Assembly (NCBI GenBank): GCA_903813345.2
Contig: CAIIXF020000011.1
Location: 10,514,842-10,578,841, forward strand
Direction: 5' to 3'
Length of the DNA stretch: 64,000 bases
From: Owenia fusiformis
Taxonomy: Eukaryota; Annelida; Polychaeta; Sabellida; Oweniidae
Part shown: positions 1 to 64,000 of the stretch, in pieces
How the letters are laid out: each line of letters begins with the position of its first letter
Position numbering within the stretch: the first letter of the stretch is position 1
Notes under the pieces: model-generated
Database searches by the model: none
The model's input: the letters and a program-made list of their open reading frames with translations, nothing else
What the model was told of the DNA's origin: nothing
Program-made: the position numbers and the translations under genes

Positions 1-329
1 AGATCAGAGACATGTATTAAAGAACGATGCACGATCGTTGATGAGGTCTGACTCGGAGAATGTTTGTAGAATCGTTATGAATCACTGACTCATAAAGTTA
101 TACTTTTGTAGACTACCGCGCCTATCTATGCTTGCACTCTTCTCACTCGTTGCTTTTTTATTTTTATCTTTAGGTTGTAAGAGGTTGATTTTGGGAGATA
201 TGAAATAAAAGATTCACATTTACCTTCCATTTATCGCCCAGCACTGGACGAAACTGCCATCAACGCTGTGAAATTAGTCCCCGGGAATTTTGTGAGTATC
301 ATAATTTGCCCCGGGATTTTGGGTTTCCA

Positions 330-545
330 AGAGTTTCAGTATTATTTATTCCTTCCCGTAGCCAGCTTTTACCAGGGGGGAGCTTTTTTCCAGGGGGGGG
401 GAGCTTTTTCACAATTTTGGCTAAAAATCATGCCAAAAATTCTCAGAATGGTGAAAAACTGCATGATTTTGAAAGAATTTCTGGCCAGGGGGGGAGCTTC
501 CGCTCCCCCAGCTCCCCCTCTGGCTACGGGCCTGATCATTCAGTT
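330..545. repeat. Dispersed repeat, 'gtagccaggggggagc' family
   Basis: G-rich runs, then 'catgccaaaaattctcagaa' and 'ctggctacgggcctg'. The inverted version is at 13945-14150 (cccatagccaggg... to ggctacaggcctg); a shorter relative is at 2795-2900. Two or more copies in both orientations mark a dispersed repeat. Confidence 0.6.
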
Positions 546-810
546 ATATGGATACCACTTAAACCCATAATTTTGCGAATTAGAGATTGGAATTTCATGG
601 TTATTGATTTTGTGAATTTTCCACTAGAGCTCACGAAACGAACATAGCGGCCTATGCGAAACGTGGGAGTAGGCCTACAAGGCCAATGTTTTGTTTATGG
701 TTTGGTAGGACCTAAAAATAAGGGTGCAGTCTGAGGCTCGGGTATACAATCATTAATAAAAAATCAGTATTATTCTTATTCAATCATAGTAATATAGTAG
801 GCAGTAATAT

Positions 811-910
811 ACACTATTAGCACATTCTTGGCTACATGTATACAAAATTTCGAAGAATATAATTAAAGTGTAGGCTTAGTGTCAGAATCGCAAAAATAAG
901 GAAAAAGTAT
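811..910. repeat. Single copy of the right-edge satellite-like unit
   Basis: About 100 bp starting 'cactattagcacattcttgg' match 61360-61450 and other units of the 58-64 kb array. Confidence 0.8.
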
Positions 911-2429
911 ACACCACGCATTACCAACTCAGTACACTAGGGGACTTTTTAAACATTTTTAACGTATTCCTGGGCCTCAGGGTGCAGTAATGGAAAAATA
1001 CATGTACATATGTTTTTAAATCGTTGGGATTTACAAAATGTTGTAAACCTCAACATTGTCAAGTGTTTTAACTTATTCGAACACGTCAAACTTATGCAAT
1101 ATAGCCTTATGTTTGAAGATTAGTGTAGTAGTACTCCACAAATATTAGAAAACGACCTATTTTCTGCCATTAGATTACATATTTGTAATGACCCAAGGGC
1201 GCCCGAGGAAATGACTTACTGTAGTTAAAATCCCAACTGGCTCTAGGGAATGGATATGGTAGGCCCGGGGGTTCACTCCAATACCTCTTAATACCTATGT
1301 GCCGCGCCAAAGACCGCCTTTTTGAGCATTTTTTCCATGTCAATTTCCTCTCAAGATTGAAAGTTTCCATGTATACTTCCTCTCGGACTTATAAAAGGGG
1401 GTAAATTTCCTGAAATATTGGTCCATAATTATAAAATCAACTTTTTAGGTGATTTATCCCTTGCCAACTGATTTTACCATGGTTTATGCCCTTAGCCAAA
1501 ATTGCCCCTGCTGCACATATTTAGAGTGGACCCCCGGGATGGTAGGCCAACTCTGGTAATTTTATTGAAAGTTTATTAGGTTACATAAGGTTCGAATCAT
1601 TTAGTTATTCATTTAAAAGACATACTTGCTATTTTTCATGTGATAATTTCATATTATTTGATACGTGCAGGCATCGGCTTTAGAAGGTCCTTATGAGTCC
1701 AGACTATATTAGGCTACATTTTTAATACAGCCATCTCTTGTCAAATATCTGAGTAAAATAGTTTTCGTCTTTTTAATTTGGAGTATGTTTTAAATGTCCT
1801 ATACAAAACCTAGAAAATTCATCTACTATTTTTCATGACTTTCAAAGTTGTTTTAAGAGATTCTTGAAAAAACGTTTTTGAAAAAAGTTGTCAGCTCTTT
1901 ACTTCTCAAATATTTAAATTCCCCGCAATTTTCAAATAAAAGTTGAAATTTTTATCGTCAAATATTCCACTACTGTATATAGTGCAAAACACATTATCTT
2001 TTTAACACCATTGCACATGCAAACATCTTTTGAAAATCTATACTTTTTGAATATGCTAAACTTCAGAAATAAATCAATGTTGATTGTGTAACCATGTAGA
2101 AAACTTCGGAAGGAAAATATGTCCCCAGGACATATTTTCCAAGGATATTCCTAGGAAAATACGTTCATCTGACTAATCTATTATGGACGTATTCAACGGT
2201 CACACCGGCTCATGCATAACTGAGTCACATATCCTCCGATTTTCAATCCGGTACTGTCACAGTGACTGTGACCCTTGAATACCGAAAGCCCCCATATAAC
2301 ACCTTCAGCTTAATTTCAAAATGTGTTTTTTGGAGCAGTTTTTGTGAGAAAAATCGTGGATTTATTTAAAATCAAATCTTAGAGAGCATCTTTTATTAAG
2401 CGAGTTTACACCAATGCATAGCATGGTGA

Positions 2430-2575
2430 CAGGTCATCTCAACCCCAAGTCATCTCAACCCAGTCCAACTCAACCCCAAGTCAAGTCAGCCCCACGTCAA
2501 GTCAACCCCAGTAAAACTCAACCCCAAGTCAACTCAACCCTGTAAAACTCAACCCCAGTAAAACTCAACCCTATT
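2430..2575. repeat. Degenerate short tandem repeat (tcaaccccaag/taaaac)n
   Basis: CAACCCC words every 10-20 bases (caaccccaagtcatctcaac and variants). Confidence 0.75.
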
Positions 2576-5500
2576 CATTTGTACAATGTCTAAGTTATTT
2601 TTTTATGATGAATAATTCAAGTCATTCATTTCTGAAAATCTAGCATTTTGCATGATACTTTGAATATAATGTTGTAAAGGTATTCCAAAAAACAGTTAAG
2701 CTCAAGGATAATTCATCAAATTGTCACTATTATTTAATGTAAGACATCTTTTGAAATCAAATTTTAGATAATTTAGAAATAATTAAGCATACAGGCGTAG
2801 CCAGGAGGGGTGCGCACACACCCTCCCCCCAATTTTGAAGGAAGTTGCATCATTTTTTGTCAAAACATATCTTTTTTTGGCTCGCTTATGCCACGATCGG
2901 CACCCCCTGGGATTTGGAAATAAAGTCAAGTTATATTTTCATCAATATCATGAATATTATAAGTAGGTTATGTAAATAAAAATTCAAATATAAAGAGGAG
3001 GCAGGGAGCTAAGGTTGCCAAACTTTTGGAGGGGAGTGTATTTGCCAGAAAGACGAGGGGATTGGCCTTCCACACGTTTCAAATAGTGTGTCTAAAAAGG
3101 AATTGACAGCATTCTTTAATGAGATAATAAAATGTCCATTTCTCAAAAACAAATTAAAGTTTACAATGATTCACAAGTTCTATATGTTTTCATTTCTCAA
3201 AACATTCATGATTCTCGTCATTAATAATAAAAACAGCGGAACGGTGATAGAAAGTGGAATGTTTTCAAAGTTTTTATTTTCAATTCAAAGAAAGAACTAA
3301 AAGGTTTTCAGCATTAGTTGTTCTTTGTTGCAAGGCATTAAAAAAGAAATCGTTTAATGTCTAGTAGAGCCTACAGAGCACAGTGGATATATTGTTATTT
3401 CAATTTGGTCTTTTTGGAATTTCAGCCTATGTTTCATTCCATTATTAATACAATTCTATTTGTCATCTGTCACTTCTATCGAGAGTATTCGTGCAGCCAT
3501 TACGACTTTTATTGTGCGCCATGATTAAAGAACTAATATTACATTCTTCAAAAATATTTGCTATTGAATATACTATTATTCAGTAACTAACTGTAAATTC
3601 ATGAGGTCATTATGAACTCCTCTATTACAAAATAAAAATAGCAAATAAAATTCTTTTGATTTGAAATATTTTCAAAAATCATCCGTGAAAGTGTGGGAGC
3701 ATGTATCAGAATTTGACATGTCTTTGAATGAACTCTAAAGAATGAATAAGGGATGAGGATTTTCCAATGGTAGCTCGTTAAAAAAAATATGTTCCTTAAA
3801 GATATGTTATAATTTGCCCTGAAGAAAAGCTGGCTCAATGTTTGTTAACCCTTGATTTGAATTCCATTGAACAATTCATTAAGTGTTTATTTAAATGAAT
3901 GATTTTGCTACCAGATTTCAATATCTTCTCAGTAACTAAAAGATTCACCAAAAACTATTTCAATGTAGAAAATCAAATTGTTGCCAAACTTTTGGACTGA
4001 GGGGTGTAAATTGTATGTATGACAAATACAAAAAATGCTTTATGTGAGGTAAACCGATAAAGGGGGTGGGGGGGGGGGCTACGCCAATGAATACGCCCGT
4101 CGAGTTTAGTCTAGAGTCAATATGCAGTTGATCAGATACTATTATATCTGAACACATCCTTCCTAGAGGGATACATTAGCGATCTGACTGCATACTGGTT
4201 TGTAAGCTGCAATGCGCGTGAACTTAAGTTCCTGCCTCTGAAGCCGACGCCTAGATTCTCATGGAGAATTATCCGAAATCATTATCCGAAATATCCGACT
4301 TGGCAAAGAAAATCTTCGGCAGTCTCCGGCTTTTCTTCATTCTGATACTCAGACCATCTCTGCAATGCACAAGAATGAAAAGGAAACTGAGAGAAGGCTG
4401 TGATATCTCACGATGGCTTTTCTTGAGGTATCTTCGGTTGCAAGCCAAAAGTCGACACCCGTAAAATAACCGTCATAACGCCCGTAAATAATCATTTTAA
4501 CGCCGTAAGTTTACGCCCGTAAATATGGTGTTAAAATTGTATCAAAATTGGACATCTTATATTTATGTGATATCTCTAACACATAGAATAGCGTTTAGCA
4601 GAATACATACACAATCCGTGTGATTTCTTGCACGGTTTGTTCAAGTTTGCACACTTTATGTTTGTAAAATCACACTTGTACTTACATGCGTAATTGTGTA
4701 TGCATTGTTTAAAAATGCCATCGAACAGGGTACACACAAGTCGAACAAATGCTTATGCGGCTCGCACAAACGTTTTTTCCCTTCACAAACCATGATGTGC
4801 CGATCACACTCCTTGATGTACCGATCACACACCTTGATGTAACATAAATTGCTTTCTAGAGATGTTCGAGATTTTGTTCTAATTCTCGCGTTACTTTTGC
4901 ACTGAACGAAATAACACATCAGCGCGGCAAAAAGATAAAAAGATCTAGTTTGTAGTTTCTCAATAAATGGCCACTGTACGTCTCCCACGCCTAGGGCCTA
5001 GGGTATCCTAATATATACTTTTAATTTAAAATTTACATTTTATAACATTTCAACGGAGGGTGTCATATTGTAGAAACCAGTATGTAAATATCACGTGACT
5101 TCAAATCTCGCACCCTATGTGCAACTTGTTTGTGACAGCCTATGCGAGCGGGAACCACCTTGGTTATGCGAGTTTGAACTCAATGCGTGTGTAAAATTGA
5201 CACGTTCGTTCGAAATTTACTTTGATCCATGTGTAATTCTTTCAGTATTCTATGCAACTTATAACACAATCCGTGTGACATTTCAACATTGCTTTTGGAT
5301 TTTTGGAAAATGATTGGAGTTAGTGCTAACTCTTTGTGATACACTTGATACAACCAGTGCGTGTGTGAATGAAAAGAAGTTATGTAAGAAAATTAACTGT
5401 TGGTATAACATGGATTGAAAAGGCATACGATGATGCGAGTTTCGCATAGTATGATGCGAGTTCCGAATCATATAGTTCGAGTATCGCATCATATAGTTCG

Positions 5501-5586
5501 ATTTCTCCCATACATCATGTAATGTCCAATTTTGATACAAAATAAATTCCATATGTAAATGTGTTTCAATGTTTTCTATTGGCATT

Positions 5587-5891
5587 CAAGGAGGATTGGC
5601 TCCCAGGATCGAAACTCGATATTTTCCAACAATGAAAACGTCGAAATGTCGTTATTTTCTGAAATTAAAACCGACTATAAATTCAAAATAAACAGTTCAA
5701 AAGATTCGAACCAATATCTCGATCATTTCTTGTGAGTTTTGGAATTTTTCGTTTGGAAATAAGACCAAAATTCACGATTTAAATGTTGAAGTGAACAAAA
5801 TGGCGGCTGTTTGAATTCGAATTTTGTATTACGACATACCCATATATGGGACAGAATATCGGTGGTGCACTCTGGGAGCCAATCCTCCTTG
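5587..5891. mobile_element. MITE, 305 bp, 20-bp perfect TIR, 9-bp TSD
   Basis: Left end CAAGGAGGATTGGCTCCCAG (5587-5606) is exactly complementary to the right end (5872-5891). ATTGGCATT flanks it at 5578-5586 and 5892-5900. No transposase ORF. An 8-9 bp TSD suggests hAT, Merlin or Mutator type; undecided. Confidence 0.88.
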
Positions 5892-5962
5892 ATTGGCATT
5901 GGAGCATTTGTCCCTATTCTCTGTGGAGCTGGAGTAAATCCAGATTCTGTCGGTGCTGCCAT
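5723..5962 (-). pseudogene. Candidate 5' coding exon split by the MITE
   Basis: ATG at 5962 in good context (AAAGATGG), reading MAAPTESGFTPAPQR and on into the MITE. On the far side of the MITE the flank continues in an open frame (from 5586 downward) for some 80 codons, but that part becomes repetitive. No family recognised. It may be a broken first exon or chance. Confidence 0.2.
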
Positions 5963-6476
5963 CTTTATACCGGCCCAAAACCTATCTGACTATAACAGCA
6001 CCTACTAAAATGGAAAAGATAAATTATTAGATAAATGAGATCAAGGTAATCTCTGAAGATGTATCTTGATAAAAGAATGAAAATAACAAAACGCTGATGA
6101 CGCTGAATAAGGGTAGGGTTGACAAAATATGAGCAAATGCTCAAAACATTTTGGATTGAAACGAGGCTAGATTAAAACAATATGGCGTAAGATGAAACTT
6201 TTGAAAAGTTAAAATTAACCGAATTAGCGTTTTATAAATGTTCCAGGGCTGCTTCTGGTATGATTAAACGTGAGTACTCAAGTTACATTACTAAGAGAAG
6301 TCTAAGCTTAGTAGTTTTTTCGTACTTCGTGTTGTAGCAGCAGGCAACAGGCATAGGTACATTTCAAATTTAATTCAATTATTTTGCCTGTTGTTTTCAT
6401 TTATTTAGCCTGTTATGAGAAATTCTAGTGTAACCCCTGTGTAAGATTAGGTTTTCTTTTAGATTTTAAGCTTCAG

Positions 6477-8305
6477 CTGGAAAGTAACATTTTGGTAAAA
6501 AATTGCTATAGGCCTACCTGCACATGTTATTTTCTGGTACAAAATTAAGTATGAAGGCATGTGTGTATTTCCTTGCTTTTTTCAGGAAAGTATCATTACA
6601 CTGTCTTCTTTTAGAATATCTGGAAACAGGTCAATGGTAGCTCCTGTGTTGTCTGGAAACTTTGAAAGAAAATTTGGAAAAATAGAAAGTGTGAAATATC
6701 AGAATTTCCTGGAGTTCCCATTGAACGCCTAGTATGTATCCAACAGACCGAATATAATATTCGGTCTGTTATGATTGATATCCTTGGCATGGAAATCATG
6801 GCGATATTTTGTGCACATAAATTTCTCGTTTATTACAAGAATGTTCACCTTGAAAATTGGTGAATATGTTGAAGAGATGTTCATCTTAAACTAGAAGCAA
6901 AAATATTTGTAGGGGAAGTCGTCCTATCATCGCACGGGTACTCAGGGAAACTATTGACGATTTCAAATATGATAACTTCAACTTACTTTGAGAATATGAG
7001 ACGAAAGATCAACCTTTCCTCTAAAATCTAAGTAGTATTTGACATTTCTCAATCTCCGAACGCTAACACTTTAAGACCCCTTAGACTCGCATGTGCGGTG
7101 GTCCTAATTATCGCACAGTCGTCCTAATTATCGCACAGTTATGTTTCAGATGTCATTTCACGATACTGTACATTTCTCTGTTTATAACAGATACATACAT
7201 ATGCTGTAATCATTTTTCTATCAGTTTTAGTGTAAAATATCAACAAAATATACATTATACACTTACTTTTCTGTCTTTATTTGGAGGGGGTCAAAATTTG
7301 TCAGACGAATTTCACTTCTTGCGCAAAAAAGCATTTATGACAATGGCGGAAGTTAACAATTCTTAAAAAATGAAGAGATATTTCTAAATATATGAATAAA
7401 TCATGAAGATTGGGAGTAATGGTGTTGAACTGTTTTTCGTAACACTGGTTTAAAAGATGGTGGGTGCATATTTTAGCTATTTAGGACAATCGTGCGATAA
7501 TTAGGACCGTGCGATAATTAGGACCACTTCCCCTATAAGGCAGGTACAAGTTGATATAAAATAATGAAATGTTCAGACTCACCAAAACTTCAGGATGTGT
7601 TCATAAGTAGATCGCGAAATCAATGTCAAGGACGTTTGAGTTCACGAGATCCAAACGAGATATGCAAATTTTTGAACTTTGACTTTTAACTTCAAACACA
7701 TGACCACTTGATTACCTTGGCCTTCTTCATGAATATTTTTGCTCTATTTACTATAAATGACGAAAATTAATCGGGATAATGATAATAAATGACTAGATCT
7801 AATAAATTCCCGCACAAATGGAATTTATCAATACGCTTCCGTAATGTTGCTCCGTCCGCTCCATGTGTTATTTGTTTACAAATAGACTGACGTCACTAGC
7901 TAAATCTCGTTTATCGTGAGAATAGGCATTGCCAAAATGGCTTGACCTAATCAATGGCTTCGCTACAAGAAGCGTCTGTACATTTTATGAATATCTTCAG
8001 TAAGAGGACAATATACGAAAAATAATATTGTAAGTTCTTTATAAGGTAATCATTTTATCATTAAACAAACTTATTTGTAACATTTATACAACACCACATT
8101 TTACAATAGGTGACTTACAGTCTGAATTTATTCAGACGTAGGATACAGTCTAATTGAACGCCTACCAGATATTCTAAAAGAAGACAATGTAATGATACTT
8201 TCCTGAAAAAAGCAAGGAAATTGACACATGCCTTCATACTCTATTTTGTATCAGAAAATAACATGTGCAGGTATAGCAAATTTTTACCAAAATGTTACTT
8301 TCCAG
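6477..8305. mobile_element. Non-autonomous DNA element with ~145-bp inverted termini
   Basis: CTGGAAAGTAACATTTTGGT at 6477 onward recurs inverted at the end (8165-8305); the arms match for about 145 bp with small changes, including 'ccttgcttttttcaggaaag'. No transposase ORF in the 1.8 kb. Possible TTAA sites lie at 6466 and 8309, so the class is undecided. Confidence 0.75.
6911..7536. mobile_element. Nested TIR element inside 6477-8305
   Basis: TAGGGGAAGTCGTCCTATCA at the left and the near-complement at the right (TAATTAGGACCACTTCCCCTA). The inner word 'gtcctaattatcgcaca' is repeated in both arms. A TA dinucleotide at each end fits a Tc1/mariner-like TSD. Confidence 0.7.
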
Positions 8306-8645
8306 GTATTAAATATACCACGAGTTTGAAAATCAAGGATTGTTAGTCGCACACTGCACCGTTGGGAACTGCAAATTGGCAAATAACTTTAAAGTTAAGT
8401 GTCCATACAGACATTTAATTTGGAATGCCAAATCGGAATGCCAAATCAAATGCCATTTACCATAAGCCATTTATTAAAAGTGACCCCGTAACTATTTAGA
8501 ATATGGCAAACATGTTTAGAAAACTGGCAAAAGCAATTGAAATAAGAAAATCCATTCTCGTTGAAGTGCCTTTGCGTGCCTTTAATTACAGTCATTTTAT
8601 CCTAATTGCCCATGGGCATTTGAAATAATGATTATATCCCAACTT

Positions 8646-9134
8646 TTAAGGTGCCATGAAAGTTAACAGGAAATGACAAAACAGAAAGTGACAAAAAAAT
8701 TTGCATTTTTAGACATTTTTTGAACAAAGATAACAGAGTTCTGGTTTGACCTTCAGTCAATTTAACTATTTCCACATATCATTTACATGACCAGGATCAC
8801 AATGTGCACGGTCAGAATGACCCTAAACATGATGAAATAACCTTTTTAGCCCTTTGACGGTGTGACTGAAAAAAAGCTGAAAGAAGGAGCTAGGGAAGGT
8901 TACAACAAACAAAAATGGCGTTCATAAAAAGGAAAAAATTAGATCGCTTTTCAAATCAGTTTTTTTGTTTTTTTCTTTTTCTATAAATGATATCAAATTT
9001 TCTAGTGGAACTAGTTGAATTGACTGGAGGTCAAAACAGAACTCAGTTATCTTTGTTCAAAAAATGTCTAAAAATGCAAAAAAAATTGTCACTTCCTGTT
9101 TTGTCATTTCCTGTTAACTTCCATAGCACCTTAA
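8646..9134. mobile_element. Palindromic MITE with TTAA flanks (489 bp)
   Basis: Arms of about 130 bp, from GGTGCCATGAAAGTTAACAG at the left to its near-complement CTGTTAACTTCCATAGCACC-type end at the right, bounded by TTAA (8646-8649, 9131-9134). TTAA targets are typical of piggyBac or Kolobok. Non-coding. Confidence 0.8.
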
Positions 9135-10924
9135 AACATGCTTAGGATGTCAGAGTCTCAAAGGGCAACATGAACATTCATATTTGAATCCCAAAAAATT
9201 AGTCACCCTAAAAATGCCCATATGGGGATATATTCTCAAGATATTCATGTAATTGCCCATGACAATTTATTAAAAATATTTTTATTTCCATTCACATGTC
9301 TTATTATCAGCCATTATCAAAATTAAGCCAATTGCTTTCATTTCTTGTATTAGAAAACTGTAAAATTTTGATAAAAACAGAATCTCTTAAAGTTGACCTT
9401 TAAACTACCCTAGTGTCAAGGTCAAATGTCAAAACTCCCAGGAATCACATTTTAAGTAATAAGTCATACTTCCTCTTCAAATCCATGTCAATATATACTT
9501 GTTTTGAAGGGGGCTAAAAGATGACTATGTTAGAAGAAGACTATGTTTGACTATATGTTGACCTTTTGGGGCCTTTTTATTAATTTACCGTATTCGCCGT
9601 AAAAAGCAGCTTTTGAAATTGAAATTCTCATTGTTATCCATTACAAAGAGTGCCCATATATGAAAGAAGTCAAAAATCCCAGGGAATTTCATGTATGGAA
9701 ATTTTTCTGGTCAAAAATGCCTTATTTGCAACGAAAGTAACAGCTTATTTTTACAATAATGGTATGTATTGTTATAGGAAAGAATATGGTAAAGATCGCT
9801 AAAATAAGGCAAGAATCTAACTATATAGACAGTGATGGAAGAACTAGCAAAGCCCCTCGAGGTGAAGGAATTGTTTTCCAAGATTATCTTCAATATTTCC
9901 ACTAAAGACTGTTAGATATCGATGTAATTTCATGGCAGATCATCAATTTTCATGTAAAAGTCGAGAAATCTTAAAACGAAACAAGAATGTTCACGACCTT
10001 GAAATGACCTTGACGATCGCTAGTTAGTAAAATGTCGTAAAACAAAACTCTGGGGGCTTATTATAGAGCTCAAGAAATTTTTTAGATAAGCCCTAGTTAA
10101 GCTTTCTTTGATACTTTTAAATGTCAAAACACATATTCCTACATATGTTTTCACATCTTATCTTGAGCACTTGTCAACATTTACTTATTAATGAAGGGTC
10201 TAGCATTGGTCCATAAAAATTTAAGAAATACTAAATCTTGATAATTTTTGAAGTTTACAACTGATCTACTAACAAATTCTTTGTTTGTAAGGTAATTAGC
10301 ATGATATATTTATTTTATTTGTTAAATGTTTCAGGATTTGACAAGTAAGAGAATTCTTATTTAATGTGAAATCCATGTTTTTTTTAATTATCTTCATCAT
10401 TGGTGTTTCCCGGGGTTGCATTTATTGCCATGTCTATTTTGATTAATTATCTTGATTCATGGTCTAATTGGCAATAAAAGTTCAATCTATGAACATACAT
10501 AAATGTACAGATCAGTCGGATGGGGGACGAGGGTTTGTTAGTTCCGATTGCACCCCTATGGCACCCCCTCACTGAAATTGAAAAGGAAAATTTCTATTGT
10601 TTTTTCTAATTGACTCAAACACTTTGGAAGTGCATAGAAATCACTGAATAACACTGTGCTCATGTACCCTTTTACTAAAAAACAGAAGGATTAAATAGTT
10701 TTTGGTTTTTTATTGTCTCAAACACAAAAAGTGTCAAAAAATGATCAAATAATACCTAAACAATTGAGAAGTAACAATTATGAATTTTATTATATTGTCT
10801 CTAACACTTAAAATATTGATAAAGGGATCTGTCAAGTGTCATCATAAATTAGTTATAAATCCAATATATGTAATTTTGAATTTTTGAAATCATAGACTTA
10901 ACATGATGATATCCCTTTGTTAAG

Positions 10925-11529
10925 TTAAAGGAACATTCCTTGCCAGACTATCTCTCTCCTGATATGGTAGCTACAATCATATATATACTTTATATATTTA
11001 GCAAAACACGGGAAATTTTTTTCATATGGTCAATATTGATCATTTAAAAATGTAGTACTCATTCCCAGTAAGCTGCCATCTTTTCAGATTTCTTTCAGGA
11101 AGTGATGTCATCAACTCTCACCTGTTATAACCTTGTCTATTACAGTATAGGAAAGAAGTACAAAATCACTTCTAAACAAGAAGCCCTTATCTTCTGTGTA
11201 AAAATATTTTCAGAATTTGTCAACTTAGAACTAAAGAGATCATCAAAAGGATTTTAATCATAGACCAAACTGAAAAAATATTCAGCTGGTTTAGTAATTC
11301 TAATAGCTCCTTACCTAATGTTATATGCAAAGTTGAGAGTCGATGACATCACTTCCTGAGTGAAATTGAAAAAGATGGCAGCCTACTGAAATTGAGCACT
11401 ACATTTTTAAGTGATCAATATTGACGATTTCAAAACATTTTTCTGTTTTTTGAAAAACTTGTAAAGTATGTATATGGTTATAGCTACCATATTAGGAGAG
11501 AGATGGTCTGGCAAGGAATACCCCTTTAA
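10925..11529. mobile_element. Palindromic MITE with TTAA flanks (605 bp)
   Basis: Arms of about 200 bp: 'attccttgccagac' and 'ggtagctac' near the left end recur inverted near the right end, with 'gatgtcatcaactctcac' inverted in the inner arms. TTAA at both ends. Confidence 0.82.
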
Positions 11530-12484
11530 TGAAGCCGAAGAAAAAATAAAAGATGTGAACTTTGCAAAGCTTCACATACTTTCCAAGGTCAGGTTAAGGC
11601 TTTTCTTAATGAAGTTCTCTAATAATTTATCATATTTTCACATTTTGTCATCATTTCTGTATAATTGATGATTTTGTCAATTAGACCCCTGCTGAAATCT
11701 CAAATTAATAAAAATCTGTTATGTTGTATGTTATTCAACAAATTTAGAAAAAGGGCAATGATGTAATTACAACTTATATAGAATAATCTAAATTGTAATA
11801 ATAATCTAATGAGTTAATGATATTTTTACTTATTTACTATCTATTAAAAATAATTCTTCAAATACAAAAAATGTCCAATTTTGGGCCTAGTTTTTGGTTT
11901 TAGGGGCCCAAAAGGAAATTCTGCACAAGCTCAAAGTTTTTTTGGACTTATGGCCCCCTTGTAAGCATTTGGATTCATCAGTGATATATGTAAGACTAGC
12001 TGTTTGTCTGACTAATATGCTTTGCCTCGTTTTTTGCCTCATCAATCTGAAAATTTTGCCTCATGCACCTAGCTACGCCACTGTAGCATTACTGAATACT
12101 GTAGAAATGCCTATAACAAGCTGAATCTAATAAAAATACACTTCAAGGACAATTAATGTGAAGATGCTTATAACACCATCAGATTAATAGTTCATAATAC
12201 ACACTTGTTATTGGATATAGGTTCTGGTATGCCTACATCAAAGTAACAAATTAGGCTTATATGCAATCTCCTACCAGTGGATGATTTTGAACACAGAGGA
12301 TTCATAATAGAAGACCATTAAATGTACATTTAGCGATATAATTTAACCCGACTGGTCACATTGACCTATTGTATATACTAATAAGACTAATATATCCATC
12401 CATATGACACCTACATAGGCCAGTTGTAAGTGAAACACAGGAGCATAGTACAATGAAATCAATGTGCTCAGGGACAGAAAACTA

Positions 12485-12745
12485 ACAGGACGGAATATAT
12501 ACAAGACAGATATACATGGGGCCCAATAACACTGGTTTATACTCATTGATGAGCTCAGGACGGAATATATACAAGACAGATATACATGGGGCCCAATAAC
12601 ACTGGTTTTTACTCATTGATGAGCTCAGGACAGAATATATACAAGACAGATATACATGGGGCCCAATAACACTGGTTTATACTCATTGATGAGCTCAGGA
12701 CAGAATATATATCAGACATATAGACATGGGGGCCAATTACAATTT
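12485..12745. repeat. 72-bp tandem repeat, ~3.5 copies
   Basis: Units starting 'gagctcaggac(g/a)gaatat' at 12549, 12621 and 12693, with a partial copy before them. The last one is diverged. Confidence 0.9.
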
Positions 12746-13400
12746 CAGCAATTAGGATACATACTAATGATGTTTAAAATGCTAGAGGCTTTGATAATTT
12801 AGAAAACAGTGAAGATGAATTAAATATAGTGTTAAAAGCATCATGGACTGCAGCAGAAACATTCTGTATCAGCATTTACATTATGCGCACAATGAGATGA
12901 AATTCTAAGTTAGAATAATAGCTAAAAATATATTAGCAATTGCGACTTTTGATCAAGATTCATCATGAGGACATTTTACAAATCACCTGTTGAGAAAATT
13001 ACATCGCCAGCAGTAAGGTAAAATAGTAAAGTAGTAAATCAGTTTATAATCAGTTTTATTTTTTTATTTTAGTATAGTGCTAAAGCTTCATAAAAAAATA
13101 AGGGGTGGTAACAGTTTGAGATTTCTGCTTTATATTGGTGTTCTTTACAGTTGACTTCTAGATCAATAAGTAATTTATGTTATAAGACAGTGTGGAATGA
13201 CTCATCTTTGTGAATATGTATGTATCTTGTACATCTAGGCCTGTAATATCAATCAGATGTATTGACTAGATAGATGCAATGTTGTCTAATCCATGATCTT
13301 TATCAGTGCCTGATTGATTGTCGTAGGGCATAATTGGAGAGTTATTGGCAATTCATTTTATCCCAGGAGTATTATGTTGGGTTTGCCATTATTTAGAGTA

Positions 13401-13541
13401 ATGCCTAGCTCACATAAGCTCCAATTCATCCGCCAGTGCCCGAACGATTCAGTATTTTGTTCAGCCTTGCATTCATTTTTGAACAAAATACTCAATCGTA
13501 TGGGGACTGGCAGATGAACCGGAGCTTATTTGAGCTAGCCA
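13401..13541. repeat. Near-perfect 61-bp inverted repeat (hairpin)
   Basis: Left arm 13402-13462 (TGCCTAGCTCACATAAGCTC onward) pairs with 13480-13541 with few mismatches; loop about 17 nt. Could be a tiny MITE or an RNA hairpin. Confidence 0.85.
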
Positions 13542-13944
13542 TAAACATTGATTGTTAAATGGGAGGAAATCAAGTTTCAATTTTGTATGAATAAGAATTC
13601 AACAAGTATTTTACAGAAATGTAATACAATCTGAGACAGTTTGTTCAAATACTAAATAGAAACTACAGAATGACTAATGAAGGAGGAGAATTATTATCCC
13701 ATCGAACTTTGTTCGAAAGGATATAGAGAAGCTGTCCATTCATTCATTTGTCTGGGCAAACTCAAATTTCAAAAAACCTGCCATTTTTCATAAAAATGTC
13801 ATTTTTGATAACTTATATATTTATCGAACAAAAGAATATTGTAAACAGAAATATAGTCAACTGTCCAATAGAAAAATGAGAACCAGCAAGTAAAAAGAGG
13901 GGGAATAAGAAGGTGTATTTTTAGACAATAATGTATTCCTTCAC

Positions 13945-14150
13945 AGGCCCATAGCCAGGGAGGGTTCGCAGGGTTCAGGCGCAACCCCCCTGGCCAAAAA
14001 GCATTTCAAAATTATGCAGTTTTCACCATTTTGAGCAATTCTCGAGTGACTTTAGCCATATGTGGGCCAAAATTGTAAAATGTGAACCCCCCCTGAAAAT
14101 TTTTGAAAACTGAACCCACCCCCCTTGGCAAATCCTGGCTACAGGCCTGC
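13945..14150. repeat. Dispersed repeat, inverted copy of 330-545 family
   Basis: 'cccatagccagggagg', then 'aaattatgcagttttcacca' and 'ggctacaggcctg'. The central part is the complement of 430-480. Confidence 0.6.
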
Positions 14151-16012
14151 TCCGATTCACTAATTTAATTGGAGAATGCACTGGCTAAGAACAAATGAAT
14201 TTGATTTGCTCTTTTCAAATGATTCAAACTAATTCCACTTCTTGTGATGTCAGGAGGAAGCATGTCACCCTATGTAGACAGAGCCTGTGGGAAATATTGG
14301 GTGCGGAGCAAATGAGCGGAGGGTGCGGAGCTAACGGTTATTTTTGAATTTAAATTTGGGATATTTCTGAAACTAAGCCGTTTTGGGACTTCAAATATAC
14401 CAAGATATGTGTATTTGACACCAAATATCAATACAATTGTGAAAATAGTAGCGCAATTCATTCTATAGCGACGCAGTGTGCCTTAAACCTTTCCCAGACC
14501 TATAATTATACCTGATTAAGATAAATATATTCCAAATTCAAGATGTCATCCATCTGTACGTACATACATATATACATTCTTCTGTCCGGCACATTTGACC
14601 AACATTTACCGTTGTCATTCATACAGTACCTGTTGTCCTGTGTGATACGTTCATCGGTAAAATTAAAGGTTTTTAAGGAAGAACATATTTAACTAAAGGA
14701 TGAGTAGAAAGACACTTTGATTGAGTGTTCTACCAAAGGAATTTAATCTAGGTGCTCTATTAAACATGCAGTTTATGAAATCGAATAACTTGTGGCTGCC
14801 ATTTTTGACAACGGCATCTGAATTTACCATTGTCAGGATGTTCCGGTGTGAGTATATCATGCTTGAGATTTGATTCATTATAATTGCAATGTGGTTCATA
14901 ATAAAGAAAAAGAAAAACAAGTTAATAGTTGAGATGTGGTTTATGAAGATTGAGAGTTGTCATTGATGATTGGTTTTAGGATGTTGTTACTGTGCATATG
15001 TAAACTGTGTAAACCTATACTTCAACTATTCAATAATTGTTTCAAATCAATTTGCAGGTTGCACAGATTAGTAGCAAGCTGTTACAGGAATTTTTCAAGT
15101 TGTTTTTCATCTGCATAAGCTGTGCAATATGATTTGACATGTAAGATGAAATAACATGCTACAGCTAAATGTTTAAAGGTTAAATTGAATACTAATTTCT
15201 TAATTGAAATGCAAATATTTTTATTCTCAATATGAAATGCTTCCAATTTGTTCATTTGTTTTTATGAATGAAAAGATAAGTTGTTTTTTAATAATTGAAA
15301 CCTATACTGTCCATAATGTGTATGTGATGCATTTCACAGAGTAAGTTAATAGGAGAACATGAATATGGAAGAAATCATTAAACCTATGCAAAACATTATA
15401 TGGTCTTGAATGATGCATCAAATGTAAGTTCTATTTCTATTTTCGCTTATAACCTGAATTTATCATACTGATGCTGCTACTTATGCAGGTTGGTTCGTTA
15501 TGAAAATTGTTGGCTTTAATCAAAAAGTGATGGGAAATTATATTTGGACTGTAGTCTGTCGTTTTTGTATCATGAAGTGTAATTTAAAATTGTCAAAAAT
15601 AATTGGTACATGCACATGGACCCAGAACAATGCAAATAAAAATCATTCATTACAGAGTGCTATTTCAATTATTTGATTTAAATGAAATGTCAGATGTCAA
15701 ATATATTGATTGTAGTTGTTGCTAAACAATGACATAGTGGGCATATCAGTACTCTTATCTCTGTTAGAATTACTGCTATCAATACCAGACAATTTCACAT
15801 GGATGAAAACTGAGAGTTTGAATTCTCATGAGTTTGCAGGATAATGAAATTTTGGAATGATCTATAGTTTTTTGTATAACAGACTGCCTTTTGGATAAAA
15901 CATGGTGGATTGACATTATATTTTATTGTCTGTGAAGTGTTTTGCCTAAGTACTTATATGAAAAAGAGACACTGAAATCTTATTTTCACAAAGGAAACAA
16001 AACTTTCATAAA
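14151..16012. other. Non-coding, upstream of GAS2 exon 1
   Basis: No ORF with support. Should contain the GAS2 promoter or 5' UTR exon(s), but no core promoter element stands out. Confidence 0.4.
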
Positions 16013-16092
16013 ATGTCAATTGAGCTTGAGGAGGAAGATTGTATAATGGAGCTAGATTCTAGTAGTAGTAGACTAACTGACAGTCCCAGGAG
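16013..16092 (+). CDS. GAS2: GAS2 coding exon 1
   Basis: Codes 26 residues plus two bases (phase 2) and ends at the donor GTAAGG (16093). The two leftover bases pair with the first base of the next exon to give Arg27. It is acidic and Ser-rich. The weakest exon of the model, because it lies before the conserved domains; support comes from the upstream in-frame stop, the good donor and the phase match across 13 kb. Confidence 0.7.
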
Positions 16093-19000
16093 GTAAGGTC
16101 CCTATATTTGAGTCAATGTTAGTCTAACTAGTGGAGTCAATGTTAGTCTAACTAGTGGAGTAGGCTGACTATTTTCCTATGTTTATGCAGACATGATAGT
16201 CAATGTCATAGATTGAGCTATCAGCTTGGGGGGTTGATCAGTTCAAATCAGGGGAATAATGCTCATGGTTATTTAGGGCAAGGCCACACTTGTAGAGTAA
16301 GAAAATATGTGATAGCATTGTCATAGGTGTACGTTTTTGGGTGTTATTACCCCTTTTTGGCTCACATGGTGTGAGTTATTGTTATATTGTCTGTATGTCC
16401 ATCTGTTACGTTTCGTAACTGTTATCTCGGGATCTTGTGGTCCTTCGGTACTCGCAGGGTTCCTGACTACCTAATTGAACACGACTCCTTTGTTTTGTTT
16501 CTTAATTTATTTCAAATTCCAATTCTTCTTGAGATTGATCCGGCCAGCAGAGTTTCGGTAGATTCGCTTGTTATTGTTTCTCCTTTCATCAATTGTTGAG
16601 CATCGTTGTGAGTGAGTAAAACTTACTGAATCAACAGATCTTGCCGACTTCTTTATATACCAGGTAAAATACATTATTTTACCTGTCAAAATTGTGCAAA
16701 TATAAGTAAGAATATTGCTGATTTCATGCTTATGTAAGCAAGATTCAAATCATAATTCTGAGTTGTGATTGGTTGTTGGAAGTTTTAACTTGTCAGAATT
16801 CATTGATATATCTTCGTTTTGGCTGAATATAGTAGCGTAGGGATTCCCCTGTACTAAAGCTAACTGAGGTCTAAATAGTCATTAATCATAAGAAAGCAGC
16901 AAGATCTTTACAATGTTTGAATATGCTGAATATAAATGGTATTTTATATTGGATAATAAATAATAAATAAATAATAAAGTAATTATATATAATTAAATAT
17001 AATTACGTACTGACCGAATCATAACAATCTCCCCTTCTTTAGAAATTAACCATACCTGGTTAATTTACTTTACAATATAAATTATTTATTTATTTATTTT
17101 ATTTTTATTTTATATTTTTAAGATGATATACCACATTCCGGCCGCGCAACAACCCTGTGGGTTGACGTGGTTCCTGGTTCCAATGAATGTGGTGAAAGAC
17201 CAGGATTACTTTCATGCTCCAGAGTTCATAGTTTAATCAACTGTTAAGCTTTATTCATAGTCTCCGTCTTCATATCACTATTAGTGTTTATGAATTGTTG
17301 TAGCAGTATGGATATGCATATGTAAATGTCTCTATCCATTCTCTTCTCTTCATAGCATTTGCTAGGTTCACCTTCAGCGTCCATATTCATTATCGATATC
17401 ACTGATCATAATCCGCATTCAGCGTTCATATGTTGTGTGATCCATTGATAGATGGCACCTGGTGATTCTTTAGTTCATCTTTGTAGGAGCTACTCGTCTC
17501 TGAAGTCATCTTCTTCTTTTGTTATTTTATTAGTGATTAATATATTATCATGTTATAATGGTTAAATAAGGTGAGCAAATATGATTACTATGTGAGTAAT
17601 ATGTATGAATACATGCAATGATGATACTTGACTAAACTTATCTAACTTATCTCTATACCTAACATCTTATATTCAATTTGACTTCGCCATCTATATGACT
17701 TCTTCTTAAAATCTGCCAAACTGTACCTTCCAATAAGGCACTTTCACATGGCAATTAATCGCACTACATGCAGTTAAAACATCTTCCAATAAGATGTTGT
17801 TATACTATATGATAAATATGTGATTAATAAATTAGTGTTAGCATTATTTACAACTCACTTCAGTCAAAGGCACTGAGGTAATATCGGTTAATAAATTATT
17901 CGATCAATTAATTATGTACACCAGGATTATATGTTATGATGATACACACGTTATATTTCATGGTAGTTATCCATGCGCACACACTAAGTGCATTTAGTGC
18001 ATTTATTACTCATGCACTAAATTATTAAAACATGCTTTGAATATATATAGTTGGTTATATGTGATTATATGTATTAGATCAATTAATTATTTACATCTGG
18101 TTCAATTGATCAAAAGGGGATTCTTGAGATGATAGCGTATGAAGTTTGTGAGCCTCTTCTGCGCTCCGGACCGTTTCATTGCCAGAAAGAGGTCTCTAGT
18201 AGAGGCCAATCTCAGACAACTATTAATTCTCAGGTCCTCTAGAAACTGCAGGCTCAAAGGTTAAAAGCATTAGTGTGAAATATGATATATATATACACAT
18301 GCATATATTTAGCAATTTAAGTGAATTCCCCTTTAATTCATGCTTTTCTCATAAAATACATTATCATGCAATGAAATCGTTTCAGTAGTTCAAGTTCAAA
18401 TGGGCAAAATGCATCTTATCATGCTGTTTTATTAACCTAACCTGGACATTTATGTTCCTCCCCTAAATAAGTGATTTCTGCTAAACAGCTGGAACAACAG
18501 GAGGGATCATCTTTCCATTTTTGTATACACTCTACACAACCTAATAGTTCATCTGATGTTAGAATATATTTACACTTGAGGCAAACATGGTGACCACAAG
18601 GGAGACTATGGATATTCATGACTGGATATATACAGTGACATTTGTAACATAATGAGGTCATGTTTATTAATTTGTCTAGCTGTTTGGAGTATACCTTCTT
18701 GCTCAGCGACCAGGAAGGTAAGGTGTTTAACTGGGATTTCACGAATTTACAAAACTCCATAATTTGGGGTAGTCGAATTTTGATTTATTTATTTTATATT
18801 TTGTTTCGTTTTGTCTATTCTCTGCCGGGGTCCAAATTTTTCAGGTTACCTAATTTATAGTGTTTATCTGAAAACTGTCATATTCTTTTCTTTTTTTCAG
18901 TTTCTTTTTCTTTTCCTCTGGAAAAGCCTGTCCTTTACTTAAAGAGCGTTTTGCTCACTGATTCTATAGTGACGTTTTTCATCTCTACATGTTCCGTTAT

Positions 19001-22000
19001 TTGCGGGGAGGAGTCAGGTTGTTGTTCTCTCTCGACCTCTACAACGGGAGGGGGAGACTGCGTCGGCTCCGTCTGGGTAGCCTGGTCTCTGGAGGGCCCC
19101 AGACGCTTCCACAGTTGCCTCTCCGCCACTGAAATTTCAAAACCATTTCCACATTAGGACCTTGCTAAAGGTATTAGGACAAACACGTTATTCTCTAGTT
19201 CGTAGTAAAATCTAATAATATAGGGTTCGGATAGAACATCGCAAATGGACCTTCCATAACCATAAGGCAGGGGAACTTGTGGTGGCAAATTCAAATTCAT
19301 TTCCTCATTGTCCAATATAAATTTAATTTCTCCCCATTCAATGGATAAATTATTTTGAAACAGTCCCTTTTGAACTTGAATACTATTTATAACTCCTCGC
19401 TGAGTCAACTGACACCTTTCATACCCATATTGTAACTTGGTTATTGGTATCGTCATCCGTTGACTCAATGAAGATAATTCTAATATCAATCTAGATTTCC
19501 TATGTACACTTCGCTTTCCGCACACGGCACGCCATGCTTTCAACGTGAACTTAATCGTCATCACTAGTACATAAAATGTCATTATGGTCAATATAATGAT
19601 TGACCAAGTTTGGGTGACATTTGAATATTTCATATTTTCTGAAGTGTGACTCGTAGTAGTATCTCGCATGGACTTTACAACGAATTGGCGACCTTCCACT
19701 TTCATTACACTCTTTATCGACAGAATAGTGGTCAATATAAACTTTATTTTTGTTAGCACATATATATTAGATATGATCGCGATCACAGCCAGAGCAAAAG
19801 AAACATAAATTATCACATCGGTTATATTTATTCCGAAAACGTCCCAATCACCCATCTCAAAACTCAATTGATCCGCCTCTGAAAAATGTAGAGGTCCTTT
19901 CGACCTTACAGCATCCGCAAGACGTTTAACATCTGTTTTTATTATTCCCTCGGATTTGATAGCGTTTTGCCATCTAGCTGATGTCATAGTGACCGGTAGT
20001 TTCTCATGGTTTATCACAGGCTCCACCGAGTCTAATTCGGAGCCGGTCATGTTGACCGTTAATTCTTCATTTATAAAATGATGTATGAATGGTATGTTAA
20101 TAGGATAATTGTACTCGATTTCCATTGAGTCCACAACGCAACCTATTCGCTCAGGTATATAATTATCATTGATCATCAAGGAACAATCACAATTTAGATT
20201 TATTTTACAGTACCTACAAGTAGGTATATGTTTTGAGGGATTACGCTTACAACGCATAACCCAATTGTCTTTTGCCTCAGCATTTATTAAGAATTGATTG
20301 TTAGATATTTTCATAATTTTTGTGCGAACTTCTGACTCTTCTTGATAATGAAAATTGCATAATTTTAGAATATTTTGAACATCGTCCATATATAGAGCTA
20401 GTAAACACGATTTCTTTTGGATAGGCCTCAAATTAGAATACGCATTTTGAGATTGAGAATCATACTTTTCGTTAATTTCGTATTCATCTCTGGTTAGTTC
20501 GAAATAAAAGGAACTTTCTTCATTTAGACCAATATATCTTTGAGGATTATTTAGTATGATTGATTGATTGTCCCGCTGTTGTTCGAGATTCAAATCACGC
20601 GGTATAGGCACTGAGTGAGTTTCCGCATAATATAGAGAATATTTATATCCCGTAGTAGAAATAGGTATTTCAATCATTACATATAAGTGGCTTTTTGTGC
20701 GTGAGTAAGATACAATTGGCTTTTCAAAGAAATACCGAAGTGCAGATTCAGTTATTTCAAAATTTGGAAATTGTAATGACAATTTATTTTTAACCTTATC
20801 CAGTGCTTTCTTTAGATCATTAGCCGAAATGAGATCCGGCGATAAACGTCCAGTGTTAGCCATTTTAATCGCCAGCACGTGTCTATGATACCATGTTTCC
20901 GCAAATTTCAAATTATATATTACTTGACTTAGGTATTTAAAGTACGCTGTCATCAATCCCGTAGTTTTATCAATACTGACTTTTAGTCTTCGAATATTCA
21001 TCTCATCAAGTTGTAGCCTTATATCCGTATTATTTATGTAATTCAACAATTGATTAATGGATTCGTGATTCTGATTAATCATAGAAAACATATTAGTAGA
21101 GCGGTTTTCCGACAATTCCATGAAGTCATGCAATTCATTCTCAAATTGGTTAAATCGGACGGCTGATTTGTTTCCAAAAGTTTCCAAATATTTGACATGC
21201 GAAGCCAATATTTTAAATTTATCCATACTCACTAAACCAAATATTGATGAGACTAGGTTACCTATAGGTTGCAACAGAGCGGCTCTCTTGTTTTTATATC
21301 TGTAATGAGTTTCATTAGGCAACAGCGCTTCAAGATTATTTTGATGCGCTAAAATTTTCTCAGTCAACGTTTTCATAACATCGCGCATTTGTTCACACGT
21401 ACCGGCATGCAATATGCCATTGGGGTTACACGTTAAATCTATTGGTTGATCAATAGCCTTAATTAACGGCAACGTTTCCATTTTAAATGTAAGATGAAAT
21501 GAATCCGATTCCGTTAAATGATTATTCTTGATCTCGACGAACTTTACTCCGTAATTATATCTCCACGGATCCGTGTTTTCTTTTCGGGCGTGTACAAGGT
21601 ATTCTCCCGTGACCATCATCATCATCACAAATTGGTAATATAGCTTCATACTCACTGTTGATCTTCTCTGGAAATAATACTATATTTATAAACGGCTCTT
21701 GTATGAATAGAAGTTCAGTAGAAAAGAAAGAACAATTCGGAACCTATCCTTTAATTGAAATATTTGGGCAACAGGGATACCGACGCTTACCAATAAAAAC
21801 TTAGGATTTTTCTCAGGGACACAGATTTATGCATTCTACTACTCAAGATCCGCCTCTTCTTGGTGACGTAACATGGGTTCTCGGCTAATTCTCTGTCCGA
21901 TATTCTTGAAATACCAACATATGTTTTTAATAACTACTCTTTCAACTTAACATCTCTGATATGTGTTTACCATATTTCTTCATTGATCTGTAAGAACATT

Positions 22001-25000
22001 CACTGTAATATATTTATGTTTCCCGTTTTTATTTATTTTCCCAACAGTGCAGGCCTTTTCTCTCATAATATAGAGGTTTTGACAAATTGCATTGTAGAGT
22101 TAGTTCTTTATCAAGGAAGGGGCCCGTCTTCCCCGACGTAAACATAACCCTTTTTTTTTTCTTGTTATTACAAATAAACACAACACCCCCATCAACTCTC
22201 GGACACACCAAGATCCACATTTGCAATTCATGCATCATCCATGAGCAAACTGTTTCAACCTGGTATATGTCTTCAAGTCGAAATAGGCTGGGTGTTCTCT
22301 GTACCAACATATGTTTCCATTAATAAACCTACACTGTGAAGAAAACACTTTTGCAAATAATAAAGAAATCACTTTCCGGACAGTAATAACTTGATTAATG
22401 CTTTTCTCTACACTTCATACTTCATTAGTATGCAAAATATTTTCTCTTTTCCCCGTCATTTTAACTGGCTTTTGCCTTATTTCTTCTCTTAACTGGGGCG
22501 TCATGTTTGACTCGGGTTCCCATGTAGGAATTTTATAACCCTTCCACTTTATCAAGTATTGCGGTTCTAATTCACCCTTCTTAAAACGACCCCGCAAAAT
22601 CTTTTCTACTTCATAATAGTCATCATAGTGGTTCTGTCCACTTTCGCTTCCACTTTCATTTTCACTATATTCGACGTCTTCATCTTTTGCATTCTCTTCC
22701 GACTTTTCCTTTTCAGTCGGTAATTGTTTACTTCCTATAACACTTCTTGAATGCTTGACCTCTTGTTCAGAATCATTTTGTCGTGGAACTGTATTCTTTC
22801 CAACTTCAGATTCGTCATCCTTTTGCGTAGAATCATTTGGTTGTGAGACTTGGTTAGAAGTATTTTCTTCTTTGTCGTCTTCATCATCAGATTCGAAACA
22901 CTCTCTAGGTAATTCTTCTGCATCCATCATCTCTTCTTCTGTAATTTCCTCTGGGTCATACCCTTCAGGTAATACTTCATTTGGTATTCTTGTGATTCTC
23001 TGCTCGGCTCTTTTTAATCTGCGTACGTTCGCCGGCGTGGGCATTATACGTCCATCCGAGATTCTCCTCAATATGAAGGCATTGTCGGCTTCATTTATTG
23101 ATTTATATAACGTATACGGGCCAGTCCAAAGGTGCAACAACTTCTTGGCCTTTAGACCTTTAATGGCTTTCTTTGGGGTAAACAACATCACCTGTTCCCC
23201 GACCAGTAGTGGCCTTGTATATCCTTCCTTGTCCTTCTGTCTGATCATTTTTTTCTGGTTTAATCTCAATTTTTCTTGTACTATTTTATTTGTCTCATAT
23301 ATTCTACTCTGTATGGTTTCTAGGTGTTCTTGAACTGAATTTGACTTACATGACACCTCCCTTTGTAACACTGTATCAAATGGCATAAATGGTTCCCTTC
23401 CGTACATAATTTGAAAAGGGGAAAACCCATGAACGGTTTTGGTCATTCTATAAGAAGCCATTGCCGCAGGTAACAATACGTCCCAATTCCTGTGATCATC
23501 GGCAATTGAAGACAGGGCTGCCATCAGACTGGCATTATACCGTTCGATTGCTCCTTGGGTCTGAGGACTATAAGCTGAAGATTTGACCTTTTTGACCTTG
23601 AATAAATCGCACAAATTTTCAACAACTTCAGCCATGAAGTTCAAGGCACGATCGTGACTTATCATAAGAGGTGGTCCATATCGGCAAATGATTTCATCAA
23701 ACAATAGACGGGCAATTGTAGAGGCTTTGATATCAGGGACTGCAAAACATTCAGGGAACTTTGACAGTCTGTCCACAAAAGAAACGATATATTTATTACC
23801 GTGTTCTGTTTGCATTAATGGACCCAAACAATCTAACTCCAACCAGGCGAAGGCAGAATCAGGAATTTCCAAAGGGAGTAGACGACCTCGAGTATACCTG
23901 GGGGGTCTTTTCCTAGCAAGACATGTTTCACAAGAACGAACCCAATTGATTACATCTTTGTTCATGGTAGTCCAGAAATATCTTTGTCTTACGACATCGA
24001 TTAATCTGTGTATGCCTGTATGTCCACAGGTCGTCTGGTCATGATGTTGAGTGAGGATTTCATCAATCAATCCTCTGGGAACTACCAATTGTTCCTTACA
24101 TCTTGATAATTTAGTTCCCGGACCGTCTGGATACCAGAGATGGTATAAAATACCGTCTCGGTAGACAAAATCAGCTGCTTTGAGCAGGATTTTCCTGGCT
24201 TGAATATCATTACCAGGCAATAATTGATTCTCTAGATAATTTATCAAAGGTCTCCATTCTTCATCTAGTTTTTGTAGCTTACCGAGCATTTCTAGGTTCA
24301 AACCTGGTATGCCGTCTTGTTTATCCTCATCAGCTGGAGATATTGGTGCGCTAGCAGCAGGTTGTAGTGACCTTGCACTGACTGTCCTCTCACTAGGCAC
24401 GGAATTCACGCTTAACAATTCAGTTAAACCTGACAAATCTTCAGGGTCTTCTGTTGGAAGATCTGGATGTTGCATTCTAGACAAAAAGTCTGCAGGAACC
24501 ATCTTGGCACCTGATCTATGCAGTATATCATAATTGTATTGCTGCAAATGCATTATCCACCTGGCTAATCTACCTGTAGGTTCTTTCACTGGCAAAAGCC
24601 ACTTCAAAGAACGATTGTCTGTTACCACAGTGAACTTGCTGTATCTAAGGTAATTGTTGAACTTCTTTGTTCCAAACACGACCGCTAAAGCCTCTTGTTC
24701 ATGAGTGGGATATCTTTTTTCTGTTTCAGATAGATTTCTCCCAGCATACGCTACCGGATGTTCAACTCCATCGGTAACTTGGCTTAACACTACTCCTAAC
24801 GATTCATTTGACGCATCAGTCAACAAGAGAAAGGGTTTCTTGAAATCAGGGTATTTGAGTAAAGGAGCCTCAGTCAATTTCTTTTTCAATTCTTGAAAAG
24901 CTTCCTCGCAAACAGCACTCCATTCAAAAGGAACACCCTTCTTAGTCAACCTATAGAGTGGCCTAGCTATCTGAGAGTGATGACTCAAAAACCTTTTGTA

Positions 25001-28000
25001 GAAATTGACCATCCCTAAGAATCGTCTTAACTTTTTCAAGGTAGTAGGTGACTTGCAGTCTAACACAGCCTTGACATTTGAACTTGTGGGAGCAATTCCT
25101 GAAGATGACACATCGTGTCCCAAATATCGAACTTTCTCTACAAATAACTTGCATTTTGAAGGTTTCAACTTCAATCCAGCCTTGGATAATCTATCCAATA
25201 CCTGACCCAAATGCTCGAGATGTTCTTCAAAGGTGTTGGAGAATATGCATAAATCATCAATATAGCAGATGACTGTTTTCCATTGCAATCCGGCTAATAC
25301 TAATTGCATAACTCTCTGGAAGAAACTAGCTGAGTTAATCAATCCCTGGGGTAACCGTTTGTATTGGAACAACCCTTCATGACAAACAAATGCAGTCTTT
25401 TCTCTTGACCCATCGTCTTCTAAAGGCAATTGGTGATATCCTTGACATAAATCAAGACAACTTATGAACTTTGGTTGGACTAAACCCAAGCTATCTAAAC
25501 AATCTCCTAGATGTGGTATAGGAAATTTATCAGGTATGATTTGCTGATTCAGCTTTCTTAAATCTGTCACGAAACGGAATGATCCATTCGATTTATTGAC
25601 CAATATTATAGGTGACGCATAAGGTGAAGTTGACGGTTCAATAATTCCTTGGGACAACATATCTTTGACTTGTCTGCTTATTTCATCTCGTTTCTGAACT
25701 GGTACTCTATATGGGGATTGGCGAAATGGTACTTCCCCTGGCTTTGTTTTTATTTTGAGTTTGAGCAGGTCGCAATAACCTAACTTGCCGGTGGAATCTA
25801 CAAAAGCATCTGAGTATTTGTTTACCATTTTATGAACCTTGACCTTTTGTTCTGGAGTTAACTTTGAATTTGATAGATCTATCTTGACTTTCTCATTTCT
25901 TTTTTCAAAAGTGTTTGTACTGTGCTCACCGTCTAATGAGAGTGTGTTAATTCCTTTCCTTGAACTGACAAATGTACCTACGCTGGTATTTTTAGGCACT
26001 TTTATCGCGCGTTTTTCCGGGTTTAAAAGTTTCATTGGAACAAGACCATTTGTAATTGTACCTATGCTTTTAGCTGTAAATACATTGGATCGCGAATTCA
26101 CCGCTAAACATTCGCCTATAAGGTTTTCCGGAGGTCTACCCTTGACCTTTGCATAAACAATCATTTCCGTCTGAGGAGGTATAATGATTTCTTGGTTCAA
26201 AATGAGAGGATATTTATTGAGCGGCTTCAATCTCAACTTTCTGACATTGAAATCAATCACAGCTTCATGTTTGTTCAGAAAATCGGCACCTAATATTATT
26301 TTTCTTCTCAATCCTCGGATGACATATAACATTATCGGAATACTTACCTTTCCAAAGGTCATTTTTGTGAAAATTTTTCCTCTTAAATTCAATCTTTCAT
26401 TTCCGGCTCCAACAGGTTTGATATGAAATTCAGGATATATTTTTATATCATAATCCTTTATGGATTCTAAATGTTCCTCATCAATCAATGATATCTGAGC
26501 ACCTGTGTCTACGAGACACCATACTGTGCTGTTAAATAATTTTGTCTTTATCGCATTATCTTGATATAAATTTTCCTGAATTTCAATATCTCCGATAAAT
26601 TTCTTGCGAGGATTGCTATTTACATATTTCTTCGGCCGTGACTTCAGTTCTCGCTTCTCTAGACGCGGCCTTCGGCGTTTAAAGAGTTAACTGGACGTGT
26701 CTGATTGACATTTTGCCTATTTTTGGCCAAGCAAAACTTTGCTATGTGACCTTGACCTGAACAATTGTAACAGCGGATATTTTGATTATTGAATGACCTT
26801 GAACTACTTCTCCTACAAAATGGCGCTGAATGTCCCTTCCTGAAACATTTTTGGCAAGTCGGCCTTCCATCAATGAATCTATTGTTGGCAGTATTTTTCC
26901 CTTTTTCTCTGCTAAGTTGGGATACTTTTTCAGTCAAAGATTTGATAGCTTTTTGCTGATTTTCTACTATATTACACATTAAGTTTTGTGTATCTACCTT
27001 GCTTTTGTCATTTTCAGCTTCCTTATCTACTTGATTCAAACAATCAGCTAGTCTGGCTGCTGACTCTACAGCGGCAAGATCATTTGGTTCTTTTGAGATC
27101 ACAAATTTCCTTATGTTTGGGAGAAAATTTTTGATTAAAATTGTTTTATGTTCATTTTCCTCCAACTGTAAGCGCGAGGCTAATCGCCTTATATCAGTCA
27201 TGAATTCTTCAACTGATTCATTTGGCTTCTGATTTCTCGAGAGTAATTGAGCTTGTATGTTCCATTTTGGCCTGTTTCCCACAAAATATTGCGTAAAAGC
27301 AGTTTGAAGTGCTTCAAAATCATGTTGAGTGTCTTCTGGAAGATTATTATACCATAATTCGGCTTGACTTCCCAAAAACATACGCATGGCTCTAGCTTTT
27401 CTTTCATTGTTCCACCCCTGTAAATCGCCATAGGCATTGTACCTATTAACCCAATTCAGCGGGTCGATATCCGAAGAATTACCATCAAATGTTTTTATTC
27501 TATTTTTACCTTCAATTTCATTTCTATTTTGAGCTTGATTTTCTAACCTATTTAATCTTTCTTGCAATTCAGCATTATTACCTTGTCTAGCTATTAATTG
27601 ATCTAACTGACCTTGTAAATCTGGGTTCTGAGCTGTTTCTAATTGTCTTAACCTAGCATCTATAGCTTCCATATTGTTAGTTACTCTTCGTGTTATCATC
27701 TATTATGATTTATTATGATATACATTCGAACCCTGTTTTCCTACAAACCACTGATTTATGAACGGTATTTAATCATTTGTTCTAAACTTAACTTCTCGCT
27801 TGGCATTTTAGAGAAAAAATTATGTTAGTATGATGTACGATGAAAACATGCTTTTTTCATGCAGTTAGCTTATACTTACATAACCGTTCTTTCTTTTACC
27901 TAGGGCAGCTTCCACCAATTGTTACGTTTCGTAACTGTTATCTCGGGATCTTGTGGTCCTTCGGTACTCGCAGGGTTCCTGACTACCTAATTGAACACGA

Positions 28001-31000
28001 CTCCTTTGTTTTGTTTCTTAATTTATTTCAAATTCCAATTCTTCTTGAGATTGATCCGGCCAGCAGAGTTTCGGTAGATTCGCTTGTTATTGTTTCTCCT
28101 TTCATCAATTGTTGAGCATCGTTGTGAGTGAGTAAAACTTACTGAATCAACAGATCTTGCCGACTTCTTTATATACCAGGTAAAATACATTATTTTACCT
28201 GTCAAAATTGTGCAAATATAAGTAAGAATATTGCTGATTTCATGCTTATGTAAGCAAGATTCAAATCATAATTCTGAGTTGTGATTGGTTGTTGGAAGTT
28301 TTAACTTGTCAGAATTCATTGATATATCTTCGTTTTGGCTGAATATAGTAGCGTAGGGATTCCCCTGTACTAAAGCTAACTGAGGTCTAAATAGTCATTA
28401 ATCATAAGAAAGCAGCAAGATCTTTACAATGTTTGAATATGCTGAATATAAATGGTATTTTATATTGGATAATAAATAATAAATAAATAATAAAGTAATT
28501 ATATATAATTAAATATAATTACGTACTGACCGAATCATAACACATCCATCTGTCTTATGTTCAGGTGTTGTTTCCTAAAATTAACACTCAATGCTGTGCA
28601 GCTCATGCAAATTTTTGAAAGCAACATCTTCAAGGAATGGTCAATCCACATTGCACTGAGTCCAGTGCTTAAATCCTTAAACCATTAACAGAAACTACAA
28701 ATAAATTTTTAAGCTGGACTTAATGAAGATGCAGCAGATAGACAAGACATCCATTGCCTGTTCCTCCATCCATCAAGAAGAAAATTACAACAGAAGAAGC
28801 GAGAAGAAACCAATAGAAACTAAAATAAGATTTTCAAGTTGGACATAATATGACATGAATAGCATACATCAGTCACATTGGTGGCTAATTATAAATTCTC
28901 TCAGACAATTCAAATGGTTTCACATTTAAAATGTGTCTGTAAAAAGTATCTATAAGTGACGTCTTAATTCAAAATGGCAACCATTTTTAGCTCACATGGT
29001 GAGCTATTGCAATCACTCACTTGTCTGTCTGTCGTCCATCTGTCTGTCAACAATTGGCCCGCTGTAAAACCTCTGTTTTGATTTTGTTCATATTTGGTAT
29101 GTGAATACTATAAGCATGGCACACTGTCTAATGACATTTTTGGTAGAAGGTGGCCATTTTGAAAAAGGGCTGCCATTTTTGCTATATAGTTTGTTTGTAA
29201 ATATGCCAGCCATGGCTGTTTGATGGGATTTGCTACGCATTGGCGTTGCTGTTGTCTAGTTTTCCTATACAAGGTTTTGCATGGCACCCTTGAGTATACA
29301 GTATAATACCTAATAAATTCTGTTCCATTTGTAATGTACTTCAGGAGATTCAGCTATGACTTCCAGAAGAAATTGATGATAATGGAGGAGGGCAACAACA
29401 ACCACGTTGCTATGGATGTTACCATGACAGCGGGGCGCAAAGGATCATTGACAGGGGACTCTGAGGCAGATCTGAGCATGTTACAGCAGAGGAAGGATGA
29501 AGCCCTCACCCCCATGAAGGAAGACCTTGCAGATTGGCTACAGAACACTCTAAGTATATATGTTTGAAAATTGATTATAAAAACAGAAAATAACAGAAGA
29601 AGTAATTCAGTCACTACCGGTTTCACTTTTATTCTTCAGGTAACTGATTATCATTTATCATTATGTATATATGTATCCATGTTACTTAATGTTTCAAGGT
29701 GTATTATGCATAGATTAGATGTCACTTGTTTTGAATCCTGTGTTGACTGTTCAAAGAGTAACTTAATCCTGATCAAATTTATAAGAACAAGTGACACAAT
29801 TAAAAAAGGAAAATTTAAGATTTGTAAAGAAGGAAACCTCTAACACAGACAAGGATCTTACTTAAAGAGAAACAATTGTCTAACACCTCACTCTCTTTCC
29901 CAATCAAGTTATTACTATGTTATCACTGACCAAGATTTAAACAGTTTTTAATGAATTTTGAATTAATGAGAACTTGTATTTACAGGTTGTATTTACAGGT
30001 TCTATTAAAGTGTTTTTTTTCCTTTTCAAAACCTTGGTACGGCATGTTGTATAATATAATACTGATTTTTACTTACACATTTGGAGTGGATAGTCATCTT
30101 TCATTCCATGTAAAGAAAACAGAAACTAATAAAATATTAATGGAGTGGAGGTTGTGACAATGACTCCTACTCTTAGCAATTTTCAGAATGTTTCGTCCAG
30201 TGCTATTAATGAGGGCCCCACCTTAATTCAATTACAATTTTTGGGCTTAGTTCTTTAAAGCATTATATACTATTATTATCATATAACAGTATTTCTATAA
30301 TTGCAGTATGGTAGCTGCCCTGTCAACCCTCGCGCATTAGGCATGATTGTCGCGCATTTGCTTGAAAAAATGAAATCATGCGATTTTGCGTGTATGATAA
30401 AAGACAAAAAAAGCGAACGCATTCTGTTTGGACTTTTCAAACGAATTCCATATATGTCACGCATTTGCTTCAAAATATGTGTAAAGCTTGGTACACCCTA
30501 GTTAGATCTTATCTTGTATATTAATGTGTAATAATTTTTGGAGTTCACCAGTTATCGTTGTTTGGCAAATGATTTGGCAAGAGCAGGCTATGAAATTCGA
30601 GTCATCGCTATGTGTTGGTTGGTATGGAGAATAAGGTCACAATTATTCAGTGGGAATTTCCTAACAACGTCTTAACACTTTCACTCTCATTACTAGAACA
30701 TTGAAATACATTTCATTCATTTGAGTTACATATCTCACACAAGACACCCTAAGGCATATACGACGTATGTGTGGTAGGATAATGTTACTCGATATCTGAA
30801 GGTAAAAACAGCTCTTACACGAACTGGTATCTTTCTCCTGGCAAGGACCACAGACAGTTCAAGCCAGCACAGGGCCAGCTCCCTTGCCACATGCTGGGAT
30901 TGACCTTGACCTTGGCCTTCAATTATAAAGAGTTTGTGGTTATTGAAATGAATCAACCATGCCCTTGATAGTTATTTGTATTTGTATTTAGTTTAATCTC

Positions 31001-34000
31001 AATTTGTATTTGCCCAGGTATAGACATTACAGCTGATACGTTCATGGATGCCTTGGACAATGGTGTCTATGTGTGCAAGCTGGCAGAGCTCATACATACC
31101 AAAGCTTTAGAATGGCGCTCAGAATGTAGATCAGAAGAAGTAAGTAACACTTGTGAGTTTAATTCATCAGTCAATCGTAATCATCGTGCTTTGGAAGCAG
31201 AAACAGTGGTGATTGGTACATAAGTATAATGTGAAGGATGTACCTGAAAATGATGAGACAAAATGGCTTCATCTGCTTAAAAACAGAATAACTGTTCATT
31301 ATTTCATCTTATTTAATACTGATCAGAAAACATAAAACCAAGCACTGGAGACACATTTGCATGGCTTATGTAATGTAACCAAAATCTCACACAGCTTTAA
31401 ATCTGCTTCAGGACATTCCACAGTTTAAAATCCGTTATCGCAAGAATGCTCAATCAGGAAGTTTCTTTGCCCGAGACAACACAGCCTGCTTCTTGAAGTG
31501 GTGTAGGGCTTATGGGGTGAAAGATGAATGCTTATTTGAATCAGAAGGATTAGGTATGATATGATCATATTAGCAAAGCTTCAAATTCCATTACATCTGC
31601 AACTTAATGCTTTTCATGCTTCTACCAGTTTTAATCCCATCTAATGAAGCTCTGTATCTGTAGGGGTATAGTGAAGCCCTCTATCCACCAGCCAGTCAGT
31701 CCTTCTGATGAATTTTCTTCATATTTGGTGTAAAGATATATATTGGTGAATTAAAGGCCCACTTTGGGCATTTTCAACATTTTTGGGCAAAATAAAGACT
31801 TACATTTAAATTTCATAGTATGTCTAATGTATTGATAAGAACCTTATCTTTCATTTGACATCAACAACAGCTCAAATGGACCACATCAAAGCTTACAATA
31901 AATTATCAAAAAAATGTTAACATGTTTCAATAATTATTTTATTACTTTTGCTTCTAAATTAAGTATAGTGCGCCTTTAAGTTTCAAGATGACTGCCACTT
32001 TGAAAATGGCGGAAATTTTTATGAAAATCTAAGATTTTAATCTCCAACCAAAGTTATGATTATAACTGTTTGAAATAAGCCTAGTATATCTTCTTATCTT
32101 CTTAACATATATTCAGTGTTTTTCAACCTGACCCCCAGGAGCGATGAATGGGGGTCGGGAAAACAGATATTTTCATTAAGTTTTAGATCTCTGAAAATTG
32201 AAATGAAGATTGCAAATATTGTATTGGTTTTCGGATATGTGCCTCATAAAATCAGTCATGGTGAATAATTTTAGGCAAAACATTTTTATAATTACTATAT
32301 GAAATATTGAGAGCTTATATTTACATTACTTTTCGGGGCTTCCTTGGGGGTTAAGAAAATGGGAATTTCCATTCATTTTGAGATCTGTAAGAATTATGTA
32401 TTTATAAAAAAAAGTATTATATTCAAATTGAATGTATTTTAGGGTAGACCCTAGATTGAAATATTGTAATCGTGTTTCTAATTATGATTTATTCCTGGGA
32501 AAATCCAAAATGGCCACTTAAATGCTGGAATAAGCATTCATTCCGAAATCTACATAATAGAATATTCTTCATTTTATTTCTCATATTTGATGTTTCAGTT
32601 CTGCACAAACAGCCAAGAAGTGTAATTGTGTGTCTGTTAGAGCTGGCACGTATAGGGATGAAGTATGGTCTAGAACCCCCACATCTTATAAAGATGGAGA
32701 CAGAGATTGAGAAGGAAGAGGAGGAAATACAGGAAATACATGTTCCAGAGCTTAAGAAAGTTAAGGTTCAGGCGCAAAGACCTGAATCTGGAAAATTGAA
32801 AAAGAAACAAAAAACAGATGATATAGATGTAGAGGTAAGGACGTCATCTTGAGTATTTTCTCAGATAAACTCTGATGGGTCAATCAGAATTTTGGTCACA
32901 TTTGTTATTTAAGCATTATAAAAATAATATAAGTAATATGATTTGTCTATTTGAAATGAAATAGGCGGTGATTGTTCTGTATTTCTACACTCAGGCATTA
33001 TTATTAGAAGCATGCTTGTATATTGGTTTACAGTATACAGGGGAAGTATTCAAATGAGCCACTGTCATCACATGCAGGCTCCACATTACAGATATAGCAG
33101 ACCTTGGCACTATTCCAAAATTCTATTCTATTATTTGCATCCATCAGGACATTATGTCATCTTGCTTCAATGAGCTGGTGATATGTGCGGGTGGTATATA
33201 TATCACCCGCTCACTTCAGATATCAATTATATTCCTGCATGCTATTTACCTTTAACACTTCTAAGTAATGGAACAAATAGCTATATCAAGTAGGTGCATA
33301 AAGTAAATATTGAGACATTTTCCAGGTGCAGAGACAAACCAGTAGGTGCCAGTGTCCTAACTGCTTCAAGCTCACTCGTATTTCAGAGGGCAAGTACAAT
33401 ATTGGAGGCAAGGTCCTCTTTATCCGGGTAAGTCACAGTTGAAAAACTAAGAAAACATTAAATCCTCAATTGACATGTCTTATAGGGAGCATTTCAATAG
33501 CTCGATGTAGGATGATTAAAAGTTCGAGGATGATATTGGGAAGCCAACCGTTCAAATTTTATATGTTGATGCCTAGGGACAAACAAGCTCTACTCAAGAA
33601 GAAATGTTCAGGCTATTTTTAGCTCATTTAAAGTTGCCACCATTTGTTGCTAAAACTGTAATCTTTGGTAACTTAAATACCAGATTTGGTTCAAATTTCA
33701 ATTTCAAATGGCCACCATTTTTAAATAAAAAAATCATTGATAACTCAAATACCAGTGAATGGATTTGGTTCATATTTTTTATGTGTTGATACAAATGAGC
33801 TCTGTTCAAGAAGACATTTTCAAGATGGATACTATTAATCACAATATATTTTGCTCAGTGGGATTTGCAATTCCCTGGATGTTTTGTAGTTGAAAGTAGT
33901 ATCAGATCAAGCAAGCTGGCAATTTATTCAGTAGTCAATGTATTTCTTATGAAATGCTCCCTTATATTATTTATGTCGAATTGTTTTATGTCTGCCGTGT

Positions 34001-34529
34001 TCTAAAATTTACTGTTATCAAAAGATGTATGTTTAAGAAAAGAGTACTCTAAGACCGTTCCATTTCATGGATTTTATTATCCTCATAACTGAGTTCAAAC
34101 TGGTTATGCTGACTTTATGATATAAAAACTTTGTTATATGCCTTCACGCTGCACTTTTCATTGTTCTGTTTTTGCTTCGTTACTACTTTTGGGGAATTAT
34201 CCAATGTGTTTGTGCTTATATTATCATTGTTGTTACTGTTACATTGTTGGAACTAGATTTTTAAGTCTTCATTGTTATTGTAGATGTTGAAGGGCAAGCA
34301 TGTGATGGTGCGTGTAGGAGGGGGCTGGGACACCCTACAGCACTACATTCAGACACATGACCCATGTAGGATCATGGAGATGAAACGTGCCGGAAGCAAG
34401 GGGAGTTTACTAGATGCTGATGAAGTTAAACGTAAAGTGGGAAGCAGGGCTGGAAGCATGGAAGATATAGCTGATGAGAAGTTTCTTGTCATTAAAGGAC
34501 GATATAAAGGTGTGGGAAAAAAATCATAG
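16013..34529 (+). CDS. GAS2: GAS2-family protein (CH + GAR domains), complete gene, 7 coding exons
   Basis: Exons 16013-16092, 29345-29553, 31018-31139, 31412-31553, 32599-32834, 33326-33427 and 34284-34529 join in phase to 1137 nt, 378 residues plus stop. All introns are GT-AG. The ATG at 16013 has A at -3 and an in-frame TGA at 15959. A calponin-homology domain spans about residues 84-205 ([24 protein letters not shown] and VLHKQPRS motifs). A GAR domain spans about 264-330 (CQCPNCFKL, then [13 protein letters not shown] and HDPCRIM). Family knowledge: GAS2 proteins bind F-actin through CH and microtubules through GAR, so this is a cytoskeletal cross-linker. Length is close to vertebrate GAS2 (about 313), with a longer N terminus; there is no long C-terminal tail as in GAS2L1-3, so GAS2 proper is favoured. 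Intron 1 is 13,252 bp, of which 12,143 bp is the retroelement plus one duplicated target site. Confidence 0.93.
16110..16157. repeat. 24-bp direct duplication in GAS2 intron 1
   Basis: GAGTCAATGTTAGTCTAACT plus agtg, present twice in immediate tandem 18 nt after the exon 1 donor. Confidence 0.95.
16400..16403. repeat. Target site duplication CATC (left copy)
   Basis: CATC before the left LTR is repeated at 28543-28546 after the right LTR. A 4-bp TSD is typical of some Ty3/gypsy integrases, including errantiviruses. Confidence 0.9.
16404..17026 (-). repeat. 3' LTR (623 bp)
   Basis: Same length and, by eye, same sequence as the 5' LTR. Short ORFs inside it recur unchanged in the other copy and are not genes. 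Confidence 0.97.
16506..16511 (-). promoter_or_regulatory. AATAAA polyadenylation signal in 3' LTR
   Basis: AATAAA on the - strand, about 140 nt downstream of the LTR TATA box; matching copy at 28022-28027. Confidence 0.55.
17027..17040 (-). other. Polypurine tract
   Basis: On the element strand AAAGAAGGGGAGAT lies directly before the 3' LTR, as expected for plus-strand priming. Confidence 0.8.
17041..18436 (-). other. Non-coding 3' region of the retroelement
   Basis: About 1.4 kb between the RING ORF and the polypurine tract, AT-rich, without a supported ORF. It has short hairpins, for example AACATCTT-ccaat-AAGATGTT near 17780-17800 and repeats of tgcatttagtgcat near 17990-18010. Confidence 0.6.
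18437..18760 (-). CDS. RING-finger (C3HC4) accessory protein of the retroelement
   Basis: 107 residues, ATG start. Cysteines and histidine fit the RING consensus: C38-x2-C41-x13-C55-x-H57-x2-C60-x2-C63-x11-C75-x2-C78. A further cluster C88, C89, C92, H103, C105 follows. RING fingers of this form usually bind two zinc ions and recruit E2 enzymes as ubiquitin ligases, so a role against host proteins or in particle release is possible, but that is inference. It lies between env and the 3' LTR, the accessory-gene position of complex retroviruses. It may be translated from a spliced RNA, alone or fused to the Pro-rich ORF. It could have been captured from a host gene. Confidence 0.7.
   Translation of the reverse strand: MEFCKFVKSQLNTLPSWSLSKKVYSKQLDKLINMTSLCYKCHCIYPVMNIHSLPCGHHVCLKCKYILTSDELLGCVECIQKWKDDPSCCSSCLAEITYLGEEHKCPG
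18938..19128 (-). CDS. Small Pro/Gln/Glu-rich ORF downstream of env, possible spliced exon
   Basis: Open in the same frame as env, directly after its TAA; the frame runs on to TAA at 18935-18937. It has no ATG. It begins at a good 3' splice site (TTTGAAATTTCAG) and ends at a donor-like GTAAAG at 18937, so it looks like an exon of an accessory mRNA. Content: basic start, then [18 protein letters not shown] and an acidic stretch. One frame-compatible acceptor inside the RING ORF (exon from 18701) would make it the N terminus of the RING protein. Stop-codon readthrough of env is the alternative. No known family recognised. Confidence 0.4.
19154..21649 (-). CDS. env: Env-like membrane glycoprotein, fusion-protein (F-type) architecture
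   Basis: The first ATG is at 21649 (831 residues); the open frame extends slightly upstream from a GTG. Seen: hydrophobic N-terminal signal (about 1-20), several N-x-S/T sites, a basic KNKR furin-like site at about 121-124 followed by a small-residue hydrophobic stretch, a long helical region, a Cys-rich part with [12 protein letters not shown], a transmembrane segment at about 612-632, a second hydrophobic segment at about 683-705 and a ~125-residue tail. Cleavage site followed by a fusion-peptide-like stretch and a membrane anchor near the C terminus match the layout of baculovirus F/errantivirus Env. Homology is inferred from layout only. Two membrane segments and a long tail are unusual. 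Function would be surface display and membrane fusion. Likely expressed from a spliced RNA (acceptor at 21667). Confidence 0.8.
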   Translation of the reverse strand: MKLYYQFVMMMMVTGEYLVHARKENTDPWRYNYGVKFVEIKNNHLTESDSFHLTFKMETLPLIKAIDQPIDLTCNPNGILHAGTCEQMRDVMKTLTEKILAHQNNLEALLPNETHYRYKNKRAALLQPIGNLVSSIFGLVSMDKFKILASHVKYLETFGNKSAVRFNQFENELHDFMELSENRSTNMFSMINQNHESINQLLNYINNTDIRLQLDEMNIRRLKVSIDKTTGLMTAYFKYLSQVIYNLKFAETWYHRHVLAIKMANTGRLSPDLISANDLKKALDKVKNKLSLQFPNFEITESALRYFFEKPIVSYSRTKSHLYVMIEIPISTTGYKYSLYYAETHSVPIPRDLNLEQQRDNQSIILNNPQRYIGLNEESSFYFELTRDEYEINEKYDSQSQNAYSNLRPIQKKSCLLALYMDDVQNILKLCNFHYQEESEVRTKIMKISNNQFLINAEAKDNWVMRCKRNPSKHIPTCRYCKINLNCDCSLMINDNYIPERIGCVVDSMEIEYNYPINIPFIHHFINEELTVNMTGSELDSVEPVINHEKLPVTMTSARWQNAIKSEGIIKTDVKRLADAVRSKGPLHFSEADQLSFEMGDWDVFGINITDVIIYVSFALAVIAIISNIYVLTKIKFILTTILSIKSVMKVEGRQFVVKSMRDTTTSHTSENMKYSNVTQTWSIIILTIMTFYVLVMTIKFTLKAWRAVCGKRSVHRKSRLILELSSLSQRMTIPITKLQYGYERCQLTQRGVINSIQVQKGLFQNNLSIEWGEIKFILDNEEMNLNLPPQVPLPYGYGRSICDVLSEPYIIRFYYELENNVFVLIPLARS
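21656..22414 (-). other. pol-env spacer of the retroelement
   Basis: About 760 bp. It holds a 93-codon ORF (22029-22310) with no recognisable motif, which I do not call a gene. A good 3' splice site on the element strand, TATTATTTCCAG (exon from 21667), lies just upstream of the env ATG and would suit a spliced env mRNA. Confidence 0.45.
22415..26686 (-). CDS. pol: Pol: protease, RT, RNase H, integrase with GPY/F module and chromodomain
   Basis: Open from 26686 after a -1 shift from gag. The first 1357 residues counted from 26488 begin at a TTG and have no native Met there. Protease: DTGA at 26498-26509 and the ILGADFL flap-side motif. Reverse transcriptase: YIDD at counted residue 409 (25262-25264 is Tyr). 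RNase [13 protein letters not shown] and [12 protein letters not shown]. Integrase: HHCC finger at about 816-850, then D at about 885, D at about 945 and E 36 residues later (D35E), then GPY/F (LWTGPYTLY). An acidic Ser/Glu-rich spacer leads to a C-terminal chromodomain at about 1291-1335 ([24 protein letters not shown]). Chromodomains direct integration to marked chromatin in chromoviruses. No stop or frameshift interrupts it. Confidence 0.96.
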   Translation of the reverse strand, partial: LFKRRRPRLEKRELKSRPKKYVNSNPRKKFIGDIEIQENLYQDNAIKTKLFNSTVWCLVDTGAQISLIDEEHLESIKDYDIKIYPEFHIKPVGAGNERLNLRGKIFTKMTFGKVSIPIMLYVIRGLRRKIILGADFLNKHEAVIDFNVRKLRLKPLNKYPLILNQEIIIPPQTEMIVYAKVKGRPPENLIGECLAVNSRSNVFTAKSIGTITNGLVPMKLLNPEKRAIKVPKNTSVGTFVSSRKGINTLSLDGEHSTNTFEKRNEKVKIDLSNSKLTPEQKVKVHKMVNKYSDAFVDSTGKLGYCDLLKLKIKTKPGEVPFRQSPYRVPVQKRDEISRQVKDMLSQGIIEPSTSPYASPIILVNKSNGSFRFVTDLRKLNQQIIPDKFPIPHLGDCLDSLGLVQPKFISCLDLCQGYHQLPLEDDGSREKTAFVCHEGLFQYKRLPQGLINSASFFQRVMQLVLAGLQWKTVICYIDDLCIFSNTFEEHLEHLGQVLDRLSKAGLKLKPSKCKLFVEKVRYLGHDVSSSGIAPTSSNVKAVLDCKSPTTLKKLRRFLGMVNFYKRFLSHHSQIARPLYRLTKKGVPFEWSAVCEEAFQELKKKLTEAPLLKYPDFKKPFLLLTDASNESLGVVLSQVTDGVEHPVAYAGRNLSETEKRYPTHEQEALAVVFGTKKFNNYLRYSKFTVVTDNRSLKWLLPVKEPTGRLARWIMHLQQYNYDILHRSGAKMVPADFLSRMQHPDLPTEDPEDLSGLTELLSVNSVPSERTVSARSLQPAASAPISPADEDKQDGIPGLNLEMLGKLQKLDEEWRPLINYLENQLLPGNDIQARKILLKAADFVYRDGILYHLWYPDGPGTKLSRCKEQLVVPRGLIDEILTQHHDQTTCGHTGIHRLIDVVRQRYFWTTMNKDVINWVRSCETCLARKRPPRYTRGRLLPLEIPDSAFAWLELDCLGPLMQTEHGNKYIVSFVDRLSKFPECFAVPDIKASTIARLLFDEIICRYGPPLMISHDRALNFMAEVVENLCDLFKVKKVKSSAYSPQTQGAIERYNASLMAALSSIADDHRNWDVLLPAAMASYRMTKTVHGFSPFQIMYGREPFMPFDTVLQREVSCKSNSVQEHLETIQSRIYETNKIVQEKLRLNQKKMIRQKDKEGYTRPLLVGEQVMLFTPKKAIKGLKAKKLLHLWTGPYTLYKSINEADNAFILRRISDGRIMPTPANVRRLKRAEQRITRIPNEVLPEGYDPEEITEEEMMDAEELPRECFESDDEDDKEENTSNQVSQPNDSTQKDDESEVGKNTVPRQNDSEQEVKHSRSVIGSKQLPTEKEKSEENAKDEDVEYSENESGSESGQNHYDDYYEVEKILRGRFKKGELEPQYLIKWKGYKIPTWEPESNMTPQLREEIRQKPVKMTGKRENILHTNEV
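26659..27699 (-). CDS. gag: Gag polyprotein with two CCHC zinc knuckles
   Basis: 346 residues. The N-terminal ~70 residues are Gln/Asn-rich and predicted helical. A Ty3-type capsid region (retrotransposon gag family) runs about 80-215, with a W-rich part (NWVNRY, LWYNNLP) and a YFVGNRPKW segment. Two nucleocapsid knuckles of the form C-x2-C-x4-H-x4-C follow at about 280-293 and 308-321. Role: particle assembly and RNA packaging. The start is an ATG, with Met10 as an alternative. Its stop (TAG, 26659-26661) lies in a 28-nt overlap with pol. Confidence 0.93.
   Translation of the reverse strand: MITRRVTNNMEAIDARLRQLETAQNPDLQGQLDQLIARQGNNAELQERLNRLENQAQNRNEIEGKNRIKTFDGNSSDIDPLNWVNRYNAYGDLQGWNNERKARAMRMFLGSQAELWYNNLPEDTQHDFEALQTAFTQYFVGNRPKWNIQAQLLSRNQKPNESVEEFMTDIRRLASRLQLEENEHKTILIKNFLPNIRKFVISKEPNDLAAVESAARLADCLNQVDKEAENDKSKVDTQNLMCNIVENQQKAIKSLTEKVSQLSREKGKNTANNRFIDGRPTCQKCFRKGHSAPFCRRSSSRSFNNQNIRCYNCSGQGHIAKFCLAKNRQNVNQTRPVNSLNAEGRV
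26677..26683 (-). promoter_or_regulatory. Programmed -1 ribosomal frameshift site TTTAAAC
   Basis: On the - strand T TTA AAC stands in the gag zero frame as X XXY YYZ, six codons before the gag stop. The pol frame is -1 relative to gag and is closed by TAA (26687-26689) just upstream, so the shift must happen in only 28 nt, and the heptamer is inside it. A weak stem GGCCG/CGGCC follows. Slippery sites of this form are well known in retroviruses and other RNA viruses. Confidence 0.8.
27700..27919 (-). other. Untranslated leader between 5' LTR and gag
   Basis: 220 bp with the PBS at its 5' end and no ORF. It would hold the packaging signal and, if env is spliced, the donor; I could not pick a donor with confidence. 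Confidence 0.5.
27903..27917 (-). other. Primer binding site
   Basis: Two bases after the 5' LTR the element strand reads TGGTGGAAGCTGCCC. The leading TGG would pair with a tRNA CCA end. I could not assign the tRNA. Confidence 0.6.
27920..28542 (-). repeat. 5' LTR (623 bp)
   Basis: Direct repeat of 16404-17026. In element orientation it begins TGTTATGATTCGG and ends CGAAACGTAACA, with TGTTA...TAACA termini. It holds a TATATAAAG box and a downstream AATAAA, so U3-R-U5 order is intact. Confidence 0.97.
28167..28175 (-). promoter_or_regulatory. TATA box of 5' LTR
   Basis: TATATAAAG on the - strand; the 3' LTR copy is at 16651-16659. Position about 375 nt into the LTR defines the likely U3/R border shortly downstream. 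Confidence 0.7.
28975..29300. repeat. Dispersed repeat in GAS2 intron 1
   Basis: 'ttttagctcacatggtgagc', (tgtc)n, 'catatttggtatgtgaatac' and 'tggtagaaggtggccatttt'. The complement recurs at 35290-35400, and the start matches the LTR element's own target near 16360-16400. Confidence 0.7.
29345..29553 (+). CDS. GAS2: GAS2 coding exon 2 (start of CH domain)
   Basis: Acceptor TTCAG at 29340-29344, donor GTATAT at 29554. Codes residues 27-97, ending in the first helix of the CH domain ([14 protein letters not shown]). An alternative start would be Met38 (29376) if exon 1 were skipped. Confidence 0.9.
31018..31139 (+). CDS. GAS2: GAS2 coding exon 3 (CH domain)
   Basis: Acceptor TTTGCCCAG, donor GTAAGT at 31140. 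Codes residues 97-137, including [18 protein letters not shown], the typical second CH segment. Confidence 0.94.
31412..31553 (+). CDS. GAS2: GAS2 coding exon 4 (CH domain)
   Basis: Acceptor TGCTTCAG, donor GTATGA at 31554. Residues 138-184 carry [17 protein letters not shown] and CLFESEGL, which closely follow the GAS2 family pattern. Confidence 0.95.
32599..32834 (+). CDS. GAS2: GAS2 coding exon 5 (end of CH domain, charged linker)
   Basis: Acceptor TGTTTCAG, donor GTAAGG at 32835. Begins [20 protein letters not shown], then an acidic stretch (about residues 214-222) and a lysine-rich linker. Confidence 0.95.
33326..33427 (+). CDS. GAS2: GAS2 coding exon 6 (GAR domain, first half)
   Basis: Acceptor TTTTCCAG, donor GTAAGT at 33428; 34 codons exactly (residues 264-297). 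Carries CQCPNCF, the zinc-liganding part of GAR, and ends KVLFIR. Confidence 0.95.
33500..33840. repeat. Dispersed repeat in GAS2 intron 6
   Basis: 'aaatggccaccatttttaaa' and 'ataactcaaataccagtgaa' are the complement of the units at 46.9-47.6 kb. Confidence 0.7.
34284..34529 (+). CDS. GAS2: GAS2 terminal coding exon 7 (GAR domain, second half, C terminus)
   Basis: Acceptor TTATTGTAG, stop TAG at 34527-34529. Residues 298-378 open with [14 protein letters not shown] and end in a basic tail, like GAS2 C termini. Possible polyadenylation signals AATAAA lie at 34656 and 34702. Confidence 0.95.
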
Positions 34530-37327
34530 TGTCATATATAACAATATGTGTGCATCTAAGTACAATGCTTCCAAAGGTCTCATATATGAATAGTTTGGAA
34601 ATGTGTCAGAACTACAAAATGCAGAAAAGAATTGGAAAGGGAGGAATCTGCAAGGAATAAAGTAAAGTGACACATACCGTTCCCAAGAAAATGAAAAAAT
34701 GAATAAAAACATGTCTTTTAAATGGTTTGGAAGAAGCATGACTAAAAAGAAAATGCATGCATGGGAATATACTAAAAATCCTTTGACCTATGACTTACTG
34801 GATGTCCAGAATTTCTTGGAATGGTATATTATTAAATTATTCATTCCATGTGTTTTCAATGTAATCAGAAGTATAGTTGTGACGGACAATTTAAATCTCA
34901 CTCAATCAATCATGATGCGATGAGAAATGGCTATGGGTATGAGGCCAGCTCAATTCAGCAGTGCTATTCTTGTTTGATTTTTGCCCACTTTTCTCGTCCT
35001 TTACCGCATCCATATTCTTGTTTAGATCTGATCACTTCGCAAAGGGTGAACCTTCGACTGGGTACTTTTAAATGCAAATGAAGTACTCGAGAAGAAATTT
35101 TCAAATGACTGTTCATTCAAAAAAGCTGCCATTTTTCATGAAAAAATGTTATTTATAATAACTTAAAATGCCAGTAATAGGATTCGGTGTTAATTTATTT
35201 ATGTCATGTAATGTCCAAAATGATGAGGTATTTAACCAGAACAACGGCAACGCCAAAGCTATAGTGAAATACGTTAAAATGGCGGCCATTTTTCAAAATG
35301 GCCGCCTTCTACCAAAAGTGTCTTTAGACAGTGTGCAATGCTTTTAGTACTCACATACCAAATATGAACAAAATTGCTCCATTATTTTTTGAGTTACAGC
35401 AAAAATTGTAAAATGACGAGGTAAAGGCCGCCATTTTTCAAGATGGCTGCCATGTGCTTCTTCAATAATTACATTTGTGCATTATTAATGTCCTTTATAA
35501 TTTTTTTACATTTAAAACATATTGCTATTACAGTTTTACATATTGCACCTAAACTACTGTAAAATCGTCACTAAAATGGCCGCTATTTTGAAATGAGTGG
35601 CCATTTTGAAAATCGGCTTTCGAGCAGAACTTCTACCCCCATAGGGTATATGTGTACAAAATATGAACAAAATCGGGCCAACGGTATTTGAGTTATTGCC
35701 CGGACGGACAGATGGACGGACGGACGGAGGCGTTCCCTATATCCCTCCGAACTTCGTTCGATGGGATAATAAAATATGTTTTGTCAATAGGAATCCTCTA
35801 CTCCATGGATATGCTTCTTTTTAGTTGAGATCTTACTTTAGGGTTGTTCAGTTTTCCCGTATTAGTTTAGATTCTTCAGGTATGCTAAAAAAATCATGAA
35901 AATAACAAAATAGTGCAACGCTTGGAGTTTGCCATGCGATGAATGCTTGGATAAATTACCTCCGACTCTACATCCATGGTTGAAATAATAGATATATAAA
36001 ACTAGGATTTTATAGAATAAAATCAAAATAAATAGAGATACTTTTTTACACTCAGTAAGTTGAAGGTGGAGATTGAGTTTTTTTTAGTATATTTCCAGAT
36101 AATGTACTTGTCATACATGCACTTGTAAGTGCACAATATTTTAGTTATTTATATTCCTTTATAAGATACATTCAGGATATTTGATCAGAAAATGTGTACT
36201 TGTATTGTACTGTTGTACAGTATTTGCAAAATAGAGCATTTTTGGATTCTAAAGGTGCAACAGTTAAGAGTTAGCACTTTTACGCAATGTTTTTGCATTA
36301 TTTCTGGATCTCATTCCGCAGAGTTTCTCTTAACTTGCCAAATATTTAATCTAATGACATTGTATTACTCTCTGATATTATTTAAAATCATCATTATTTA
36401 TGCCAAATTATATTTTTCTACAGTATAGTAGCTTATTTAATTTATGAATCCCACTTTTGTTTTTATCACAGCTTTTTTATATTAAAGATACATGAGATCA
36501 CTTTACTGAATACTTTAAGGTTATTGATAAGTCATCTCGTTCAGAAGACAATCAGAATAATACGACTGTACGTGTACAAAGATGTATATAATCTTTAAAT
36601 CACTTTTCAACTACATTCTCTCTCTGATAATTTTACTTTTTTAAAGAATTCTAAAGATGAGTAATGTCAGAGATTTAAGACTTAAGAATATATACATGTC
36701 TATTTTTACGCAATATCTAACTAGTCTATATTTTAAGATGATCTCATTATTTAGAATATTTCTGTAGCACACCTGATCGACATAGTTATCGTTAGAATAT
36801 TTTGAAAACCTTATTAATTGTATTTGATTACTTCAATATGTATGGGATACTTAAATGCTCAGAAATATTATTTTACTAAACACGTTTACCAATTTTGAAC
36901 AAGAGGTGAAAGGTAAAGGTGAAAAATCAAAATTGTATACTCCCTAATGGGTGTAACTTGCTTCTCTATCATGACCTCAACATATCCACATTGTGTTGGT
37001 CTTGAAGCAGGTTATTTGGCCGTTATCATCTAGGTGCTAATTTTCAACAAGATTTGGACAAAATTGAAAAAAATATTTGTAAAGTCCCTTGCACAGATAT
37101 AAAATGGCATGTATTAACAAGAATGTATTAAGCCTTATACTTTTATTGTATTAGTTATACTTGAATGTTTTCTTAATTCTTTGTATTGTTATTAAAATTT
37201 ATGTTATTTAAAATGTATATTTGATATATGTATATGATGCCATTCCAATTAGAAATAAAGTTAATGAATCAGAATTGTATTATTTTACAAGTCAAACAAT
37301 GTGTCAGTTTACTGTTCACTGTAAATG
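34530..37327. other. GAS2 3' UTR and downstream spacer
   Basis: Apart from the dispersed repeat at 35090-35775 I see no gene. AT-rich. Confidence 0.5.
35090..35775. repeat. Dispersed repeat with (GGAC)n tail
   Basis: Several 'aaaatggccgccattttt' words, the motif 'tttgagttattgcccggacg', a GGACGGACGG run and the terminus 'gaacttcgttcgatgggata'. Similar termini occur at 13695-13715 (inverted) and 47670-47700. Confidence 0.75.
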
Positions 37328-38237
37328 CCATAACTTACTTAACCATAAGGATCTATGGCATATTGTAATGGTCCTTGGTTAACTATAAAGGCCTATGGTT
37401 TTCTATAAATGGTCTTTAGTTAACTATAAAGGCCTATGGTTTACTATAATGGTCTTTGGTTAACTATAAAGACCTATGGTTTACAATAATGGTCTTTGGT
37501 TAACTATAAAGACCTATGGTTTACTATAATGGCCTTTGGTTAACTATAAAGGCCTATGGTTTACTATAAATGGTCTTTAGTTAATTATGAAGGCCTATGG
37601 TTTACTATAATGGTCTTTGGTTAACTATAAAGACCTATGGTTTACTATAAATGGTCTTTGGTTAACTATAAAGACCTATGGTTTACTATAATGGTATTTG
37701 GTTAACTATAAAGACCTATTGTTTACTATAAATGGTCTTTGGTTAACTATAAAGACCTATGATTTACTATAATAGTCTTTGGTTAACTATAAAGACCTAT
37801 GGTTTACTATAATGGTCTTTGGTTAACTATAAAGACCTATCGTTTACTATAAATGGTCCTTGGTTAACTATGAAGACCTATGGTTTACTATAAATGGTAT
37901 TTTTGGTTAACAATAAAGACCTATGGTTTACTACAAATGGTCTTTGGTTAACTTTAAAGACCTATTGTTTACTATAATGGTCTTTGGTTAACTATAAAGA
38001 CCTATTGTTTACTATAATGGTCTTTGGTTAACTATAAAGACCTATTGTTTACTATAAATGGTCCTTGGTTAACTATAAAGACCTATTGTTTACTATAAAT
38101 GGTCCTTGGTTAACTATAAAGACCTATGGTTTACTATAATGGTCTTTGGTTAACTATAAAGACCTATGGTTTACTATAATGGTCTTTGGTTAACTATAAA
38201 GACCTATGGTTTACTATAAATGGTCCTTGGTTAACTA
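37328..38237. repeat. ~41-bp minisatellite, about 22 copies
   Basis: Unit of the form 'tggtctttggttaactataa' + 'agacctatggtttactataa', with few substitutions and 1-bp length changes. Each unit contains GGTCTTT-(10 nt with GTTAAC)-AAAGACC, a potential hairpin. Confidence 0.95.
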
Positions 38238-38618
38238 GTGTCAGACAACATTGACTGAAATTATGTCTCAAAATGATGACCATAGATATTGTTAAGGAAT
38301 AAGTAATTCCTTCAGGGGTTTTAAAGATATCCATTTGACCCAAAGGATGAGTCTGGGTATCGACTTAGAAAATATTGAAAATTTTAATGTCTGAAAAACC
38401 AACTAAATCACACATATTATTAAACTTCTTCTGAGATTACAAAAATATAAATTTGTATCACAATTGATGAAGAATATTGGCATCAAAGACAGTGATATCA
38501 CTTTGTCAGAATTGAAAAGTTACTGAGCATCCAGTTTTGAGACTCAATTGTGTTGGTGATGTTACACATATTTCAGTCAAATTCATGCTGAGCACAACAT
38601 TTTGGTTTCTCTATACAT

Positions 38619-39886
38619 CACGCCTAACCATCGAAAAGGTACAGTGACAAAATATACCGTAGTTCACTTTCAATGTACGATGTCACTTTTTAACGGATTT
38701 GAAGCAAAGACAATGATGCAGGTGTGATGTAGGTTTTAAAAAATTAATCTTGGGAATACTTGAAAGATTTCATGTTTGATTTCGTGTGTATTCGTTTAAG
38801 AAGTCATTTAACTTTCTAATAACGTTAAAAGATTTTCGAACGGTGCTCAATTTTTTTCAGAGTCAATCTACCCATGGAAATTGATCAGTTGGAAAATGTT
38901 GGGTTTTTCACATTTCTTTTGATCATTTTTTCCCCTGTTGCCTAAGAGTGTCGATTATTTTTACGAGAATAATTGTTTCTCTATACTACACAATTTAGGA
39001 CGGGTGGAGATTAATAAATATTCAAGTATTTATTGTAATTTAAAAAAATCAGAAATGCGCGTTGTCAACTCGAATGTATGTTGTCCCTGTAATTGATAGA
39101 CATCCTTGTATATAATACGTAATATCAAACAATGTAATGATTTCATTTCAAAATTCATACGGTTTTTATGAGTTACAAGTAATCTTTAACGATTTTGTTA
39201 GTTACATTGATATAGAGATCTACTGATCTCTACTAGGTTATTGAATATGACTTTTAAAAATCCCGTTTATTATATACACTGTATCTGGAAAGTTTTGATA
39301 GTTCAATCAAATTGAAGTAATTCTGTAATTGTTCTGTTTCAATTTTAAATGCATCTGACCCCCCTGTCTGTTAGTGTTATGAAAAATACTTTGTCTGCAT
39401 TAGAGTTAACTGTGAATTGAGTAAGTTCAATGGGACAACATACATTCGAGTTGACAACATACACTTATGATTTTTTAAATTATAGCCAACTTTTTAAATT
39501 ATAGCCAAAATGTTAATACTTATTAAATCTTCAACAGACCTTAATTGTGCTGGTTAAAGAAACATATTCTCATAAAAATCTTAGACACTTTTAGACGACA
39601 GGGGGGGAAATGTGTAAAAACACAACATTTTCCAACCGACCAATTATATGGGTAGATTGACTACGAAAAAAATCGAGCACTGTTCGAAAATCTTTTAACA
39701 TTATTAGAAAGTTAAATATCTTCCTAAACGAATACACAAAAAATCAAACATGAAATCCTTAATGCATTTCTCAGATTAAAACCTACATCATTATCTTTGC
39801 TTCAAATCGGTTAAAAAGTGACATCGTACATCTAAAGTGTACTACGGTATATTTTGTCACTACCTTGTCGATGGTAAGGCGTGTAC
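38619..39886. mobile_element. Large inverted-repeat (foldback) element, ~1.27 kb
   Basis: Left arm about 38619-39095 pairs with right arm about 39425-39886; spacer about 330 bp. Matching words include CACGCCTAACCATCGA/CGATGGTAAGGCGTG at the ends and GTTGTCAACTCGAATGTATG near the centre. Arms are diverged (many small changes), so it is old. No ORF. Confidence 0.85.
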
Positions 39887-42747
39887 ATGACCCTGGTGAT
39901 GAAGAGTCAGAATCAGTCAAAAAACCTAAACCAGAAAACTGTGCTCATTGTGAAAACTAAAGTGAAGCAACTTTTTTTCTGATATTTCTTACATCAAATG
40001 GCAACCATCTTGTTTTTCCCCCTTCAAATTAAACTGGCGGGAAATTTGAAAAATATTTTAATCCTTAAAAATATTTCAAAAATAGGATTTTCTTCATGGG
40101 TCTTAAGTTATTTCTTCTTTGTATGTCATACATGTTGCCATTGGTGTTTTTTTCTGTGATAATGACTTTTTTGTTAAGATACTTATTCTGACTCTAAGCA
40201 GGGGGTTAATTATTCATCAAAACTCATGAAAAAGTAAATATACTTATCAAATATAACTAGGACAGAAATAAAAGCCATATTTCACATACATTTGACTGAG
40301 CAAAAGGGCATATACCCAGACACATCCTTTTCATTTTTCTTCCAACTTCTGGAGTTTGGATATTATAACAGTAGAAAAAACAGAAGTAAGATCTTGATTG
40401 AAGGTCATTTATTGCCAATCAAGCATGTCCTTGACAACTTGTTTATAGAATTACAACCTGTCCTCTACTGACAGAAATCAACAATATAATATACAAAGGA
40501 GCAAATAAAATGATGTTACATAACCCAGAAATCTCCATGATCACCTGAGGACATTCCCATCATGCACCAGTATGCTGATATATCATGGGATCATTGTCCT
40601 CTCCATGATGCACCAATGACCAGTCCTAGATAGTGTACCATCCTGGGAGAATGCAACAAGACTTAGTCAATCATGTGACCATACAAATTCCCTATAAAGG
40701 CTGAATTTACATGTTATCAAATGAAGCTGTTAAACCTTTAGGTGAAATCATGTTGAAATGTAGAATGGAGCTTTTGTGTCAAAAATTGATTATAAGGAAA
40801 TTGGAATTAACTAACAAGACATGCCTGAAAGAATAATGAATTATTTTAATAGCATTTGATCTACAAAATCTACAATGTTGCACATATGGTGTGTAATGTA
40901 ATGAGTTTCAGCTTCAAGGCATGTATTTCCAACATTGCCTTACTTTAGTCATGTGATGTCCAATGACCTATCAGGCCAGGAAAATACACTTCCTTTGAAT
41001 GTTAACTAGTAACATGAATTTGTGTACATGTACAACTCGATATAAAACACATTACTCCATAATGTATAAAGCTAACATAATAGTCAATTTATGATATATA
41101 AAATAAAGCGTTTGATATACTTAACATATAAGTGATGTTTGCACATGCTCCGATAATAACATATAATATTCTGGAACGTATACATATGATTATGAGTTGA
41201 TATAATATTATTGTGAACATAGTAATAATAACAAATAATCCAACAATTTGGCGACTAATAAATGTTAAATAAAATATGTGGCAATGTTGCATAATAAACC
41301 CAATTCTACTACTACTTTCTATAGACAAGGGCCAAGAAGCACCATGTCAGCAGAGTTAGATAAAAGTTCACTGAAACTGAACACATAAACACATGCTTTC
41401 CAAATTTATATATGCTAGCTAGCTACAAGTAGAAAATGCAGAATTTCTTTTACATGAAAGTTTGTAGTAGTAAAAATAGTGATTTTTGGTGAAAAATTAT
41501 AGTTTTTTCATGAAGCTTAGAAGACAGGGAGTTATTCAATATTAACGCCTATCAACTTTGCTCTTGTATTTACAATTTCTTATTTATTGATTCATATCTG
41601 ATCAAAATCATTGTCAAATTCATTTCCAGCTTTTGTTTAATTCAAAACTCTGTCACTGCAAAATGAAAGGAATTTGATTATGAATGATGAATACAGGCAC
41701 AGTATAAATGCTAATTTGAATTCTACAATGCTATATAAATACATAATGTATTGATGACCATTGCAACAATTGCTGTATGCTATTGGCGTCATTTTATAAG
41801 CACCAGAGATGTAGTTTCTACCATGTAGTTTCAATCAGAAAGATCAGATGATCCCAGGTACATATTAACATGTAAATGCCTCCATTTGTTAATTTTCATG
41901 GTGAATATTAATGATCACTGAATAATTCATTGATAAATATCAGACATATGCCTTCTACAAAAGAAGCATAGCAGTAAGGGAAAAAGCTAGAAACTTCCAG
42001 AGTCTGATGTTTGCAAAATGTCAGGAAATGATTTCTGTGATCACATTGAAATTAACAAGTGTTAAACCTACTGTAGAATCTTACTGACAAAGGCAAAGTA
42101 TGGCTCTTGTTCCAACTTATCAAGTGTGGGTGTTACATCTAGACATAGAAGTCACATTTGTTCATTTTATTGCACAGCCTCTAGTCGTACTTTCACGAAG
42201 ACGAGGCACTTATGTTCACAGAACCACTAAGCTCAACAACTTCAAATCTGCCTTGATTTCAAATAGAGCAAATAATCTTGAAGAATAAACTAGTTGTTTG
42301 GTAGTAATCTTGCAAGATACTTTATTTAAAAAAGAAACATTTGAATTGCAGAGCCTGCTATTCTGTAAATGTGAACCAGTCCTTGATTACCCAGTCAAAC
42401 ATTGATTCGTTCCTGCGTCCCTATATATATATATAATTTTAATATATATATATGTTATGATATAAAGTAATCTTGCATCTCCTAGTGTCTCATTGTCATT
42501 ATGGCTAACATTTCATTTCTATTTTCTATATTACAGGTGTCTCAACAATTGTTCACATTTCATTCCATATGGTAACATTAATAATGGGGCAATTCCTGTT
42601 CATTGATTGCCAGTTTCAATACACTAGTAATCATTGTTGTTACATTGATCATTGTTCTTGTAATATTGAGCACAATACATCTGCATGTTGAGAGCTTATC
42701 TGATCCTAAAAGTCTCTCACTGTATGGTAGAGCCATCGTTTGTTAGA
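39887..42747. other. Spacer 3' of ERM gene
   Basis: Includes the ERM 3' UTR near 42320-42747 and a (TA)n tract at 42423-42456. No other gene seen. Confidence 0.5.
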
Positions 42748-42912
42748 TTACATAGCCTCAAACTCATCCACGCGTTTCTTGGTATTTCCTAACCTAATTT
42801 GTTTAAGAGTTTTGTATTTATCACGCCCCTGCTTGACATTCTCTTGATGAAGCATGTCCTGTCTCGTCACTTTGCTCACATCCTTCTGGTCCGTCAGTTC
42901 AGCTTGCAATTT
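42748..42912 (-). CDS. Moe: ERM terminal exon h (C-ERMAD, actin binding)
   Basis: Acceptor TTTTAATTTAG; 54 residues and TAA. Contains [20 protein letters not shown], the hallmark ERM C terminus with the regulatory threonine. A possible AATAAA (TTTATT on +) lies at 42321-42326. Confidence 0.96.
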
Positions 42913-45900
42913 CTAAATTAAAATCAAAAATATTAACTAGAAATCACTATAATCATAACACTATATTCATCAATCTGTATTTGTCACAACATTATATTTA
43001 CCATCTACTGTACCCTTGATTAAATTTGCAGATATTACAAGTCATACATTAGATGATTTAAGCAATTGGGTGACCATTTAGGAGTTTCAAAGGCAAAAAT
43101 CATCATTAAGACGATATAATATTTAATATCTAATATACAAGGCATTAACATGACAAAATGTCACCACCTAGTTGCTCACAATATCATTAGTTCACATGTT
43201 AAGTCAGACTTGAATTTCTGAGAACTCTATATGATTTTGAAAAAAGAATTTAGCCTGAGAAGGTCATTGAAGGTAAAAGCTCAAATCTGATGTCAGATTC
43301 GAACTTTTGAGAAGTTGTAGATGATTTTTAAAAAAGGATTGGTCAATTTGAAGTTTTTTTTACCCTGAAAAGGTCATTGAAGGTAAAATCTCAAATCTTA
43401 AGTCAGATTTAAACTTCTGAGAACTTGTAGATGATTTTGAAAAAACATTTATCAATTTGAACCAAGTTGAAAAAAATACCTTTTTGACCTTGAGAAATTC
43501 ATTGAAGGTCTAATCTTTTTTGACTTTGGGAATGCCATTAAAGGTCTATAGTCAGATTTGAACTTTTGAGAACTTGGAGATGATTTTGAAAACAATTGGT
43601 CAAGTTGAAGCAAGTTGAAAACAGACCTTTTGAGCTTGAGAAGGCCATTGAAGGTCAAATGAAAGTCAGATTTGAATCTGATTACTTGTAGATGATTTTG
43701 GAAAAAAATTGTTCAATTTGAAGCAAGTTGAAAAAGACCTTTTTAACCTTTTTTGACCTTGAATAGGTCATTGAAGGTCAAATCTTAAATGTAAAGTCAG
43801 ATTTGAACTTCTAAAAACTTGTAGATGATTTGGAAAAAAAATTGAAGTCAGTCGAAACAGTATTTGTTAAGTAATTGCAAATTTTAAGAATTTGTTACAG
43901 ACGCCAACCGCCACCCACCACTCACCACCCGACAATCTACACCACTAACCGCCCCCACAAAAATGGAGACCATAACAATATGTCACCACTTCTTGGTAGT
44001 GACATTATAACCATACTTTGAAGAGATCTCTAAGTAATAACAATTTTCTGCTCTTGGTAGATATTTGAATTTTCTGAGGCACAAATCAGTAAACAAATAC
44101 TTATTGTGATCTATTCAAAAATTCCTTCAAATTTTCAATAATTCTTATATTTATTACTTTGGTTTAAAATAAAAAAAACTTTAAAGCGGTAGCCATCATT
44201 CATCATAACACAAAATCTTTGCATAAAACTATTCACCAATTTACATTTTTCAATCAAATATGAAGAAAATTGAACTTGTATTCAAGTTTGTTTGGATAGT
44301 AACACTGAAGGCACTATGCAATATTGAATATGTTGTGGCTCATGGGTGAATATGTCTACAAATTTTGGAGTGCAAAATAAAAAGATGATAAATAGTTTCT
44401 CCTTACCTCCAGCTCTTCTCTCATCCTTGCATCCTTGGCCATTTGTGTTTGACGGTCAACTTCATATTGAGGCACCTCATGGTTTCCAACAGTCAGTTCA
44501 CTCTCTAGAACACAAGAATAAAACACACACATCAACAAACAAATCTGCAGGTTAATTTTCTACAAATCCTTCATATTTTCTCGTTGTGAAATACTGTTAA
44601 ATACATGTATGTTAAAATCAGACTCGAGTTTTTTAAAAGGCAACTGAAATAGGTTTTCTCAACTTGCAGCTACAAAAAATGTGGTTTTCTGCATTGTAAG
44701 CCCAATACATACTGTTCTCAAGATAACCATTATAAAATAAATTTTTAAAAACTATTAATCACACCAGAATAACCTGACAAGGGTAAAGTCAGATACCGTT
44801 GTCACAAATGGCGGACATAGCTACAGGACGTGTAGACCATTGTTGCCTGATTTATAGCAAAATCATTGCACGTCAGTGATGATGTGCCTTTTTAATAGAT
44901 CTCATATCTTAAAAAATTTCAAAAAAATTCTAGAAGACCTAACATATTTTGCCATGCACTGCGCCTATTATTTGGCAATTCAGTTGTAAATTTTCTCTTG
45001 AAAAAATAAAAATTCCAAAGGATAGGTATTGATATGGTGAACTGAATTCAACAAAGCTTTTCTCTAAAACCAATCATTGAAACATTCTGTAAAAAACACG
45101 GTATTTTATGTAATGTTGACTGATTGACAACAATTTAATGCAAAAATTATTTATATATATTTTATATAACTGTTTTTGTTTTTAGTGCAATTTTTTTTGT
45201 TCCTTTTTACCAATTCTTGAGAATGAAATAAAATGTCTTTTAGCCTTTTAGTCTTTTCGAGCCTTGTTGGAACAAAATAGCATAGACAACATTTTCTTAG
45301 ACCTCTCAATATTATAATTATATAAAGGAAATTCTGGTTGTTTTTACAAATAGTACGCAAAAACAAAACTCCCCAAAATAGATAAAAATTAAGATAAACC
45401 ATTTATTAAATTAACAAGATACTTTTTTAAAATCAACCAAACTTTCCTTTGTACAATATTGAGAGACCTAAACATGTTGTGTTTATGTCATTTTGTATCA
45501 ATGAGGTTTGGATAGATGTTTCATTTCCGAACATATTATACCAAGAACAAAAGAAGTGTCTGGTGTGTTCTCTAAAACAATATAGAGAAAAGTATTGTCT
45601 ATATTTCAAATTATAATGTTTTGATGACTGGTTTAAGAGAAACGCGTGTTCCATGTATGGTTCAATAGATAGTCAATTACTAATATGTGTGAAACCTTCA
45701 GAAGAATATATATTCTGACTATCATCTAAAAATATATATTTGTAGTCATCAACTTTGAGAAATGAGTCATTACTCTGTAACTTAATAACTTTCTTTAAGT
45801 AGCCATATGGAGAGTATCAAATGACTGGCCATTGTGAGTGGCCAGTGCAGTTTACATATAGAGCCATCCCAAAACAATCACAAATGCCATAAAAGTAGGT

Positions 45901-48900
45901 AGATATGATAAACAATCAACTCATGCTAAGATTTCTGTTGTCCTAATAAAAGCAACATAGGTAAGAAATTCATGCAGGAATCATACAAAATGCAATGGAC
46001 TTGTGTAGCCCTATTAAGATAAAACCAAAATAAAAAATATATATGAGATTTTATATTTAAAAGTTTAATGTTGCTTAATCATATAAAGTATGGTTTCTTC
46101 AACCAAAAGCTTCATTAGGAGGTCATACCATCTCCATATAACTGATCAGACATTGGAGATCAAACATCCTATTAATTAGGCCTCAGAACCAACAATCCAG
46201 ATCTTAACTCACACCAAACTGAACTTACTAACTAACTGGTAAGTAAGCAAACACCTAAGAGGAAAACATGGAAATAAACTAAAACAAAAAACAACTTAAC
46301 AATTCCTACTTCCTTCTTTTACTCACCATAAGCTATGTGATTAAAAGAAAAGCAAGAGATTTTTTCAAATAGGTTCATATCAAGATATTTTTCTCAATCA
46401 AAAAATAAAGTATAAAAAATGAAAATTGACATTTATCATCTACGAGATTACTGAGTAGGAATTCAGTACACAATTACATCAGTGTAAGAGGTAATTCCAT
46501 TCAAATTTTCATTTTTTTATTTCAATTCAACACTGTAAATCATGATCAAAAAATAAAACAACTTCCTGGGTGAAATTTGACTGTGAAGTCTGATCCAATC
46601 TAGTGCATCAACACACATATACATTCAAGTCACTTTCATGATTTGCAGCTACATACACTTACAGTACTACATTACTACAGTATAATTGTCTGCACACAGT
46701 CCAAAGAAATGCTGAAACTGTAATAGCCATGATTTCCTGGGGCTGTGTGCAAGTTTTATATATTGTTTTAAGCAAGAATCTGTAATCAAATCGGGTTAGT
46801 AATATGCTAACTAGAAAAACAGCAACTCCACGGAGTAGCAAATCCCACCGAACAAAACATGTTTTGATAAAAAAATTGACCCAAATTCATCCACTGGTAT
46901 TTGAATTATCAAAGATTATGTCTTAATGAAACATGGTTGCCATTTTGAAATTCAGCTGTCATCTTTAGATTTCTTCTTTAGCAGAGAATGTCCGTCCAAT
47001 GGTATCTGGGTTATCAAAGATTACTTTTTTAATGAAAAATGGCAGCCATTTCGAAATTCAGCTATCGCCTTTGAAATTTCTTCTGAAGCAGATCTCCTTT
47101 TTCCCTAAACATCAGCATATAATAAAATTGGAACCAAATCCATCCACTAGTATTTGAGTTATCATTAATTACGTTTTTTTTACGAAAAATGGCGGCCATT
47201 TTGAAATTCAGTGGCCATCTTGAAAATTTATTTTTGAGCAGAACTTCTTTGTCTCTAGGCATCAGCATCTAAAATTTGAACCAAATCCATTCAATGGTCT
47301 TTGAGTTATCAAAGATAACGTTTTTTTACGAAAAATGGCCGCCATTTTGAAATTTGGTGGCCATCTTGAAAATGTCTTCTTGAGCAAGGCTCCTTTGTAC
47401 CAAGGCAACAGCATATTAAATTTGAACCGAATCCACTAATATTTGAGTTATTAAAGATTGTATTTTTTCCGAAAAATGGCCGCCATTTTGAATTAAGCAG
47501 CCATATTGAAAATTCCTTCTCGAGCAGAGGTCCTACACCCATAAGGCATAAGCCTATAAAATTTGAATGAAATCCGTCAACCGGTATTTGAGTTATTGCC
47601 CGGACACACGAACGGACGGACGGACGAACGGACGGACGGACGAACGGACGGACGGACGGCTTTTCTATATCCTCCTTGAACTTCGTTCGGTGGGATAATA
47701 ATAAATGCAAAGGATTTATATACTAATGAAGAATGAATACTATGGATTTGGATCTAATTCATATCAACTCCCTGACCTTGATGAAGTTTCAGATAAGCTA
47801 GTATTTATTCTTAGACAGGAAAACATGCTATTTGACCTAAAATTAAAACTTCAAGTTTGTTTAAATTTGAAGTATCATATTATACACCATTAAATACTGA
47901 TGCACAACTGGAAGAATGTATATCTATGACACAAAGAAGAGGAAGCATTGAGGTAATGCGAGATAATTCATACTGAACCATGTTTCGAATTTGGATGACA
48001 CAAATCAATTATCCCAATCGCAAAGAACAGCATTACACTGTAATAATTATTATATAAGGTATGACATACCATATGTTTCAGTTTCATCAGCATCCATTTG
48101 TTCGTTTTCCTTGACCATAATGATAGCAGGTGTGGCAATAGCCTCTGAGAGTTTAGCCTGGGATTCCTCAACTTCTCTTTTTGCTTCCTCTAGTTTTTCT
48201 TGCAGCAACCTTGCCTCCTCTGCTCTTTCAGCGGCCTCAGCTACCTTTGCATCAGCGATCTCCTGGGCTTCACGAGCCTCAGCTTCCTACAATCAGTAAA
48301 CAATCTCATGCACTGTGCAACCACTTTCACTTGAAAAGTACCTAGAATAATATGTCTCCTGTTTATCCATTAATAAACTGCAGCATGTTGCATATAATGA
48401 CCAACTAAGATTCGGTCATCCGTATGATGTAGACTAAGTCAATAATATGAGGTTATATAATGGTTGATTCGGTATATCGTGATAATAATCATACATATAT
48501 TTACATAAGTCAGACTTTGAATCTACTTTGCAGTTAATGTTATATCATGCCTACCCTTCGCTCACGCTCTTCCTTCTCAAGATGAGCAGACTCCTCTGCT
48601 AGTCTCCTGGCCTCCTCTGCTGCTAATCTGGCTTCTTCAATCTGTCTGAACTCTAACTCAGTGGTCTTAACACGGTCTTCCAAATCTCTCATCTTATTAT
48701 TGGATTCCTCAAGTTCTGAAGAAGCAAAAAGAGCCATTATGCCATAAGGAGTTATCATGTATAATAGGAAATGGGACAACCATGCTTAAGTAAAGTCCCT
48801 AAGTTATTGAAACTTCAAGCAAGCATCCTAAAAGCTTCACATTTAATGTGTTTAAATTTAGGTTGGATCTTTTTAATTGTAATGGAAATGTACTGCTTAA

Positions 48901-51900
48901 GAAGACCAATGGATGCAATAACTCAATATATCAATTTCATTTAGAAGCAATGCATCGCAAAACATTTCAAAGGGCATTGTATTAGTATACTAACCTTGCT
49001 GAGCATTAGACCTTTCTAATTCATAGTTCTTGAGTCTTTGTTCTAGGTCCTCCCTCTCCCTTTCAGCATCTTCTCTCTTCTGTTTCTCCTTGGCCAGTAA
49101 AGATCTGAATAATATTGAACATTAATTGGTACCTCAGATCATGCTTAACATCTGTTCATATTCTATGTTCAAGAAATCCCAGTGAAACAATTAGACATTA
49201 CAAATATATTGACTTCAGCCTTGTAAAAACAAGGCACAGGACGTGAACGAGATCACACCATCAAATAGGCAGACACTATGAACCAGGAAAACTGTTCTCC
49301 TATTATGGTTACAAATTTCAAGAACAAGAAACAAGATTTTTCAAAAAACCTTCAAAATGGCCACCAGAAAACAAGATGGCCGCCCAAAAGTTAATCAGCT
49401 CTAGTACTTGATATCCTCTATCATTTGTGTAAATTTGAAGGAAATCCGATGAGCGGTTTTCCTGAATTGGCGATGACAAGATTTTTTGAAAAATCTTCAA
49501 AATGGCTGCCAGAAAACAAGATGGCCGCCCAAAAGTTAATCAGCTCTAGTACTTGATATCTTCTATCATTTGTGTAAATTTGAAGGAAATCCGATGAGCG
49601 GATTTTTTGAAATGGCGATGACAAGATTTTTCGAAAAATCTTCAAAATGGCTGCCAGAAAACAAGATGGCCGCCCAAAAGTTAATCAGCTCTAGTACTTG
49701 ATATCCTCTATCATTTGTGTAAATTTGAAGGAAATCCAATGAGCGGTTTTCCTGAAATGGCGATGACAAGATTTTTCGAAAAACCTTCAAAATGGCCGCC
49801 AGAAAACAAGATGGCCACCTAAAAGTTAATCAGCTCTAGTACTTCATATGCTCTATCATCTCTGCAAATTTGGAGAAAATCTGATGAGCAGTTTTCCTTA
49901 AACGGCGATGACAAAAAGCGGGACGATCACGATCACGACCACGATCACGATCACGACCACGATCACGACCACGATCACGACCACGATCACGACCAGTATG
50001 ACGACTATATCCCACCGATGGTGTGATAAAAAGATAAAATAGTACTGTGAGAAATGGGCTTACATGGTGTTGTGTTACTAATGTTCTGGACAAAAAGTCC
50101 AAAATCGCCACCAAAAAATTTATCCAGAATGTCCAAAGACATTTCTGAAAGTTTCAAATTGATCCATGAAATCATTTAGCTCAAAACATGTACAGAAGAC
50201 TTTATATTACAGCCAATGTTTTAAGATGAAAAGTCAATATCTATAAAACTAGAGAATGTGCAAAATATGACTCTCCCTGGACAAAAATGGCGGTCATTTT
50301 GAAAATAGGCAAGCTTTAAACTGGGTACTTCACTTGAAAGAAAACATACTGTTTTAATAAAAATCACTGTATTTATGACCAGAAAGTACTCAAGGTGAAA
50401 GATATGACTGTCTAAAATCACTTGCCATACTGCACGTGGTCTTTTGCTGACGTAAATGTGAATGAATAGACATCATCTTAAGTTCAGTCATTTCTTGTGG
50501 CTGTGTGTCATGTGTATTGGCTCTTACCTTTCTGCCTGTTTAGCAATTTTCTCTTCTTTAGCCTGTGCCTTCATCTGCTGAACTTCGATGGTATCTGGCT
50601 TACGTCTCCTCATGTACAACTCATGGTTGCCCATACACAAGGCAAGAATTCGCTTGTTTATCCTAAGCCGGGCTGCATAAAACATAAAGTCCTACAAGAA
50701 ACCAAACAGAACATTAAACATTTCTTTTTGGGCATATCTTTGAGAATATGTTATGATTTGTCACGAGAGTTTTATCCATAAACTGCATTATATCAAATCT
50801 TAGGTTTAGAAACCAATGTGGGGGTGAATATTAGCAATATTTCACAAAACTCAATGGATTGTGAGCCTCTGGTCTCATGTGAAATAATAGCCAAGCGACG
50901 AAGGGCCACAGCTATTATTATGTATTATTATATACCCAATATGTAACACTTATCCTGATTGGTTAATACCTAGTCTCGTGTCCTGAAATAGATTTACTAT
51001 TTCCCTTTGAAAGTTATATTCCCTCAAATGAATGAAGCGAGAATATAAATTTGAACTATTGCCCGCTGGTGTCACAATTGCAAGTTCTATTACCTTTGGA
51101 AACGTCTGCGCATCATCATTGCGCAGACGAAAAACAGAAAAATTGAGCATAAGCACAAAAACAAATCAACTCCGTTCACCATGACAGATGTGCGTGAACG
51201 ATACAATATAAGCAACGGTTAGTTCCCTAAGCTCAATACATCTGTGTAATTTCAAGTGTTATGATAATCTATTTCGCGTGTCAAACGCGATTGAATTTGT
51301 CAAGTGAGAGTCTCAGAAATTTCTCTTAAATTTATGTTGAGCATATTTTGACGTCACAGCTTATAATGCTAACAATGGACCTGGGGTGGGGGGGATTTCT
51401 AAGCCTTTTTTGGCCTTCGCGGAGGAAACCGGACAAGAGTCAGTATAGGGTATGTAATAAAACAAATAGTGACTGCCTTAAATTTCGAGCAATAGTGTAA
51501 ATGATTTCCCCTTGGGAATATCCTCTATAATGTACTATTCCCTCAGCCTGCGGCTTCGAGAAGAGTACATTTAAGAAGATATTCCCTCAGGGAAATAATT
51601 TACACTATTGCCCTCAATGGCAGTCACTATTTGTAAAATAATACAATGTACTTACAGGTGCTTTCTTATCTATTGGTTTTATAACAAACTTCTTGTCGTT
51701 AAAAGAAATATTTCTAATTTCACTCCATGGGAATCCTATCTTGGGGGTGAGTCTGAAAATATAGAGGATTTACATCATGAACTTGTACTTACAATATGTC
51801 TCAACTATGGGTTATTTCGTGAATTGCAGGCAATAAAACGCGCAATATTAATAATTTTCTTCATTTGGTTTTTGATAATAAATAATGAATAAATACTGAT

Positions 51901-52169
51901 GCTTTGCAAATTGTCTATATTAGGAAATTCATACTTACTGGTCAGCTTTTTCGTAAATATTTAAACCTAATGCATCTACGCCTAGCCATAGATCTGTGCC
52001 TTTCTTATTTTTGATTTCAAAATAGTTCACACCATACATCTCTAGATCCTGGGCTATTTTTAAGTACTCCATCATTGCATCCTCTCGAAGCATGGAGTTG
52101 TGCTCTTTGTACCAGTTGACGATTCTCTCTTCCCATTGTTCTTTGGACATCTTATGTTGGTCTATGACC
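42748..52169 (-). CDS. Moe: Ezrin/radixin/moesin (ERM) protein, C-terminal ~413 residues, 8 exons; 5' end outside window
   Basis: Exons in gene order: 51939-52169, 51656-51752, 50528-50691, 48995-49104, 48555-48715, 48070-48286, 44407-44504, 42748-42912. They total 1243 nt and join in phase with GT-AG introns. The first visible exon begins mid-FERM ([14 protein letters not shown]) and contains [20 protein letters not shown], nearly identical to vertebrate ERM proteins. The FERM domain ends at [16 protein letters not shown] long charged coiled-coil helix follows. The last exon carries the actin-binding C-ERMAD with the regulatory Thr in DKYKTL and the end [10 protein letters not shown]. That tail separates ERM from merlin. 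Family role: PIP2-gated linker of membrane proteins to cortical actin. About 165 N-terminal residues (lobes F1 and most of F2) are missing. Neighbours are the convergent GAS2 gene and an intronic LINE. Confidence 0.95.
43195..43870. repeat. ~110-bp tandem repeat, ~6 diverged copies, ERM last intron
   Basis: Units hold 'cagatttgaacttctgagaa', 'cttgtagatgattttgaaaa' and 'gaaggtcattgaaggtcaaa'. The last word contains AGGTCA spaced by four bases, perfect near 43766. Confidence 0.85.
44407..44504 (-). CDS. Moe: ERM exon g (C-ERMAD, first part)
   Basis: Acceptor TGTTCTAG, donor GTAAGG; 98 nt. Codes [20 protein letters not shown]. Weaker family similarity, but phases fit both sides exactly. Confidence 0.88.
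44505..46869. other. ERM intron, no feature resolved
   Basis: AT-rich intronic DNA with no ORF or repeat that I can support. Confidence 0.5.
46870..47600. repeat. ~145-bp tandem repeat, ~5 copies, ERM intron
   Basis: 'aaatggccgccattttgaaa' recurs near 46930, 47036, 47189, 47333 and 47475, with 'ggtatttgagttatcaaaga' between. Last intervals are 153, 144 and 142 bp. Confidence 0.85.
47605..47661. repeat. (ACGG)n microsatellite
   Basis: Runs of acggacggacga form the tail of the preceding repeat, followed by 'ttgaacttcgttcggtggga'. Confidence 0.9.
48070..48286 (-). CDS. Moe: ERM exon f (end of coiled coil, variable linker)
   Basis: Acceptor TGATTGTAG, donor GTATGT. Codes 72 residues: Ala/Glu-rich helix, then a linker (about [13 protein letters not shown]) at the place where vertebrate members have the proline-rich or acidic linker. 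Confidence 0.93.
48555..48715 (-). CDS. Moe: ERM exon e (coiled coil)
   Basis: Acceptor GCTTCTTCAG, donor GTAGGC. Codes [17 protein letters not shown] and [20 protein letters not shown], heptad-type helix. Ends in phase 0. Confidence 0.93.
48995..49104 (-). CDS. Moe: ERM exon d (coiled coil)
   Basis: Acceptor TTATTCAG, donor GTTAGT. Codes a Glu/Arg/Lys-rich helix ([18 protein letters not shown]). Confidence 0.93.
49330..49917. repeat. 145-bp tandem repeat, 4 copies, ERM intron
   Basis: Units at 49330, 49474, 49618 and 49763 with 'aaacaagatggccgcccaaa' and 'gttaatcagctctagtactt'. Period exactly 145 in the first copies. Confidence 0.95.
49924..49994. repeat. (CGATCA/CGACCA)n hexanucleotide microsatellite
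   Basis: 12 six-base units directly after the 145-bp array. The complementary strand would read Arg-Asp/Gly repeats, but it is intronic. Confidence 0.95.
50528..50691 (-). CDS. Moe: ERM exon c (end of FERM, start of helix)
   Basis: Acceptor TTCTTGTAG, donor GTAAGA. Codes [20 protein letters not shown], then [20 protein letters not shown]. Confidence 0.96.
51463..51633. mobile_element. 171-bp palindromic MITE-like element in ERM intron
   Basis: CAAATAGTGACTGCC at the left is complementary to GGCAGTCACTATTTG at the right; inner arms share 'gcaatagtgtaaat'. A related, poorer palindrome lies at about 50965-51065. Confidence 0.75.
51656..51752 (-). CDS. Moe: ERM exon b (FERM F3)
   Basis: Acceptor ATATTTTCAG, donor GTAAGT. 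Codes [20 protein letters not shown] and following, the phosphotyrosine-binding-like F3 lobe. Confidence 0.96.
51939..52169 (-). CDS. Moe: ERM exon a (FERM F2/F3)
   Basis: Acceptor TTGCAG, donor GTAAGT. Enters with one base of a split codon and leaves in phase 2. Contains [19 protein letters not shown] and [12 protein letters not shown]. The 3' splice site is only 80 nt from the duplicated target site of the LINE. Confidence 0.96.
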
Positions 52170-52249
52170 CTGCAAGCAAAGTTAAAACAATTTTATGCTT
52201 TGAAATTACCATTAACATTTGCATATGAATATCACAGGTCACATACTTT

Positions 52250-52260
52250 AAAAGTAGAAT
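52250..52260. repeat. LINE target site duplication (left copy)
   Basis: AAAAGTAGAAT, repeated exactly at 56038-56048. Confidence 0.93.
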
Positions 52261-55200
52261 TTTTTTTTTTTTTAATAATCATTTATTTCAAATATATACT
52301 ATACATACAATAATACAATAATAACGTTTGACAAGGTTAAAAATAACATTATTGTCAAACTGAAAACCTTAATGTAGTTACATTCATAATTTTTACTTTA
52401 GAAAGAAAGATTCATTATTTTATTTAAAATGGTCAAGTTGTGTGCTTAATGTGTAGAGTTTGGTTACGGGTCCAGTAGGTCTTTGGTGGATTGCAAAAAT
52501 GACACACTTGCTTTGATTATTAAAATATTAGTATTATGATCAAAATCAGGGTGACCAAATAAAAGCATGTCTATTTTATCAGAAGAATTACAATCTAAAA
52601 ATGCACTTAAGCAATCCGCCATATGGAGATCTCTAAGGAGTTGACATCTTGGGTTCATGTATAGAGGGCACTGTAGAAAAAAGTGTTTTGGTGTTTCAGA
52701 GCAATGACCACAGGCACATTCTGGTGAAGGTACATTGTTAAAATTATGTGCAAAAAGCTGGCTTTTCAAATAAAGATCTACTCTGAGTCTATTAAATGAG
52801 ACTTCATTTTTTCTTTTAACATTACTATAAGTTATGAAATTAGTACCATTGAAATTTTCAAAATGTGCCTTGATCCTACGTTTAAAAATTGAAATTCGCT
52901 CACAATTTCTTATATCATCAGGTAAAGTATTCCAAGTTTCAATTGCTGCATAGAAAGTAGATTTCTCAAATCTTTTACTTATATCTAAAGGAATATTATA
53001 TTCTCTGAAAGCTCTTAGAGTTCGAGTTGGAATATTTCTGCAACCATTGAAAACTTGACTTACATATGGTGCTATTAAATTATGTCTGCTTTTGAAAAGA
53101 AAAGTACATAAATGAGATTTTCTTCTATCTGGTAACTTTGTCCAATTTAAAATATCTAACACCTTCTCAGTGCTAGAGCCATGCAAAGCGCCAGTTATCA
53201 AACAAGCTGCATTATATTGAAGTCTGTTTAACTTTATCAAAGATAATTCAGGAGCACTAGAATATAAGATATCACCATAGTCAATTCGACTCAAAATGAA
53301 GGCATTATAAATGGTTTCTAAGTGTTTAGATCTTAAAACATGAGTCAACCTTTTAAAAGGGTTTAGCAGAGCTTGAGACTGTTTTATTAATTCGTTAATA
53401 TGCTCTTTAAAGGTTAGTTTTTGATCTAAAATGATACCCAGGTGCTTATGGGTATTTTGTTTATCTATTGCGTTAGTTCCCAAAAATAAAATTGGTTCAT
53501 TTTGAATAACAGTTGTTGGTGAAGTGAAAGTCAAGTCAACCGATTTTGAGGCTTTAAAGTTCATTTGCCATGTTTGGGCCCAGTTATATATTTTGTTAAG
53601 ATCTTGTTGTAAATCAAGACAATTTTGTGGCTGATCTTTTGGATAGGGGCTAAAAATTGAAGTATCATCTGCATAGATAAACGTTTTGGATTTTAAATTA
53701 GTTGGTAGATCATTTATATAGATAAGAAACATCAAAGGCCCTAAGATGCTACCCTGGGGTACACCTGCATTTAGAAAGTTTGGTTCAGACAAATTTGAAA
53801 GTTTTTCATTTATCTTGACTTTAACCTGTCTACCAGAAAGATAGGACTTTAAAAGCAAGAGTAAGTCATCTTTTATACCATAAGCTGATATTTTATGAAG
53901 CAAAAGATGATGAGGGACAACATCAAATGCTGATGCAAGGTCCAAAAAGATTGTACGGACATTGTTACCATTATTTAACTCCTCGTGGATACAATGAATA
54001 ATATAGGCAAGTTGAGATGTGGTATTATGTAAAGGGAGAAAACCAGATTGGAGGTCATAGAAAAGATTATTCTGACTCATGTGATTAAAGATTCTATTGT
54101 AAAGCACTTTTTCTAAGATTTTGGACATTGAATTTAAAATTGTTATTGGTCGATAGTTTTCAATATTTGATTTATCTTTCTTCTTATGGAGAGGTATTAT
54201 GATACCCTCTTTCCAAACCTTTGGGAATGAATGTGAATTTAATATCTTATTAAACAATAATGAAAGAGGACTGGCTAAACTGTTTGCAGAATAAAATAAC
54301 ATCCTATTTGTGATACCATCACTGCCACCCCCCTTTGATAAATCTAAATCTTTCAATAATTTTAAAACTTCTTCTTCACTAGTTTGTATACTACATAAAT
54401 TATTGTTGCATAAAGTAGGAAACTCTGGTAACACTTCTGGATGGACAATATTAATATGATTTTTCTGGGTAAAAAATTTGAGAAAAAGTTCAGCCTTTTC
54501 AATAGAAGTACCTGATAATTTAGGATTTTCTAAATGTAAAAAAGGCAGTGATGTGTCAAAGGATTTACCTAGCAATTTCTTAAGAAGTACCCAATAGTCT
54601 GATGAGTTTGAATTAAGAATAGATATATTTTCACAAGTATTTTCAATATACGATTGTTTAGCTTCTTTAATTAATTTGACTACCTTATCACTCTGTGTCT
54701 TAAATTTAGTAAAAAAGTCAGGATTATTTGAACGTTTGAATTTGTGATGCAATCTGTCACGAATGTTGATCTCTTTTTTGATGTTAGGGGAGAACCATGG
54801 TTGATCTGTAGATTTGTGATTAATCTCAAAATTGGGTATACAATTTTTGAAAATATCAAAAAGGCTATTTGAGAATCTTTCAGTAGCAATGTCAACATCA
54901 TCCAAAAGAAGGATTTCATCCCAATTGAAGCTGATAATTCTATCATTTAAGTCATTTGAGTCCATATGATCGTACTTCCAAATAGTTTTCTTAGTAGGTG
55001 GTTCCTTTAGAATATTTACCCTTAAGTTTGTCAAAATTGAACAGTGATCTGAATTTCCAATAGGGGCCATCACTTTAAAATGAGAGATAACATTGATTTC
55101 ATCAGTAAAAACAAGGTCAATACATGATTTGGTTAATAATTCCTCTCGCTTCCGAATTCTAGTTGGTTCATCTATAAGTTGAATGATATTTAAGTCAGAT

Positions 55201-56037
55201 GTTAAGTTTTGAAGATTTAATCCAGGATTATCAGTTTTATCATCACTCCACCAAAAACTATTTCTAGCATTGAAATCGCCATTTACAATTAAGGTTCCAG
55301 GCAATTTCTGAGCAGTCTCAAGATTTGTAGACAACAACTGAAAAAATGTATTGCGAGTTGCTTGATCCTGAGAGGGAGACCGATAAAATAATCCATAATT
55401 AAAATATTTTCCACTTATTTTCAGCTTTATCCAAACGTTTCCAAGAATGTCATTCATAAGATCATGAATTATTTCAGATTCAATTGAGTTATGAACATAA
55501 ATAATTAATCCACGGTTTTTATTAGTATAATAGAGGATTTGAAAATCATTGATAATCAAGGAGTTTTCCACATCATTTTTTGTGAGATTTCCCACTTCGC
55601 AGAGACCAATTACTTTTATGTCATGTTGCTTAACCCTAAATTTAAGGGCTTCAAATCTTGATAAGTAATTTGCTTTAAGACTATTTATGTTAGAAAATAG
55701 GATTGGTAACTCATTTATAGAGTTTTCAATATGAGGTCCAGGATTTGATTCAATATCCCCGCTGAGTTTCAATATAAATGTGCAATCAACTAGGTACATC
55801 AAAAGTGGTGAACCTGGAAAAATAGTCATAATACAGAGTATTCTGTGGAATCTCACACTGAAAAGAATATACGATTTAGTGCAAGATGACCAAGCAATAG
55901 CATAAATACAGTATACAAGACACGGGCCAATAACTGAATGATATAATACACATAGGAGCATAATTTGAAGTTTCCAGAAACGTTCTGCTTGGATGTTAAT
56001 TTTCAGTAAAGTAAGAATCAGAATGAATCAGAATCAG
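52261..56037 (-). mobile_element. Full-length LINE (Jockey/CR1/L2-like non-LTR retrotransposon)
   Basis: 3,777 bp with a 13-nt poly-A tail (T run at 52261-52273), an AATAAA upstream of it, one intact ORF and a 76-bp 5' UTR. It is flanked by the 11-bp duplication AAAAGTAGAAT (52250-52260 and 56038-56048). Inserted in an ERM intron in the sense direction. An intact ORF and perfect TSD mean a recent insertion. Confidence 0.96.
52464..55961 (-). CDS. LINE ORF: 2A-like leader, AP endonuclease, reverse transcriptase
   Basis: 1165 residues from an ATG. Residues 1-60 are hydrophobic; GDIESNPGP at 68-76 fits the 2A consensus D-x-E-x-N-P-G-P, so ribosome skipping before Pro76 is expected. AP-like endonuclease from about 85: SNINSLKAN, GLCEVGN, NGDFNARNSFWWSD and the SDHCSIL end motif. 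Reverse transcriptase: YRPITILNSMSKILEKVLYN, FLDLASAFDVVPHHLL, GVPQGSILGPLMFLIYINDL and YADD at 763-766. A Cys/His cluster near the C terminus (CACGHC...HFFLQC) may bind nucleic acid. Clade by motif only: Jockey/CR1/L2 group. 2A-bearing LINEs of this kind have been described in sea urchin and amphioxus. Confidence 0.95.
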   Translation of the reverse strand: MLLCVLYHSVIGPCLVYCIYAIAWSSCTKSYILFSVRFHRILCIMTIFPGSPLLMYLVDCTFILKLSGDIESNPGPHIENSINELPILFSNINSLKANYLSRFEALKFRVKQHDIKVIGLCEVGNLTKNDVENSLIINDFQILYYTNKNRGLIIYVHNSIESEIIHDLMNDILGNVWIKLKISGKYFNYGLFYRSPSQDQATRNTFFQLLSTNLETAQKLPGTLIVNGDFNARNSFWWSDDKTDNPGLNLQNLTSDLNIIQLIDEPTRIRKREELLTKSCIDLVFTDEINVISHFKVMAPIGNSDHCSILTNLRVNILKEPPTKKTIWKYDHMDSNDLNDRIISFNWDEILLLDDVDIATERFSNSLFDIFKNCIPNFEINHKSTDQPWFSPNIKKEINIRDRLHHKFKRSNNPDFFTKFKTQSDKVVKLIKEAKQSYIENTCENISILNSNSSDYWVLLKKLLGKSFDTSLPFLHLENPKLSGTSIEKAELFLKFFTQKNHINIVHPEVLPEFPTLCNNNLCSIQTSEEEVLKLLKDLDLSKGGGSDGITNRMLFYSANSLASPLSLLFNKILNSHSFPKVWKEGIIIPLHKKKDKSNIENYRPITILNSMSKILEKVLYNRIFNHMSQNNLFYDLQSGFLPLHNTTSQLAYIIHCIHEELNNGNNVRTIFLDLASAFDVVPHHLLLHKISAYGIKDDLLLLLKSYLSGRQVKVKINEKLSNLSEPNFLNAGVPQGSILGPLMFLIYINDLPTNLKSKTFIYADDTSIFSPYPKDQPQNCLDLQQDLNKIYNWAQTWQMNFKASKSVDLTFTSPTTVIQNEPILFLGTNAIDKQNTHKHLGIILDQKLTFKEHINELIKQSQALLNPFKRLTHVLRSKHLETIYNAFILSRIDYGDILYSSAPELSLIKLNRLQYNAACLITGALHGSSTEKVLDILNWTKLPDRRKSHLCTFLFKSRHNLIAPYVSQVFNGCRNIPTRTLRAFREYNIPLDISKRFEKSTFYAAIETWNTLPDDIRNCERISIFKRRIKAHFENFNGTNFITYSNVKRKNEVSFNRLRVDLYLKSQLFAHNFNNVPSPECACGHCSETPKHFFLQCPLYMNPRCQLLRDLHMADCLSAFLDCNSSDKIDMLLFGHPDFDHNTNILIIKASVSFLQSTKDLLDP

Positions 56038-56048
56038 AAAAGTAGAAT

Positions 56049-57979
56049 GATTATCACAATTCCTAGAATTACGTGTTTGTGGTACGTAATTCAATAAATG
56101 TTTAACGAGCATTGCAGCACCAAATATTTAGAGGGAGCTCATGTCTTATGAACATTTTAGAATTATTATAGAATCACACAGAAACTATCTGGCTTCCAAG
56201 ATGCAAAAATAATTTGTAAGGATAGTGTATCTTAACATTATTTTTTTGAATAATGGGACTCTGTATAAAAACGACAATTTCAAAATATATAGCATGTAAA
56301 ATGTACCATTGCTCTTCCCTTGAAAATATTATCGGTAGATATTGAAATATATACATAAGAGATATATCAGAATTTTCACGGATTTAAGTATTTTGGTGAC
56401 CATTTACAGTGCGATATCCAAACCGCGTGCATACTATGCACGCAGTTTGAAACCCTGACAAACTGCACGCATATTTAAAAATGGCAGACAGGGAGGACAC
56501 GACCTATAAGGATGAAAAGTACTGGAAATACAAGGTTAGTTTTTTTTGTGTATAGCCTTTTTATTTTTTCGTGAAGCCACTCAGTAAAATTAGCATTTTT
56601 GGCCACCTTTATAATCAATTTCACCAGAGCTAAACTATTTGGGACAATAACGATCTCCTCCAAACTATCAAAATATAGTTAATATCTGACATCAATCTTT
56701 TGCATTGGTCCTTAACTGGTTTTAAGAAAGGGAGTTAACTTACTTACTTTCAATAATGCCATCCAAGCATTGAAAAAACACAAAGAAAAATGTTGGACCC
56801 GGGAATAAATGAACTGTGTTTTTTGGAGGCAGTGCAAGTCATATGCACAAAATCGACTTGATAAAGAGCTTACCTTCAGTCTCTTTGTTTTGTCAGAATC
56901 AACTAAATAATTGAAGGAAATTCTATTTCTAAAAGAAATAAAATTTTCTTTCAAATTTCCTTCCCGGAAGTTGATTGTCTGATCGAAATAGTATGAGGCA
57001 TGTGATGGGACATATAGTTATCCAATACTCGATTTCCAAGCAGTAATCAGTACGAGTCCTACGATTGGCCGCTAGCTAAATACCTGATTTAAATCATTTT
57101 CTATTGGTACAAAGTGCTCACGTGATCATTATTTAAGAATACGTATGCGCAAGAAACTGAACCAAAAAATGGAACCTCGCACAGATTGGCACTAAAGCGA
57201 GATATTTCTGAGCCATCGGAAAATTTTATCAATTTTATTTTGTCCGGTGTAAAAAACGTGACTGAATTGCCAGGAACATTTTTTCAAGGAACAGTTTTTT
57301 GAGGGGGACGCATTTTTGAAAATCAGTACGTCCCAGGGCCGCAATCTTGGACAAAACTACTGAAAACACTGACTTAATATATAATTATCAGTGATCTCCC
57401 CAGGATTTTTTCTCAGGTGGATGCAAAATTCCCATATTCACAATTCAGACCAAATTTTCATGATTTTTTCTCATTTTCAAGTGGGTGGAAATGGATTTTC
57501 AGGTGGGTGCAAAACTATTTTAAAAATCTCAGGTGGGTGCTGGGCCCACTTGCTTGCGATCACTGATTATGGTAATCCATCATTGATCTGAAGTAGAACT
57601 TTAACTTTCAGACAGGAAGAATAAACATTTTGATAAGATATCATATCTCATCTTTGTATGAGATAGTTACTAATATTCAATTCTTAGTATCTCTATTAAT
57701 AGAACTAAACATAAGTGATCCCCTCTTTAGATCTCTTCATATTAACTCAAATCTAAATTTATCAAAACCATGTCAGACAACCTTCCTCTGAATTTAACCC
57801 ATAGTACTATACTACAGTACTTAATTACTATAGATTACATGTACAACCATTCAGCCCTTAAACATCAATCTCCCAAAAGTAACTGCATTACACTAAGCTT
57901 TGTTTAAGGTTCTGTTTAAAAACAATTTAAAAACCATCATCAATGCTTTCCATATTAGAAATCAAAATAGCTAGACATG
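56049..57979. other. Upstream ERM intron, between LINE and array
   Basis: Mostly unassigned. Contains the candidate + strand exon at 56481 and, at 57400-57550, 'caggtgggtgcaaaa' words repeated three times. Confidence 0.45.
56481..56534 (+). CDS. Possible first coding exon of a + strand gene
   Basis: ATG with A at -3, 18 codons (MADREDTTYKDEKYWKYK), then AAG|GTTAGT donor. The 60 bp before it hold the palindrome GCGTGCAT-act-ATGCACGC (56425-56443). KDEKYW recalls the start of PAR-type bZIP basic regions, but no second exon was found in the window, and the site lies inside an ERM intron on the other strand. Speculative. Confidence 0.25.
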
Positions 57980-58025
57980 TAAATTGAACAAGTTCAATTT
58001 AAGACTCCAGATTTAATTCTTTTTT

Positions 58026-58100
58026 TAAGCTGAGTCATCCAGAATACTTGTAAGCTGAGTCATCCAGAATACTTGTAAGCTGAGTCATCCAGAATAAGCT
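58026..58100. repeat. 25-bp tandem repeat, 3 copies
   Basis: GCTGAGTCATCCAGAATACT plus tgtaa, repeated at the start of the array; single or double copies recur at 60730-60785, 62125-62160 and 63560-63610. Confidence 0.9.
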
Positions 58101-60786
58101 GATCGAGTCAGCTAGAATTTAGACATTTAGACAACTCTCCATTTTTTATCTTCGACTCCATTGGCTTAACATGGGGATATCATCATATCGACTTTTCGAG
58201 CTTTCAAACCGCTATAACTATCTAACCAGAAGTTAGATTGTATTTTGCTTTAAAGATTCGGACTCCTGAGAAAATTCTACCCTTAATTCATAACTCATAC
58301 ATTAAATTTGGAGATTTTTTTATTTTGACCTACTTTTTGGACACCATATCTCAAAAGTGGGTCAAAATATTTTCTGACGGCAAAAGGCTATCACTATAAG
58401 CACACTCTTTGCTACTTGTATACAAAATTTCGAAGCAAATCATTAAAGTGTAATGTCAGAATCGCAAAAATAAGGAAAATTATGAATTTGCCCTAGATTT
58501 TGACCTTGGCATTTTGGTGTCCAAATTTTAAAGCTAGATAGCCTTCGAGGTCCCCTTCTTTTAAAGGCTTTCAGAATGTTAAGCTGTACTCAGTCTATAT
58601 CTGGTATTTTAGACTTCAAAAAATCTTTTTCCCTATTGACATAACATGGGGCACCAAATTGAGCAATTTTTGAGCTTTCAAAACGCTATTACTTTCAAAC
58701 AGAAAGTCGGATCGAAATTTGGTTTGCAGATTCAGATTCCTCAGAAAATTTCATAACTCATATGCTAAATTCGGAGAACTTTTATTTTGACCTACTTTTC
58801 GGACACCATATCTCAAAAGTGGGTCAAAATACTCTCTGACGGCAAAAGGCTAACACTATAAGCACACTCTTTGCTACATGTATACAAAATTTTGAAGCAA
58901 ATCCTAAAAGTGTAGTGCCAGAATCGCAAAAATAAGGAAAAACTATGAATTTGACCTAGATTTTGACCTAGGCATTTTGGTGTCCAAATATTGAAACTAG
59001 GTAGCTTTTGAGGTCCCCTTCTTTTATAGGAATTCATTATCTTAAGCTGTACTCAATCTATATCTCGTATTTTACACTCCAAAAAAATCTTTTTTCCTTG
59101 ACTTTCTATCAGGATAACATCAGATCGATTTTTCTCGAAATTTCAAAACGCCATAACTTTCAAACCGGAAGTCGGATCGAAATTTGATTTAAAGATTCGG
59201 ATTCCTGACAAAATTCTACCCCTTATTCATAACTCATACGTTAAATTTGGCGAATTTTTATTTTGACCTACTTTTCGGACACGCCATAACTTTGGAACCG
59301 GAAGTCGGATCGAAATTTGGTTTGCAGATTCGGATTCCTGAGAAGATTCTACTCTTAATTCATAACTCATATGTAAAATTTGGAGAATTTTTTATTTTGA
59401 CCTACTTTTCGGACACCATATCTCAAAAGTGGGTCAAAATACTCTCTGACGGCAAAAAGCTAACACTATAAGCCCATTCTTTGCTACCTGTATACAAAAT
59501 TTTGAAGCAAATCCTAAAAGTGTAGTGCCAGAATCGCAAAAATAAGGAAAAACTATGTATTTGACCTAGATTTTGACCTAGGGATTTTGGTGTCCAAATT
59601 TTAAAGCTAGATAGCCTTCGAGGTCCCCTTCTTTTATAGACTTTCAGAATCTTAAGCTGTACTCAGTCTTTATCTGGTATTTCACACTTCAAAAAAATCT
59701 TTTTTCTCATTGACATAACATGGGGCACCAAAATTAGCGATTTTTGAGCTTTCAAAACGCCATAACTTCCCAATGAAAAGTCGGATTGAAATTTGGTTTG
59801 CAGATTTGGATTCCTGAGAAAATTCTACTCTTAATTCATAACTCATAAGTTAAATTATGAGAAATTTTTATTTTGACCTACTTTACGGACACCATATCTC
59901 AAAAGTGGGTCAAAATACTTTCTGACGGCAAAAGGCTCTCACTATTAGCACACTCTTTGCTACCTGTATACAAAATTTTGAAGCAAATCCTAAAAGTGTA
60001 GTGCCAGAATCGCAAAAATAAGGAAAAACTATGAATTTGACCTAGATTTTGACCTAGGCATTTTGGTGTCCAAATTTCGAAGCTATGTAGCTTTTGAGGT
60101 CCCCTTCTTTTATAGGCATTCAATATGTTAAGCTGAACTCAGTCTTTATCTTGTATTTTACACTTCGAAAAAGCCTTTTTTCCCATTGACTTAACATGGG
60201 CACCAAATTTAGCGATTTTTGAGATTTCAAAACGCTTTAACTTCCGAACCGGAAGTCGGATCAAAATTTTGTTTGCAGATTCGGATTCCTGAGATAATTC
60301 TACACTTATTTGATAATTCACACGTTGAATTTGGAGAATTTTTTATGTTCTGACCTACTTTTCGGACGCCATATCTCAAAATCGGTAAGAGTAATCAAAA
60401 AACGGTTTGCCTTATGGAATTAGCTTTTTTTCTAAGGAACATGATGAAAAAAACCCGGAGCGAAAATAGCAAAGGACGACTGAGAAAACTTGTGAAATAG
60501 CAAAAAGAGATGATTTGACCTAGTTCTTGACCTTTGACCTAGATAAACATTTGACCTAATTTCCCAGAAACTAGAACTCATTACCTAGTTGACTATGTTA
60601 GCAGATTTTAGGAAGTCCCTCTAGTTGCTGAGAAAACGCGGAAAGAAAGAATAATAATAATAATAATAATAATAACTAGATTTTGGAAATTGAACGAAGT
60701 TCAATTTCAGACTCCAGATCTAGACTTTTTTTAGCCGAGTCATCCAGAATAAGCCGAGTCATCCAGAATAAGCTGAGTCATCTAGA

Positions 60787-60962
60787 AAGAGATGGATAAA
60801 AAAATAGGAAGGTAGGATAGGATAGAATAGGAAAGAACGATAGGATAGAATAAGAAAGAAGGATAGGATAGAAAAGAATAGGAAGAAAGGATAGGATAGG
60901 ATAGGAAGGATAGGAAGGAAAAGGTATGAAGGAAGGATAGATAGGAAGGATAGGAAGGATGG
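60787..60962. repeat. (ggata)n minisatellite, first block
   Basis: ggataggata/gaaagaa words, degenerate; purine-only on the + strand. Confidence 0.9.
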
Positions 60963-62165
60963 ATGAATTTTTCAATATTTTCTTCTCTACTCTTGACTTT
61001 CTATCAGGATACCATCAGATCGATTTTTCCCGAAATTTCAAAACGCTATCACTTCCGAACCGGAAGTCGGATCGAAATTTGGTTTGCAGATTCGGATTCC
61101 TGACAAAATTCTACTCCTAATTCATAACTCATACGTTAAATATTGAGATTTTTTATTTTGACCTACTTTTCGGACACGCCATAACTTCCGAACAGGAAGT
61201 CGGATCGAAATTTGGTTTGCAGATTCGGATTCCTGAGAAAATTCTATACTTAATTCATAACTCAAACGTCAAATTAGGTGAACTTTTTATTTTGACCTAC
61301 TTTTCGGACACCATATCTCAAAAGTGGGTCAAAATACTTTCTGACGGCAAAAGGCTAACACTATTAGCATATTCTTGGCTACATGTATACACAATTTCGA
61401 AGAATATAATTAAAGTGTAGTGTCAGAATCGAAAAAATAAGGAAAACCTATGAATTTGACCTAGATTTTGACCTAGGCATTTCGGTGTCCAAATTGTGAA
61501 GCAAGTAGGCTTTTGAGGTCCCCTTCTTTTAAAGGCTTTGATTATATGAAGCTGAACTCAGTCTATATTCCGTATTTTTTACTTCAAAAAAATATTTTTT
61601 CCCATTGACTTAACATGGGCACCAAATTTAGCGATTTTTGAGTTTTAAAAACGCCATAACTTCCGAACTGGAAGTCAGATCCAAATTTCGTTTTCAGATT
61701 CGGAATCCTGAGAAAATTTCCTATAAGACTAATATCCTGGACATTTGATTCGGAGAACTTTCTTTTGGACCTCGTTTTCGGACACTGATATCTCGAAATC
61801 GGTTTGAGATATCAAAAAACTAAATCGACCCTAGGTTTCCTACTTTTTTATAAGGAACACAATGAAAAAAACCCGGATCGAAAATATTGAAGGACAACCG
61901 AGAAAATCGAAAAAAGTGACAAAGTACTGGATTTGACCTAGTTCTCGACCTTTGACCTAGATAAAAATTTGACCCAATTTCCGAGGAACTAGATTCTGGA
62001 CCTAAATTGACCAAATGACTGACTTTACTGAAAACCTTACGGTTATTGAGAAAACTTGCTCGGAATAATAACTAGATTTTGGAAATTGAACGAGTTCAAT
62101 TTCAGACTCCAGATCTAGACTTTTTTAAGCCCAGTCATCAAAAATGAGCTGAGTCATCCAGAAAA

Positions 62166-62398
62166 AGGTTGATAGGCGGATTGAATAGGAAGAAGGAATA
62201 GAATAGAATAGGAAGGAACGATAGGATAGAATAGAAAAGAAGGATAGGAGCGAATAGGAAGAAAGGATGGGATATGGAGGATAGGAAGTAAAAAATATGA
62301 AAGAAGGATAGATAGGAAGGATAGGATAGGATAGGATCAGATAGGATAGGATACGATCAGATAGGATAGGAATGATGGATGGAAGGATGGATGGATTT
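62166..62398. repeat. (ggata)n minisatellite, second block
   Basis: Same type, longest block, includes 'ggataggatacgatcagata'. Confidence 0.9.
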
Positions 62399-63610
62399 TT
62401 CAATATTTTCTTTGCTATTCTTGACTTTCTATCAGGATATCATCAGATCGATTTTTCTCGAAATTTCAAAACGCCATAATTTCCAGACCGGAAGTCAGAT
62501 CGAAATTTGATTTGCAGATTCAGATTCCTGACAAAAGTCTACCCCTAATTCATAATTCATACGTTAAATTTGGAAACTTTTTATTTTGACCTACTTTTTG
62601 GACACGCCATTACTTCCGAACCGGAAGTCGGATCGAAATTTGGTTTGCAGATTCGGATTCCTGACAAGATTCTACTCCTAATTCATAACTCATATGTTAA
62701 ATTTGGAGAACTTCTTATTTTGACCTACTTTTCGGACACCATATCTCAAAAGTGGGTCAAAATACTTTCTGACGGCAAAAGGCTACACTCTTGGCTTCTT
62801 ATGTACACAATTTCGAAGAATATAATTAAAGTGTAGTGTCAGAATCGCAAAAATAAGGATAAACTATGAATTTGACCTAGATTTTGACCTAGGGATTTTG
62901 GTGTCCAAATTTTGAAGTTAGGTAGCCTTCGAGGTCCCCTTCTTTCATAGGCTTTCATTATTTTAAGCTGTACTTAGTCTATATCTCGTATTTTACACTT
63001 CAAAAATATCTTTTTTCCCATTGACATAACATGGGGCTCCAAATTTAGCGATTTTTGAGCTTTCAAAACGCCATAACTTCCGAACTAGAAGTCTGATTCA
63101 AATTTAATTTTCAGATTCGGAATCCTGAGATAATTTCCTATAAGACTAATATCCTGGACATTTGATTCGGAGAACTTTTTTTTGGACCTCGTTTTCGGAC
63201 ACTGATATCTCGAAATCGGTTTGAGATATCAAAAAACTAAATCGACTCTAGGTTTTCTACTTTTTTATAAGGAACACAATGAAAAAAACCCGGATCGAAA
63301 ATATTGAAGGACGACTGAGAAAATCGAAAAAAGTGACAAAGTACTGGATTTGACCTAGTTCTTGACCTTTGACCTAGATAAAAATTTGACCCAATTTCCG
63401 AGGAACTAGATTCTGGACCTAAATTGACCAAATGACTGACTTTACTGAAAACCTTATGGTTATTGAGAAAACTGGTTTAGAAAAAGAATAATAAGAATAA
63501 GAACTAGATTTTGGAAATTGAACGAAGTTCAATTTCAGACTCCAGATCTAGACTTTTTTTAGCCGAGTCATCCAGAATAAGCCGAGTCATCCAGAATAAG
63601 CTGAGTCATC

Positions 63611-63808
63611 TAGAAAGAGATGGATAAATAAAATAGGAAGGTAGGATAGAATAGGAAAGAACGATAGGATAGAATAAGAAAGAAGGATAGGATAGAATAG
63701 AATAGGAAGAAAGGATAGGATAGGATAGGATAGGAAGGATAGGAAGGAAAAGATATGAAGGAAGGATAGATAGGAAGGATAGAGTAGGATGAGATAGGAG
63801 GATGGATG
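63611..63808. repeat. (ggata)n minisatellite, third block
   Basis: Same type, closely similar to the first block. Confidence 0.9.
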
Positions 63809-64000
63809 AATTTTTCAATATTTTCTTCTCTACTCTTGACTTTCTATCAGGATACCATCAGATCGATTTTTCTCGAAATTTCAAAACGCTATCACTTCCG
63901 AACCGGAAGTCGGATCGAAATTTGGTTTGCAGATTCGGATTCCTGACAAAATTCTACCCCTAATTCATAACTCATACGTTAAATTTGGAGATTTTTTATT

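What the first reader, a model, noticed from the sequence alone, without database searches (positions are those of the whole stretch)
16404..28542. Young Ty3/gypsy element combining chromodomain integrase, env-like glycoprotein and RING ORF
Chromodomain-bearing Ty3 elements normally lack env, and env-bearing errantiviruses normally lack a chromodomain. Here both sit in one intact element with an extra zinc-finger ORF in the accessory-gene position. That points to an infectious-type lineage that kept chromatin-guided integration. The open ORFs and matching LTRs mean it may still be active. This is the best candidate for an undescribed system in the window.
Basis: partly seen in the sequence, partly recalled or inferred. 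Interest (0 to 1): 0.88.

Follow-up and report, generated by a model that had tools for sequence, protein, structure and literature searches.

The report
Envelope-bearing chromodomain retroelement with RING gene
This is a very young, virus-like jumping element in a probably animal genome that carries both a chromatin-reading integrase and an envelope gene of the cell-entry type, plus a small zinc-binding gene that other element families in the same genome also share.

Summary
Window 16404-28542 (minus strand) is a complete Ty3/gypsy element: two 623-bp LTRs without one difference, target duplication CATC, gag, a pol behind a canonical -1 slip heptamer (TTTAAAC), an integrase with GPY motif and chromodomain, an 831-aa env (furin-type site, fusion-peptide-like segment, two membrane spans) and a 107-aa RING-type ORF. 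It is no one-off chimera: all five copies outside a cluster on contig C8 (the window's included) have RT, env and RING ORF; four of these could be checked for the chromodomain and have it. Two further families, with env 34-37% and 20-23% identical, also pair a chromodomain pol with env. In quick trees without named references pol lies among mostly chromodomain-bearing relatives, so a chromovirus-type element with env is likelier than an errantivirus with an added chromodomain. The RING ORF keeps 12 invariant zinc ligands, is under purifying selection between copies, and recurs inside LTRs of another gypsy family. Some related RT copies have no env match. I found no description of this layout in the papers searched, but the key survey of metazoan env-bearing gypsy elements was not held. 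Infectivity, RING activity and chromatin targeting are inferred.

The parts
16400..16403 (.). target-site duplication CATC, left copy
   Evidence: sequence read directly
16404..17026 (-). 3' LTR, 623 bp
   Evidence: 0 of 623 differences from the 5' LTR
17027..17040 (-). polypurine tract AAAGAAGGGGAGAT next to the 3' LTR
   Evidence: sequence; role inferred
18437..18760 (-). accessory ORF, 107 aa: RING (C3HC4) plus a further C2HC zinc site
   Evidence: dN/dS 0.13-0.27 between copies
18527..18649 (-). RING ligands C38 C41 C55 H57 C60 C63 C75 C78
   Evidence: invariant in 7 of 7 aligned sequences
18446..18496 (-). third zinc site C89 C92 H103 C105
   Evidence: invariant in 7 of 7 aligned sequences
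19154..21649 (-). env, 831 aa, class I / F-type-like fusion glycoprotein
   Evidence: 61 matches in the genome; dN/dS 0.19-0.34; fold not shown
21284..21295 (-). furin-type site KNKR in env (aa 119-122)
   Evidence: KTKR in family 2, RHKR in P0001, RRHRR in family 3
21227..21283 (-). fusion-peptide-like segment behind the furin-type site
   Evidence: role inferred
19769..19825 (-). first membrane span of env (aa 609-627); a second lies at aa 684-702
   Evidence: hydropathy
22415..26686 (-). pol, 1423-aa open frame: protease, RT, RNase H, integrase, GPY, chromodomain
22478..22615 (-). chromodomain at the integrase C-terminus; aromatic-cage positions read Y, W, Y
   Evidence: Pfam Chromo 7.3e-9; CBX5/HP1 2.1e-8; cage positions recalled from HP1
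23114..23122 (-). GPY motif of the integrase
26677..26683 (-). slippery heptamer TTTAAAC inside the 28-nt gag/pol overlap, in register for -1 frameshifting
   Evidence: the same heptamer at the gag/pol junction of family 2
26659..27699 (-). gag, 346 aa, two CCHC knuckles
27899..27917 (-). candidate primer-binding site TGGTGGAAGCTGCCCTAGG, 2 nt inside the 5' LTR
   Evidence: sequence; its first 13 nt also follow the 5' LTR of the C5 and C4 copies; tRNA not identified
27920..28542 (-). 5' LTR, 623 bp
28543..28546 (.). target-site duplication CATC, right copy
   Evidence: sequence read directly

Best explanation
An intact, very recent insertion of an env-bearing, chromovirus-type Ty3/gypsy element (an endogenous-retrovirus-like element). 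Inferred cycle: LTR-driven genomic RNA; Gag, and Gag-Pol by -1 slippage at TTTAAAC; reverse transcription from a primer-binding site and a polypurine tract; Env from a sub-genomic (spliced) RNA, cut at KNKR and fusing membranes through the segment behind it, so that particles can pass from cell to cell, most plausibly from soma to germ line; integrase makes a 4-bp stagger and its chromodomain steers insertion towards H3K9-methylated chromatin; the RING-C2HC protein acts as a small E3-ligase-type accessory factor against a host restriction or silencing protein. Shown here: anatomy, LTR identity, target duplication, slip heptamer, domain content, the same modules in other copies, recurrence of the chromodomain-env pair in three families, purifying selection on env, pol end and RING ORF between copies. 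Inferred: frameshifting, splicing, fusion, cell-to-cell transfer, chromatin targeting, RING activity.
For: LTRs 0/623 different, TSD CATC. C5:20.2 Mb copy: LTRs 627 bp identical, TSD CATG; C4 copy: LTRs 626 bp identical. Chromodomain. Env: 8 copies at 93-100% identity over at least 806 of 831 aa without a stop inside; furin-type site shared with family 2 and P0001 and family 3, six cysteines invariant. RING ORF: 10 copies at 88-100% over at least 106 of 107 aa, 12 invariant ligands. dN/dS: RING 0.13-0.27, env 0.19-0.34, pol end 0.13-0.22. Family 2: gag 48.5%, pol 52%, Chromo 1.7e-7, env 34-37%. Family 3: Chromo 2.3e-8 and env with RRHRR site. Pol: 34 of 43 rows of its starred set bear a chromodomain, against 5 of the 79 other listed proteins.
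Against: Env has no Pfam, PHROG or single-sequence PDB match; its family profile reaches gp41 only at 0.0074, among other coiled-coil proteins at 0.22 and worse; the AlphaFold model is useless (pLDDT 29.5), so the F-type fold is not shown. No RNA fold above shuffles behind the slip site (z 0.09). Adding family 3 to the pol tree leaves the order of the families open; no careful tree finished. Some RT copies lack an env match. The C4 copy's flanks differ in one base (TTAT/TTAC). No transcripts or small RNAs could be examined.
Confidence: 0.8

Rival explanations
1. An errantivirus (insect-type env-bearing gypsy lineage) that secondarily gained a chromodomain.
For: It has the gag-pol-env layout of errantiviruses and an env with furin-type site and fusion-peptide-like segment.
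Against: The integrase has a GPY motif, which errantivirus integrases are said to lack (PMC5408687, passage); pol's relatives in its starred set mostly bear a chromodomain; three divergent families share the pairing. No errantivirus reference could be put in the tree.
Confidence: 0.12
2. A one-off chimera or nested insertion that only looks like one element.
For: The C7 copy has its RING ORF about 9.3 kb from env, so interrupted copies exist; some RT copies lack an env match.
Against: Identical LTRs and one target duplication bracket all ORFs; RT, env and RING ORF recur in 5 of 5 copies outside the C8 cluster; the two other copies examined at their ends have identical LTR pairs of their own.
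Confidence: 0.02
3. The RING-like protein is not a ubiquitin ligase but a zinc-binding nucleic-acid or Gag-binding factor, for instance in RNA export or packaging.
For: Only 107 aa; no Pfam RING match for the window sequence and weak ones for a family-2 relative and in the PDB; the extra C2HC site is unusual for a plain RING.
Against: Ligands in C3HC4 order in 7 of 7 sequences; Pfam zf-C3HC4_3 at 9.3e-6 for the LTR-encoded relative.
Confidence: 0.35
4. Env no longer serves entry; the element moves only within cells and env is kept by hitch-hiking.
For: Divergence grows from pol end to RING ORF between window and C4 copy (dS 0.055, 0.118, 0.357), so the 3' part evolves or recombines apart; related RT copies without env match exist.
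Against: Env has no stop inside in the best 8 copies and dN/dS is 0.19-0.34, not expected of a dead passenger.
Confidence: 0.12

Closest known systems
Chromoviruses (chromodomain-bearing Ty3/gypsy; PMC2774666 and PMC3601003, passages)
   Same: PR-RT-RH-IN order, GPY motif, C-terminal chromodomain, mostly chromodomain-bearing pol neighbours
   Different: Carries env and a RING-type ORF; about 165 aa, much of it acidic, lie between GPY and the chromodomain. Not tested against named chromovirus references
Errantiviruses / insect endogenous retroviruses (gypsy, ZAM)
   Same: gag-pol-env layout, env with furin-type site and fusion-peptide-like segment; F-type env of this group described in PMC12992720 (passages)
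   Different: GPY motif and chromodomain present; extra RING-type ORF; env with two membrane spans and a long C-terminal part
Metazoan env-carrying gypsy elements (Chary and Hayashi 2025, eLife 108449)
   Same: Env-bearing gypsy elements outside insects are already reported, as cited in PMC12992720 and PMC13172572 (passages)
   Different: Not held, so whether it lists chromodomains or RING ORFs is unknown to me
Class 1 vertebrate retroviruses (gamma, epsilon)
   Same: PMC5408687 (passage) states that chromodomains occur in their integrases, which also travel with env
   Different: That passage ties the term to the GPY/F region; as I recall, these integrases lack a classical chromodomain such as the Pfam Chromo match here. 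Not tested
Bdelloid rotifer LTR elements with captured ORF3s (PMC5408684)
   Same: Different element families of one genome share an accessory ORF type
   Different: There GDSL, DEDDy and a paramyxovirus-type F; no chromodomain in any lineage (passage)

Membership tests
Metaviridae (Ty3/gypsy) | pol order PR-RT-RNase H-IN and RT kinship | tested here: met
   (Ty3 Gag-Pol 1e-107)
Metaviridae (Ty3/gypsy) | LTRs with TG..CA ends and short target duplication | tested here: met
   CATC
Chromovirus | chromodomain at the integrase C-terminus, after GPY/F | tested here: met
Chromovirus | RT/IN phylogeny inside the chromovirus branch | tested here: inconclusive
   43-row starred set with 34 chromodomain rows; no named references; order open once family 3 is added
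Errantivirus | F-type env downstream of pol | tested here: inconclusive
   motif layout fits; no Pfam match; fold not obtained
Errantivirus | integrase without GPY/F | tested here: not met
   GPY at pol aa 1189; criterion from PMC5408687 passage
Errantivirus | RT phylogeny inside errantiviruses | not tested
   no errantivirus reference sequence was at hand
RING-type E3 ligase | C3HC4 ligands in cross-brace order | tested here: met
   8 ligands in 7 of 7 sequences; profile support only for one relative, just under the cut-off
RING-type E3 ligase | E2-dependent ubiquitin transfer | not testable with these tools
   needs a bench assay

The most novel reading that the evidence does not exclude
The genome harbours an ancient set of infectious chromoviruses (env plus chromatin-reading integrase, three or more families), served by a transferable RING-C2HC accessory gene that other gypsy families encode inside their own LTRs, a retrotransposon counterpart of retroviral accessory factors against host defence; and the host answers with a strand-biased trap locus of such elements on contig C8, resembling the flamenco piRNA cluster.
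Probability: 0.35. Interest if true: 0.8.

Novelty: new variant of a known kind. Interest (0 to 1): 0.62.

Why it matters
Env and a chromodomain are usually treated as marks of two lifestyles of gypsy elements: moving between cells, and aiming insertions at chromatin. Their union in three divergent families lets one ask whether an element that may enter the germ line from outside still benefits from landing in silent chromatin. A selected RING-type gene shared by different gypsy families, in some of them inside the LTR, would be an accessory gene of a kind known from retroviruses but not met for gypsy elements in the paper searches made here. The strand-biased cluster would give a test of piRNA control over env-bearing elements.

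Tried and rejected
One-off chimera: rejected. ORF 22029-22310 between pol and env: rejected as a gene, because in six of the loci that hold it the frame is split by indels (it is whole in the L005 copy), while the stretch stays 95-97% identical at DNA level in four of five copies compared (the fifth, L003, gave no match). Family 3 was first misread by me as having no pol upstream, because the ORF list leaves out frames open at the edge of a fetched stretch; searches corrected this. Troyka (3-bp duplication, CG..CG ends, no env; PMC12440569 abstract and passages): rejected. A structured frameshift stimulator: not found by MFE folding (pseudoknots not tested). Env structure: model unusable, so no fold search was made; RING model poor too (pLDDT 44.1). 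Env relatives in viral contigs: none confirmed. Env in a 5.8-billion-protein set: one relative, P0001 (word-based, only scored candidates). The C244 copy (fourth env lineage) seems deleted between RT and env, so its chromodomain could not be tested. Genome-wide count of LTRs (solo LTRs): not obtained, the search did not complete. Host species: not identified.

Paper searches, listings only. Passages read: PMC12992720, PMC2774666, PMC12910113, PMC5408687, PMC5408684, PMC5803895, PMC4131045, PMC8220671, PMC13172572, PMC11599104, PMC3601003, PMC12440569. None of these listings or passages described chromodomain plus env plus RING ORF in one element. No supplement and no whole paper was read.
Full report
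What is there. On the minus strand, 16404-28542 is one LTR element: 623-bp LTRs at 16404-17026 and 27920-28542 with no difference, ends TGTTAC...ATAACA, and the 4-bp duplication CATC outside both ends. Reading 5' to 3': primer-binding candidate 2 nt inside the 5' LTR, gag (346 aa, two CCHC), a 28-nt gag/pol overlap with T TTA AAC in the gag frame, the canonical -1 slip pattern (recalled), pol (protease DTGA, RT YIDD, GPY, chromodomain), env (831 aa), RING-type ORF (107 aa), about 1.4 kb without a listed ORF of 60 aa or more on this strand except one running into the LTR, polypurine tract, 3' LTR. Family 2 has the same heptamer at its gag/pol junction. Folding of the RNA just 3' of the slip site gave nothing above shuffles (z 0.09).

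Age and copies. With 0 of 623 differences the divergence of the two LTRs is below about 0.5% (rule of three). The C5:20.2 Mb copy has 627-bp LTRs without differences and duplication CATG; the C4:13.8 Mb copy has 626-bp LTRs without differences but TTAT/TTAC as flanks. LTRs of the C4, C5 and one C8 copy differ by 3-5% from the window's, others by about 10%, so several sub-lineages inserted recently. No host rate is known, so I give no years. The RT segment has 144 scored matches of 901 candidates: 10 at 93-100% (family 1), 4 at 64-65% (family 2), the other 130 at 40-48%. Env has 61 matches, the RING ORF 64; all are lower bounds. The five copies outside contig C8 (C11, the window's own, C5 twice, C4, C7) each have RT, env and RING ORF; in the C7 copy the RING ORF lies about 9.3 kb beyond env. 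The pol end was within the fetched flank of four of the five (L001, L002, L005, L007) and has the chromodomain in all four; for the fifth (L004) the flank did not reach it. Of the five family-1 RT copies on C8, four have an env match within 7 kb on the same strand and one (14097369) has none within 10 kb; the family-2 RT copy on C6 (36625481) and two of eight family-3 RT copies (C4:7009338, C8:10266782) have no env match listed.

Chromodomain. Pfam Chromo 7.3e-9; HP1/CBX5 structures 2.1e-8. The three aromatic-cage positions known from HP1 (recalled) read Y, W, Y. About 165 aa, much of it acidic, separate it from the GPY motif.

Pol kinship. Of 120 listed relatives (1449 passed the threshold of 1e-50; only the best 120 were listed, and only 7980 candidates were scored), 25 carry Pfam Chromo in the precomputed column; a profile grown from the window's own domain finds it in 37, including all 25. 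In a tree of 117 rows (the window plus 116 of 121 candidates; five were too short or too long and were dropped) the window and family 2 join at 100 and sit in a 43-row set supported at 99; 34 of these 43 bear the domain, against 5 of the 79 other listed proteins. The nearest neighbours P0012, P0002 and P0015 bear it, but those joins are only at 81-94. With family 3 added, the smallest starred set that holds the window beyond family 2 has 32 rows, 29 with the domain, and the order of window, family 3 and P0012 is open. The careful tree did not finish; all trees shown are quick ones.

Env. Signal-like start, furin-type KNKR at aa 119-122, AALLQPIGNLVSSIFGL behind it, spans at aa 609-627 and 684-702, nine N-glycosylation motifs; six cysteines (415, 431, 467, 487, 489, 504) are invariant in the five sequences. 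The cut site and the segment behind it recur with KTKR in family 2 and RHKR in P0001, a protein from a JGI contig, and with RRHRR in family 3; in the C244 piece only the segment is present, the frame opening behind the cut site. P0001 and family 3 resemble baculovirus F and gypsy Env there as I recall them; that is a lead, not a test. Pfam, PHROGs and single-sequence PDB searches found nothing over a cut-off; the family profile reached gp41 at 0.0074, then a toxin, coronavirus S2 and other coiled coils at 0.22 to 10. The structure model is unusable.

RING ORF. In 7 aligned sequences (window family 2 rows, family 2 two rows, LTR-encoded and other relatives three rows) all eight RING ligands and four further ligands (C89, C92, H103, C105) are invariant. 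dN/dS between copies is 0.13-0.27 (undefined for the nearest copy with 1 difference, dS saturated for cross-family pairs). Five pairs of relatives, 46-47% identical, lie 11.6-12.9 kb apart, and one pair, 44%, lies 22.2 kb apart. At C11:4.80-4.82 Mb the pair lies inside two LTRs of about 2.4 kb, 99.8% identical, with 4-bp CGTC flanks read; at C12:32.7 Mb likewise inside repeats of 2.2 kb, 99.4% identical, whose ends I did not resolve. These two elements have gypsy pols, 34-40% identical to the window's in the RT part and 29-30% in the integrase part, and no chromodomain in the stretches fetched. The other pairs were not examined.

Three families, one pairing. Family 2 (C199): gag 48.5%, pol 52% with one stop before its last part, Chromo 1.7e-7 in that part, then env 34% with stops; its RING ORF is seen beside a family-2 env at C8 (L016, 38.6%). 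Family 3 (C1, C11 and other copies): pol with RT 43%, GPF and Chromo 2.3e-8, env 20-23% identical, then a 219-226-aa ORF with two CxxC pairs and no Pfam match. C244 is a fourth env lineage in a copy that looks deleted between RT and env.

The C8 locus. 43 of 61 env matches lie in C8:13.83-14.15 Mb, 0.065% of the assembly; 41 of 43 are on the plus strand; of 27 RING matches there 26 are (counts). Merged within 3 kb they are 24 units, 22 plus (p 3.6e-5); within 6 kb 14 of 16 (0.004); within 10 kb 10 of 12 (0.04). The seven RT matches of families 1 and 2 there are 5 plus, 2 minus. Tandem duplication could also give one strand, and no small RNA was seen, so a flamenco-like role is a lead only.

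Mosaic 3' ends. For window against the C4 copy dS is 0.055 at the pol end, 0.118 in env and 0.357 in the RING ORF, and the env-RING spacer aligns over only 82 of 393 nt: the 3' third recombines between sub-lineages or evolves faster.

Print. Nine paper searches and passages of twelve papers showed no element with this layout (list in Tried and rejected). Two things bear against novelty: env-bearing gypsy elements across metazoans are already reported (Chary and Hayashi 2025, seen only as cited; not held), and PMC5408687 states that class 1 retroviral integrases have chromodomains (passage), a use of the word that seems to mean the GPY/F region.

Verdict. The feature is real; its layout is confirmed and recurrent. 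I file it under Ty3/gypsy; it works, by inference, like an endogenous retrovirus, and its pol is most likely of chromovirus type. I do not file it as an errantivirus, since the GPY test was not met. Whether the layout is already in print stays open.

Noticed in passing
C8:13796094-14156352 of the same genome (among others loci L003, L006, L008-L013, L015-L024, L026-L030): Dense cluster of env and RING copies of families 1 and 2, nearly all on one strand (41 of 43 env, 26 of 27 RING matches), reminiscent of a flamenco-type piRNA cluster; tandem duplication not excluded.
   Followed up: partly
L043:1720-4129 and L044:5359-7768 (C11:4.80-4.82 Mb); L045:1373-3573 and L046:5740-7941 (C12:32.7 Mb): Other gypsy elements whose long terminal repeats (about 2.2-2.4 kb) each contain a RING-C2HC ORF; the C11 element also has an 821-aa gag-type ORF and a 445-aa ORF with C2H2-like spacing (read by eye, no Pfam match) behind pol.
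   Followed up: partly
L031, L032, L036, L037, L039, L040 (C1:41.59 Mb, C11:17.56 Mb, C10:27.50 Mb): Third chromodomain-plus-env family; RT at eight places with nearly equal scores, env matched at six of them; env is followed by a 219-226-aa ORF with two CxxC pairs of unknown kind.
   Followed up: partly
window 52464-56027, minus strand: Large non-LTR-type ORF (1187 aa, stop to stop) whose N-terminal part holds GDIESNPGP, which resembles a 2A ribosome-skipping motif (motif recalled).
   Followed up: no
L004 (C5:5.48 Mb) and C7:1.73-1.74 Mb: Two copies of the family have longer gaps than the window (RT to env in the first, env to RING ORF in the second), suggesting later insertions.
   Followed up: no
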